IMG/VR virus record: IMGVR_UViG_3300025312_000012
Location: 1 to 38,739 of that record
Length of the DNA stretch: 38,739 nt
Source: a virus
Reading direction: 5' to 3' (one strand)
The notes under the pieces are model-generated. The model did not search any database. It had not been told where the DNA came from and worked only from the letters and a program-made list of their open reading frames with translations. Position numbers and translations under genes: made by a program. The first letter of the stretch is position 1. Every line of letters begins with the position of its first letter. Positions 1-38,739 of this stretch are shown piece after piece.

Positions 1-99
1 ATACTTACGGATGCTCAAGGCGTTGTGGATATGGGGCCCATAACGAAGTGCCTAAAGGAAGCTGATACTGAAATTATAGTATCCAATGACCCCCTTTAC
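1..99. repeat. Terminal overlap, identical to the last 99 bases of the window
   Basis: Bases 1-99 match 38641-38739 exactly. The repeat lies inside one reading frame that continues without a break across the join. This is the signature of a circular (or circularly permuted) molecule whose linear assembly overlaps itself, giving a unique genome of 38,640 bp. A true packaged direct terminal repeat is less likely, because 99 bp is short and falls inside a gene. Confidence 0.95.
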
Positions 100-255
100 T
101 TGAGTGCGTCGGTTGCGGGAACGGTAACCAAAACATCGCCAAGCACTCCTCCTCAATTGAGAAAGGTTCTTGGTTATGCCAAAGCGGCTTCGGGCAGCGG
201 AACGGCAACAGTAGATATTATCTGGAGACCGCGATCGGCTATTGAATTAGGTTAA
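1..255 (+). CDS. Fibre/decoration-like virion protein, C-terminal part (gene crosses the join)
   Basis: This is the 3' end of the gene that begins at 38026. The frame is open from base 1, and an internal Met at base 25 is not the real start. Joined across the circle, the protein is 289 residues. This part holds the end of its second repeat domain, with strands such as DPLYLSASVAGTVTKTSP, which is the style of small beta domains (DUF2190-like or fibre-associated) in phage decoration and fibre proteins. Terminase follows 29 bp downstream in the same direction. The role in the particle is inferred from composition and neighbours. Confidence 0.8.
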   Translation: MLTDAQGVVDMGPITKCLKEADTEIIVSNDPLYLSASVAGTVTKTSPSTPPQLRKVLGYAKAASGSGTATVDIIWRPRSAIELG

Positions 256-284
256 TGCGTAATGTTGGATTTGTGGAAATATAG

Positions 285-1811
285 ATGGCTGAAGAAAAGA
301 CATTCGAGGAGCAGTTAAACAATGTCACCTTTAAGGATTTATGGCCAAGATGGAAGCCATTATCTACGCAAAATCCTTTAGTCGAGATAAAAGATTCTCC
401 TGTCGATAGAGTTCCTGTAAAAAACAGACAAGGAGTAACGGTATACGACGAAAATGGACTTCCTGTTTTGGGGCCACCATCTTATTTCAAAGCTTTTGTT
501 GGCGCCTGGGGATGTGGTAAAACAGACCCAGGAATGCGATATCAGATATTAAATTGTATCCGCTATCCGTATAACTATATTCTCGTAGGACAGGCAATTT
601 ATAGAGAACTGGACGATTCTATTATAGATAGGTTTATGGCATTGATACCCAAAGAGGTATTCGGCAGGCGAATAGTTACGAAATGGAGACGGGGCAAAAG
701 AGAACTGGAATTTGATGGCCTGGGCTCAAAGGTTATATTCAGGGCACTTGATAAGTGGGAAGGTTACAAGAATATGCAGCTTGGCGGCTGGATGATAGAC
801 CAGGCGGAAGAACTTGACAAAGAAGTATTTGATACACTAAAAGGCAGGACGAGGCATATACCGCTTCCGTATTCGGAAGATAAATATAAAAACTTTTCGC
901 TGACCGGGTTGCTACTTGCAAATCCCGATGGGCATAATTGGATATGGGATGACTTTGCCAATCACCCTAAGGATAACTATACTTTTCTTGAGGGCACGAC
1001 AAACGATAACATAAGGAATCTTACGCCTGAATATATTTCCAATCTTTCGGATATGACGGAAGAAGATAAGCAAAAATATCTGGATGGGAATTATGATATC
1101 ATAACAAAGAAAACGTTGCCCGAATGGACTCCCGAAGTGCATTTCATAGAGCCATTTGATATTCCGTCTAACTGGAAAAGAGTTCGGGGTATCGATATGG
1201 GGATAGGTGCGCCTACTGGATGTCTATGGATAGCACTTGCACCTACTGGGCATAGATACGCATATGACGAATACTACGAAAAAGATTTATCTATAAAACA
1301 AAATGCTCCAAATATTATAGCTATGTCTTTCAATGAGAATTACGAATTCACAGCTATTGATGGCCCCACTGCTCGCCGGCGCGGCTACTCTACAGGTGTA
1401 TCTTACTTGCAGGAGTGGGCTGACAACGGAATACCTTGCATACCTGCCAACAACTCGATTGCTATGGGTATCAACAAAATAAGAGAAAATTTGCTTATAA
1501 GTAATGATATACTTAATCCGCATACAGACAAGCCGGGTTCTCCGAAGCTTTTCGTTTTCAGAAATTGCCAAAAATTAGCACAGGAAATAGACCAGTTGAA
1601 ATGGTTAAGCGGCAGGTTAAAGCTTAAAAATGAGCACCTTGTGTCGTGTCTGAGGTATATACTTCTCAATTTAGATGGCATATCCACTATTCCTGAGATT
1701 AAAGATGATACCACCGTCGACGCAACGTCTCGTAGGGCTTGGGATATTATTGAGAAAAGAAGGATAGTCAGGGACGAGGGTTTGCTTGAAGTAGCAAGCA
1801 GTATGTTATGA
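285..1811 (+). CDS. terL: Terminase large subunit
   Basis: ATP-driven DNA packaging motor and nuclease, 508 residues, a normal length for the family. The Walker A motif GAWGCGKT is at residues 73-80. A Walker B-like MIDQAEE is at 170-176. The C-terminal RNase H-like nuclease domain starts with GIDMG (Asp304), with a second acidic residue in TAIDG (Asp359). The stop overlaps the portal start in an ATGA junction at 1808-1811, so translation is probably coupled. No small terminase gene is recognisable next to it. Family assignment is strong, and the packaging mode (cos, pac or other) cannot be told from the sequence. Confidence 0.93.
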   Translation: MAEEKTFEEQLNNVTFKDLWPRWKPLSTQNPLVEIKDSPVDRVPVKNRQGVTVYDENGLPVLGPPSYFKAFVGAWGCGKTDPGMRYQILNCIRYPYNYILVGQAIYRELDDSIIDRFMALIPKEVFGRRIVTKWRRGKRELEFDGLGSKVIFRALDKWEGYKNMQLGGWMIDQAEELDKEVFDTLKGRTRHIPLPYSEDKYKNFSLTGLLLANPDGHNWIWDDFANHPKDNYTFLEGTTNDNIRNLTPEYISNLSDMTEEDKQKYLDGNYDIITKKTLPEWTPEVHFIEPFDIPSNWKRVRGIDMGIGAPTGCLWIALAPTGHRYAYDEYYEKDLSIKQNAPNIIAMSFNENYEFTAIDGPTARRRGYSTGVSYLQEWADNGIPCIPANNSIAMGINKIRENLLISNDILNPHTDKPGSPKLFVFRNCQKLAQEIDQLKWLSGRLKLKNEHLVSCLRYILLNLDGISTIPEIKDDTTVDATSRRAWDIIEKRRIVRDEGLLEVASSML

Positions 1812-3778
1812 CAACAATAGCCGGTCAAAAATCTTGGACAGGTGGGTATAGTCCGTCTGCAAAGCAACGAATAATAAACGAGGCGGTTGCAGAAGTTAAC
1901 AAGCTAAATAAAAATTATCAGGAAGTTCGGGATTTGCAGGAAAGCGAATGGTTCAGGATATATCTGTTCTGGCTCGGGCATCAATGGCTCGATGAATCGA
2001 ACTCCTTAACTCGCAAGAATAACGTTATATTTAACTTGCCCAGAAAGAAAACCGATACGCGAGTAACGGATAACAAGATACAGCCGACTGCAAAGAAAAT
2101 CGTAAATAAGTTTTTACAGGAAGAAGTAGAGGTAATGGTGCTTCCCGCGGGAACAAGACCTGACAAGATAATGCAGGCGCGGTTAGGTAACGACGTAATG
2201 CAGTGGATTTACAGACAAAATAGCAATAGCGGTTATCGTAAAAATTTCTTAAACGATGGAGTAATGTTAGGCAATGGCTTTCAGGAGGCAATAGACATAC
2301 ACGGATTTCCTGAAATAGCAGTAAGAAGCCCCTTTGATGTTATGGTGCATTCAAGAGCGACCGATATAAAAAATGCCTTTTGGGTAAAGATACAGGAATT
2401 CTTGCCAATAGAGGAAGCAAAATTAAGATTCTCCGACGCAGACGAAAAGTTATTCTATCCTTATAAATATACGTCCGATACAAGTAATTTTTCGCTTTTG
2501 CTTGGCGATGCAGTGGGTGGTAGAGATACGTGGACGAATTACCTAACCAAAGAAGATATAGTCAGGATAGAGAGATACTGGGAACGCCCGTCAAGGAAAT
2601 ATAAAAAGGGCAGGTATTTTGTCGTGATCAACGATGATGGTATACTTGAGTATGAGGATAGCGACGAAACGTATCTTGCCAAAGTAAAACCGCTTCGTCT
2701 TGCTCACGCAAAGGATAACTCTAATACTCTAATGTTCTGGGGGCCTTCACAGCTTAAAAATGCCTTGCCATTGCAAGTAGAATTTAATTTAACCCGGAGT
2801 AGCTTGCTTCAGATGATACTTAAGCTTGGCAAGACAAAGGTGGCAGTTCAAGGCAATATGCCAAAATCGACAACAGATGAAAACGATAAAGACCTTACTG
2901 TCTATCAAATACAAACTGGCGGAGCACCGCCGGTTCAAATATCGCCCAATCCGTTGCCTCAGCATATAGTTATGCATCCTCAATTAGTGGTGTCGAGTTT
3001 ATACGACCTTATGAGTTTGCACGAAGTATCGAGAGGTACGGTTCCTCCGAACATAGAAAGCGGGAAAGCTATCAGGCAGTTACAGGAAGGCGACAATCTT
3101 TCTTTGACGGAACTGAAAAAGTCAATAGATAGAGCAGACGAGGAGATTGCAAGGCATTTATTGACAATAGCCAAGCAAATGTATACCGAAGAGCAGATAA
3201 TCGAACTTTATGACGGGGTGTTGCCAAGACAGATAACATTCAAGGGTGGCGATTTACCTGACCCGAAATACGTAAAATTGATTTCGCAGGGCGGTATTCC
3301 TATGACACAAATGGCAAAGGAACAGAAGGTAATGGAAGCATTTACTCAGGGGTTATTTGGGCTTCCTACCGACGCGATAGTGAGACAAAGGGTAGCCCGT
3401 ATGCTGAATTTCGAGAATAACGAGAAAGCGTGGGATGAATCACAGATAGACAGAGTTTGGGCTTACGAGGAAAACAAAATTATGGATGCCGGCGGGAATA
3501 TCCTTGTAAATAGATACGAAGATGATGATGTGCATATAGTAGAACACTCTAAGGATATAAGAAGCGGCGCTATACAGGATAAGGCATCTCTTGACAGGAG
3601 AACATTGCACATAAGGGCTCACGAAGCCAATAAATTACTGAAACAGAATCCTGACCTCGAGGAACTTATACGTTCAGGGACTCGTCCGGTGATAGCCGGT
3701 TACGAAGGTATAGCGAAACCCGAGAAATCGCCAGCACCAGCAACAACTCCGCCCATAATTCAAGGAGGTATCCAGTAA
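1808..3778 (+). CDS. Portal protein
   Basis: Portal of 656 residues, the dodecameric ring at one vertex of the head through which DNA passes and to which the tail attaches. It directly follows terminase with an ATGA overlap. The N-terminus (NEAVAEVNKLNKNYQEVRDL, then a Trp-rich WFRIYLFWLGHQW stretch) and the mid-protein patch ARHLLTIAKQMYTEEQII, within a helical segment near residue 455, are typical of large podovirus-type portals. The C-terminus is Pro/Ala-rich. It ends in a TAATG overlap with the next gene. The call rests on size, position and overall resemblance. Confidence 0.87.
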   Translation: MTTIAGQKSWTGGYSPSAKQRIINEAVAEVNKLNKNYQEVRDLQESEWFRIYLFWLGHQWLDESNSLTRKNNVIFNLPRKKTDTRVTDNKIQPTAKKIVNKFLQEEVEVMVLPAGTRPDKIMQARLGNDVMQWIYRQNSNSGYRKNFLNDGVMLGNGFQEAIDIHGFPEIAVRSPFDVMVHSRATDIKNAFWVKIQEFLPIEEAKLRFSDADEKLFYPYKYTSDTSNFSLLLGDAVGGRDTWTNYLTKEDIVRIERYWERPSRKYKKGRYFVVINDDGILEYEDSDETYLAKVKPLRLAHAKDNSNTLMFWGPSQLKNALPLQVEFNLTRSSLLQMILKLGKTKVAVQGNMPKSTTDENDKDLTVYQIQTGGAPPVQISPNPLPQHIVMHPQLVVSSLYDLMSLHEVSRGTVPPNIESGKAIRQLQEGDNLSLTELKKSIDRADEEIARHLLTIAKQMYTEEQIIELYDGVLPRQITFKGGDLPDPKYVKLISQGGIPMTQMAKEQKVMEAFTQGLFGLPTDAIVRQRVARMLNFENNEKAWDESQIDRVWAYEENKIMDAGGNILVNRYEDDDVHIVEHSKDIRSGAIQDKASLDRRTLHIRAHEANKLLKQNPDLEELIRSGTRPVIAGYEGIAKPEKSPAPATTPPIIQGGIQ

Positions 3779-4266
3779 TGTTTTTTAATCTTGCTAAACA
3801 TAAAGACGACATTTATTGGTATGAGAAGAGCGATATTCTGAAAAGATTGCAAAGCTACGATTCTCACCTTGTCTTATTATTTAACACAAAGCACAAGCAT
3901 TATGAGTTATGGCGACTGAAGCAGGGAGTATCGACGCATATTATAAAATTAAACGACAGATTTGTCTTGCCGAAAATAATTAAGCAGTATGTATATATTA
4001 CTACGATAAAGGGTAAGCCTGACAACAGATTGGTTGGGTGGCTCAGCATGAATGATACTCATAAAAATTTTCCTGATTTTAAGGCATATTGCGAGTATCT
4101 TACCGAGTTGGATAAGCAAAAGGAATCGCAAAGGCGAAAGGGATATTTCAACATTGGCGAAGAAATATTCACGGAAGCGATGGACACCAACAGAATTCAA
4201 TCGGGTGCCGGCGGCGTTATTACACCTGAAAAGGTAGCAAGGAGTATATTGGATGGCGTTAATTAG
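3778..4266 (+). CDS. Hypothetical protein between portal and adaptor
   Basis: A 162-residue protein starting in the TAATG overlap with the portal stop and overlapping the next gene by 14 bp, so it is part of the head-tail operon. It is rich in Lys, Tyr and aromatic residues in the first two thirds (KHKDDIYWYEKSDILKRL). Its C-terminal third resembles a short helical tail (GVITPEKVARSILDGV). No membrane segment or catalytic motif is visible. Its position suggests a head-completion or portal-associated role, but the family is not recognised. Confidence 0.75.
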   Translation: MFFNLAKHKDDIYWYEKSDILKRLQSYDSHLVLLFNTKHKHYELWRLKQGVSTHIIKLNDRFVLPKIIKQYVYITTIKGKPDNRLVGWLSMNDTHKNFPDFKAYCEYLTELDKQKESQRRKGYFNIGEEIFTEAMDTNRIQSGAGGVITPEKVARSILDGVN

Positions 4267-4891
4267 CTGTAACACGTTAGAGGAATTAAGGGCCCATACG
4301 AGATTGCTCATAAATGAGCCGGTAGGCAAATCTGCCCTTGATGACACTGACGATGTGGACAGATGTATAAATTTGGCAATTAGGGATATTGCAAGGATAA
4401 TACGCAGTTACGATGAAAGGGCATACGCTACGAAAGGAGATATTGTCTTGGTATCGGGAACTGAATTTTACGATTTGCCTGATGACTTTATAAAGATAAT
4501 CCTGATACAATACAAAAAGACAGGTTCGCAAGAGCCAGATAAAGTTCCTGCGGTGGATATACTGCATAAGTTTGATGTGGATGAGATATCTTACTTTTTA
4601 ATATCCGAAGGCGCTCAAATGCAGATAGGCATAACCCCTATCCCGACTACTGCCTATACCTTGCAGTTATTCTATTACTATATACCACCACTTCTGGAGG
4701 CCGTGGAAGATGTTCCAGATGTTCCTGAAGATTTTAGGGAAGCGATTGCTTATGGCGCCGCGGTCAAGTTAGGCGAAAGCTTAAATAATCCTATTCCTCA
4801 AATTCGAGATACCTATGTTGCAAAGGTTGATGATATAAGACGACATTTTGCACCTTTACAATTACAGAATAACAGAAGCGTAGGAGGTTAA
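4253..4891 (+). CDS. Head-tail adaptor (gp4/gp6-like tail adaptor)
   Basis: A protein of 212 residues with the pattern seen in podovirus head-to-tail adaptors: an N-terminal helix that begins TLEELRAHTRLLINEP, a segment DVDRCINLAIRDIARIIRSY, a beta part (GTEFYDLPDDFIKII), and a helical end with PEDFREAIAYGAAVKLGE. Such adaptors form a ring below the portal that connects to the tail hub. Position after the portal supports the call. The start overlaps the previous gene by 14 bp. Confidence 0.72.
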   Translation: MALISCNTLEELRAHTRLLINEPVGKSALDDTDDVDRCINLAIRDIARIIRSYDERAYATKGDIVLVSGTEFYDLPDDFIKIILIQYKKTGSQEPDKVPAVDILHKFDVDEISYFLISEGAQMQIGITPIPTTAYTLQLFYYYIPPLLEAVEDVPDVPEDFREAIAYGAAVKLGESLNNPIPQIRDTYVAKVDDIRRHFAPLQLQNNRSVGG

Positions 4892-4895
4892 AATT

Positions 4896-6272
4896 ATGGC
4901 ATACGAAACAGGAGCTTGGGGAGGAACTGCAACAACAACACCCGCCAACTGGGATACGACTCCTCGATATGAATATTTCCAAACACCCTTACAAACTCAG
5001 CAACAAATGGCATTGTTGAGGCAAAGACAACAGCAACAGATGATAGCTCAATATTTATTGCAACAACAACAGCAGCAACAGATTCCAATTCTACAAACGC
5101 CAGCAACTCCTTATCGTCCTTCATCGTTAATTCCTCCTGTGTCTAAAAGGGTGGGCGAGCCACTTCCTGACATACAAGCACAACTTGATAGGTCAACCGA
5201 ATTGAAAGCTCAACTCGAGAAACAAAGACAGGTGATAGCGAAAGAGAAAGAAGGAACGCTTGCATTTAAACAATACTATGCTCCAATAGAACAGGCGAGG
5301 GCAAAACAAACATATGCGGCGGGGTTAGAGCCAACCTTGCCTATAACTGGTGGTGGCGGACAACCACAGGGGCCCGCAACGCCTTCTCTTGCAGAATTGG
5401 CACAAATGAAACTGGCAGAAAAAGAAAGAAGTAGGCCCAAAATAGTTGTTCCCTACAGCAGAGAATATTCCGAAAAATATTTAGGACTACCACCACTAAC
5501 CCGCCAGGAAAAGGCAAGGGAACGTGAAGCAGAATTAAAACAAAAAGGTTTTACTGAACAGCAGGCAGTTTCGGCAATGATGGACGAGGATAAGCTCAAG
5601 GCAATGAGGAATGAAGTAAAGAAAATGCGAGATATCCGAGGCAATAACCCTCCCTCGCAACGAGAAATCGATTTAGATAAAGAGGCGTCGGATTTAGATA
5701 AAAAAATTATGGGCGCAACGGCAATGGGCGGTATGAGCAGAAAGTTTAAAACCGGAGTGGAGATGCTGAAGAGAGTGTCGGAGCAGTCGGCAGGGAAAGC
5801 AAAGTATATTTCGATACCAGCCGATTCACCCGAAGCGGAATTCTACAGAAAACAGAAATTGGCACAAAGTCAGCCATCAAAATGGCAAACTTCCGCAGGC
5901 GAATACAGACCAGTTAAAATACCCGAAATTAACCTGCCGCCTAAAGCATTGGTGATAAGAGGGAAGGCAAGCAAATCGGCTGTAGCGAAAGCAAAATTGC
6001 AAGAAGAATTCTTAGCGAGAAAGGAACTTGCAAGAGCCAAAGGGGTTGGAAAAGTCCCTATCGGCAGAAAATTGAAAAGTTTTGCCAAAGCAGGAATTAG
6101 GGGCGTGGTCAAGGGAGCGGCAACGGAAGCACTTCCTCTTTATGTGGCAGGAAAGGTTCAGGCGGAAGCAGAACGACAAAGACAGGCGGACGAGGAAGCT
6201 ATGTTCGGAAAGACCAGATGGACTGAGGACGAAGTTAGAAAAGAAATAAAGAGGTTGAAAGCTATCTACTAA
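4896..6272 (+). CDS. Gln-rich, coiled-coil virion protein (unrecognised)
   Basis: A 458-residue protein with a strong site (GTAGGAGG, 8 bases before ATG). The N-terminus has an almost pure Gln tract (roughly residues 30-65) coded by mixed CAA/CAG. A long charged helical part rich in Lys/Glu/Arg follows, with a basic C-terminal third containing a short Gly/Ala stretch near residue 405. There is no enzyme motif. It lies between the adaptor and hub genes, the place where podoviruses often encode internal or ejection proteins, so a virion role is inferred only from position. Confidence 0.7.
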   Translation: MAYETGAWGGTATTTPANWDTTPRYEYFQTPLQTQQQMALLRQRQQQQMIAQYLLQQQQQQQIPILQTPATPYRPSSLIPPVSKRVGEPLPDIQAQLDRSTELKAQLEKQRQVIAKEKEGTLAFKQYYAPIEQARAKQTYAAGLEPTLPITGGGGQPQGPATPSLAELAQMKLAEKERSRPKIVVPYSREYSEKYLGLPPLTRQEKAREREAELKQKGFTEQQAVSAMMDEDKLKAMRNEVKKMRDIRGNNPPSQREIDLDKEASDLDKKIMGATAMGGMSRKFKTGVEMLKRVSEQSAGKAKYISIPADSPEAEFYRKQKLAQSQPSKWQTSAGEYRPVKIPEINLPPKALVIRGKASKSAVAKAKLQEEFLARKELARAKGVGKVPIGRKLKSFAKAGIRGVVKGAATEALPLYVAGKVQAEAERQRQADEEAMFGKTRWTEDEVRKEIKRLKAIY

Positions 6273-6275
6273 TAT

Positions 6276-8348
6276 ATGTCAATACCATATTATATACCAA
6301 GTATAGCGGGGGGGCGTAATGCCAAATACGCCAAGCATATGATATTTGACGCCCAGGCAGTAGACGAAAAGAATGTAGATATATTTACAGAACTCGGGGT
6401 ATTGAAAAGGCGAAGGGGCTATACACAGAAGGTATTTACTGGCGGGGATTCAATATTTCTGAATTTTGTCAATACTCCTGCCAGTCCGAACGGGGGAGGC
6501 AAGATAGTCAGTATGTTTAGATTTTTGTCGTCGGGGGGAACTACGAAGTTTAATCTTGCCATGATGGAAGCTCCAATACAAGCGTCAGACATATTGTTTC
6601 GTATAGAGGATAGCGGGGCGGTAACAATTCCTACCCCGGCACTTACGTTTAAGGGTGAAGATGTATTCTTTACGCAGGCAGGGGGATTTGCCTACTTTGC
6701 AGGCAAGGGAAGTGGCTTAAAAAGATTTAATCACCTTACTGACAAAGTGGAGCAAGCTGAATATGCACCGCCTACTGTTAATCCCATAGGAGGATTGTCA
6801 CCGATTGCAAGCGGCGGGTTTTTGAGTGGCACATACATATATGCGTTTGCTTGGTATTACGGCAGCGTAGCTCCTCCAGATCCAGAGCATAATTACGAAA
6901 GCCCAATGGTTATAGCAACGCAAACCGCAACAACCACTACAGCAGTATCATCTGTAAATATAACTGGCATAGTTCAGCCTGCTGTGGGTTCGGGAGTAAC
7001 ATATATCCTTATCTACAGGACGCTTGGTTCGGCTACCACGACACCATCCGAGAGCGGCTCGTTTCCTTATTACTTTGTAGGTTCTGTGGCGGTAGGGACA
7101 ACTACTTTTTTAGATACCCTGTCCGATACGGCTATATTTTCACAGGGAACTGGACAGGTAATAGAAAATAGATTATCGCAGATATTCCCGAGCGCCAATG
7201 CAATAAAGGGATTGGCAAGTATAGACAGGAGGATATTTGTGGCAAGCAACCAACAAATACTCTATAGTTGCGCTTCGCCAGACGAGAGGGACCTAAAAGA
7301 TTTTGAAAGTTCCGCAAGATTCAGGATGTTTATGCGATATGGTTCTGGTCCCACGGTGGTTCAGAAAACTCCATTTGTTAATCATGGTGCGGGACAAGAG
7401 GTATTTCACCCCAATTTCTTTAGAGAGGTAAACCCGGGTAATGGAGAACTTATAACAGCCCTTGCGGTTCATATGGGACGACTGGTTATTTTCAAGGAAA
7501 ATTCTATCTATAAACTCTATGGCTCCTCGTCTCTTGATTTTAGGGTATTACAGGAAAACGGAGATGTAGGTTGCATAGCTCCCCGTTCGGTGATAGCAGT
7601 AGAGGATAAGATTTACTTTATTGCAGGTGGCAAGAATGTTGGTATCTGGATGTACGACGGAGAAGGTATATATCCGATTTCGAGTATACTTGAGCCATAT
7701 TTACGAGCAAACATAGATATTGCTAACTTACATAACGCTGCGGCGGGCGTTTATCGCAATATGATATTTTTCTCGGTCCCGTTTGTTGACGGAGGTGGCA
7801 AGAATAACAAGATACTTGTGTATGACTACCAAAGGTCGAATCCGAGAAGCGAGCCAGACAATCATTGGGCAACGTGGGATATACCTTATATCTATAGTTT
7901 TCTTACGCAAACCAAGCCCGGAGATTTTGGTGAAATATTGATGGGTGGTCAATTTGCGGGAATACATCAATACGATACATCGGAGTTAGATTTAGGGGCA
8001 ACTACCATACCTGCCTATTTCCAGACCAAATATTTTGATTTTGGGGTGGTTGATAATATCAAAACGTGGAGAAGAAGCCATATCGTAACGGACAATAAAG
8101 AGGTAGATGTAACCCTGAAGCTATTTACTGATTACGATACCGTTACTGCTGAGAAAACAAAGATTCTGACTAATGATTATGCGGTTAAGAATATAGCAAG
8201 GCGAGATTATTCCTTCGGAACTATAAAGGGGAATTACGGCTCCTTGCGACTGGAGTGGAATACGGCAATAGCAGATTTCAGGATTATGAGCAGGTCGCTT
8301 TATTACGATATTGTTCCTGAAAGACAGGAAGCCAATCAACCTATATAA
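6276..8348 (+). CDS. Tail hub / nozzle-like protein (P22 gp10-type)
   Basis: A protein of 690 residues opening SIPYYIPSIAGGRNAKYAKH, then LKRRRGYT. The body has repeated beta blades such as IFVASNQQILYSCAS, RLVIFKENSIYKLYG, KIYFIAGGKNVGIWMYDGEG and MIFFSVPFVDGG. This resembles the stabilisation/hub and tubular proteins of podovirus tails, which close the tail after packaging. The start lacks a clear ribosome binding site and lies three bases after the previous stop, so translational coupling is likely. The beta-propeller-like fold is an inference from the repeated blades. Confidence 0.7.
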   Translation: MSIPYYIPSIAGGRNAKYAKHMIFDAQAVDEKNVDIFTELGVLKRRRGYTQKVFTGGDSIFLNFVNTPASPNGGGKIVSMFRFLSSGGTTKFNLAMMEAPIQASDILFRIEDSGAVTIPTPALTFKGEDVFFTQAGGFAYFAGKGSGLKRFNHLTDKVEQAEYAPPTVNPIGGLSPIASGGFLSGTYIYAFAWYYGSVAPPDPEHNYESPMVIATQTATTTTAVSSVNITGIVQPAVGSGVTYILIYRTLGSATTTPSESGSFPYYFVGSVAVGTTTFLDTLSDTAIFSQGTGQVIENRLSQIFPSANAIKGLASIDRRIFVASNQQILYSCASPDERDLKDFESSARFRMFMRYGSGPTVVQKTPFVNHGAGQEVFHPNFFREVNPGNGELITALAVHMGRLVIFKENSIYKLYGSSSLDFRVLQENGDVGCIAPRSVIAVEDKIYFIAGGKNVGIWMYDGEGIYPISSILEPYLRANIDIANLHNAAAGVYRNMIFFSVPFVDGGGKNNKILVYDYQRSNPRSEPDNHWATWDIPYIYSFLTQTKPGDFGEILMGGQFAGIHQYDTSELDLGATTIPAYFQTKYFDFGVVDNIKTWRRSHIVTDNKEVDVTLKLFTDYDTVTAEKTKILTNDYAVKNIARRDYSFGTIKGNYGSLRLEWNTAIADFRIMSRSLYYDIVPERQEANQPI

Positions 8349-8354
8349 ATATTT

Positions 8355-11300
8355 ATGAATTATCCTAATACGCCACAGATAGGAGAAGTGGAATCGCCGG
8401 CCGGAGCTGCATTTCCTACGCCTGTTGAGCCACCGCCAGAAAACATAGAGGTTCAAGAAGATATTCTTGAGAGAATACGCAAGCTTGATGAAAAAATAAA
8501 TCCTTATCTAAATCAAGCTACTCCTTCCGCTGCTCCCGACAATACCGAACGTGGTGATTATCCCGTTGATATGGCAGGGAATGTATCAAGATTATTTGGC
8601 AGGGCAATAAACGAGGGGTATAAAGAATACGGCAGTCCTGATAGAGATGGCAGGGATGCACAGGGGCAAGCGACTATTCTTCCCGCCGAAGATTACGAAA
8701 CTGGTATGTCTGCGGACAAGCAAGGCGAGGAAATGGTTAGGTTGAATAAGGAATTATACTCATTGGTGCAAAGTGGCGAGATTGATAACGACCAGCATTT
8801 TAATATATTCAACGCTCCGGTTGACGAATCTAAATTTCAAAAGGTATATAGCGACTGGGTGTATGGTCGCAAGAAACTTTCCGAGAAAGCTATCAGTGTG
8901 ATGGGTCGTCTTTATGCCTTGCATAGACGAAGCCAAAGTGCAAAGATATTGCAAAGTCGCTTTGATGAGGCAACTGCCCTTGGTGTAAATGTAGCAGGAT
9001 TTGAAACTGGTATAGGTGCAGGCACGGGCAAAATACGAATACAGAAATTATTAGAGCAACAATTAGGAATAGGCGAGATTGGCAAAACAGATATAAAGCT
9101 TAATCCGCTTGCTTGGGTGATAGGTAAAGATACTCCGTGGTGGCTCGGCGGAGAATTGAGTATCGGTAGTTTATCTGCGGTAGTTGGTTTTGTGACTGAG
9201 CTATTGTTCGACCCTACTACCTACTTAACTTTCGGCGTTGGTAAGGTGGTGACTATGATACCCGCAAAACAGGTAAGTGCGGCGATAGCAAAATCTACGC
9301 TCATTCCTGCCCTTGCAAGACCTGTTGCTTTTAGACAAGGAGATATACGTCTGACAGAACAGGGAGTAAAATTACTTTACGAGCTCAAGGCGTTCGTGGG
9401 TAAAGATGAAGCTATCTCTATACTTGCAAGCTCTTTAAGCGTGGCGAATAAGTATAGTGCGAGGGTAGGAGCAGAAATGCTCACGTCAAAAATTGGTAGA
9501 ACTGTTACTGCGAGCGAAGTATTGTCCTTATCGAAAAGACGGGGTATAGGATTGGGTATACCGTTTACCCGATGGGAAACAGGCAGATTACCTACAGGCA
9601 GATACCTAAAGCAATTTGCGGATATGCTGAGATTGCGAGGCGAAATGCTTGTAAATAAATCCGCCGAAAAACTTATAGCAAAAGACCCTGTATTCTATTC
9701 TTACGCAAAAAGATTATATACGGGCGTAGATAAGACAGTAGAGGCATTGAGCAGGTTATTCGTTGGCCCCTCAAGATTGCCTCATCTACAGGAATTGTCA
9801 AAGTTACGAAACAGAGTAAAGATGGGTAAATCTCGTGCGATAGTGGATGAGTTTGTGGCTATCGCAGATGAGTATAAGAGCATCCTGCGAAATCCAGAAC
9901 TACGAAAGAGTGTCAATCGGGAGATTTGGGATAGGGTCGAGGAGGATATTGTAAAATCTGAATTTAATTTGGCAGCAAGAAAAGAAGCGGCTATTGGATA
10001 TGCTATCCAACACGAACCCGTAGCTTTAACCGTAAAAAAAGCCCCAGAGGTTATTAAGGATAAGGCAGGGGAGATTATTATTCCATTAGACGAAATGGTT
10101 GCCGATGTAAAAATTTGGTTTGCAAAGATAGCCAAAATGGACGTTGAGCTTTATAAAATACTTGATCAATCCCAGGTTATATCGAGTTATGCTTACAGGG
10201 AATTATCTGACGAGGCAAGGCAATTTGCTATAAAACATAATTTCCTTACGAGTGGTGGCGGTTACAAAGAATTTACAACGTGGATGTCCAGTCAAGAGGG
10301 AAGAAAGCTTGGGAACTATAGACATAATTATATTCAGGAGTTAGCACGAGAAGGGAATTTATCGAGAATTTTCGGCGAGCAATCGCAATGGCGAGATTTC
10401 AGGGGTGATTTCTATGTAGATGATATGCTTGAGGGTATGTTGAGGCGTGCCTTGAATAGTGTCAAGACAGGTGAAAATGCAGTAATGGTAAGAGACGCAC
10501 TCGATACATTTGCCTACAAGAAGATTAAAGCTACTTACAATTTAGAGATAGACAGGGCGTTGAGAGAATTTCCCGATGCAACCTCATATAGGGAATTGAG
10601 TGGTGCGACTGTAGGGCTTGAGGAAGCAATGGCAGGCAGGGCGATGGCTACTGGCGAATATGTCTATATAGTCAATAGGGAGATAGCGGAGAATTTGAAA
10701 CAAACATGTCGATTCCTTGTCAATCAGGAAGATGAGGCGGTGTTGTGGTGGAAATCCTTTTCTAAAAATTATGATGATTTTATAACTAACTGGCAGAAGC
10801 AGGCAACAATTATAAGACCTGACTATCATTTAGCCAACGCTATATCTGATTATTATAGGTGGTTTTCGTGGAAAGCATTAGGCGATACTATACCCGAAAT
10901 AACTCATAACTTTAGATATTCCAATAACCTATCCTTGAGCGTAATGAAAGATAGAGGATACTTTAACGATATGAACAAAAAGATATTCGGGGAAAAGATA
11001 GGCGGAATAATTGATAAGTATAAGGTTCCTGTTCCCCTCGAAGCTACAAAGAAGCTTACCGAGAAAGAAATGGCATTGGCAAATGAATGGCTTGATGAGG
11101 CAATTTACTATAACGTATTTACTCTCGGTTCGTTTGATGATACTATGATGTTGCGGGCAGGAGCATTGCCTAACAGGGAATATCAAAGGGAATTGATGAA
11201 AGTAATTTATGGCGTAGATGTTCCGCCTCGGGGGCTTATGGATGCTATTTTTAAGTACTCACAATTTGAAAAACTATCGGATATCGGAGCAAATCTTGGG

Positions 11301-12311
11301 GCATATGCCGAGAACCAAAGACGACTGGCTCTTTATTTTGCTCAAAGATATCAGGGGAAATCTGTTCCGAAGGCACTCGAAGTGGTAGATAAGATTATGT
11401 ATACCAGCAGGATGTATACGGAATTTGAGAAAAAGTATGCAAGACGGATTATAATGTTCTACGGCTGGATGAGGAACAATATCCCTGCTATGATAGAGAA
11501 CCTTGTATTGCATCCGTTCGAGGCATTATTCCCGTATCGAGTTATAAACTCAATCAGAATGAATAGTCAGGACGAAGACGAACTCATAAAAGAGCTATAC
11601 CCTGCCTATGTCCACGATAACTGGGGAGTTCCGATACGGAGAGTAGGGGGCGAGCAACAGATGTTTTTGGCAGGCAGATATTTCTCTGTCTCGGATTTAT
11701 GGAGCAAGGGAATATTCTCGACGCTTTCGGGTGATACAGACAAGACAACGAAATTTTTGCTTAATAGTTTAACACCTGCCATAAAAGGGGGACTGAATGT
11801 TGCAGGATACGAACTCGCTCCGATTTGGAGCGATAGAAATATTGCACCCATACCTACCGAACAAACGGAATTTTTAGGTATAGAGATGTCAAGGCGTGTA
11901 GCTCAAGCTACAAAAAGTTTATTTCCTGCTCTATATTTGGCAGATAGATTAGTATCAGGCAAGTTATCGATTCCTGAATTCGTTACGGGAATACGAACCG
12001 TAGGATTAAAGGAAGTCCAGTTATTAGAGGGCGGCTCATACAGAGCTAACAATATGATAAGGGAATTAAGCGGCCAGATAAAGAAACTGGCAAAGCGAAG
12101 CGAGGAAGCGTTGAATACGGGGAATAAAGACAAGGCGATATCTTTGGTGGGGGACGCTACCGCATTACAGACAGATAGGGAAGCGTGGAGAATCAGATTA
12201 AGAGAGATTACACGGAAGCTACGGGAACTTGGCGAGAGAAAAGAATTGAAAGTATCGGCAGATAAGGCATTACGACGGGTAAAAGCTAAACTTGAAGAAG
12301 GAGAAGAATAA
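8355..12311 (+). CDS. Giant internal virion / ejection protein candidate
   Basis: A 1,318-residue protein. It has a Pro-rich N-terminus, a hydrophobic stretch at about residues 266-305 (LSIGSLSAVVGFVTELLF) that could insert in a membrane, then long amphipathic helices. Near residue 1030 it carries ARRIIMFYGWMRNNIPAM, a pattern I associate with very large internal or polyvalent virion proteins of short-tailed phages. No lytic transglycosylase or peptidase signature was seen. It follows the hub and precedes a second giant protein, so delivery into the cell with the DNA is a reasonable inference. The start has no clear ribosome binding site. Confidence 0.68.
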   Translation: MNYPNTPQIGEVESPAGAAFPTPVEPPPENIEVQEDILERIRKLDEKINPYLNQATPSAAPDNTERGDYPVDMAGNVSRLFGRAINEGYKEYGSPDRDGRDAQGQATILPAEDYETGMSADKQGEEMVRLNKELYSLVQSGEIDNDQHFNIFNAPVDESKFQKVYSDWVYGRKKLSEKAISVMGRLYALHRRSQSAKILQSRFDEATALGVNVAGFETGIGAGTGKIRIQKLLEQQLGIGEIGKTDIKLNPLAWVIGKDTPWWLGGELSIGSLSAVVGFVTELLFDPTTYLTFGVGKVVTMIPAKQVSAAIAKSTLIPALARPVAFRQGDIRLTEQGVKLLYELKAFVGKDEAISILASSLSVANKYSARVGAEMLTSKIGRTVTASEVLSLSKRRGIGLGIPFTRWETGRLPTGRYLKQFADMLRLRGEMLVNKSAEKLIAKDPVFYSYAKRLYTGVDKTVEALSRLFVGPSRLPHLQELSKLRNRVKMGKSRAIVDEFVAIADEYKSILRNPELRKSVNREIWDRVEEDIVKSEFNLAARKEAAIGYAIQHEPVALTVKKAPEVIKDKAGEIIIPLDEMVADVKIWFAKIAKMDVELYKILDQSQVISSYAYRELSDEARQFAIKHNFLTSGGGYKEFTTWMSSQEGRKLGNYRHNYIQELAREGNLSRIFGEQSQWRDFRGDFYVDDMLEGMLRRALNSVKTGENAVMVRDALDTFAYKKIKATYNLEIDRALREFPDATSYRELSGATVGLEEAMAGRAMATGEYVYIVNREIAENLKQTCRFLVNQEDEAVLWWKSFSKNYDDFITNWQKQATIIRPDYHLANAISDYYRWFSWKALGDTIPEITHNFRYSNNLSLSVMKDRGYFNDMNKKIFGEKIGGIIDKYKVPVPLEATKKLTEKEMALANEWLDEAIYYNVFTLGSFDDTMMLRAGALPNREYQRELMKVIYGVDVPPRGLMDAIFKYSQFEKLSDIGANLGAYAENQRRLALYFAQRYQGKSVPKALEVVDKIMYTSRMYTEFEKKYARRIIMFYGWMRNNIPAMIENLVLHPFEALFPYRVINSIRMNSQDEDELIKELYPAYVHDNWGVPIRRVGGEQQMFLAGRYFSVSDLWSKGIFSTLSGDTDKTTKFLLNSLTPAIKGGLNVAGYELAPIWSDRNIAPIPTEQTEFLGIEMSRRVAQATKSLFPALYLADRLVSGKLSIPEFVTGIRTVGLKEVQLLEGGSYRANNMIRELSGQIKKLAKRSEEALNTGNKDKAISLVGDATALQTDREAWRIRLREITRKLRELGERKELKVSADKALRRVKAKLEEGEE

Positions 12312-12314
12312 TTT

Positions 12315-12542
12315 ATGGCTACATTTAGAACGCCTGCGGAAAGAGGAAAGATAACGCCCTGGTGGCTAAAACTTTTAGGAGAACATCCCGAAAAGTTAGG
12401 GAGAAAGAGGGTTTGGCTACCCAAAAGGGTGGCGCAGCAGGAAGAGGCAACGTTAGAACCAATGCCTAAACCTATTCTACCTTTAGCTTTTTCACAGGAA
12501 CTTGATAGATTAGCGGAAATGGGCATTATACCAAAGGAGTAA
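12315..12542 (+). CDS. Small hypothetical protein between the two giant proteins
   Basis: A 75-residue protein with a good site (GAAGGAG) and gaps of only 3-4 bp on both sides, so it belongs to the structural operon. It is basic and Pro-containing (TPAERGKITPWWLKLLGEHP at the N-terminus), with an amphipathic C-terminal helix (FSQELDRLAEMG). The position suggests a virion assembly or chaperone-like role for its neighbours. No family is recognised. Confidence 0.72.
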   Translation: MATFRTPAERGKITPWWLKLLGEHPEKLGRKRVWLPKRVAQQEEATLEPMPKPILPLAFSQELDRLAEMGIIPKE

Positions 12543-12546
12543 CATC

Positions 12547-15500
12547 ATGGCTGATTTTTACGGAAAGAACGACGAAGGATACGTAGGTAATGACAAGTAT
12601 CGGCTTGGTGGCGTCACCTATTACGGCGCGACAAGTTACAATGCGGCTAAAGCCCGATGGGAGCAATATAGTAAATCCCGGCAAACACCCCCCGCCACAG
12701 CAGGGTCGAGCGTAAGGACAGATGCATGGGGTAATCCTATTGAGAGGAATATGGGGCTCGCCGGTGGCGGTACGCAGCCGATTACTCCTCCTACAACAAA
12801 TATCAATCCCTGGGATTATTTATCACAGGGATTGGGAACCACAGGAGGACAACCAGGAGGAAGAACTACTCCAGGAACTACTCCAGAAGTATTTACCTAT
12901 AAAGGCGTAACCTATGATTTTTCGGACAAAACTGCCCCCTTATGGACTGGTGCAAAGAATGACGCATATCAGGCATATTTGCAAGGCATAGGGAAAAGTA
13001 TTCCCAGCACTGCTAATGTATCCGCCTATGAGGAAAGACGAGGGGGGTTATTAGACGAAGCACAGAGATTGGTGCAACCACCACCACAAACTACGGGAAT
13101 TGCTCCGTCGAGAGCTGCGTCAGTTTCGTTTCCTTTGGGTGGCGGATTTTCTACTACTACTATTATGGGGCAAGCTCCATCAGGAACTTATGCAGGAGCG
13201 GCTACACCACCACCTACTCCTGTTCCAGCAACTCCTCCAGCACCGACACCCACTCCGACACCTATTACTCAAGCAGATAGGGCTGCTGAAATGTTAAGGG
13301 CATCTATGGTGGGTGGTGGTGGAGCGGAAGCAAGGGGGGCTAGACCACAAGGAGCACTGCCAACGGAAGTAGGATATCCATCTGGCAGGTATCAGGAAGG
13401 TGCGACAGCAGCGGAACCTATTACAGGTATTAGGGAGCCGCGAGGGGCAGGAATGATTGCTCCTGTATCTATAAGGGGAACTGGTGAAACTGGTCGGCTT
13501 GGCTTGCCACTTCGATATGAATCACTGGTGGGGCAGGTGCAACCCGAACATTTGCCCGTAAGCCCCGAATTAACAAAAGGGTTAGTAAAGACAGGAGCTG
13601 GCGTCGGTGGAGGGATAGGCGGAATGTTAGGTGGCCCCACGCAGGGATATGTCGCACAATTAGCGGACTGGCAAGAAAAGCAACGGACAACAAATATTGT
13701 CGCCACAAATAAGTATTTCAAGCAATTCGAAACAAAAGAAGAAGCTATTCCGTCACCGATTACTCCTTATGAACACATCGAGGTAAAGGAAGAAGAACCG
13801 CCAAAACCTACCGAAAGCGAGAAGCCAAAAGACGAAACGATAGATTTATCTAAACTACAGGAATATATAACGGAACGCCAATCGCAGCTGGAGGAATTAT
13901 CCCGATTAAAGCAATCAATGAGAAATGGCACTGTTCCTTATGACGATAAGAAGTATAGGGAATATACGGAAATGGGGAAAGCAAAAGAAGCTGAGCTTGT
14001 AAAATTAAGGCAAATGGTTACGCAACCTACTACCCAAGTTTCTCAAAAGAAAGCGACAGCAAAAAAACCTACCAAGCCGTCATACGAGGATACCGAAGAG
14101 CAGATAAGGGCAAGGGCGACAGAAGATGCCAAAATCTATGACGATAGTGGCTATGCATGGAGACAGACAGAAAAGATGCTGGAGTCGCAAAGAGATGCCG
14201 AACAACCTCCCGATATTGCCGATAAGGCAGCAAGGGCTTCGATAACTGATGATATTAAGACATACGGCGGAGTTTATAGGAAAGCTTTTGATGAGGCGAA
14301 AAAACAACCTGAAAAGACGGCCGAACAAACTCGCCAAACTGGATTAGAGGACTTAAAGGATAGAATAACCATCGAGAAAGAAAAGGGTGTAGCGGGCGAT
14401 ACGGAAGCATTAGACAAGATAATGGAGGAAGCTACAGCTATTGAACGCGAGGCAGGCAGGTCGGATTCCGAAGCAAGAGACATTGCGAGGGATGCCTATA
14501 GAACCCAATCCGATATTATTAGTAAGGGCACAACCGAGGAAGTTAAAAACGCAGAAACGGGAGTTGACATTTTAACCAAAGGAATTACGAGAAGACTGCC
14601 TTATCTTACCGATGAGGAGAAATTGGCTATACTTGAGGACTTACAGGCAAAGAAAACTGATATTGAAAAAGCTATAAATAATAATCCAAATCTAACTCCT
14701 CCTGATATTCGAGGATTGACTGAGGCAATAAGCAAGCTATTGGACGCTGAAGATAAAATAAGAGACAGCATAGCAGATACATCTGCCGCGGGGAGAGAGA
14801 AAAAAATAGAAGGATACTTAACTGACCCTGCCAACGATAACCCCAAAACCGCATTGGAAAATGCCGAAACTGCCGACCAGTTATTAAGGAACTGGGGCGA
14901 CAGCATAGCGGAGCCAGGGCAGTCGTGGATGAACCCTGAAACGTGGGGAGAACAGAAAAACGCAAGGGATATAAAAGAATACGAGGAAGCGTTACCGAAA
15001 TTACAGGACGACATAAATAAACTTAGGAGTAAAGCATATACGGACAGCCAAAAGGATTATGTAAATAGATTGAATGCCCTTGCCGCCGATAAGGACGACA
15101 GAGTAAACAGAACGATAGGTGAGATTAAAGCAAATGTGGGAATAATGAACAATGGTGGTTATACACCATACCAAGTTGAATCTATGTTAGATGAACTAAA
15201 AAAGTGGACAAATAACTACTTTGGCAAATTGACAGAACAGGAAGGTGAGTTGTACTATTATGCTGAGGGGAAAGCGGGGGTAATAACTAAATACCATCCG
15301 GGTCATAAGAAAACGACGGAAATAGAGATAGCAGAACAAAAGTTTGCAACCAATATAGAGGAAGCACAAAATAAACTGACTACCGAAATGAATGTAGCAA
15401 GAAGTGCCACCCAAGAGAAAATCGGCAAGGAGAAAGCTGATAACTGGGATGACTATCGGGAGAGTATGGCGGAGGAACTTAATAAATATCAGGGGCCTAT

Positions 15501-16344
15501 ACTACCTGGCGAAGATGTGGAATTGGCAAAAGTAATTGAAGAAGTAACCAAGCGAGGTGGCCCCAATGAGGATGAAAAGAAGGAATTCAAAGACCTTATG
15601 AACGCTTTCCTTTCGCTTGAAAAGATGGAAAAGCAAATGGTTGATGAATATGGTAGCATAGGCAACCTTATCAATAAAGGACAGAAACCAGAACTTGAAG
15701 CTATTATAAATATCAATAATGATATAGCTAATATCCTGGGGCAAATATTTTTCAAGAACGAGACATATAAGGACAAACTTGACAGGTTAGCACTTGAGCA
15801 ACAGGACGAAGCCAATAAGGCAATCAAGAAATCAATAGACACGTTAGGCAAAGACCACTCAGCAGATATGAATGACTGGAATATATCACCCGAGAGATTT
15901 GCTAAATCTGGTATTACTCCGAATACGTTAGAGAAATTCCTTAAGTCGGTTAAAGCTGCACTTAACGACATAAACGATATTCTCAATGACCCTAATCCTG
16001 CGTTGCTGGCTAAAAAAGAAGGCAAGAAAAAGTTTTTAGATAAGATACTTGAAGTAAAGAGGAATGATGACCCCATCGAAAGAGCTGACAGGGGACAAGG
16101 CGGACAAGGCAGACAACAACAATTAAGATGGCCCCAAGCAAACGTAAGAGGCGGTGGCAATATGGTAGGCAGGGGATTAGGATTTCCCCCGATTCGGAAT
16201 ATTCAGGGTGGAGTGGCTGGTGTGCCTATAATAAGAGGCGGACAACCTTTAGAAAGAACAGGGCGAGTGGGTATAATTCCAAGATTACCTGCGCTACGAA
16301 CCATAAGAGAAGTTCCTACTAAGCCAATCAAGAAGGGAAGGTAG
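12547..16344 (+). CDS. Second giant coiled-coil virion protein
   Basis: A 1,265-residue protein with ribosome site AAAGGAG. The first third is low-complexity, rich in Gly, Pro and Thr, including a PTP-type run near residue 230. The central 700 residues are highly charged and strongly predicted by eye to be coiled coil (many KAEELxKL-like heptads). The last 70 residues are Gly/Arg-rich (GGQGRQQQLRWPQANVRGGG). No catalytic motif is visible. Size, position and lack of domain structure match ejection or internal core proteins of podoviruses. A tail spike is less likely because beta-helix repeats are absent. Confidence 0.68.
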   Translation: MADFYGKNDEGYVGNDKYRLGGVTYYGATSYNAAKARWEQYSKSRQTPPATAGSSVRTDAWGNPIERNMGLAGGGTQPITPPTTNINPWDYLSQGLGTTGGQPGGRTTPGTTPEVFTYKGVTYDFSDKTAPLWTGAKNDAYQAYLQGIGKSIPSTANVSAYEERRGGLLDEAQRLVQPPPQTTGIAPSRAASVSFPLGGGFSTTTIMGQAPSGTYAGAATPPPTPVPATPPAPTPTPTPITQADRAAEMLRASMVGGGGAEARGARPQGALPTEVGYPSGRYQEGATAAEPITGIREPRGAGMIAPVSIRGTGETGRLGLPLRYESLVGQVQPEHLPVSPELTKGLVKTGAGVGGGIGGMLGGPTQGYVAQLADWQEKQRTTNIVATNKYFKQFETKEEAIPSPITPYEHIEVKEEEPPKPTESEKPKDETIDLSKLQEYITERQSQLEELSRLKQSMRNGTVPYDDKKYREYTEMGKAKEAELVKLRQMVTQPTTQVSQKKATAKKPTKPSYEDTEEQIRARATEDAKIYDDSGYAWRQTEKMLESQRDAEQPPDIADKAARASITDDIKTYGGVYRKAFDEAKKQPEKTAEQTRQTGLEDLKDRITIEKEKGVAGDTEALDKIMEEATAIEREAGRSDSEARDIARDAYRTQSDIISKGTTEEVKNAETGVDILTKGITRRLPYLTDEEKLAILEDLQAKKTDIEKAINNNPNLTPPDIRGLTEAISKLLDAEDKIRDSIADTSAAGREKKIEGYLTDPANDNPKTALENAETADQLLRNWGDSIAEPGQSWMNPETWGEQKNARDIKEYEEALPKLQDDINKLRSKAYTDSQKDYVNRLNALAADKDDRVNRTIGEIKANVGIMNNGGYTPYQVESMLDELKKWTNNYFGKLTEQEGELYYYAEGKAGVITKYHPGHKKTTEIEIAEQKFATNIEEAQNKLTTEMNVARSATQEKIGKEKADNWDDYRESMAEELNKYQGPILPGEDVELAKVIEEVTKRGGPNEDEKKEFKDLMNAFLSLEKMEKQMVDEYGSIGNLINKGQKPELEAIININNDIANILGQIFFKNETYKDKLDRLALEQQDEANKAIKKSIDTLGKDHSADMNDWNISPERFAKSGITPNTLEKFLKSVKAALNDINDILNDPNPALLAKKEGKKKFLDKILEVKRNDDPIERADRGQGGQGRQQQLRWPQANVRGGGNMVGRGLGFPPIRNIQGGVAGVPIIRGGQPLERTGRVGIIPRLPALRTIREVPTKPIKKGR

Positions 16345-16346
16345 CT

Positions 16347-17387
16347 ATGCCAGAGATGACAGAATCTCAATGGCAAGATGCTTTCAATCGAAAGGTAAAA
16401 GAGCTCGGGGGATTTCGGGAATGGAGAACAAAGAATCCTCAAGTTACTGGTAACCTTCAGGAAAAATGGCAAACCGATAATCTCAAGGAACAGCAGAAAT
16501 GGTTAGAGGAAAATCCAAGACCTATCAGAAGAACACACGTAAATGTAAATGTCGCAACCGGACAACGGGAGGAAACCACTTCGCCTACACAAAAGAAACC
16601 GTCTATCAGCTCAATAAGAGATAGAGACGATAAGGAAGTGGGAAAAGCATTCCAACAAATAATAAATCCTGCGGTTATGGATCCCATACAGGGCGATATG
16701 ATAATGGCACCCCAAGATGGGCAATGGCGTAAATTGTCAATCGGAAGCAATTTCTCGTTGCTATCTATCTTAAGGAAAATACCTACGTGGGCAAGAATAG
16801 CTTCGGGTTTAACTATTACTGAAGTTAGCCCGGGGGTAATAGAGATAAGCTGGAGGGGCTTTGGGTTTTACTTTCAATCTGTTTTGCAAGCTACCAAAAG
16901 AAATTTAAACATATCGTTTCCCGGGAGTATCACCACAGAATATAGCAACACTTCGCCCTTTACGGATACCCATAACTATACAATCCGAGTAAATCAGACA
17001 AGCGCGCTGGCTGGCGAAGCTATTAGCTTTGGTGATATTTTATACGGAAACCCTTCGGATGGTAGAGTATATAAGGCTTCACGAGATACCATCAGCAAAA
17101 TGAATCCTCTCGGGGTTTCTTTTTCTGGCCCACATTCTATAGGTGCTTTGCTTTATGTTCATACCGGGCATGGTGTTTCTGTTAAACTTGAAGCCACCGC
17201 GGGAATTGATAAAGGGACGCCTTGCTATTTGGGATTGGCAGGCAAGGCAACGCCAATTGTGCCTACATCGGGAGCCGTAGTTGTGCTGGGGAAATTTACA
17301 CGGACACCATTTACCCTTCTACCGTTTCCTGGGTTTGATTTCAGCCATGTTATATTTAGTCCTCAAATACCTATCTTACTACAATGA
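16347..17387 (+). CDS. Fibre-associated / tail protein with a C-terminal beta domain
   Basis: A 346-residue protein. The N-terminal 100 residues are helical and charged (MTESQWQDAFNRKVKELGG). The C-terminal 150 residues are beta-rich: GDILYGNPSDGRVYKAS, then a shift to GTPCYLGLAGKATPIVPTSG. That last block resembles the two repeats of the protein crossing the window ends, so the genes may share a domain. It sits at the end of the structural operon, followed by an ATGA overlap with the next gene. Likely a tail or fibre component; the exact role is unknown. Confidence 0.65.
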   Translation: MPEMTESQWQDAFNRKVKELGGFREWRTKNPQVTGNLQEKWQTDNLKEQQKWLEENPRPIRRTHVNVNVATGQREETTSPTQKKPSISSIRDRDDKEVGKAFQQIINPAVMDPIQGDMIMAPQDGQWRKLSIGSNFSLLSILRKIPTWARIASGLTITEVSPGVIEISWRGFGFYFQSVLQATKRNLNISFPGSITTEYSNTSPFTDTHNYTIRVNQTSALAGEAISFGDILYGNPSDGRVYKASRDTISKMNPLGVSFSGPHSIGALLYVHTGHGVSVKLEATAGIDKGTPCYLGLAGKATPIVPTSGAVVVLGKFTRTPFTLLPFPGFDFSHVIFSPQIPILLQ

Positions 17388-18223
17388 CAGTATCAAGAGC
17401 AATATATTTACCTGACGGTAGTATAAACTACAATACTACCGACTTTGCAAATGGCATAGAGCAAGGAATGTTTATAACCGAGCTTGCTACGCCGGGGCAG
17501 GCAGTTCGGATAACTACAAGCGGAGTGTTCCGCGGGAATAACGCTCGTGATATTATAGCTCCGATTGCCAATATTCCTGCTACTGCCGCTGACGCTACGA
17601 ACGAGAGGATAGATATAGTCCAGGGGGATGCGGCGAGTAACATTATAAATATCAAGGATGGCACACCTGCGGTCTCGGATGATAGTAATCCAGTTCCTCC
17701 CGCTCCAGATACTGGCTTTGAGATACTTCGATATATTAAAAGACGTGCTAACAATAATGTGATTCTACGGAACGACGACGGTGTCAATAGTTTTTTGTAT
17801 GGCTTCAATTTTCAAAGATTTCTCCCTACTATAAGGGTGAAGGCAACGACAAGCAATCCGTCCTTCAATGCTACTACGTTTACGGGTATTTCTGAAATGG
17901 AAGTTGCGGTTTATCTGAAAAGAGATAGTGTAATAAGATTACAATTTAGTTCAAATTTGCAGATAAATAATGCCAATACTGAACTGGAGGTTGGATTTTT
18001 CGTAAATGGGTCGCAGATTGCTGGTGCTACGAATTTGTCAGAGGATAACTCCATAGTGGGAAGGGCGACGGCAAATTCCAAAACTTTCATATATATGTCA
18101 TCGCAGATTAGGTTGGCAGCTGGAGCATATAAGATTGTGGTTAAGGGATTCGTGAATTCCGGTTCCGTTACATTTTTGGCTATGCGTAGAAAAATGTTAT
18201 TCGATATTTTAGGAGAGACATAA
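17384..18223 (+). CDS. Baseplate/fibre-like protein with jelly-roll-like C-terminus
   Basis: A 279-residue protein starting in an ATGA overlap. The N-terminus contains ERIDIVQGDAASNIINIKDG, then SNPVPPAPDTG, a pattern typical of phage fibre-attachment or baseplate proteins. Residues about 145-275 alternate hydrophobic and polar residues in strands (RDSVIRLQFSSNLQINN, TFIYMSSQIRLAAGAYKIVV), like a TNF/C1q-type beta sandwich, a common shape for receptor-binding tips. The fold and the receptor role are inferences. Confidence 0.66.
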   Translation: MTVSRAIYLPDGSINYNTTDFANGIEQGMFITELATPGQAVRITTSGVFRGNNARDIIAPIANIPATAADATNERIDIVQGDAASNIINIKDGTPAVSDDSNPVPPAPDTGFEILRYIKRRANNNVILRNDDGVNSFLYGFNFQRFLPTIRVKATTSNPSFNATTFTGISEMEVAVYLKRDSVIRLQFSSNLQINNANTELEVGFFVNGSQIAGATNLSEDNSIVGRATANSKTFIYMSSQIRLAAGAYKIVVKGFVNSGSVTFLAMRRKMLFDILGET

Positions 18224-18472
18224 ATGTTATATAGTTATGAAAAAATTGATAGCGAAGTGGATTGGCTTGTCAAACACGCTGGGTATATAGCCAACGAGAT
18301 AAAGACAGAATTGGGATATAAATTAGAGGCAGAGGTCGAGGGGGATACGGGAGTAGTAGGTTTTGTAAAAGTAGATAGTATCGTTGTGGGTAATCGTCAT
18401 ATCCATATTGAATGCCCGGAACTTACCGCCAACGAGAAAACTACCCTCGATAGTATAATGGCAAGTTTATGA
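18224..18472 (+). CDS. Small hypothetical protein at the end of the late operon
   Basis: An 82-residue acidic protein with a good site (AGGAGA, 6 bases before ATG) that directly follows the fibre-like gene. It begins MLYSYEKIDSEVDWLVKHAG and ends with a helix, with a beta middle (VVGFVKVDSIVVGNRHIHIE). It could be a fibre chaperone or small tail subunit. No family is recognised. Its stop is overlapped by the start of a 24-codon frame. Confidence 0.72.
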   Translation: MLYSYEKIDSEVDWLVKHAGYIANEIKTELGYKLEAEVEGDTGVVGFVKVDSIVVGNRHIHIECPELTANEKTTLDSIMASL

Positions 18473-18543
18473 TAAACCATAGCGGCGATTATCAGAACCC
18501 AGACGGAAGCACTAACCATGATAACGATATAGAAGTTAGCTAA
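18469..18543 (+). CDS. Possible 24-residue peptide closing the late operon
   Basis: This ATG overlaps the stop of the 82-residue gene (ATGA at 18469-18472), as seen at other real junctions here. It encodes 24 residues (M-I-N-H-S-G-D-Y start, very polar and Asn/Asp-rich). Its TAA at 18541-18543 overlaps the stop of the convergent gene. It may be a real coupled peptide or simply an open frame produced by the junction. No ribosome binding site separate from coupling is visible. Confidence 0.4.
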   Translation: MINHSGDYQNPDGSTNHDNDIEVS

Positions 18544-18797
18544 AACTTTTCCGTAATTTTCAGGTTATCCCAGTCCCCACGAGCGCCGATATGTATATGT
18601 TGCGGAGGTCGTCCGGGGCCTTTAGCCTTTAACTCATCAGGACATCGCCAGTTCTTCAGTTTCTCGACTATATACTCAAAATGTCGCTTCTCCTCTTTGG
18701 TCATATAATAGTGCTTAGATACTATTTGTTTGGCAAGAGCAACATCTTCTGGTTGTATTACCTCAGCCAAAAAGCCCACCAAAGGCAGTATAGTCAT
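18540..18797 (-). CDS. Hypothetical protein, last gene of the leftward operon
   Basis: An 85-residue protein starting in an ATGA overlap with the upstream gene (18794-18797). It contains an amphipathic helical middle (KEEKRHFEYIVEKLKNWR) and a Gly/Pro-rich tail with two close His residues (GPGRPPQHIHIGARGDW). No membrane segment. Its stop TAG, at 18540-18542, overlaps the last stop of the opposite operon. Family not recognised. Confidence 0.7.
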   Translation of the reverse strand: MTILPLVGFLAEVIQPEDVALAKQIVSKHYYMTKEEKRHFEYIVEKLKNWRCPDELKAKGPGRPPQHIHIGARGDWDNLKITEKF

Positions 18798-18988
18798 TTT
18801 TCTATCTCAAGCGGAAACTGCAATCCAGTTTCTTGCTCAATAATATTGCGAATAGTCATACCGCAATCTACACATCTTTGGCTATTTATCCTGTGCGACC
18901 TATAAGGTATCAATTTCGATGGCGTTTTTAGCGATTTAGAGGGGGCGCCCTTGCGTTTTGAATACCTTATCGTCCTTTTACTGCTCAC
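18794..18988 (-). CDS. Small basic CxxC protein
   Basis: A 64-residue protein from a GTG start (AAAGGG lies upstream, but the spacing is long). The N-terminal half is strongly basic (SSKRTIRYSKRKGAPSKSLK). The C-terminal half carries one CVDCG motif, which is half of a typical zinc ribbon. It could bind nucleic acid or partner with another Cys-rich early protein. The start codon is uncertain, but the overlap with the following gene supports the frame. Confidence 0.6.
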   Translation of the reverse strand: MSSKRTIRYSKRKGAPSKSLKTPSKLIPYRSHRINSQRCVDCGMTIRNIIEQETGLQFPLEIEK

Positions 18989-19025
18989 CCGTGCCTATTC
19001 CCTTTCAAATAAGCTATAAAGCTAA

Positions 19026-19043
19026 GTGCGTGAAATCACGCAC
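19026..19043. other. Perfect 8-bp palindrome with 2-base loop
   Basis: GTGCGTGA-AA-TCACGCAC lies in the gap between the DUF3987-like gene and the CxxC gene. No clear T-run follows on the leftward strand, so it is a weak terminator candidate. It could instead be a protein binding site or an RNA processing hairpin. A 13-codon frame (M-S-D-W-V-R) runs through it from an ATGA overlap with the DUF3987-like stop. Confidence 0.6.
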
Positions 19044-19051
19044 CCAATCGC

Positions 19052-20185
19052 TCATTTTACTAATTTGTAAATTACCGAAGGTTTTTTACTTTCTCCGATA
19101 CGTTCTCTCTCAACTTTTATTCTGTTACCTTCTGCCAGCGATTCCAATATCTTGTCTACAAAATTTTTAGGGTAGCCTGTATGGTTAAATAGTTCCGACC
19201 TGCCGATACTGCCTCTCCTTGTTATCAATTCCACTACTCGTTTGGTAGCTTTCTCGAAAGGTGTGAATGCAAACTCTCTTTCGTATAATCCCAGGAAGTT
19301 TCGTATGATATAATTACAGAATTGCGTAGCATCGGCTATATCCCCAGATGACATAACATTTGATCCCCGCATAGCGCAATTGCAAAGGGCTACTTTCCAA
19401 GCTATAGTATGTAATCTTGCTAAGACAGGTTGAGTTATCGGCGGCGCTTTTTCTATCTTATTCGATATATCGGCAAACCAATCTCTATACATTGTCTCGC
19501 CCTGCTTATCTATTGAAACAGGCCCCCTTACATTTGTCAAGCTTTTGAGCGCCAATAAACATTGCCTAAATAATGTATCATTGGGCATTTTAGGTATAGC
19601 TTCCAACCTACTAAACTCGCCAGGGATAAATAAAAATCTCGCCAAAAATCCCGCCCTAAAATCATCTTCCTTATTCTCCTTCAGAAACCAATCGAGAGTA
19701 GTGGCGGTGCCAATACAGGGGAAAGGTTGCTTGATTGTCTGCGTTCGCTGTTTTGTAGTTCGGGTATAGCTATCATCGCAATCATAAAGGTCAGTCAGAA
19801 ATGCCTTTAACCCTTCGTTGTAGCTACTGTTAAGCATACCGAGAAATGCCATAAACTCCGAGTGGTAAAATATCGCATTAGGTTGCGTCTCCATCCAATC
19901 AAACATTGCTTCCCTTGTGAAATCCCCGGGTGCCAGTATCAGTGGTTTTACGTGATGTATCATATTTCTGGATATATATAGAGATGTGGATTTTCTTGAC
20001 AGCGAAGAGCGGGCTATCAGGCAAATCCAGAAGTTTGGATATACGGGCCTATGTCCCAACGGAAACCATAACTGCCTACCAAGAACCGCGCCGATAGTAA
20101 AATAAGCCATAGCTGTTTGGAATTCTTTAGGAGCATCGCAACTCTCAGTAGCATACTTTGTATATAAAGTTACAAAATTATCCAT
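19052..20185 (-). CDS. DUF3987-like ATPase / replication-associated protein with altered P-loop
   Basis: A 377-residue protein when started at ATG 20185; an upstream TTG at 20260 would add 25 residues but overlaps a better-supported small gene. It resembles DUF3987-type proteins often found beside primases. The P-loop region reads ARSSLSRKSTS (residues 58-68), with no Gly before Lys65. The acidic Walker B motif is replaced by IFYHSE (105-110), and AGFLARFLFIPG (178-189) follows. A winged-helix-like end (residues ~300-377) could bind DNA. The stop of the zinc-finger gene overlaps this start in ATGGATAA, so the two are probably translated together. It may be an inactive or specialised ATPase; primase-helicase activity is not shown. 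Confidence 0.62.
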   Translation of the reverse strand: MDNFVTLYTKYATESCDAPKEFQTAMAYFTIGAVLGRQLWFPLGHRPVYPNFWICLIARSSLSRKSTSLYISRNMIHHVKPLILAPGDFTREAMFDWMETQPNAIFYHSEFMAFLGMLNSSYNEGLKAFLTDLYDCDDSYTRTTKQRTQTIKQPFPCIGTATTLDWFLKENKEDDFRAGFLARFLFIPGEFSRLEAIPKMPNDTLFRQCLLALKSLTNVRGPVSIDKQGETMYRDWFADISNKIEKAPPITQPVLARLHTIAWKVALCNCAMRGSNVMSSGDIADATQFCNYIIRNFLGLYEREFAFTPFEKATKRVVELITRRGSIGRSELFNHTGYPKNFVDKILESLAEGNRIKVERERIGESKKPSVIYKLVK

Positions 20186-20324
20186 TTTGTTTGACACAAA
20201 TGTGTCGCTTATAGCAACCTTGCTTGCAGTAATTGTATTTACAGCGATTACACTTTCCAATTCCTTTACCCCTGACCTTCCCGCAGTAATGACAAATATA
20301 GCATACTACTTGCTCTCGTATCAC
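20178..20324 (-). CDS. 48-residue HIT/MYND-like zinc finger protein
   Basis: GTG start at 20324 with GGGAG 8 bases upstream; the stop at 20178 overlaps the next gene's ATG. The protein has nine Cys and two His, spaced C11-x2-C14-x10-C25-x2-C28-x4-C33-x3-C37-x3-H41-x-C43, with an additional Cys at 8. This fits the cross-brace zinc layout of HIT/MYND fingers, which bind partner proteins, better than a bacterial zinc ribbon. Such fingers are mainly described from eukaryotes. It is too short for standard gene callers. The gene itself is well supported by its junctions, and the family call is tentative. Confidence 0.72.
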   Translation of the reverse strand: MIREQVVCYICHYCGKVRGKGIGKCNRCKYNYCKQGCYKRHICVKQNG

Positions 20325-20329
20325 GAAAG

Positions 20330-20716
20330 TTACTCCCAGTTTACTAAACCTTTTGCGGTGTCTTTTATGCCTCGATATGCGTCGTCGTCTACAACCCTAA
20401 TATGAACATCTGGAAAATATTTAGCCATTCTCTTTAGCTTCGTAGCACTCTTGCTATCCATCCAACCCTTGACTTCCCAATACTCTGTGAATCCGTCCTT
20501 CCAGATAACCGTGAAGTCGGGCTTATAAGTTCGAGTTCCTCGCTTAATCGCCTCGAAGGTAAACTCCTTTTCTTCGTATCTCCAGTCCTCTAACTCCTTG
20601 CATTCCTTCAGAAATTGCAAATAGCGGGCTATGTTAGCTTCCCATCGGCTTCGGAAGAATATCTCTCGACCTCCTATCTTGCGGAAGCCGCGCTTTACGT
20701 TTGTATATTTAGCCAT
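20330..20716 (-). CDS. PD-(D/E)XK nuclease, DUF1064/endonuclease I-like
   Basis: A 128-residue nuclease candidate from ATG 20716, whose ATGGCTAA overlap with a small upstream frame supports the start; a TTG at 20749 is the alternative. Motifs: RSRWEANIA (Glu26), then YKPDFTV (Asp67), and the active-site pair EYWEVKG (Glu81, Lys83). This order is the PD-(D/E)XK core seen in Holliday-junction resolvase-like and DUF1064 proteins. It sits among recombination genes and probably resolves branched DNA during phage replication or packaging. Substrate is inferred. Confidence 0.75.
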   Translation of the reverse strand: MAKYTNVKRGFRKIGGREIFFRSRWEANIARYLQFLKECKELEDWRYEEKEFTFEAIKRGTRTYKPDFTVIWKDGFTEYWEVKGWMDSKSATKLKRMAKYFPDVHIRVVDDDAYRGIKDTAKGLVNWE

Positions 20717-20816
20717 TTTCTCTATGCAATCGCATCTGTGCGGATTCAAAATTTTCGAGGCGCAAAAGCACCTGCCTAAGTTCCTCTTGAAATACCTTAT
20801 TTAACTGTTTCTGCAA
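20709..20816 (-). CDS. Possible 35-residue helical protein
   Basis: A frame starting at TTG 20816 and ending in the overlap ATGGCTAA with the nuclease start. It encodes a highly helical charged peptide, starting MQKQLNKVFQEELRQVLLRL. A purine-rich GAGG lies near the previous stop, but the spacing is poor, and a second GAGGA nearly touches the TTG. The overlap at its end supports expression. It may be a real gene or only a translational bridge between the Cys-rich gene upstream and the nuclease. Confidence 0.45.
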   Translation of the reverse strand: MQKQLNKVFQEELRQVLLRLENFESAQMRLHRENG

Positions 20817-20831
20817 ATCCTCATAACATCC

Positions 20832-21122
20832 TCAATTTCCATTAGTATCTTTTCGCTTTCCTTCATCTCTTACCTCCTTATACTTAACCAATAATCTAAC
20901 TGCCATATCGGGAACTCCTCCTTCGCCTGCAACTTCTTCGGGAAAGTTCTCCTTTATATAACTCGCCAACCCCGCAAATCCTTGTTGAATTAAGGGAATA
21001 GCCACCGCCATTCTGTCTATGCAATCACTATGATATTGCTTGCCTGAATTGTGAGTTACTACGAACGGTGGTCTTGTTATTGCCTCGTGGCATACACTAC
21101 ATACATAGTTTGGCATAATCAC
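20832..21122 (-). CDS. Small Cys/His protein
   Basis: A 96-residue protein. GTG 21122 lies 5 bases after GGAGG; ATG 21116 is the alternative. The N-terminal 35 residues have C-x2-C near Cys8 and Cys11 and then HSDC about 20 residues later, a possible single zinc site (CSVCHEAITRPPFVVTHNSG). The rest is helical and acidic. Position among recombination genes suggests a regulator or accessory factor; no family is recognised. Confidence 0.68.
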   Translation of the reverse strand: MIMPNYVCSVCHEAITRPPFVVTHNSGKQYHSDCIDRMAVAIPLIQQGFAGLASYIKENFPEEVAGEGGVPDMAVRLLVKYKEVRDEGKRKDTNGN

Positions 21123-21158
21123 TATTACCTCCTTCCTAAAAATCTTTTAGCACTTTTT

Positions 21159-21914
21159 CTATTTGCCATTTTTCTTTAACCACTCCAGCCAATTGTATAC
21201 AGTCAAGCACGCCTTGAAAGTTTCAAAGTGCTTATCGAGATTTTCTACTTTCCCGAAAGTATAATCACCAGTTTCTTTGGATAGGTGAAGTATCCAGCAT
21301 TCTTCGGCGCCGTGTTTTTCTGCCTCGCTAAAATCGCCACCTAATTGACCATTATTCAAAGGACACGCATGGTATGCTGCAACTTGCATATTATGCTCGG
21401 GATATATCCCACCTTTATTTGTTTTGAAGTCCACTATAACCAATTTGCCATTCAACATACCTACGCTATCTATTTTCCCTGCATAGCAATATTCTTTATT
21501 CCAAACGAGAAGCTCATTTATAATAAGTTTATAATGCTTACCCTCCAGCTCTCTCCATTTAAGATACGCCTCGAAAGCGTTCCGAGTTCCCTCGTCATAT
21601 ACAGGTGCCTCTATTGGGTGTCCTTCAAGGTGTGCCTGCACAAGTCCGTGAGCATCCGTGCCTTCGCCTGCCGCTTTGTCTCTGATAACATTGTCAGCAC
21701 TCATAGCACTCTTAACAAATGGACTGGTAAAGAATTCTGCTTTGTCAAGCTTCATCGCCACGCTCAATTCTTCAATATTGTTATATAGATACTCCATTAC
21801 AGTTTTCTTTCGCCAGTAGTTTAGCATCGGCTTGTCTATAACCTTCAGGATTTTAGTAACTCTTGGATACTGCAATCCGTCAATGGTATAGAAACTATCT
21901 TGCTTTTCTCTCAT
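21159..21914 (-). CDS. RecB/Cas4-type PD-(D/E)XK exonuclease
   Basis: A 251-residue exonuclease candidate from ATG 21914 with GGGAGG nine bases upstream, overlapping the zinc-ribbon gene by 20 bp. Motifs in order: GTDAHG (His89), an acidic INELLV (Glu134), CYAGKIDS (Asp149), VDFKTNKG (Asp162, Lys164) and MQVAAYH (Gln177, Tyr181). This is the layout of the RecB/PDDEXK_1 family, including phage exonucleases that resect ends for annealing proteins. The Mgm101-type annealing protein is encoded about 0.7 kb upstream, which makes a two-component recombination pair likely. Confidence 0.78.
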   Translation of the reverse strand: MREKQDSFYTIDGLQYPRVTKILKVIDKPMLNYWRKKTVMEYLYNNIEELSVAMKLDKAEFFTSPFVKSAMSADNVIRDKAAGEGTDAHGLVQAHLEGHPIEAPVYDEGTRNAFEAYLKWRELEGKHYKLIINELLVWNKEYCYAGKIDSVGMLNGKLVIVDFKTNKGGIYPEHNMQVAAYHACPLNNGQLGGDFSEAEKHGAEECWILHLSKETGDYTFGKVENLDKHFETFKACLTVYNWLEWLKKNGK

Positions 21915-22047
21915 CTTTACTTTCCTCCCAATGAGTAATAAATCTTTTTGCAACACCCATTACTTCAAACCATCCGCCTTGACAACTTTGGCATAGCTTA
22001 AAAGGTCTTTTTCTCTTTGTCTTTCGACCACACTTTTTACATTTCAT
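21895..22047 (-). CDS. Small zinc-ribbon protein
   Basis: ATG 22047 gives 50 residues; the frame stays open further upstream but that part runs through the RNA hairpins and is unlikely to be coded. The N-terminus has CKKCG, then CQSC about 15 residues later, a classical zinc ribbon. The C-terminus is helical, and it overlaps the exonuclease start by 20 bp. No ribosome binding site is visible, unusual here; two stem-loops end just before the start, so expression may be controlled by RNA structure. Function unknown. Confidence 0.6.
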   Translation of the reverse strand: MKCKKCGRKTKRKRPFKLCQSCQGGWFEVMGVAKRFITHWEESKDERKAR

Positions 22048-22062
22048 ATTAAAAAGAAGATA

Positions 22063-22083
22063 GGGCAAGCAAGCTGCCTGCCC
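22063..22083 (-). terminator. Hairpin plus T-run, terminator-like, just before the zinc-ribbon gene
   Basis: On the leftward transcript a nine-pair stem (one G-U pair) with a GCU loop is followed by CTATCTTCTTTTT, then the ATG at 22047. It fits a weak intrinsic terminator or attenuator. It lies 22 bases downstream of a larger stem-loop, so the two may act together. Confidence 0.5.
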
Positions 22084-22105
22084 GCTTCGGAGAGAGGTAA
22101 ATAAA

Positions 22106-22166
22106 AGAGGCAGGTGGCGATACAAGCTTTTGGATGGATGCTGTCCGCCCAAAACTACCTGCCTCT
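22106..22166 (-). promoter_or_regulatory. Structured RNA element in the leader of the zinc-ribbon/exonuclease genes
   Basis: On the leftward transcript a perfect 10-base outer stem, AGAGGCAGGU with ACCUGCCUCU, surrounds an inner stem AGUUUUGG / CCAAAAGCU (one bulged G) and a loop of about 15 bases. UUUAUUU follows. The region 22048-22295 (248 bp) contains no convincing gene. Bases in the downstream hairpin (GGCAGG) could also pair with CCUGCC of this stem, so two alternative folds are possible, as in attenuation. Not matched to any known riboswitch. Confidence 0.55.
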
Positions 22167-22295
22167 AAACAAAAAGGGGGAAGGGAATTTATTATCTTCT
22201 TGACTGCCTGTATCACCATAAATTGGAACTTTACATTTTGTAATATATAAATCCACATTTCGAGGTAAAAAACTTTGAAAATAGTGCAGATTTCT

Positions 22296-22640
22296 CTAAC
22301 TACTATTACTCGGGTACAAAGATTTGAGCATATCTATACGTCGTTGAATTTGCTGATATTCGAAATCCCTGTTTCTCAGCCAAGCGATTCTTTTTATGTA
22401 AATTTCGTCATTACGTTTCCACATCTTGACTTTTTCAAGTAAATCTGTTTTCTCGGATTCACTTAAATCGCAATACCTTTTGTGCAAAACATTTTGGATA
22501 TACCAGCGGACATCACTTTCCCATTCGCCGATTGCTGACCAGAAATCTTTGGGGAGCGAAGGGGTAGGCAGAGAACTCGGAGGGAGTGTATGAGGTGTCT
22601 CTGCCTCCCCTTGCTTAGCTAATGGGCGATTTTCTTCCAT
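22296..22640 (-). CDS. Hypothetical protein downstream of the annealing protein
   Basis: A 114-residue protein starting in a TAATG overlap with the annealing protein's stop. The N-terminal 30 residues are Pro/Ser-rich (TPHTLPPSSLPTPSLP). The remainder is helical and charged, with LSESEKTDLLEKVKMWKR. Its coupling to the annealing protein suggests a helper in the recombination pathway. No catalytic motif and no recognised family. Confidence 0.7.
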   Translation of the reverse strand: MEENRPLAKQGEAETPHTLPPSSLPTPSLPKDFWSAIGEWESDVRWYIQNVLHKRYCDLSESEKTDLLEKVKMWKRNDEIYIKRIAWLRNRDFEYQQIQRRIDMLKSLYPSNSS

Positions 22641-23500
22641 TAAAACTTCGGCTCCTCATTTGCAGGAGCTTCCGCCGCGGGCTCCCTATCGTTTCTAATC
22701 TCAATCATACTTGCTATTTTTACGGCAGTATCCCTTTCCGTCAATTCCTTTAGATGCTCCGCACCAAAGTGCTTGTGAACTTCCGGCGCTTCCCATCCAA
22801 TCTCCTTTGCTACCGCCCAGATTTGATTTATCTGCTTCTGGTTTATCATAGGGATATCTTTGGGTACAGGACGACTTTCGACTACTTCCGCCTCAATTAC
22901 CTTTGGCTTTGGCTCAGCAGAATGAGAAATCGCTTTCTTTCTCCATTTAGTTTTCCCTTCTTTGTCTGTGTATGTCTCGGCATATTTAGCTTTCCAGTTT
23001 CTAATAAACTCTGGTTTCCAAAGCTCAAGCCCCATACCTAACCCCTTACATAATCGCATAAGAGCATTTGACCGGCAACCTTCTATCGTATCTCCATACG
23101 TCATCATTTTGTTTGCAGGAGAATAATTATTTTCACCGACCGCAGTGCCCATATACTTACCTTTTACAAATAAATGATACTCTCGGAGCATTAGGTTATC
23201 TTTAAGTTGTGGCTGCATATTTGTCGGAGTAGCCCAGGAGCCATTGCCAAACGCCTTATTTAACCTATCGACGTAGAAAGGCCACGGCAAGTATATCAAC
23301 CCGTCCGGGCGTATTTCTACATCCGCTTCATTTACAGGTGCCGCAATAATAGCTATTTGCTCTGGTGCGAGATTCATTCCAATATCGCTTGCTGAAACCT
23401 GTATAGCAAACTCTACGTTTTGCGTCTTTTTTGTCTCCACGTTTTGCGTCTGAGTTTTCCCTGGCTCCCCTGTCGTCGCTATTGCTTTGCCACTTTCCAT
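22640..23500 (-). CDS. Mgm101/Rad52-type single-strand annealing protein
   Basis: A 286-residue protein with AGGAGG five bases before ATG. Residues about 70-170 match the Mgm101-type core: LIYLPWPFYVDRLNKAFG, GSW, REYHLFVKGKYMGTAVGE, then TYGDTIEGCRSNALMRLCKG and LWKPEFIRNWKAKYA. These proteins anneal complementary single strands and drive RecA-independent recombination. The N-terminus is a disordered Thr/Gln tail, and the C-terminal 80 residues are a Pro/Glu-rich linker plus a small helical domain that may contact a partner. The nearby exonuclease supports function as a recombination pair. Confidence 0.85.
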   Translation of the reverse strand: MESGKAIATTGEPGKTQTQNVETKKTQNVEFAIQVSASDIGMNLAPEQIAIIAAPVNEADVEIRPDGLIYLPWPFYVDRLNKAFGNGSWATPTNMQPQLKDNLMLREYHLFVKGKYMGTAVGENNYSPANKMMTYGDTIEGCRSNALMRLCKGLGMGLELWKPEFIRNWKAKYAETYTDKEGKTKWRKKAISHSAEPKPKVIEAEVVESRPVPKDIPMINQKQINQIWAVAKEIGWEAPEVHKHFGAEHLKELTERDTAVKIASMIEIRNDREPAAEAPANEEPKF

Positions 23501-23529
23501 AAAACCTCCTCGTAAAAGAAAGAAATAAA

Positions 23530-23901
23530 TTAAAAATTAACTCTCGCTATATTACTGTCAAGTGGTTTCTTCTTCGCCACTTTGGTCGTCCCTCGAAGTT
23601 TTCTTATATACGCGGTAAGCGCAGATCGGGGAATACGCCAATGTCCACCTTTTGTCCTCGCGGCTACAATTTCTCCGTTACGGCATAGTATTCTTAGTGA
23701 TTCCCTATTGATACTTAATAAGGCAGACGCTTGCTTGACAGTATACAGTAGGGGTTTCTTTTGCTTTTGCTCTTTTTGCGACATCATCAGTTTCCGCTTT
23801 TCCTTCCTTAACATCTTAGAAAGCTCCCACTGCCATTTGCGAAATTCACGCTTCTGGTAAAGCTCGCTAACGATTTCTTTAACGCTTTTCTTTTCTTCCA
23901 C
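23530..23901 (-). CDS. Excisionase-type (HTH_17/MerR-like) DNA-binding protein
   Basis: A 123-residue protein from GTG 23901 with AGAGG upstream; a TTG at 23916 is possible. The N-terminal 45 residues are basic and helical. Residues from about 52 read LYTVKQASALLSINRESLRI, then GGHWRIPRSALTAYI, the winged HTH of excisionase/MerR-like factors. With no integrase present it is more likely a regulator of early or late transcription or a replication-origin factor. It overlaps the membrane protein upstream by 23 bp. Confidence 0.75.
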   Translation of the reverse strand: MEEKKSVKEIVSELYQKREFRKWQWELSKMLRKEKRKLMMSQKEQKQKKPLLYTVKQASALLSINRESLRILCRNGEIVAARTKGGHWRIPRSALTAYIRKLRGTTKVAKKKPLDSNIARVNF

Positions 23902-24028
23902 TGAATAACCTCTCAAGAATACTCATAATACATCCCAGAAGATATATAAGAGCGTATATAAGGATATTCCCTGAGAATATCACTCCTATATAGAATAGTA
24001 TAGTCAATAATTTCTCAATATCAATCAT
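23879..24028 (-). CDS. Small membrane protein
   Basis: A 49-residue protein from ATG 24028, with GGAGG eight bases upstream; longer starts lack this. It has one long hydrophobic segment or two short ones (about residues 8-36, LLTILFYIGVIFSGNILIYA) followed by a basic tail ending SGRKEKR, so the C-terminus is probably cytoplasmic. Position in the early operon does not suggest a classical holin; host membrane interference is possible. Function unknown. Confidence 0.72.
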   Translation of the reverse strand: MIDIEKLLTILFYIGVIFSGNILIYALIYLLGCIMSILERLFSGRKEKR

Positions 24029-24077
24029 ACTTTTTCCTCCTTTCATAAAATCTTGCAAATAAATTCCCATCATTCAT

Positions 24078-24362
24078 TTAATTATTAGCCATCGCCATAG
24101 CCATCGCCATAGCTGGTTTCGTGCAATCTAAAATCTCAATAGCTTGTAATAATTCAACTCTACTAACTTCGCAAGGGAATTTACAATCATTCGGTTTTGA
24201 CGTGCCTTCCATAGCTAATTGCGAAAGTGAACTCGCTCCAGCCCAACGCCATAATCTTCGGGCATTTTCCAAAATAACCTCTTGCCCTTTTTTGCCAACA
24301 AAGTTTCCTGCGAATACTCCTGCGGAATAAGTCCGCACTATTACATACTTTCCCTTTACCAT
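24078..24362 (-). CDS. DUF6948-like phage protein with a repeated Ala-Met tail
   Basis: A 94-residue protein from ATG 24362, with AGGAAG six bases upstream; ATG 24383 is less well placed. The block YVIVRTYSAGVFAGNFVG, then ENARRLWRWAGASSLSQLAM, matches a small phage-wide protein family I recall as DUF6948; the label is from memory. The C-terminus is PAMAMAMAMANN, coded by two copies of a 12-base unit of alternating GCN and ATG codons, so tail length may vary. Function is unknown. Confidence 0.7.
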   Translation of the reverse strand: MVKGKYVIVRTYSAGVFAGNFVGKKGQEVILENARRLWRWAGASSLSQLAMEGTSKPNDCKFPCEVSRVELLQAIEILDCTKPAMAMAMAMANN

Positions 24363-24412
24363 CTTACACTTCCTTTCTGCCATACGGCATTATACAATAA
24401 AATAAATTCCCC

Positions 24413-24850
24413 TCATAGGTCATTCTTTTTAGCGAATAAAGGCATAAACTCTTCGATTGTAAAACTTGGCTTTTCGTATAACTTTTTCTTTTTAAGCTGT
24501 TGATTTGTTATAATTCTATGGCAAGCTCGGCATAATGCTTCGAGATTATCTTGATGATTTAGGCAGGTGAAAGTCCGCTTACCACCATTTAATCGCTCAA
24601 TATGATTTACCTCCTCCGCTTTCGCTCCACATTTCATACATTTATTATTCGCTCTCTTCATAGCTTTTATACGGGCAAAATCCCATAAGTGATTATCATA
24701 AAAATTATCTCTGCATTTGTCAGAGCAATAAAACCTTGCCCGCTTTTTAATAATTGGTTTTTGACAGAGCATCCAAGAGCATATATGTAAGCTAATACTA
24801 TCAGCGACATTTATGCACTTTGCGTTAGCAAGTATATTTATATTGCTCAT
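24413..24850 (-). CDS. HNH endonuclease with zinc knuckles
   Basis: A 145-residue protein from ATG 24850 with AAGGA upstream; this start also forms ATGA with the previous stop. The HNH core is visible: NKCMKCGAKAEEVNHIERL, then HQDNLEALCRACHRIITNQQ, with paired Cys holding zinc. An extra Cys-pair segment lies upstream (FYCSDKCRDNFY). HNH nucleases in phages can be homing enzymes, packaging nickases or host-DNA nucleases. It is far from terminase, so a free-standing homing or early nuclease role is more likely than packaging. Confidence 0.82.
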   Translation of the reverse strand: MSNINILANAKCINVADSISLHICSWMLCQKPIIKKRARFYCSDKCRDNFYDNHLWDFARIKAMKRANNKCMKCGAKAEEVNHIERLNGGKRTFTCLNHQDNLEALCRACHRIITNQQLKKKKLYEKPSFTIEEFMPLFAKKNDL

Positions 24851-25005
24851 AGCTTTTTCCTTAAAGTTCTTGTAGATACAATTATTCGCCTTTGGCAATT
24901 ATCACACCATATTAAACTCTTACCTCGAAATGTTTTTATAAGTGTGCAAGCGTGTCCTTTATGCTCGCTACCTTTGGCGTGTTGAATGTATATAGTTATG
25001 CTCAT
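24847..25005 (-). CDS. Small CxxC protein
   Basis: ATG 25005 to TGA 24847, 52 residues, with an ATGA overlap at both ends, which strongly supports the gene although it is short. It is basic and holds one CDNC motif followed by QRRIIVSTRTLRKKL. It begins MSITIYIQHAKGSEHKGHAC, with several His. Probably a metal-binding accessory protein; no family recognised. Confidence 0.72.
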   Translation of the reverse strand: MSITIYIQHAKGSEHKGHACTLIKTFRGKSLIWCDNCQRRIIVSTRTLRKKL

Positions 25006-25241
25006 AGCTTTTTAGTCCTTATAGCGGCGGTATATTCATAATGCTTTAGACATCCTGTCCAAAATATTCCCTTCTTACCATTCTTTTCTAAAATCACCCA
25101 CCAATCGCCTGCAATACTTACAACATTCGAAACACCCCATAAACAAGCAATTACAATTTGCTGTTTAACCCAATAACTCGGTTCTGCAAAATCAGTTAAG
25201 GGTTTATCGTGGTGGTCAAATGTCATATTTATATCACTCAC
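25002..25241 (-). CDS. Hypothetical early protein
   Basis: A 79-residue protein from GTG 25241, overlapping the upstream stop (GTGAGTGA), with ATG 25226 as an alternative. It ends in an ATGA overlap with the CxxC gene. It is rich in Trp and aromatic residues in the middle (SIAGDWWVILEKNGKKGIFW), suggesting a small beta domain. Translation is probably coupled along this gene series. No family recognised. Confidence 0.68.
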   Translation of the reverse strand: MSDINMTFDHHDKPLTDFAEPSYWVKQQIVIACLWGVSNVVSIAGDWWVILEKNGKKGIFWTGCLKHYEYTAAIRTKKL

Positions 25242-25485
25242 ACTTAAAAAGCCGACTGATAATTTCTAATATGGGTTCTAAATCAAAAAGATATTTTTTC
25301 TCGTATCTTATCGTTGCTGTTAGCGGAGCAAGTTCATTCATCAGCTTCTCTCTCAATTCATTTCGGTCTGCTTTTATAAATTGCCTCATACCATTTTTAA
25401 TTGTTTGCTTTAATTCATCGGGCGGGGCATTAACCATATATTCAGCGTAATCTTCTATCGCCTGTTCTAAACTTTTCTTATTCAT
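25234..25485 (-). CDS. Hypothetical helical early protein
   Basis: An 83-residue protein from ATG 25485, which sits just after GGAAGGAG and forms ATGA with the upstream stop. It is all-helical by appearance (MNKKSLEQAIEDYAEYMV, then RNELREKLMNELAPL), and it ends by overlapping the next gene. No metal motif. A partner or regulator within the coupled series is likely; no family recognised. Confidence 0.7.
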   Translation of the reverse strand: MNKKSLEQAIEDYAEYMVNAPPDELKQTIKNGMRQFIKADRNELREKLMNELAPLTATIRYEKKYLFDLEPILEIISRLFKCE

Positions 25486-25802
25486 AACTCCTTCCTCCTC
25501 AATAAACATTCATCTTTATAAATCAAATCTCCGCCCCATCTGCCTTTCACAAAGGTTTCACACCAGTAAGCATTACATCTTATACACCATTCCTCTTCAG
25601 GTTCATAATAATCACCACAATAAGTTTTGATTTTACAACCAACCAAGACACATATAAACCTGCGACAATGGCGTTCTACATCACAAATGGAATCTAATAT
25701 CATCATAAATGGTAATGGCTCTGATACTTTTGATATGTCTTTTTTATGATTTCTGGAAAATCTATCCCACCAAAAATCTGCTATGTCATAAAAAGTTATC
25801 AT
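25482..25802 (-). CDS. Cys-rich hypothetical protein
   Basis: A 106-residue protein starting and ending in ATGA overlaps. It has an aromatic N-terminus (ITFYDIADFWWDRFSRN), a cluster of Cys with His in the middle (CDVERHCRRFICVLVGCK), then CIRCNAYWC, so at least one zinc site is likely. The C-terminus is basic. Coupled with its neighbours on both sides. Function unknown. Confidence 0.7.
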   Translation of the reverse strand: MITFYDIADFWWDRFSRNHKKDISKVSEPLPFMMILDSICDVERHCRRFICVLVGCKIKTYCGDYYEPEEEWCIRCNAYWCETFVKGRWGGDLIYKDECLLRRKEL

Positions 25803-26101
25803 AACTCCTCCTCTTCTTCACTAATTAAATCATCTTTTTGTTTTAAGACCCAAGCTAATGCTGTGTCGTGTCCCTTGCCTTCGTCATCCATTGCAGGTTC
25901 ATCATATCTATTGAATTCGGCAGTTATAGTTGCAGTTTCGGACTGATTCAAACACCACTTGAGCCATCTAATTTGACTATCCATTATACGCCAATTATTA
26001 GCTCCAGTAAGCATATCGTATTGCCTAACGATTTTTCTTTCTTTTCTAATTTCGTCAGTCATTTTTTCTATTTGCTTTTTAGTTCGCATAAGATTTTTCA
26101 T
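25799..26101 (-). CDS. Hypothetical charged protein
   Basis: A 100-residue protein with ATGA overlaps on both sides. The N-terminal half is a basic helix (RTKKQIEKMTDEIRKERKIV); the C-terminal half is acidic and ends in a run of Glu. No Cys pair or membrane segment of note. The amphipathic helices suggest a small partner-binding protein. Family not recognised. Confidence 0.7.
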   Translation of the reverse strand: MKNLMRTKKQIEKMTDEIRKERKIVRQYDMLTGANNWRIMDSQIRWLKWCLNQSETATITAEFNRYDEPAMDDEGKGHDTALAWVLKQKDDLISEEEEEL

Positions 26102-26517
26102 AACTCCTCACTTTCTTTAATACCATATTTAGTTTTTAATTCGATAATCTTTAATTCTAAAGTGCAACCCTTTTTATCGGTATTCCAAATTTCCTTTAAC
26201 ACTTCCTTAACCGCATTGGTAAGTTCAGAAACTTCAACATATCTTTTTAGGCAAACTCTGCAAACCATTTTATTGCCCACCATTGTAAAATCATACCAAT
26301 TAGTTTGGCAACATAACCCCTTTTTTAATTCCTCCAAACTTTTCTCCTGCTCTATCGGCTCTAAACGAGTTCTCGTTTCCTTTAATAACTTTATGGCGGA
26401 CTCGATTTGAAAAATTTGCGATTCACATACAAGACAACAATACCATTTACCTTTGCAAGCAGGGCATTCTCCCTTTAATTCATTTTGTAACACCTCAATC
26501 ACATAGTCATATTTCAT
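26098..26517 (-). CDS. Cys-pair protein with an ESAIKLL helix
   Basis: A 139-residue protein with AAGGAGA ahead of ATG. The N-terminal 35 residues contain CPAC, CCLVC; a later CRVC lies near residue 86, so two metal sites are possible. The helix QIFQIESAIKLLKETRTR resembles QIPEIENAIKLLRQAEKG in the Imm-5-like protein nearby, suggesting these genes share an exchanged segment. It ends in ATGA overlap with the next gene. Function unknown. Confidence 0.7.
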   Translation of the reverse strand: MKYDYVIEVLQNELKGECPACKGKWYCCLVCESQIFQIESAIKLLKETRTRLEPIEQEKSLEELKKGLCCQTNWYDFTMVGNKMVCRVCLKRYVEVSELTNAVKEVLKEIWNTDKKGCTLELKIIELKTKYGIKESEEL

Positions 26518-26529
26518 ATACTCTCCTTA

Positions 26530-26715
26530 CTAAAATTTTCCTAATTGTCCATCTTGCTCTGGCAAGTCCTCTAAGTCGTGCCTGCCTAATCGTTCGGTAT
26601 CAAATTGTCTATAACTACCATTCTCTTTTACATCTGTAATTTCACCAAGCACACCACTTTCTCTCACGCACAATATACATCTACCCAAACTTCCGTGCTT
26701 ACATTGCTCAACCAT
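26530..26715 (-). CDS. Small CxxC early protein
   Basis: A 61-residue protein with AAAGGAGAG before ATG. It opens MVEQCKHGSLGRCILC, with three close Cys plus His that could bind one zinc, then becomes acidic and polar (ERLGRHDLEDLPEQDGQLG). The leader AAAGGAGAGTGTA is almost the same as in front of the Imm-5-like gene 0.7 kb upstream. Probably a regulator or anti-host factor; family not recognised. Confidence 0.68.
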   Translation of the reverse strand: MVEQCKHGSLGRCILCVRESGVLGEITDVKENGSYRQFDTERLGRHDLEDLPEQDGQLGKF

Positions 26716-26730
26716 ATATACACTCTCCTT

Positions 26731-27417
26731 TCAAATTTTGGGTTCTGGAAATCTCAAGTTCTTACGGATTATCTTACACATAGTTTTATGGGTTTTTAAT
26801 TTTACCGCATTCGCCGCATTCGCCGTATACGCCGCATACGCCGCCGCATTCACCGCATACGCCGCCGCATTCGCCGCATACGTCGCCGCATACGCCGCCG
26901 CATTCACCGCATACGCCGCCGCATTCACCGCATTCACCGCATACGCCGCCGCATACGCCGCTTCCCTTACTACTTCGATAGTCGCATCGTTTCTCGTCCA
27001 CATTTCGGCGGCTTCAATCGCTTTTAAAGGTCGAAGTTCATTTTTAGGAATATATTTCAAAGATAATCTCGCACATTGGCAAGCAGTCCACACAATCTGT
27101 TTTTTCGTATTCCACTTTTTTTTATCAACCATTTTACCCGCAAGCCATAAAAGCCAATCGGCTCTCTCGCAATTTTTAAGAGCTGTTTTCCAATTCTTTT
27201 GCGTCTTAATCCAAACAACAGCTTCATTGCAAGCACCGACCGATTCTAAAAACTTAACTACATTTTCCATATTCTCTCCTTTCTTTTTCTTAATATCGTA
27301 AATTATACCCACTTGTCCCTTTTCCGCCTGCCTTAATAACTTTATGGCATTCTCGATTTCTGGAATTTGCTTTTTATAAATATCGGGGTGTTCGAGTTTA
27401 TTGTCTGGAACGCTCAT
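26731..27417 (-). CDS. Imm-5-like immunity-family protein with alanine-rich repeat
   Basis: A 228-residue protein. From Met50 (27270, with its own AAAGGAGA site) it reads MENVVKFLESVGACNEAVVW, then NCERADWLLWLAGKMV and RPLKAIEAAEMWTR, the pattern of proteins annotated as Imm-5-like immunity proteins. Residues about 155-205 are a repeat of the AAAYAVN type, and the last 25 residues are a basic helix. The first 49 residues look like a separate small module whose helix is shared with the Cys-pair gene at 26098-26517, so two starts or a fusion are possible. It may neutralise a host toxin, but this is not shown in phages. Confidence 0.65.
   Translation of the reverse strand: MSVPDNKLEHPDIYKKQIPEIENAIKLLRQAEKGQVGIIYDIKKKKGENMENVVKFLESVGACNEAVVWIKTQKNWKTALKNCERADWLLWLAGKMVDKKKWNTKKQIVWTACQCARLSLKYIPKNELRPLKAIEAAEMWTRNDATIEVVREAAYAAAYAVNAVNAAAYAVNAAAYAATYAANAAAYAVNAAAYAAYTANAANAVKLKTHKTMCKIIRKNLRFPEPKI
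26806..26960. repeat. GC-rich tandem repeat coding for the Ala-Tyr-Asn stretch
   Basis: About 155 bp of near-repeats of units such as GCGGCGTATGCG and GTGAATGCG, within an AT-leaning genome. The repeat period matches 21 bases (seven codons) in several places, so copies can be gained or lost without changing frame. All frames on both strands are open here, which makes spurious genes. The 3' end of the repeat (low coordinates) is more irregular. Confidence 0.85.
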
Positions 27418-27437
27418 TACACTCTCCTTTCTAATAA

Positions 27438-28025
27438 TTACTCTCCCCGTAGGTTTGCAGGCTTAACTTTAATCCAGTGACTAACTTCCGGGCAGTCAAA
27501 ATATCCTATTCTGTAAGGAGCATTGGCTTTCTTTATCACTATGCCTTCGCCGCCGTTAGCGATAATCATCTTATAATAGTCCAGCTTGTTGGACCAAACT
27601 CTTTCGGGCATAGTGATATGTTTTGTAATAGGCAGGGTTGCTTCCAATATGCCTCGCCTTTCGGTTTCGGTATTATCCAAAAGTAGCTTGCCTGTCTTTT
27701 TGATTATACTGAATGCGTAAAACACTTCCTTCACCTCATACTTTCGCCACTTCAAAAGTTCTCCGTCAATTATTGTATCGCAGGGAAGATACATTTCAAG
27801 TTCTTTTCGCAAGTTAGGTAAGGCGTGTGTTATGATGCTATGGTGGCGTGTCCATAATTCTACCTTGCCATTTTTATCCGTATGCACCATACACCTCCAG
27901 CCGTCTCGCTTGGCTTCCGCCCACCAGTCAGCATCGTTGTTTAATCTTTCAGCTATACGACTGGCGGGCGAGGCATAGAGGGGCTTCTGTGGATAAAGAT
28001 AGTCCTTATTACTAATTCTAATCAT
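27438..28025 (-). CDS. Compact ATP-dependent DNA ligase
   Basis: Seals nicks in DNA using ATP. Motifs are visible over 195 residues: the AMP-accepting lysine in EAKRDGWR (Lys39), TIIDGEL (motif III, residues 84-90), FYAFS (near 102), GGEGIVIKK (motif IV, 158-166) and SHWIKVKP (motif V, 182-189). The protein ends almost immediately after motif V, so the usual C-terminal OB domain is missing, making this one of the shorter ligases. Activity may rely on a partner for DNA clamping. The start overlaps the previous gene's stop (ATGATTAG). Confidence 0.85.
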   Translation of the reverse strand: MIRISNKDYLYPQKPLYASPASRIAERLNNDADWWAEAKRDGWRCMVHTDKNGKVELWTRHHSIITHALPNLRKELEMYLPCDTIIDGELLKWRKYEVKEVFYAFSIIKKTGKLLLDNTETERRGILEATLPITKHITMPERVWSNKLDYYKMIIANGGEGIVIKKANAPYRIGYFDCPEVSHWIKVKPANLRGE

Positions 28026-28218
28026 TTCCGAAAATCTCCCGAATAAAAGTATCTGTTAGTTTAGGAATATCACTGGCGTTATCAAACCTCCCTGCTCCGT
28101 GATAGAGTTCTAAAAGCAAATCCGGCAATACTCTTTTCGCTTTCTCGAAATAGTATTGTCTCGTCAATTGCCTTGCGTTTGCGTCCACCATAAAAATACT
28201 CTCAACTATTTCTCTCAT
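28018..28218 (-). CDS. Small hypothetical protein before the ligase
   Basis: A 66-residue protein from ATG 28218, with AGGAGA six to eight bases upstream; longer starts would overlap the previous gene. It is helical, beginning MREIVESIFMVDANARQL, and its stop overlaps the ligase start by 8 bp, so the two are probably translated together. It might be an accessory factor for the ligase. No family is recognised. Confidence 0.7.
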   Translation of the reverse strand: MREIVESIFMVDANARQLTRQYYFEKAKRVLPDLLLELYHGAGRFDNASDIPKLTDTFIREIFGND

Positions 28219-28228
28219 ATATATTCTC

Positions 28229-28630
28229 CTAAAATAAACTGCCTTCTTTAATTTCATCTCGCCTCGCTTCTGCTTTCTCGTTGCGTTTCTCGTCACACTT
28301 TGAGCAAAAACACTCGTGGTCTGGAGCATAACATTTTTCCTCGTTGTTATGTAGCCATTCAAAAAATCCGTTTAGAAAACTACTACCCCGCTTCCGCTTC
28401 TGTGCTAATTCCTCTCTGCCCTTCGCCAGTAAATTTTCTGCCCATTGCTCTAATTTCTTGCTGAAATGCCAGTCCTTGTCCTGTGTTGCTTGGTATGCCT
28501 GCTCATCTATACACTCGCCTTGACATACATTACACCACTTTTCGTCCTCTGGTAAGTCAAGCTGAAAGTGTTCCGTGCAACCCTGACAATTACAATCGGC
28601 ACTATGCCATTCAGTCCCGTTATATACCAT
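28229..28630 (-). CDS. Cysteine-rich protein
   Basis: A 133-residue protein from ATG 28630, ten bases after GGAGG; a GTG at 28642 is too close to that site. It contains several Cys pairs and groups: CNCQGC, CNVCQGEC, and CFCSKC towards the C-terminus, with His and charged helical linkers between. At least two zinc sites are likely, giving a possible nucleic acid or protein binding role. No family recognised. Confidence 0.72.
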   Translation of the reverse strand: MVYNGTEWHSADCNCQGCTEHFQLDLPEDEKWCNVCQGECIDEQAYQATQDKDWHFSKKLEQWAENLLAKGREELAQKRKRGSSFLNGFFEWLHNNEEKCYAPDHECFCSKCDEKRNEKAEARRDEIKEGSLF

Positions 28631-28673
28631 ACTATATCTCACCTCCTTTCGTATTTACTTTCCACTTCGTCTA

Positions 28674-28931
28674 TTAAAGCACCTCTTGAGTTTTTATTGC
28701 TTGTTTTATTCTATTGTAAAGTGGTCGCTCACTGGTCATTGTGTTTAATTCTATAACCCTGAAGAGATAAGCTCTATATTGTCGTAATTCGTGCAAATCG
28801 TATTTTATATTCTCCGGCACGCTGCAATTTAACCCTGTTTGCTGTTGGAGTCGTCTTAATTGCCGGTTTATACGAAGCCGTTTAATAGCTCGTTGTCTTT
28901 CAATTTCTATTTCTCCAATTTCTTTTTTCAT
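28674..28931 (-). CDS. Hypothetical basic helical protein
   Basis: An 85-residue protein with GGAGG seven bases before ATG. It is rich in Arg, Leu and Gln (RAIKRLRINRQLRRLQQQTG) with helical character and a net positive charge, so DNA or RNA contact is possible. One Cys only, no metal site. Family not recognised. Confidence 0.7.
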   Translation of the reverse strand: MKKEIGEIEIERQRAIKRLRINRQLRRLQQQTGLNCSVPENIKYDLHELRQYRAYLFRVIELNTMTSERPLYNRIKQAIKTQEVL

Positions 28932-28961
28932 ACCCTACCTCCAAAAATATTAGCCGTTAAA

Positions 28962-29195
28962 TTATCTTGAATAAACTTTGTTTTTCAAAATTCTCGCAAT
29001 TCGTTCGATCGCTCCGTGCCATCTTTTGCCCTTTGAAAATTTCATTTGAGCCATACAAAAATCTATGGAGTTAATAATTGATAAGGTCTGTATTTTTTCT
29101 ATTGCAACAAAAAAATTAGATAAGTGGGTTAAATGGGCGCCGCACAAATTCCGCACTACCCTGCCTTGCAATTTTGCATATAAATTTACCTTCAT
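28962..29195 (-). CDS. Hypothetical early protein
   Basis: A 77-residue protein if started at ATG 29195, after AAAGGGG; ATG 29225 gives ten more residues and is also possible. It is basic (LQGRVVRNLCGAHLTHLSNF, later KGKRWHGAIERIARIL) with scattered Cys and His but no clear zinc pattern. An unusual two-codon frame with a strong ribosome site lies about 80 bases upstream. Family not recognised. Confidence 0.6.
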   Translation of the reverse strand: MKVNLYAKLQGRVVRNLCGAHLTHLSNFFVAIEKIQTLSIINSIDFCMAQMKFSKGKRWHGAIERIARILKNKVYSR

Positions 29196-29315
29196 ACCTA
29201 CCCCTTTCTGCATTTCTGCAACCATAAAATAAACTTTTTACCCCTTTATATGTAATAGTAGATTGCTTGCTCGCTAACCCATAAAAAAACCCTCCAAAAA
29301 TTAGTTATTGCAAAA

Positions 29316-29591
29316 TTACCTCTTATACCCCTCATCTTCCTTAACGGCGTTAACTACTCGAAGAGCAAGCTCGAAAGCTAAAGCCAAATTCATAACTTTA
29401 TCTTTGCCTATTCCTTTGATTGCATAAAACTTTTCAAATGGTTGGTCGCACATACCTTTGAATGAGCCAAACTTGTCAAATACTTTTTGCGAAATCTCAT
29501 CATTTAGGCACATAATACCCGAAAGTAATTGCTCATCCGTTAAAGTATCCGGACCCAGTTCCCTTGCCTTGCCTCTATTTGTATTCCACAT
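29316..29591 (-). CDS. RadC N-terminal-type helix-hairpin-helix protein
   Basis: A 91-residue protein from ATG 29591, with GGAGG five bases upstream. It matches the N-terminal domain of RadC-type proteins: DTLTDEQLLSGIMCLNDE, then a helix-hairpin-helix core IKGIGKDKVMNLALAFELAL. The MPN/JAB metalloprotease domain that normally follows is absent, so only the DNA-binding part remains. A role in binding branched or damaged DNA within the phage recombination set is inferred. Confidence 0.75.
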   Translation of the reverse strand: MWNTNRGKARELGPDTLTDEQLLSGIMCLNDEISQKVFDKFGSFKGMCDQPFEKFYAIKGIGKDKVMNLALAFELALRVVNAVKEDEGYKR

Positions 29592-29616
29592 AAAAACCTC
29601 CAATTCTAAAACACCA

Positions 29617-29937
29617 CTAAAATAAATCACCATTATCGACAGAGGACGGAGCAGGTTTAGCGACCATCTGCCCCGCCTCCGTCCCGTTCACATTTTCAGA
29701 AGCGACTCCCAAAGAATTTTCTCTCTCTTTTCTAACACAAACCCCGCCGCAATAATTCTCTTTATCATTAAGAGCGTAGAATTCCTTGCTACAAACTACG
29801 CAGGGTTTTAGCCCCCGTGAGGTTTTTACTCTTGGGGGGCTATTCACGGGTGTGGCCTTTAACTCTGAATTTTTATGTATACAATTCTTACAATCGCATT
29901 TAACTAACTTGCCATCCTGTTCATATACTATTCCCAT
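29617..29937 (-). CDS. Zinc-finger-like protein
   Basis: A 106-residue protein with AGAGGTGA before ATG; its ATG overlaps the stop of a 25-residue frame (TAATG). The N-terminal half contains CDCKNC and then CVVC followed by NYCGGVC, enough for two metal sites. The C-terminal third is disordered and acidic. Located directly downstream of the DnaX-like gene, so it may contact the replisome. Its stop is 26 bp from the RadC-type start. Confidence 0.7.
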   Translation of the reverse strand: MGIVYEQDGKLVKCDCKNCIHKNSELKATPVNSPPRVKTSRGLKPCVVCSKEFYALNDKENYCGGVCVRKERENSLGVASENVNGTEAGQMVAKPAPSSVDNGDLF

Positions 29938-30014
29938 TATTTCACCTCTAAACTTTTAATGTAATCCCAATAGACCACATATAATTTGTTTTCCGCTGAA
30001 TTTTTTTTACTCAT
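29937..30014 (-). CDS. 25-residue peptide between DnaX-like and zinc-finger-like genes
   Basis: ATG 30014 has GAGGTGA nearby and its TAA overlaps the next ATG. It encodes 25 residues starting MSKKNSAENKLYVVYW, basic at the start, aromatic in the middle. The context (clean ribosome site, one-base overlap) argues that it is translated. Function is unknown, and the small size makes family assignment impossible. Confidence 0.55.
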   Translation of the reverse strand: MSKKNSAENKLYVVYWDYIKSLEVK

Positions 30015-30026
30015 TTTATCACCTCA

Positions 30027-30425
30027 TTAAATTCTGTCCGCTACCATAGATAACCATTCACCCATCCTCGCCAATTCGTCTGCGTGGCACTCATCAATTA
30101 TAAATATACGATACTTGCCAAAAAGATTCGAAAGCCCGCACTCATTTTTGATTTCTACTATATTGTCCTTGCCAGAATAACTTGCCCCGTCTATTTCACA
30201 AGACGGACACACACCGCAAATAGCAGGCGAGTTTACGCAGTTAAGAGCAGACGCAAACAACCTTGCCAAAGTCGTCTTGCCGGTCCCCGTAGCTCCACTA
30301 AATAGATAACTACTATATATCTCCCCGGTCCCCAAACTTGCTTTAACAAACTCCACCGCTTCCAAATTGCCATAGCACTTGTCTAACCTTGCAGGTCGAT
30401 ATCGATTATGTAATCCATTAGCCAT
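30027..30425 (-). CDS. Truncated DnaX-like clamp-loader ATPase
   Basis: Only 132 residues, compared with over 350 for the conserved DnaX core. It opens NRYRPARLDKCYGN, then SYLFSGATGTGKTT (Walker A, residues 44-51), the four-Cys zinc module (Cys63, 70, 73, 76) and FIIDECHA (Walker B, Asp111-Glu112). It stops about 18 residues after Walker B, before sensor 1, the SRC finger, the lid and the collar. No downstream frame restores the rest, so this is not a simple frameshift. A stand-alone adaptor that joins or disrupts the host clamp loader is a plausible but untested inference. First gene of the leftward operon, with GGAGGTGA before ATG. Confidence 0.8.
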   Translation of the reverse strand: MANGLHNRYRPARLDKCYGNLEAVEFVKASLGTGEIYSSYLFSGATGTGKTTLARLFASALNCVNSPAICGVCPSCEIDGASYSGKDNIVEIKNECGLSNLFGKYRIFIIDECHADELARMGEWLSMVADRI

Positions 30426-30518
30426 ATATCACCTCCATACACTACCAAATATATAAGCAAATCATATGCCATACCAAAACCGCTCAATTTCGCTAATTTC
30501 AGCGTTTTGCCCCGCCCC

Positions 30519-30642
30519 ACTGTGTCAATTTCCCCAAACACTGCGTAATTCCCCCCAATACATACTTCCTGCGTAAATTCACTCACTTTTTTTGGACATA
30601 AGAAAATATGCCTGCGTAAAATTACTCACCACTGCGTCAAAT
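30519..30642. repeat. Iteron-like array, five copies of a CTGCGTAAATT-type motif
   Basis: Five direct copies on the + strand start near 30520, 30541, 30569, 30612 and 30632 with variants CTGTGTCAATT, CTGCGTAATT, CTGCGTAAATT, CTGCGTAAAATT and CTGCGTCAAAT. Two subtypes are visible: copies 1, 2 and 5 are preceded by CA and followed by a run of C, while copies 3 and 4 are followed by ACTCAC. Spacing is about 20-21 bp within pairs. They could be binding sites for a replication initiator or for a regulator of the leftward operon; -35-like TTGACA/TTGACG on the minus strand fall inside copies 1 and 5. Confidence 0.7.
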
Positions 30643-30683
30643 GCCCCAGATGACGGGAACGAGATGCTTCGTATGTCCTGAAA

Positions 30684-30794
30684 ATGAAACTCTACCTGCA
30701 ACTAACTGAAACTCAATCTCTACTTTCGAAGCAAAATATATCAGAGGAATCCCAGACGGAAGAAACCGAACCCCCTTTTGAGAGAGTATATTAG
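30684..30794 (+). CDS. Possible 36-residue protein in the control region
   Basis: An ATG-started frame of 36 residues on the rightward strand, beginning MKLYLQLTETQSLLSKQN and ending polar and acidic. The composition looks protein-like, but there is no ribosome binding site and no neighbouring overlap. It may be a real small early rightward gene, or chance. Listed because it fills part of a long gap without a better-supported gene. Confidence 0.27.
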   Translation: MKLYLQLTETQSLLSKQNISEESQTEETEPPFERVY

Positions 30795-30829
30795 AGCAAG
30801 GGGTGCATACCAGCGTGTATATTTCAGTA

Positions 30830-30916
30830 ATGGCTATTGGGCCTGTATTAAATTTCTTGAAAAGAAATAGATTTACTACTCCTACGGAGGGTAAGGAATT
30901 ACGATATAATGGATAG
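30830..30916 (+). CDS. Possible 28-residue protein in the control region
   Basis: An ATG-started frame of 28 residues, MAIGPVLNFLKRNRFTTPTE then GKELRYNG, on the rightward strand. It has protein-like composition but no ribosome binding site, and it ends inside the first AATGGATA repeat. Could be a small gene or chance; confidence is low. Confidence 0.25.
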   Translation: MAIGPVLNFLKRNRFTTPTEGKELRYNG

Positions 30917-31274
30917 TAAGATAGCGATATCCATTTTATATCTTATTATTAGGAAAAGGTTAAGTATCTACTATATAGATAGATATGTATATAATATATA
31001 TAATAATAAATAATAAGATGAGATATAGCAAGGTAGTGGTGCATCATCAAAACAATATATAATATATAGTATATTGGAGTATAATATATATATACGTAAA
31101 ACGATGTGCAGTATATAGTAATATGGGGGCAAAATTTTAATAATGGATAAATATACACAGGGAAATCATCTTAATATCTTATTATTGGTTGCAAGGCGAC
31201 GTAAGGTGCTATATAACAAATAGTTGATGTTTTCTAATAATGGATAATAAACTGGATATAGGTATCTTATTATT
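30908..31274. repeat. AT-rich repeats AATGGATA and ATCTTATTATT
   Basis: AATGGATA occurs at 30908, 31142 and 31239, each followed 24-33 bases later by TATCTTATTATT (starts 30939, 31175, 31263). One inverted copy, AATAATAAGAT, lies at 31009-31019. At the first copy AATGGATA and TATCCATT (30928-30935) form an 8-bp inverted repeat. The stretch 30961-31120 is made almost only of A and T. This could be a DNA-unwinding element plus initiator or regulator sites. Confidence 0.65.
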
Positions 31275-31412
31275 GGATATGCCTATTTTTCTTACATTAT
31301 TAGGGAAGTTAAATATCTATTTAGTGGATACTTACGAACTGAGGATTTGGGGGGATGTGTGTAGTAGTAATGGCAAGTATAGCGATTCCTCACTCTGGTA
31401 GCGGGTTTTGGG

Positions 31413-31434
31413 ACTCGGCGAGCACTCGGCGGGC
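31413..31434. repeat. Two tandem copies of an 11-base ACTCGGCG unit
   Basis: ACTCGGCGAGC is followed directly by ACTCGGCGGGC, in a GC-rich part of the leader of the scaffold gene. It may form part of a regulatory site or an RNA leader structure. No known binding site is recognised. Confidence 0.6.
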
Positions 31435-31520
31435 GATTTATGCTTTCCGAACAAGTTTGGCGAACAACCTGGGGGCTGTGTCTACGAGAACAAGTGGAAT
31501 TGATAGCAGGAGATTGTTTT

Positions 31521-32324
31521 ATGGCTAATAAGGTAAAGATACTGGGTAAAGAGTATGACGAACAGGAAGTAGCCAATCAGCTTGGCGCTTATGACAAGCT
31601 TCACGGGGCATATACAAAGGGTCAGCAGGAGTTAGCTAACCTTAATGACCTCAAGTCGTTTCGGGACCAGCTGGAAGCCCATCCTAAGCTAAGAGCGAAA
31701 ATCGATGCAGTTACTCAGGAGTACGTTGGTGACGCCGCCGGCGGTGGCGATGAGGACCCGCTTCCGCTACCCAACAAGGATAAAGGCAAAGATTCTTCTG
31801 GTGATGAGTGGAAGCGAAGGGTAGAAGCAATCGAGGCGCGTCAGGCAATGGAAGAGTTCGAAACCCAGTTTAGCACCTTACTCAAAGAATTTCCGCGTGC
31901 CAACAGGGATATAGTTCTGGCTCGTCTGGCTATGGACGAATCCCTGGACATGAAGGATGTTGTTAAATCTTCGCATACGGACAGTGTTTCCTATACGGAG
32001 AAGCTTCTTACTGACAATGGTGTCGATAAGAAGGTTATTGAAAAATTCGTGGCGGATAGCAACAGGGGTATAGTTGTTTCTGCCCCCGGCGGTAGTGGTA
32101 AACCGGATGCGGCGCCTCCCCCCCCAATCTCGGGTAGAGCCGAAGGTGGTAGTGGCGGAGCGTCTTCTCCCGACAATAGTAGTGGTCGTCCTGCTCCTAC
32201 TACCAATAGCCAGGGCAAGCAAATTGCCAGGCCCATGGGGTATGACTACAAAGACCCTGACGATATAGACGAAGGCATTCTTGCAAAAGCAACGGATATG
32301 AGCGCTATCCCCTCGCCAAGTTAA
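31521..32324 (+). CDS. Scaffolding-like head assembly protein
   Basis: A 267-residue protein from ATG 31521, nine bases after GCAGGAGA; a frame beginning at 31440 lacks this. It is acidic and helical with coiled-coil character (DEWKRRVEAIEARQAMEEFE), with a Gly/Ser/Pro-rich C-terminal part. It is the gene directly upstream of the major capsid gene, the typical place and composition for a scaffold that shapes the procapsid. No protease motif is visible. Confidence 0.78.
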   Translation: MANKVKILGKEYDEQEVANQLGAYDKLHGAYTKGQQELANLNDLKSFRDQLEAHPKLRAKIDAVTQEYVGDAAGGGDEDPLPLPNKDKGKDSSGDEWKRRVEAIEARQAMEEFETQFSTLLKEFPRANRDIVLARLAMDESLDMKDVVKSSHTDSVSYTEKLLTDNGVDKKVIEKFVADSNRGIVVSAPGGSGKPDAAPPPPISGRAEGGSGGASSPDNSSGRPAPTTNSQGKQIARPMGYDYKDPDDIDEGILAKATDMSAIPSPS

Positions 32325-32344
32325 ATTTATAGGAGGAAAGAAAA

Positions 32345-33601
32345 ATGGCAGGTAGTGATTTCACGACGCTGGAAGCGTTAATGAAAACTTACTATCTTGA
32401 CAGGATAGATAAGCAGATCAATCAGGATGCGACTATTTATCAGAATTTTCGCAAATCCACACTCACGTGGGACGGTAACGAGCTAAAATGGCCGGCAAAG
32501 CTTGGTTCCAATCAGGGAATCGGTGCAACCGCCGAGCATAAGGCGTTGCCTACCCCAGGAAGTCCAAAGGTTAAGCAGTTTGTGATTACTTCAAAGACAC
32601 TCTTTGCTGTATTCAGCATATCCCAGAAACTCATCAATGCTACCAAGAGTGAGCAGGGTTCGTTTGCCAGAGGCAAGGCATTTAGTTTTGCCGATACTAT
32701 GGACGCCTTCGTCAAGGATATGAATAGGCAGTTCATAGGCGACGGTTCTGGCGTTCTTGCAACGGTTCAGGGCGCAGTCGCGGACTCAACCACCGTCAAT
32801 GTGGAGTATGCAGGCACAGCAGATACACCGGCTGCGGGCAATCCAATCGTAGCCGCACCGGGCACCCGCTACCTCAACGAAGGTATGGTTGTAGCTATCG
32901 GGACTGCCGCGGAATTAGCTGCGGGCGCAGCAGTTCTCGCTACAATCAATACGGTCAACGATCAGGATACGTTCACAACCACGGCTGCCGTAACTCTCGT
33001 TGACGGCGACTTGATAGTTAGGGCAAAGGCGCTGGACAACCATTCATATAACGCTGAAATTACAGGACTACTCAAGCATATCTCTGACGATACGGGAACG
33101 TATCAGGGCCTCTCACGCCTGACTTACCGTAAAATCAGGGGCAATGTCTTCAGGAACGGCGGCGTCCTCAGGGACATAGACGATAATCTCTTGCTGATGG
33201 CTTACGATAGACCGAGAGAAGAAGTCGGAGGCGAGATAGATTACGTAGTAGGTCATACCTCAATACGCCAGAAGCTTGCTATGACTATGCTCGGCGACAG
33301 AAGGTATGGCAACGACCTCAGGGGCGGCATCTCGGGCGACCTGACATATAACAATGTCAAAATTGACTGGGATGTGGACGCTACATTCAACTCGTTATTT
33401 CTTATCGATTCGAGATGGTTCGAAGTCGCCGAGAAATATAAGGGTTGGCTTGCCGAAGATGGCAGGACTATCAGGCTTAGCGCAAGCGGCGCAGCGGACT
33501 GGGAAGCAATTTACAACTGGGAAGGCGAATTCGTCTGCCGCAAACCTCGTGCTAACTCACTGGCAAGCGACCTAAACGCGACAATCACGAGCGGTAACTA
33601 A
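32345..33601 (+). CDS. Major capsid protein (HK97-fold type)
   Basis: A 418-residue protein with AGGAGGA before ATG. Features fit HK97-type capsid proteins: an N-terminal helix (TTLEALMKTYYLDRIDKQIN), a beta part VKQFVITSKTLFAVFSISQK, then EQGSFARGKAFSFADTMDAF with a helix, and a Gly/Asp-rich peripheral domain near residues 135-220. It follows the scaffold and is followed by a strong hairpin. Length is typical. This should be the most abundant protein of the particle. Confidence 0.88.
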   Translation: MAGSDFTTLEALMKTYYLDRIDKQINQDATIYQNFRKSTLTWDGNELKWPAKLGSNQGIGATAEHKALPTPGSPKVKQFVITSKTLFAVFSISQKLINATKSEQGSFARGKAFSFADTMDAFVKDMNRQFIGDGSGVLATVQGAVADSTTVNVEYAGTADTPAAGNPIVAAPGTRYLNEGMVVAIGTAAELAAGAAVLATINTVNDQDTFTTTAAVTLVDGDLIVRAKALDNHSYNAEITGLLKHISDDTGTYQGLSRLTYRKIRGNVFRNGGVLRDIDDNLLLMAYDRPREEVGGEIDYVVGHTSIRQKLAMTMLGDRRYGNDLRGGISGDLTYNNVKIDWDVDATFNSLFLIDSRWFEVAEKYKGWLAEDGRTIRLSASGAADWEAIYNWEGEFVCRKPRANSLASDLNATITSGN

Positions 33602-33607
33602 ATAACC

Positions 33608-33633
33608 GGGGGGCGGCTAAAATGCCGCCTCCC
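33608..33633 (+). terminator. Strong hairpin after the major capsid gene
   Basis: A 10-pair GC-rich stem (one G-U pair) with a TAAAAT loop, lying 7 bases after the capsid stop. The stretch after it is TAAACTG, not a T-run, so it is likely a partial terminator or an mRNA-protecting/processing hairpin that sets capsid expression above downstream genes. Confidence 0.7.
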
Positions 33634-33654
33634 TAAACTGAAAGGATTGAAAGT

Positions 33655-33933
33655 ATGACAAGGAGAGCAGCAGACAGATTGGCTCAGTCGAGCGAATCGG
33701 CAACAGGAGCTATAACACCCACCGGTTCACCCTTTATATACCAGAATCCATCGGATAGACGGATGGAGGAGGTTATAATCGAAGGTGGCACGGTTAGCGC
33801 AATAGCGTTTTCCCGTGACGGCTCAGCATATATTGCTTGCGGGTTTACCAGCGGGAACGTCTTACTCAACGGCAAGGATTATGTAAAGGTTACCTATACG
33901 GGAACTCCCACGATGACGAGGATTCCGAGGTAA
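33655..33933 (+). CDS. Small beta-rich head protein
   Basis: A 92-residue protein with AAAGG before ATG. It opens with MTRRAADRLAQSSESATGAI, followed by strands (MEEVIIEGGTVSAIAFSRDG, DYVKVTYTGTPTM). Directly after the capsid gene and hairpin, it resembles a small decoration or head-completion subunit. Two bases separate it from the next gene. No family is recognised. Confidence 0.68.
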   Translation: MTRRAADRLAQSSESATGAITPTGSPFIYQNPSDRRMEEVIIEGGTVSAIAFSRDGSAYIACGFTSGNVLLNGKDYVKVTYTGTPTMTRIPR

Positions 33934-33935
33934 GA

Positions 33936-34124
33936 ATGGCAGATAAAAAGTTTTGGATTCAGTCGGCTATCAAAAGACCGGGGGCGTTACGCAAAGCATT
34001 AAAGATAAAGGCGGGTAAAAAGATACCTGCGTCTAAACTTGAATCTGCGGCAAGCGCTCCGGGTAAACTCGGACAGATGGGTAGATTGGCGGTTACGTTA
34101 TCAAAATTGAGGAAAAAGAAATAG
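33936..34124 (+). CDS. Small basic protein of a phage-wide family
   Basis: A 62-residue protein from ATG 33936, with CGAGGT just upstream. The composition is strongly basic and the order FWIQSAIKRPGALRKALKIK, then PGKLGQMGRLAVTLSKL is one I have seen in small proteins near head genes of several short-tailed phages. The role is unknown; binding DNA inside the head is possible. A frame starting earlier (33837) overlaps the previous gene and is not favoured. Confidence 0.72.
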   Translation: MADKKFWIQSAIKRPGALRKALKIKAGKKIPASKLESAASAPGKLGQMGRLAVTLSKLRKKK

Positions 34125-34125
34125 T

Positions 34126-34272
34126 ATGGCAGACGATAAGATGGCGACGCCAAAAATGCCTGTGCCTCAAAAGCTTATCAAGAATATGATGAAGCGGTAT
34201 AGTAGCGACAGGATTGCAAGGCGACTGCTGAAACGTAAAAAGCAGCTTGGCTTGGCGAGGAAAAATTATTAA
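34126..34272 (+). CDS. Second small basic protein
   Basis: ATG 34126 gives 48 residues: Met/Pro-containing start (MADDKMATPKMPVPQKLIKN) then a basic helical end (SDRIARRLLKRKKQLGLARK). It follows the preceding stop by one base, so translation is probably coupled. Composition suggests a DNA- or RNA-binding role. It is too short for common gene callers and has no recognised family. Confidence 0.65.
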   Translation: MADDKMATPKMPVPQKLIKNMMKRYSSDRIARRLLKRKKQLGLARKNY

Positions 34273-34273
34273 A

Positions 34274-34576
34274 ATGGACGGCGATACAATTAGTGTATAT
34301 CAGCGAACCCTCGAGGATGTCGTCTATTATCTGGACAATCACAATGTTCTAACTACTGCAATTTTCGTAACGTTAATATTTATTTTTTTCGGTGTTCTCG
34401 GTATCGGGTTTACTGTGAATAGGTTGCGGGCGGATTTAATACTCACTGAAATCCAAAAGTCGAAGGATAGACACGACTACATAAATCGCCTCACAAGTAT
34501 TTTGGCAAGAGATGAGCTTGAGCTTATGCGATTAGCCAATAAAGTAGATAATGGAAATGGCGGTTGGAAGGGATGA
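34274..34576 (+). CDS. Single-pass membrane protein (lysis-cluster candidate)
   Basis: A 100-residue protein from ATG 34274; an upstream TTG would extend into the previous gene. It has a hydrophobic segment around residues 25-48 (VLTTAIFVTLIFIFFGVLGI) then a charged helical tail (RADLILTEIQKSKDRHDY). The start follows the previous stop by one base. With the next two genes it forms a membrane-protein cluster of the kind often seen in lysis modules, but holin function is not shown. Confidence 0.65.
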   Translation: MDGDTISVYQRTLEDVVYYLDNHNVLTTAIFVTLIFIFFGVLGIGFTVNRLRADLILTEIQKSKDRHDYINRLTSILARDELELMRLANKVDNGNGGWKG

Positions 34577-34579
34577 TGT

Positions 34580-34816
34580 GTGAACAGAACTAAATACATA
34601 ACCAATCAGGATTTTGACAGGTTATACGGGAAGATGGAAAAAATGTGTAGCGAGGTAAGCGAGATGAGAGTAAAGATGAATACGATTGAGATGCGGTTGC
34701 AGGGTGTTATGGAGGAAAACAAAGAAGGCAAGGCATATAAAAAATGGTTCTTGGGCTTGCTTACTGTTCAAGTGATAGTTTTTTTATTAAATATCTATTT
34801 CACGAGAGGAGTGTAA
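34580..34816 (+). CDS. XhlA-like membrane protein
   Basis: A 78-residue protein starting GTG 34580, eight bases after GGAAGGG. It has a coiled-coil N-terminus (DRLYGKMEKMCSEVSEMRVK) and one membrane segment near the C-terminus (KKWFLGLLTVQVIVFLLNIY). This order, coil then membrane segment, matches XhlA-type holin partners. It is followed after one base by the next gene. Holin partner role is inferred. Confidence 0.65.
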   Translation: MNRTKYITNQDFDRLYGKMEKMCSEVSEMRVKMNTIEMRLQGVMEENKEGKAYKKWFLGLLTVQVIVFLLNIYFTRGV

Positions 34817-34817
34817 G

Positions 34818-35456
34818 ATGAAGAAAGCAATGGATTGGTTATTTGAAGGAAGCCCCGCACCGATAATAGCGATATTCTTTTTGGTATTGCTATTGGGAAT
34901 TGGCGGGTGTGCAGGCAGTCAGATAAGCGAGAATGACAAACAGCTTAACTACCAGAATCTAAATGCAGGGAAACTTATTGAGGAGAAAGCACCAGGGGAA
35001 TTTAAGCAGGTAGGCAATGATATAAAACTAAACTCCGAACAGCTTGGCAAAGTAATCGGAGAACCGAAAGAGAAAAAGGAATACTCACCTAATGTATCAA
35101 AGCAATCAAGAGATGAAAGCAAAAAGGAACATTCACCGCTTGGCAAATACGGAATACTTGCAAGTGTTATCTTTTTTGGCACACAGGCATTGAAATTTCT
35201 ATTGCCTAAATTGATACCGCTGGCGGTTAGGTTTTTGCCTCTTGGTGGATTAACCGGAACTATACTCGATGTGATTATGAAAAATAATTCCTTATTTGCC
35301 CCCGCAATCGGATTAGCAACTGGCGGAGTAGAAGGCGGATTAGCAGGCGCAGTTTTGGCAAATATATTTAAGGCAGGTAAAGACAATGGAGCTAATGGCT
35401 TTTTAGGCAATTTAGTAGACAGGGTATTTGCTGTGTTTAGAAAACCAAAAGGATAA
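34818..35456 (+). CDS. Lipoprotein-like membrane protein with Gly-rich C-terminus
   Basis: A 212-residue protein with AGAGGAGT before ATG. The N-terminus is IIAIFFLVLLLGIGGC, a signal peptide with a lipobox-like IGGC and a following AGSQ, suggesting lipid attachment. The middle is hydrophilic, and residues about 110-185 contain hydrophobic and Gly-rich segments (LASVIFFGTQALKFLLPKLI, PAIGLATGGVEGGLAGAVLA). It may be a spanin-like or outer-layer lysis protein, or an envelope anchor. No cell-wall enzyme motif is seen. Confidence 0.62.
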   Translation: MKKAMDWLFEGSPAPIIAIFFLVLLLGIGGCAGSQISENDKQLNYQNLNAGKLIEEKAPGEFKQVGNDIKLNSEQLGKVIGEPKEKKEYSPNVSKQSRDESKKEHSPLGKYGILASVIFFGTQALKFLLPKLIPLAVRFLPLGGLTGTILDVIMKNNSLFAPAIGLATGGVEGGLAGAVLANIFKAGKDNGANGFLGNLVDRVFAVFRKPKG

Positions 35457-35466
35457 GGAGAAAATT

Positions 35467-35799
35467 ATGAATCCATACTCATCGAAACAGAAGAAGGTAG
35501 TTGTTGCGGCACCAGGGAGTACCACCCTCGCGGACATTACTTCTGACCCTGATACGAAAGGCAAGATAATCAAGATAGATAAGTTTGTCTGGTCGAGTAA
35601 TGCAGCCGGAGATATTACATTTAACAACGGCACGGATGATACTAATCTGCCGAAATTTTTCGGCTTCAAAGACCTCTTTTTGGATTTTTCTAATGCTCAG
35701 TATATCGGCAATGACGGATTGGAATTTCCAAGAAATGCTCCCGCAAAGATTGTTACTACCCAGGCGGGCGAGGCGTGGTTTAGGTATCACGGGGAATAA
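35467..35799 (+). CDS. Small beta-rich virion protein
   Basis: A 110-residue protein from ATG 35467, with AAGGAG upstream. It starts MNPYSSKQKKVVVAAPGSTT and continues in strands with turns (KIDKFVWSSNAAGDITFNNG, RNAPAKIVTTQAGEAWFRYH). It has the look of a fibre knob or head decoration subunit. It lies between the membrane cluster and the tail fibre, so a fibre-related role is plausible. Confidence 0.65.
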   Translation: MNPYSSKQKKVVVAAPGSTTLADITSDPDTKGKIIKIDKFVWSSNAAGDITFNNGTDDTNLPKFFGFKDLFLDFSNAQYIGNDGLEFPRNAPAKIVTTQAGEAWFRYHGE

Positions 35800-35804
35800 T
35801 ATAT

Positions 35805-37556
35805 ATGAGTGGCGGAAATACTGTATCGGCGAGCTTGGCAATAGGCGACACTTTTGTAGTTGCTTCGCAGGCAGCTATGCTTGCCTTATCCTCTGCCGAA
35901 AAAGGCGATGTAGCGATTAGAACCGACTTGAGCAAATCATTTATACTCGCATCGGAGCCGTCGTCGGTATTGGCTAATTGGCAGGAATTATTGAGTTCAG
36001 GTGGAGTTGTTTCTGTGTTTGGCAGAACGGGGGCAGTTGTAGCGGCAATCGGCGATTACACTACAACATTAATAACAGAGCAAACCAATTTATATTATAC
36101 CGATGGTCGCTTTGACGCAAGATTTGGAACTAAAACTACAGATAACTTAACTGAAGGTGCAACCAATTTATATTTTACAAATGCAAGGGCACAAGCGGCA
36201 ATAACTGGAACAGCTGACAGGATAACTTCAACCGCAGGTGTAATAGATGTAGCCGCAACTTACGTAGGTCAAACTTCAATAACTACATTAGGAATTATTA
36301 CAACAGGAACTTGGCAGGGAACGACAATAGCCGATGGGAAAATAGCTTCTGCCTTAACCGGGAAAACTTATAATGGATTAACATTAACTTCACAGGCAGT
36401 TGGATTTACGATAGCTGGCGGAACTACTCCACATACGATAACGGTTGATGAGACACAATCATTGACTAATTATTTACTTGCAGGCGGCACAAGGGCTTTA
36501 ACTGGAAATTGGGCAGCTGGTGCATTTTCTATAACAGTCAATTCAGTTATAATTGGTAGCGCCGCTAACACTATAACAACTACTGGTGGTAATCTATTCG
36601 TAAATCCGACATCAGGCAGAATAGTTATAGGAACTACAACTGTATTATCATCATCATTGACGGGGATAACTTTGCAGTTAAGTAGAGAGGGTAATGATGA
36701 ATATTTATGGACTACAGTGCATAGTAATACGGCGGCTCATCAACCAAATTTTGTTTTAGTAAGGGGCAAAGGAACAATAGCTGCACCATTAGCAGTAATG
36801 TTAGGAGATAAATTAGGTAGATTACTTTTTCTAGGATATAGCACCACAGCTGCCACTGCAAGTGGAGCATCTATTGAAACTGTAGCTGAGGCAAATTGGT
36901 CAGGCACATCAGCTCCAGCATATTTGTCGTTTTACACCACTCCTTCTGGTTCTATTACATTGACCGAAAGAATAAGGATAACTGCAAGTGGCAATGTAGG
37001 AATAGGCTTAATATCTCCGACAGCAGTATTGCATATTAAGGCAGGCACAGCTTCAGCAGATACAGCACCATTAAAATTTACATCTGGAACATCTATGACA
37101 ACCGCCGAAGCTGGAGCAGTAGAATTTACCACCGACAACTTATTCTTTACAATAACTACTGGAGCATCAAGAAAAAGATTTGTATTAGAAGATATAACTT
37201 TAACTTCTGGTAGAGTTCCATTTACTACAACCAATGGAAGGTTGACCGATTTATCTACATTTACTTTTAACGGGGCGAGATTATTGCCAAATTACATAAC
37301 GCTTGCGGCAGGAACAGCGTCTGCGGGTGATTCCCCATTATTATTTACGAGTGGCGTAAATCTTGCTACTCCAGAAGCGGGAGCGGTGGAATACAATGGC
37401 AGATTTACTTTAACAGAGAGTGATGTTACAAGACGTTTTGTAATGCAAGCGGCAAGCGAAACGAAGACAACGGCCGGAGCACCCTACACAAACGATGGTT
37501 ATGTGGATGTGGTTATAAACGGAACAGCGTTAAAACTTATGACAACGACAGGATAA
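35805..37556 (+). CDS. Tail fibre
   Basis: A 583-residue protein with the typical fibre language: VVSVFGRTGAVVAAIGDYTT, repeated NLYYTDGRFDARF / NLYFTNARAQAAI modules near residues 95-130, then Thr/Gly-rich triple-beta-like repeats. The end has two similar blocks, AGTASADTAPLKFTSGTSM and AGTASAGDSPLLFTSGVNL, showing an internal duplication. These features identify a host-recognition fibre, but no enzymatic depolymerase motif was seen. It lies apart from the hub genes, joined by small genes. Confidence 0.78.
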   Translation: MSGGNTVSASLAIGDTFVVASQAAMLALSSAEKGDVAIRTDLSKSFILASEPSSVLANWQELLSSGGVVSVFGRTGAVVAAIGDYTTTLITEQTNLYYTDGRFDARFGTKTTDNLTEGATNLYFTNARAQAAITGTADRITSTAGVIDVAATYVGQTSITTLGIITTGTWQGTTIADGKIASALTGKTYNGLTLTSQAVGFTIAGGTTPHTITVDETQSLTNYLLAGGTRALTGNWAAGAFSITVNSVIIGSAANTITTTGGNLFVNPTSGRIVIGTTTVLSSSLTGITLQLSREGNDEYLWTTVHSNTAAHQPNFVLVRGKGTIAAPLAVMLGDKLGRLLFLGYSTTAATASGASIETVAEANWSGTSAPAYLSFYTTPSGSITLTERIRITASGNVGIGLISPTAVLHIKAGTASADTAPLKFTSGTSMTTAEAGAVEFTTDNLFFTITTGASRKRFVLEDITLTSGRVPFTTTNGRLTDLSTFTFNGARLLPNYITLAAGTASAGDSPLLFTSGVNLATPEAGAVEYNGRFTLTESDVTRRFVMQAASETKTTAGAPYTNDGYVDVVINGTALKLMTTTG

Positions 37557-37572
37557 AGAAAGGAGTTTATAT

Positions 37573-37779
37573 ATGGCGAAAGTTTTGAATGGCAACATAC
37601 AGATTTGTTTTACTAAAGGCGAAGCAAATGCGGTAGTCAATTATGGCGTCAAAGATGATGTAACCGAAATTTCTGCTGGCAGGTCTCTTGAAACAGCAAA
37701 ACCGACAGGAACTAAAACTTGGGACGATTTTGTTACTGACTTAGAAAATGCGGTAAAGACCGCAGAGGGTATAGCATAA
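37573..37779 (+). CDS. Small hypothetical protein after the tail fibre
   Basis: A 68-residue protein with AAAGGAG before ATG. It has beta strands (NGNIQICFTKGEANAVVNYG) and a helical end (TWDDFVTDLENAVKTAEGIA). Its stop overlaps the next start (TAATG). The location suggests a fibre assembly factor or small tail subunit; family not recognised. Confidence 0.66.
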   Translation: MAKVLNGNIQICFTKGEANAVVNYGVKDDVTEISAGRSLETAKPTGTKTWDDFVTDLENAVKTAEGIA

Positions 37780-38015
37780 TGGCTAATGACGAGCAAAGAA
37801 AACTGATACTTTTTCAAATGTATGACGGTATTAAGAATGAAGATATATGGCTCGAAGAGCAGCAAGCCATGTTCGTTCATATCGGCGATAAGGATAAAGT
37901 AGAAGCTATAGCAAAGCAAAGACAAGTTAATTTTAAGGGCAGAGGACATATCGTTAAAAGATTAAGGGATTTGGGCGAAAAGATAGAGGATAAACTTATA
38001 CCTGAAACTACATAG
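37779..38015 (+). CDS. Small helical protein before the fibre-like gene
   Basis: A 78-residue protein starting in a TAATG overlap. It is charged and helical throughout (MANDEQRKLILFQMYDGIKN, HIVKRLRDLGEKIEDKL). It lies two genes upstream of terminase. A small terminase role was considered, but no HTH motif is evident. Function unknown. Confidence 0.66.
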   Translation: MANDEQRKLILFQMYDGIKNEDIWLEEQQAMFVHIGDKDKVEAIAKQRQVNFKGRGHIVKRLRDLGEKIEDKLIPETT

Positions 38016-38025
38016 GAGGTAATAT

Positions 38026-38739
38026 ATGGCAAGACAGAAACTACTTTTTAGCGTAGATGATTACTTAAAACAGTTAAAGAGAATCCTTGACGGAGGGACG
38101 GATGTAGCTATAGACGCTGTTGGCGAATCTCTGAATGGTTTAGAGAATGCAAGCGTGGCAGCCAATATGGTTGTCTATTGGGCTGACGGAACTATAGACG
38201 GACTGGCATTATCAAAAGCAGACGCAACGGCTACGGCTGAAGCGATAGGTGTTACTAACATTGCAGGCACTACCGCCATTGACACAGTTTTTAGTGGCAT
38301 TGCTAAAGTATCTACCGACGCAAGCGGCGCGGTTGCTGCTGGCGGTTCGGTATATGTATCCCAAACTACCGCAGGAAAAGTTACAGGCACAAAACCTGCA
38401 ACGGGAATAGTAAAAAAACTTGGCACAGCAAAAGACGCAATCAGTAATGGCTCTACTGGATTTATATTCCTTGCTCCCGAGCCAGCTTTTGACGCTTCGG
38501 AAGATTCTCAAGTAATGTTTACTGCGGGCGTAGATTTACTTGCCAATAATGTAGTTTGTATGAATGCTTCCGATAAGATGATAAAAGCAATAGCGACTGC
38601 GGCAGCTACCGTAAGGGCTATCGGCGCAGTTACCGCTGCTATACTTACGGATGCTCAAGGCGTTGTGGATATGGGGCCCATAACGAAGTGCCTAAAGGAA
38701 GCTGATACTGAAATTATAGTATCCAATGACCCCCTTTAC
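38026..38739 (+). CDS. Fibre/decoration-like virion protein, N-terminal part (continues at base 1)
   Basis: ATG 38026, six bases after AGGAGG. The frame is open to the window end and continues at bases 100-255 once the duplicated 99 bases are joined, giving 289 residues. An N-terminal helical arm (DDYLKQLKRILDGGTDVAID) is followed by two similar beta domains, about residues 45-145 (ANMVVYWADGTIDGLALS, then GSVYVSQTTAGKVTGTKP) and 165-285. The two halves look like a tandem duplication of one DUF2190-like domain. It precedes terminase, so it is a late virion gene; the exact place in the particle is unknown. Confidence 0.78.
   Translation, partial: MARQKLLFSVDDYLKQLKRILDGGTDVAIDAVGESLNGLENASVAANMVVYWADGTIDGLALSKADATATAEAIGVTNIAGTTAIDTVFSGIAKVSTDASGAVAAGGSVYVSQTTAGKVTGTKPATGIVKKLGTAKDAISNGSTGFIFLAPEPAFDASEDSQVMFTAGVDLLANNVVCMNASDKMIKAIATAAATVRAIGAVTAAILTDAQGVVDMGPITKCLKEADTEIIVSNDPLY

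Follow-up and report, generated by a model that had tools for sequence, protein, structure and literature searches.

The closest described counterparts of the protein reported here are the bacterial DnaX proteins (gamma/tau), and more precisely their domain I (TIGR02397; E. coli 1njf/1jr3). In E. coli gamma, residues K141, E144 and E145 of helix alpha3 form salt bridges to E92, R11 and R56 of the neighbour near the ATP site, and R98, K100 and R105 can contact DNA (PMC6997377). Some phages encode DnaX-like clamp-loader subunits (PHROG 5846, the 168 sequences examined below, Streptococcus phages Dp-1 and MS1, Dinoroseobacter phage R26L), the genes of which, in R26L and MS1, adjoin other replication genes, e.g., polymerase I or the delta' subunit. 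Other phage proteins target the host machinery: an inhibitor of the E. coli clamp loader is phage-encoded (Yano and Rothman-Denes 2011, cited in PMC3594737), and SPP1 gp40 binds the host DnaX (PMC6316719). In the open-access literature, we found no truncated phage DnaX described.

The window analysed here, i.e., the whole 38,739-base record of an uncultured phage (IMGVR_UViG_3300025312_000012), contains a protein (P0001, hereafter the fragment) which, judging from its motifs, is a stand-alone piece of the DnaX AAA+ module, corresponding to the first two thirds of domain I, with the nucleotide-binding half and the knuckle kept. Its homology to the N-part of the phage DnaX-like subunits is clear (about 33–40% identity), but these are complete AAA+ proteins (about 306–342 aa in MS1 and R26L), unlike the fragment.

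A DnaX domain without its C-terminal parts

The gene of this 132-aa protein (30027–30425, minus strand), delineated from its ORF and profile matches, runs from an ATG at 30425 to a TAA at 30029–30027 and closes with two tandem stops (TAA TGA), while a strong Shine-Dalgarno sequence (GGAGGTGAT; 30428–30436, minus strand) lies just upstream of the ATG. Given the composition, the chance of 132 codons staying open is about 1e-4. The next gene is a 25-aa ORF (29937–30014, minus strand) with its own GAGGTG and no similarity to DnaX, which overlaps the start of a 106-aa ORF at 29937 (TAATG). A frameshift or a readthrough at the end of the fragment was considered and ruled out, since the downstream frames give no DnaX sequence. 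On all these points, a previous sequence-only reading of the window was right: it had located the gene correctly (on what is the minus strand), noted the clean end of its frame and the separate ribosome site of the next gene, and deemed a simple frameshift unlikely.

By profile matches, the kept part is N-terminal DnaX beyond doubt. The NCBIfam profile TIGR02397 (dnaX_nterm) matches at 7.8e-29 over profile positions 4–127 of 355, with 101 bits vs. a curated cut-off of 250, which restricts the homology to the N-terminal part. PF13177 (DNA_pol3_delta2; 4.2e-12) exceeds its gathering score (46.8 vs. 27 bits), while the PHROG 5846 clamp loader matches at 2.1e-27 and E. coli gamma at 3e-12 over residues 7–114. 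As in bacterial domain I, the protein features a Walker A (GATGTGKTT, residues 44–52; 30270–30296, minus strand) fitting GxxxxGK[ST], a four-cysteine knuckle (C63-x6-C70-x2-C73-x2-C76; 30198–30239, minus strand), the EIDxAS strand and a Walker B with its catalytic Glu (IFIIDE, residues 107–112; 30090–30107, minus strand) fitting hhhhDE, followed by C113 and H114. The knuckle aligns with that of Zn-type DnaX and has the DnaX zinc-module pattern, hence a putative zinc site; compared with Zn-type DnaX, about 12 residues are deleted between its fourth Cys and the EIDxAS strand. In an alignment with 60 viral relatives, from which our invariance and identity figures are drawn, all invariant positions up to Walker B are kept (R10, P11, Walker A, D111 and E112), including the six Walker A residues that are invariant across the 60 relatives (G44, G47, G49, K50, T51 and T52), and residues 1–114 are 36% identical to the relatives vs. 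40% among the relatives. Profiles and alignment thus bear out the earlier claim that the N-terminal motif, Walker A, the four-Cys module and Walker B are kept.

The protein had also been described as cut just after Walker B, which holds in that sensor 1, the SRC finger, the lid and the collar are absent, but not literally, since 18 codons follow the DECH of Walker B and extend to the end of a diverged helix alpha3 (ADELARMGEWLSMVADRI; 30030–30083, minus strand). These last residues (115–132) are the least conserved of the entire comparison, with a mean identity of 12% to the relatives vs. 47% among the relatives, and the conserved K, E and P of the alpha3 motif LLKxxEEPP correspond to S126, A129 and I132. 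Compared with bacterial DnaX, the fragment therefore ends before sensor 1, has neither SRC finger, lid, collar nor tau tail, and has lost its alpha3 contact residues. Sensor 1, the SRC finger, the lid and the collar are absent in every frame of the circularised genome, on all of which a profile of the C-terminal half built from 150 relatives was run unfiltered (best E = 0.12, vs. 1e-60s for the relatives); likewise, PF12169 (gamma3; lid and collar) is absent from the genome, and no second DnaX piece was found in the closed genome. Devoid of these parts, the protein cannot be a clamp loader: on the features tested, it is homologous to DnaX yet not a DnaX, i.e., too little to load clamps alone and either a meddler in host replication or a leftover.

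The contact residues known from E. coli gamma are preserved on one side only. Those receiving the neighbour at the ATP site (R11, R56 and E92) are retained as R10, R55 and E77, whereas those offered to the neighbour are lost (K141 to S126, E144 to A129), D130 being a mild change. This one-sided pattern is suggestive only, as it would fit a capping mimic but also drift after truncation with the ATP site spared by chance. Among the residues able to contact DNA, R105 is replaced by V90, and R98 and K100 are not retained. The loss of R105 was considered as a mark of the fragment only, an idea weakened by the nearby relatives L160 and L187, where the Arg is also replaced. Finally, the clamp-facing loop GLSNLF (residues 97–102) loosely resembles clamp motifs, with the leading Gln missing, and as a candidate clamp-binding motif it is a weak lead.

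The AAA+ sheet order is 5-1-4-3-2. With beta4 (sensor 1, between beta1 and beta3) gone, the Walker A strand is left partnerless and the fold open. In the AlphaFold model (pLDDT 83), beta1 is indeed unpaired, and the fold it predicts agrees with that of E. coli DnaX (TM 0.7–0.8). As a control, a relative of full length was truncated at the corresponding position, and its model shows the same open sheet with a pLDDT of 92. AlphaFold confidence was thus rejected as proof of autonomous folding and, the cut relative scoring higher, the model offers no support for an adaptation to free-standing life. Among the strong matches in the viral structure library, no phage clamp-loader domain is of comparable shortness.

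The phage genome and its early cluster

The two ends of the record overlap by 99 bases, and their joint is spanned by two further IMG/VR contigs at 99.98–100% identity, which indicates that the map closes and that the genome is complete. The virus is podovirus-like, with a recognisable portal (phrog_156) and major head protein (phrog_14242), and the best relative found is Manatee Spring podovirus ctLwi270 (MW202554), of which the capsid is 26% identical. Searches with the capsid, the portal and the RadC N-part returned either further contigs of this virus or distant records without DnaX, and nothing else; DnaX is absent from all the capsid-related records examined, which are mostly fragments. 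These records, in which the full-length DnaX at this locus that would have spoken against the sequence-only reading did not appear, make the fragment gene look like a private acquisition of this phage lineage.

The early genes form a leftward cluster (30425–18540), which the fragment heads, as had been proposed, and which also has DUF3987, MGM101/Rad52-like, nuclease and ligase-domain genes. Neither polymerases of families A, B and C nor a sliding clamp were found in the complete genome, in agreement with the earlier claim that the phage has no polymerase, so that replication must lean on the host. Shortly downstream of the fragment, a gene (29316–29633, minus strand) encodes the RadC N-terminal helical part alone (UPF0758_N; 105 aa), the JAB/MPN domain being absent. 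An ATP-dependent DNA ligase cut to its adenylation domain (195 aa; 27438–28025, minus strand), in which the OB-fold was not seen, is the third partial DNA-metabolism protein of the cluster. The DUF3987 primase/helicase-like protein (19052–20260, minus strand) matches chiefly the C-terminal half of longer primase-helicase families and displays an odd Walker A (ARSSLSRKST), while another protein (26731–27417, minus strand) contains a run of Ala-rich AAAYAVNAAAYA repeats, where the antisense frame is open too.

An AT-rich intergenic region with repeats (about 1 kb; 30426–31439) separates the leftward early cluster from the rightward structural genes. Just upstream of the fragment gene, it includes four 19-nt direct repeats (30518–30648; reference CACTGCGTAATTCCCCCCA, 68–74% identical), which are possible operator or iteron sites. 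Between the divergent clusters, an AT-rich block (30900–31330) combines repeated TAATGGATA / ATCTTATTATT units with long inverted repeats (44 nt at 77% and 21 nt at 90%) and is a possible origin or control region.

Relatives and alternative explanations

Our collection of 168 DnaX-like sequences consists of two IMG/VR profile scans (80 loci each) and eight phage records, a few sequences being RFC-like and a few records being present twice. The short phage fragments that the sequence-only reading had suggested looking for did not turn up, as none of the 168 relatives examined in these viral collections is cut like ours, and all but three of them extend at least 290 residues from the match start. 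Specific patterns retrieved no close relatives from IMG/VR, nor from 84,980 bacterial and archaeal genomes. In a 62-row tree, the fragment is located beside a Zn-type phage clade holding L160 and L187, with moderate support (86/79), and has the longest end branch (1.26 changes per column).

A relic without function is only slightly less likely than a host-docking domain. In this scenario, itself a tentative one, the dnaX gene of an ancestor would have lost its 3' part by deletion, and the translated 5' stub would be functionless and drifting. Such a fate is consistent with a singleton among 168 relatives, its very long branch, the poor conservation of its last 18 residues, its incomplete fold and the deletion after the zinc knuckle; considering the isolated position, the branch, the tail and the missing central strand, the earlier statement that decay is unlikely was too strong. 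Conversely, the 132-codon frame kept open behind a perfect Shine-Dalgarno sequence speaks against a relic, as do the two Walker motifs and the full set of four cysteines, which are intact despite divergence, and the lost 3' part left no trace.

It is rather unlikely that the fragment is a repurposed ATP-binding module partnering a phage protein (e.g., DUF3987 or the MGM101-type annealing protein) instead of the host replisome. Such partners, along with the nuclease and ligase-domain genes, do share its early cluster, and a protein having lost the equivalents of R105, R98 and K100 need not act on clamp-loading DNA. However, relatives that are full-length or intein-split (L160, L187) have lost the Arg at R105 as well, and there is neither a fusion nor a conserved neighbourhood.

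The three relatives not reaching 290 residues (L160, L187 and L188) are short because an intein interrupts the gene: their N-part ORF ends after 224–230 residues, the intein is inserted precisely after the Glu of Walker B and before the Cys of DECH, and a LAGLIDADG ORF and the C-half follow. In L187 (2995–5959; IMGVR_UViG_3300018065_000011), of which L188 has the same ORFs, and in L160 (2986–5069; IMGVR_UViG_3300025810_000004), the dnaX N-part, the LAGLIDADG ORF and the C-part are separate ORFs, the frames of which overlap in L160. The C-parts begin with ...AHN|CHELSRQ or ...VHN|CHRLSK. These loci could be fractured genes that have a split intein; for L160, with its overlapping frames, the alternative is a frame-broken intein. 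In L084 and L138, the DE|C site also holds an intein, but in a single frame.

That the fragment could similarly be the N-extein half of a DnaX split by a DE|C intein, with its partner half elsewhere, is very improbable. Admittedly, the N-parts of L160 and L187/L188 are likewise separate ORFs stopping after Walker B, the fragment adjoins their clade, and its good similarity stops at the residue matching the intein site, where dnaX inteins are inserted in L084, L138, L160 and L187/L188. Yet the split genes include an N-intein and a LAGLIDADG ORF and have their C-half next to them, none of which is seen here, and the closed genome without a C-half largely refutes this explanation. Moreover, the tail after C113 fits the alpha3 of the clade (H114, M121, L125 and D130) better than an N-intein, and the block A pattern is, by eye, absent from it; together with the missing C-half, this makes a split intein unlikely. 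An assembly or sequencing artefact is just as hard to credit, for although the DnaX region is on a single contig (two overlapping IMG/VR contigs covering only the other side of the genome), these two contigs agree with the window at 99.98–100%, the next genes are in order with Shine-Dalgarno sequences, and the tandem stops are followed by no DnaX C-terminal sequence in any downstream frame, which also speaks against the frame-extending sequence errors considered by the sequence-only reading.

A possible action on the host replisome

An active role aimed at the host replisome, such as the tapping into or blocking of the host clamp loader that the sequence-only reading had suggested, is possible, and we put it forward tentatively. 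Among the active readings, the most likely is a domain docking one-sidedly on the host clamp loader or clamp. The fragment would bind ATP, and its ATP-site face would dock onto a host clamp-loader subunit or, alternatively, its clamp-facing loop onto the host clamp. Lacking the SRC finger, the alpha3 trans contacts and the collar, it would behave as a one-sided cap, which may alter or block host clamp loading early in infection, and a phage without its own polymerase would gain from pausing or redirecting the host replisome. A more specific proposal, in which a DnaX cut in mid-domain mimics a subunit on one side only and caps the host clamp loader in a dominant-negative manner, is doubtful.

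In favour of such a role, the receiving residues are kept while the offered residues and the SRC finger are lost, the gene combines a strong Shine-Dalgarno sequence with a position in the early cluster, and phage polymerase and clamp were not found. Precedents for this target are SPP1 gp40 and the clamp-loader inhibitor mentioned at the outset; the inhibitor, which reportedly comes from phage N4, may be seen as a functional analogue. The inhibitor and the fragment are likened by proposed function alone, i.e., the host clamp loader as a target early in infection, and the fragment, unlike the N4 inhibitor, would act by DnaX mimicry. Against a host-directed role, we count the loss of the collar, which is the main oligomerisation and assembly part of clamp loaders, the open fold with beta1 unpaired and the higher score of the cut relative, and the lack of a second example of the short form. 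Besides, this role presumes a bacterial host; with an archaeal host using RFC, the reading would need to change.

Beyond the fragment itself, the analysis revealed inteins in phage dnaX, inserted at the cysteine of Walker B, and in two cases the gene is divided into separate ORFs. If the fragment is a relic, it shows that a replication gene reduced to a part can still be retained and translated in phages. If it is functional, it would be a DnaX mimic that targets the clamp loader but is not itself a clamp loader, i.e., a small tool of natural origin to stop or redirect bacterial replication, and it would test how far an AAA+ domain can be reduced and still have an activity.
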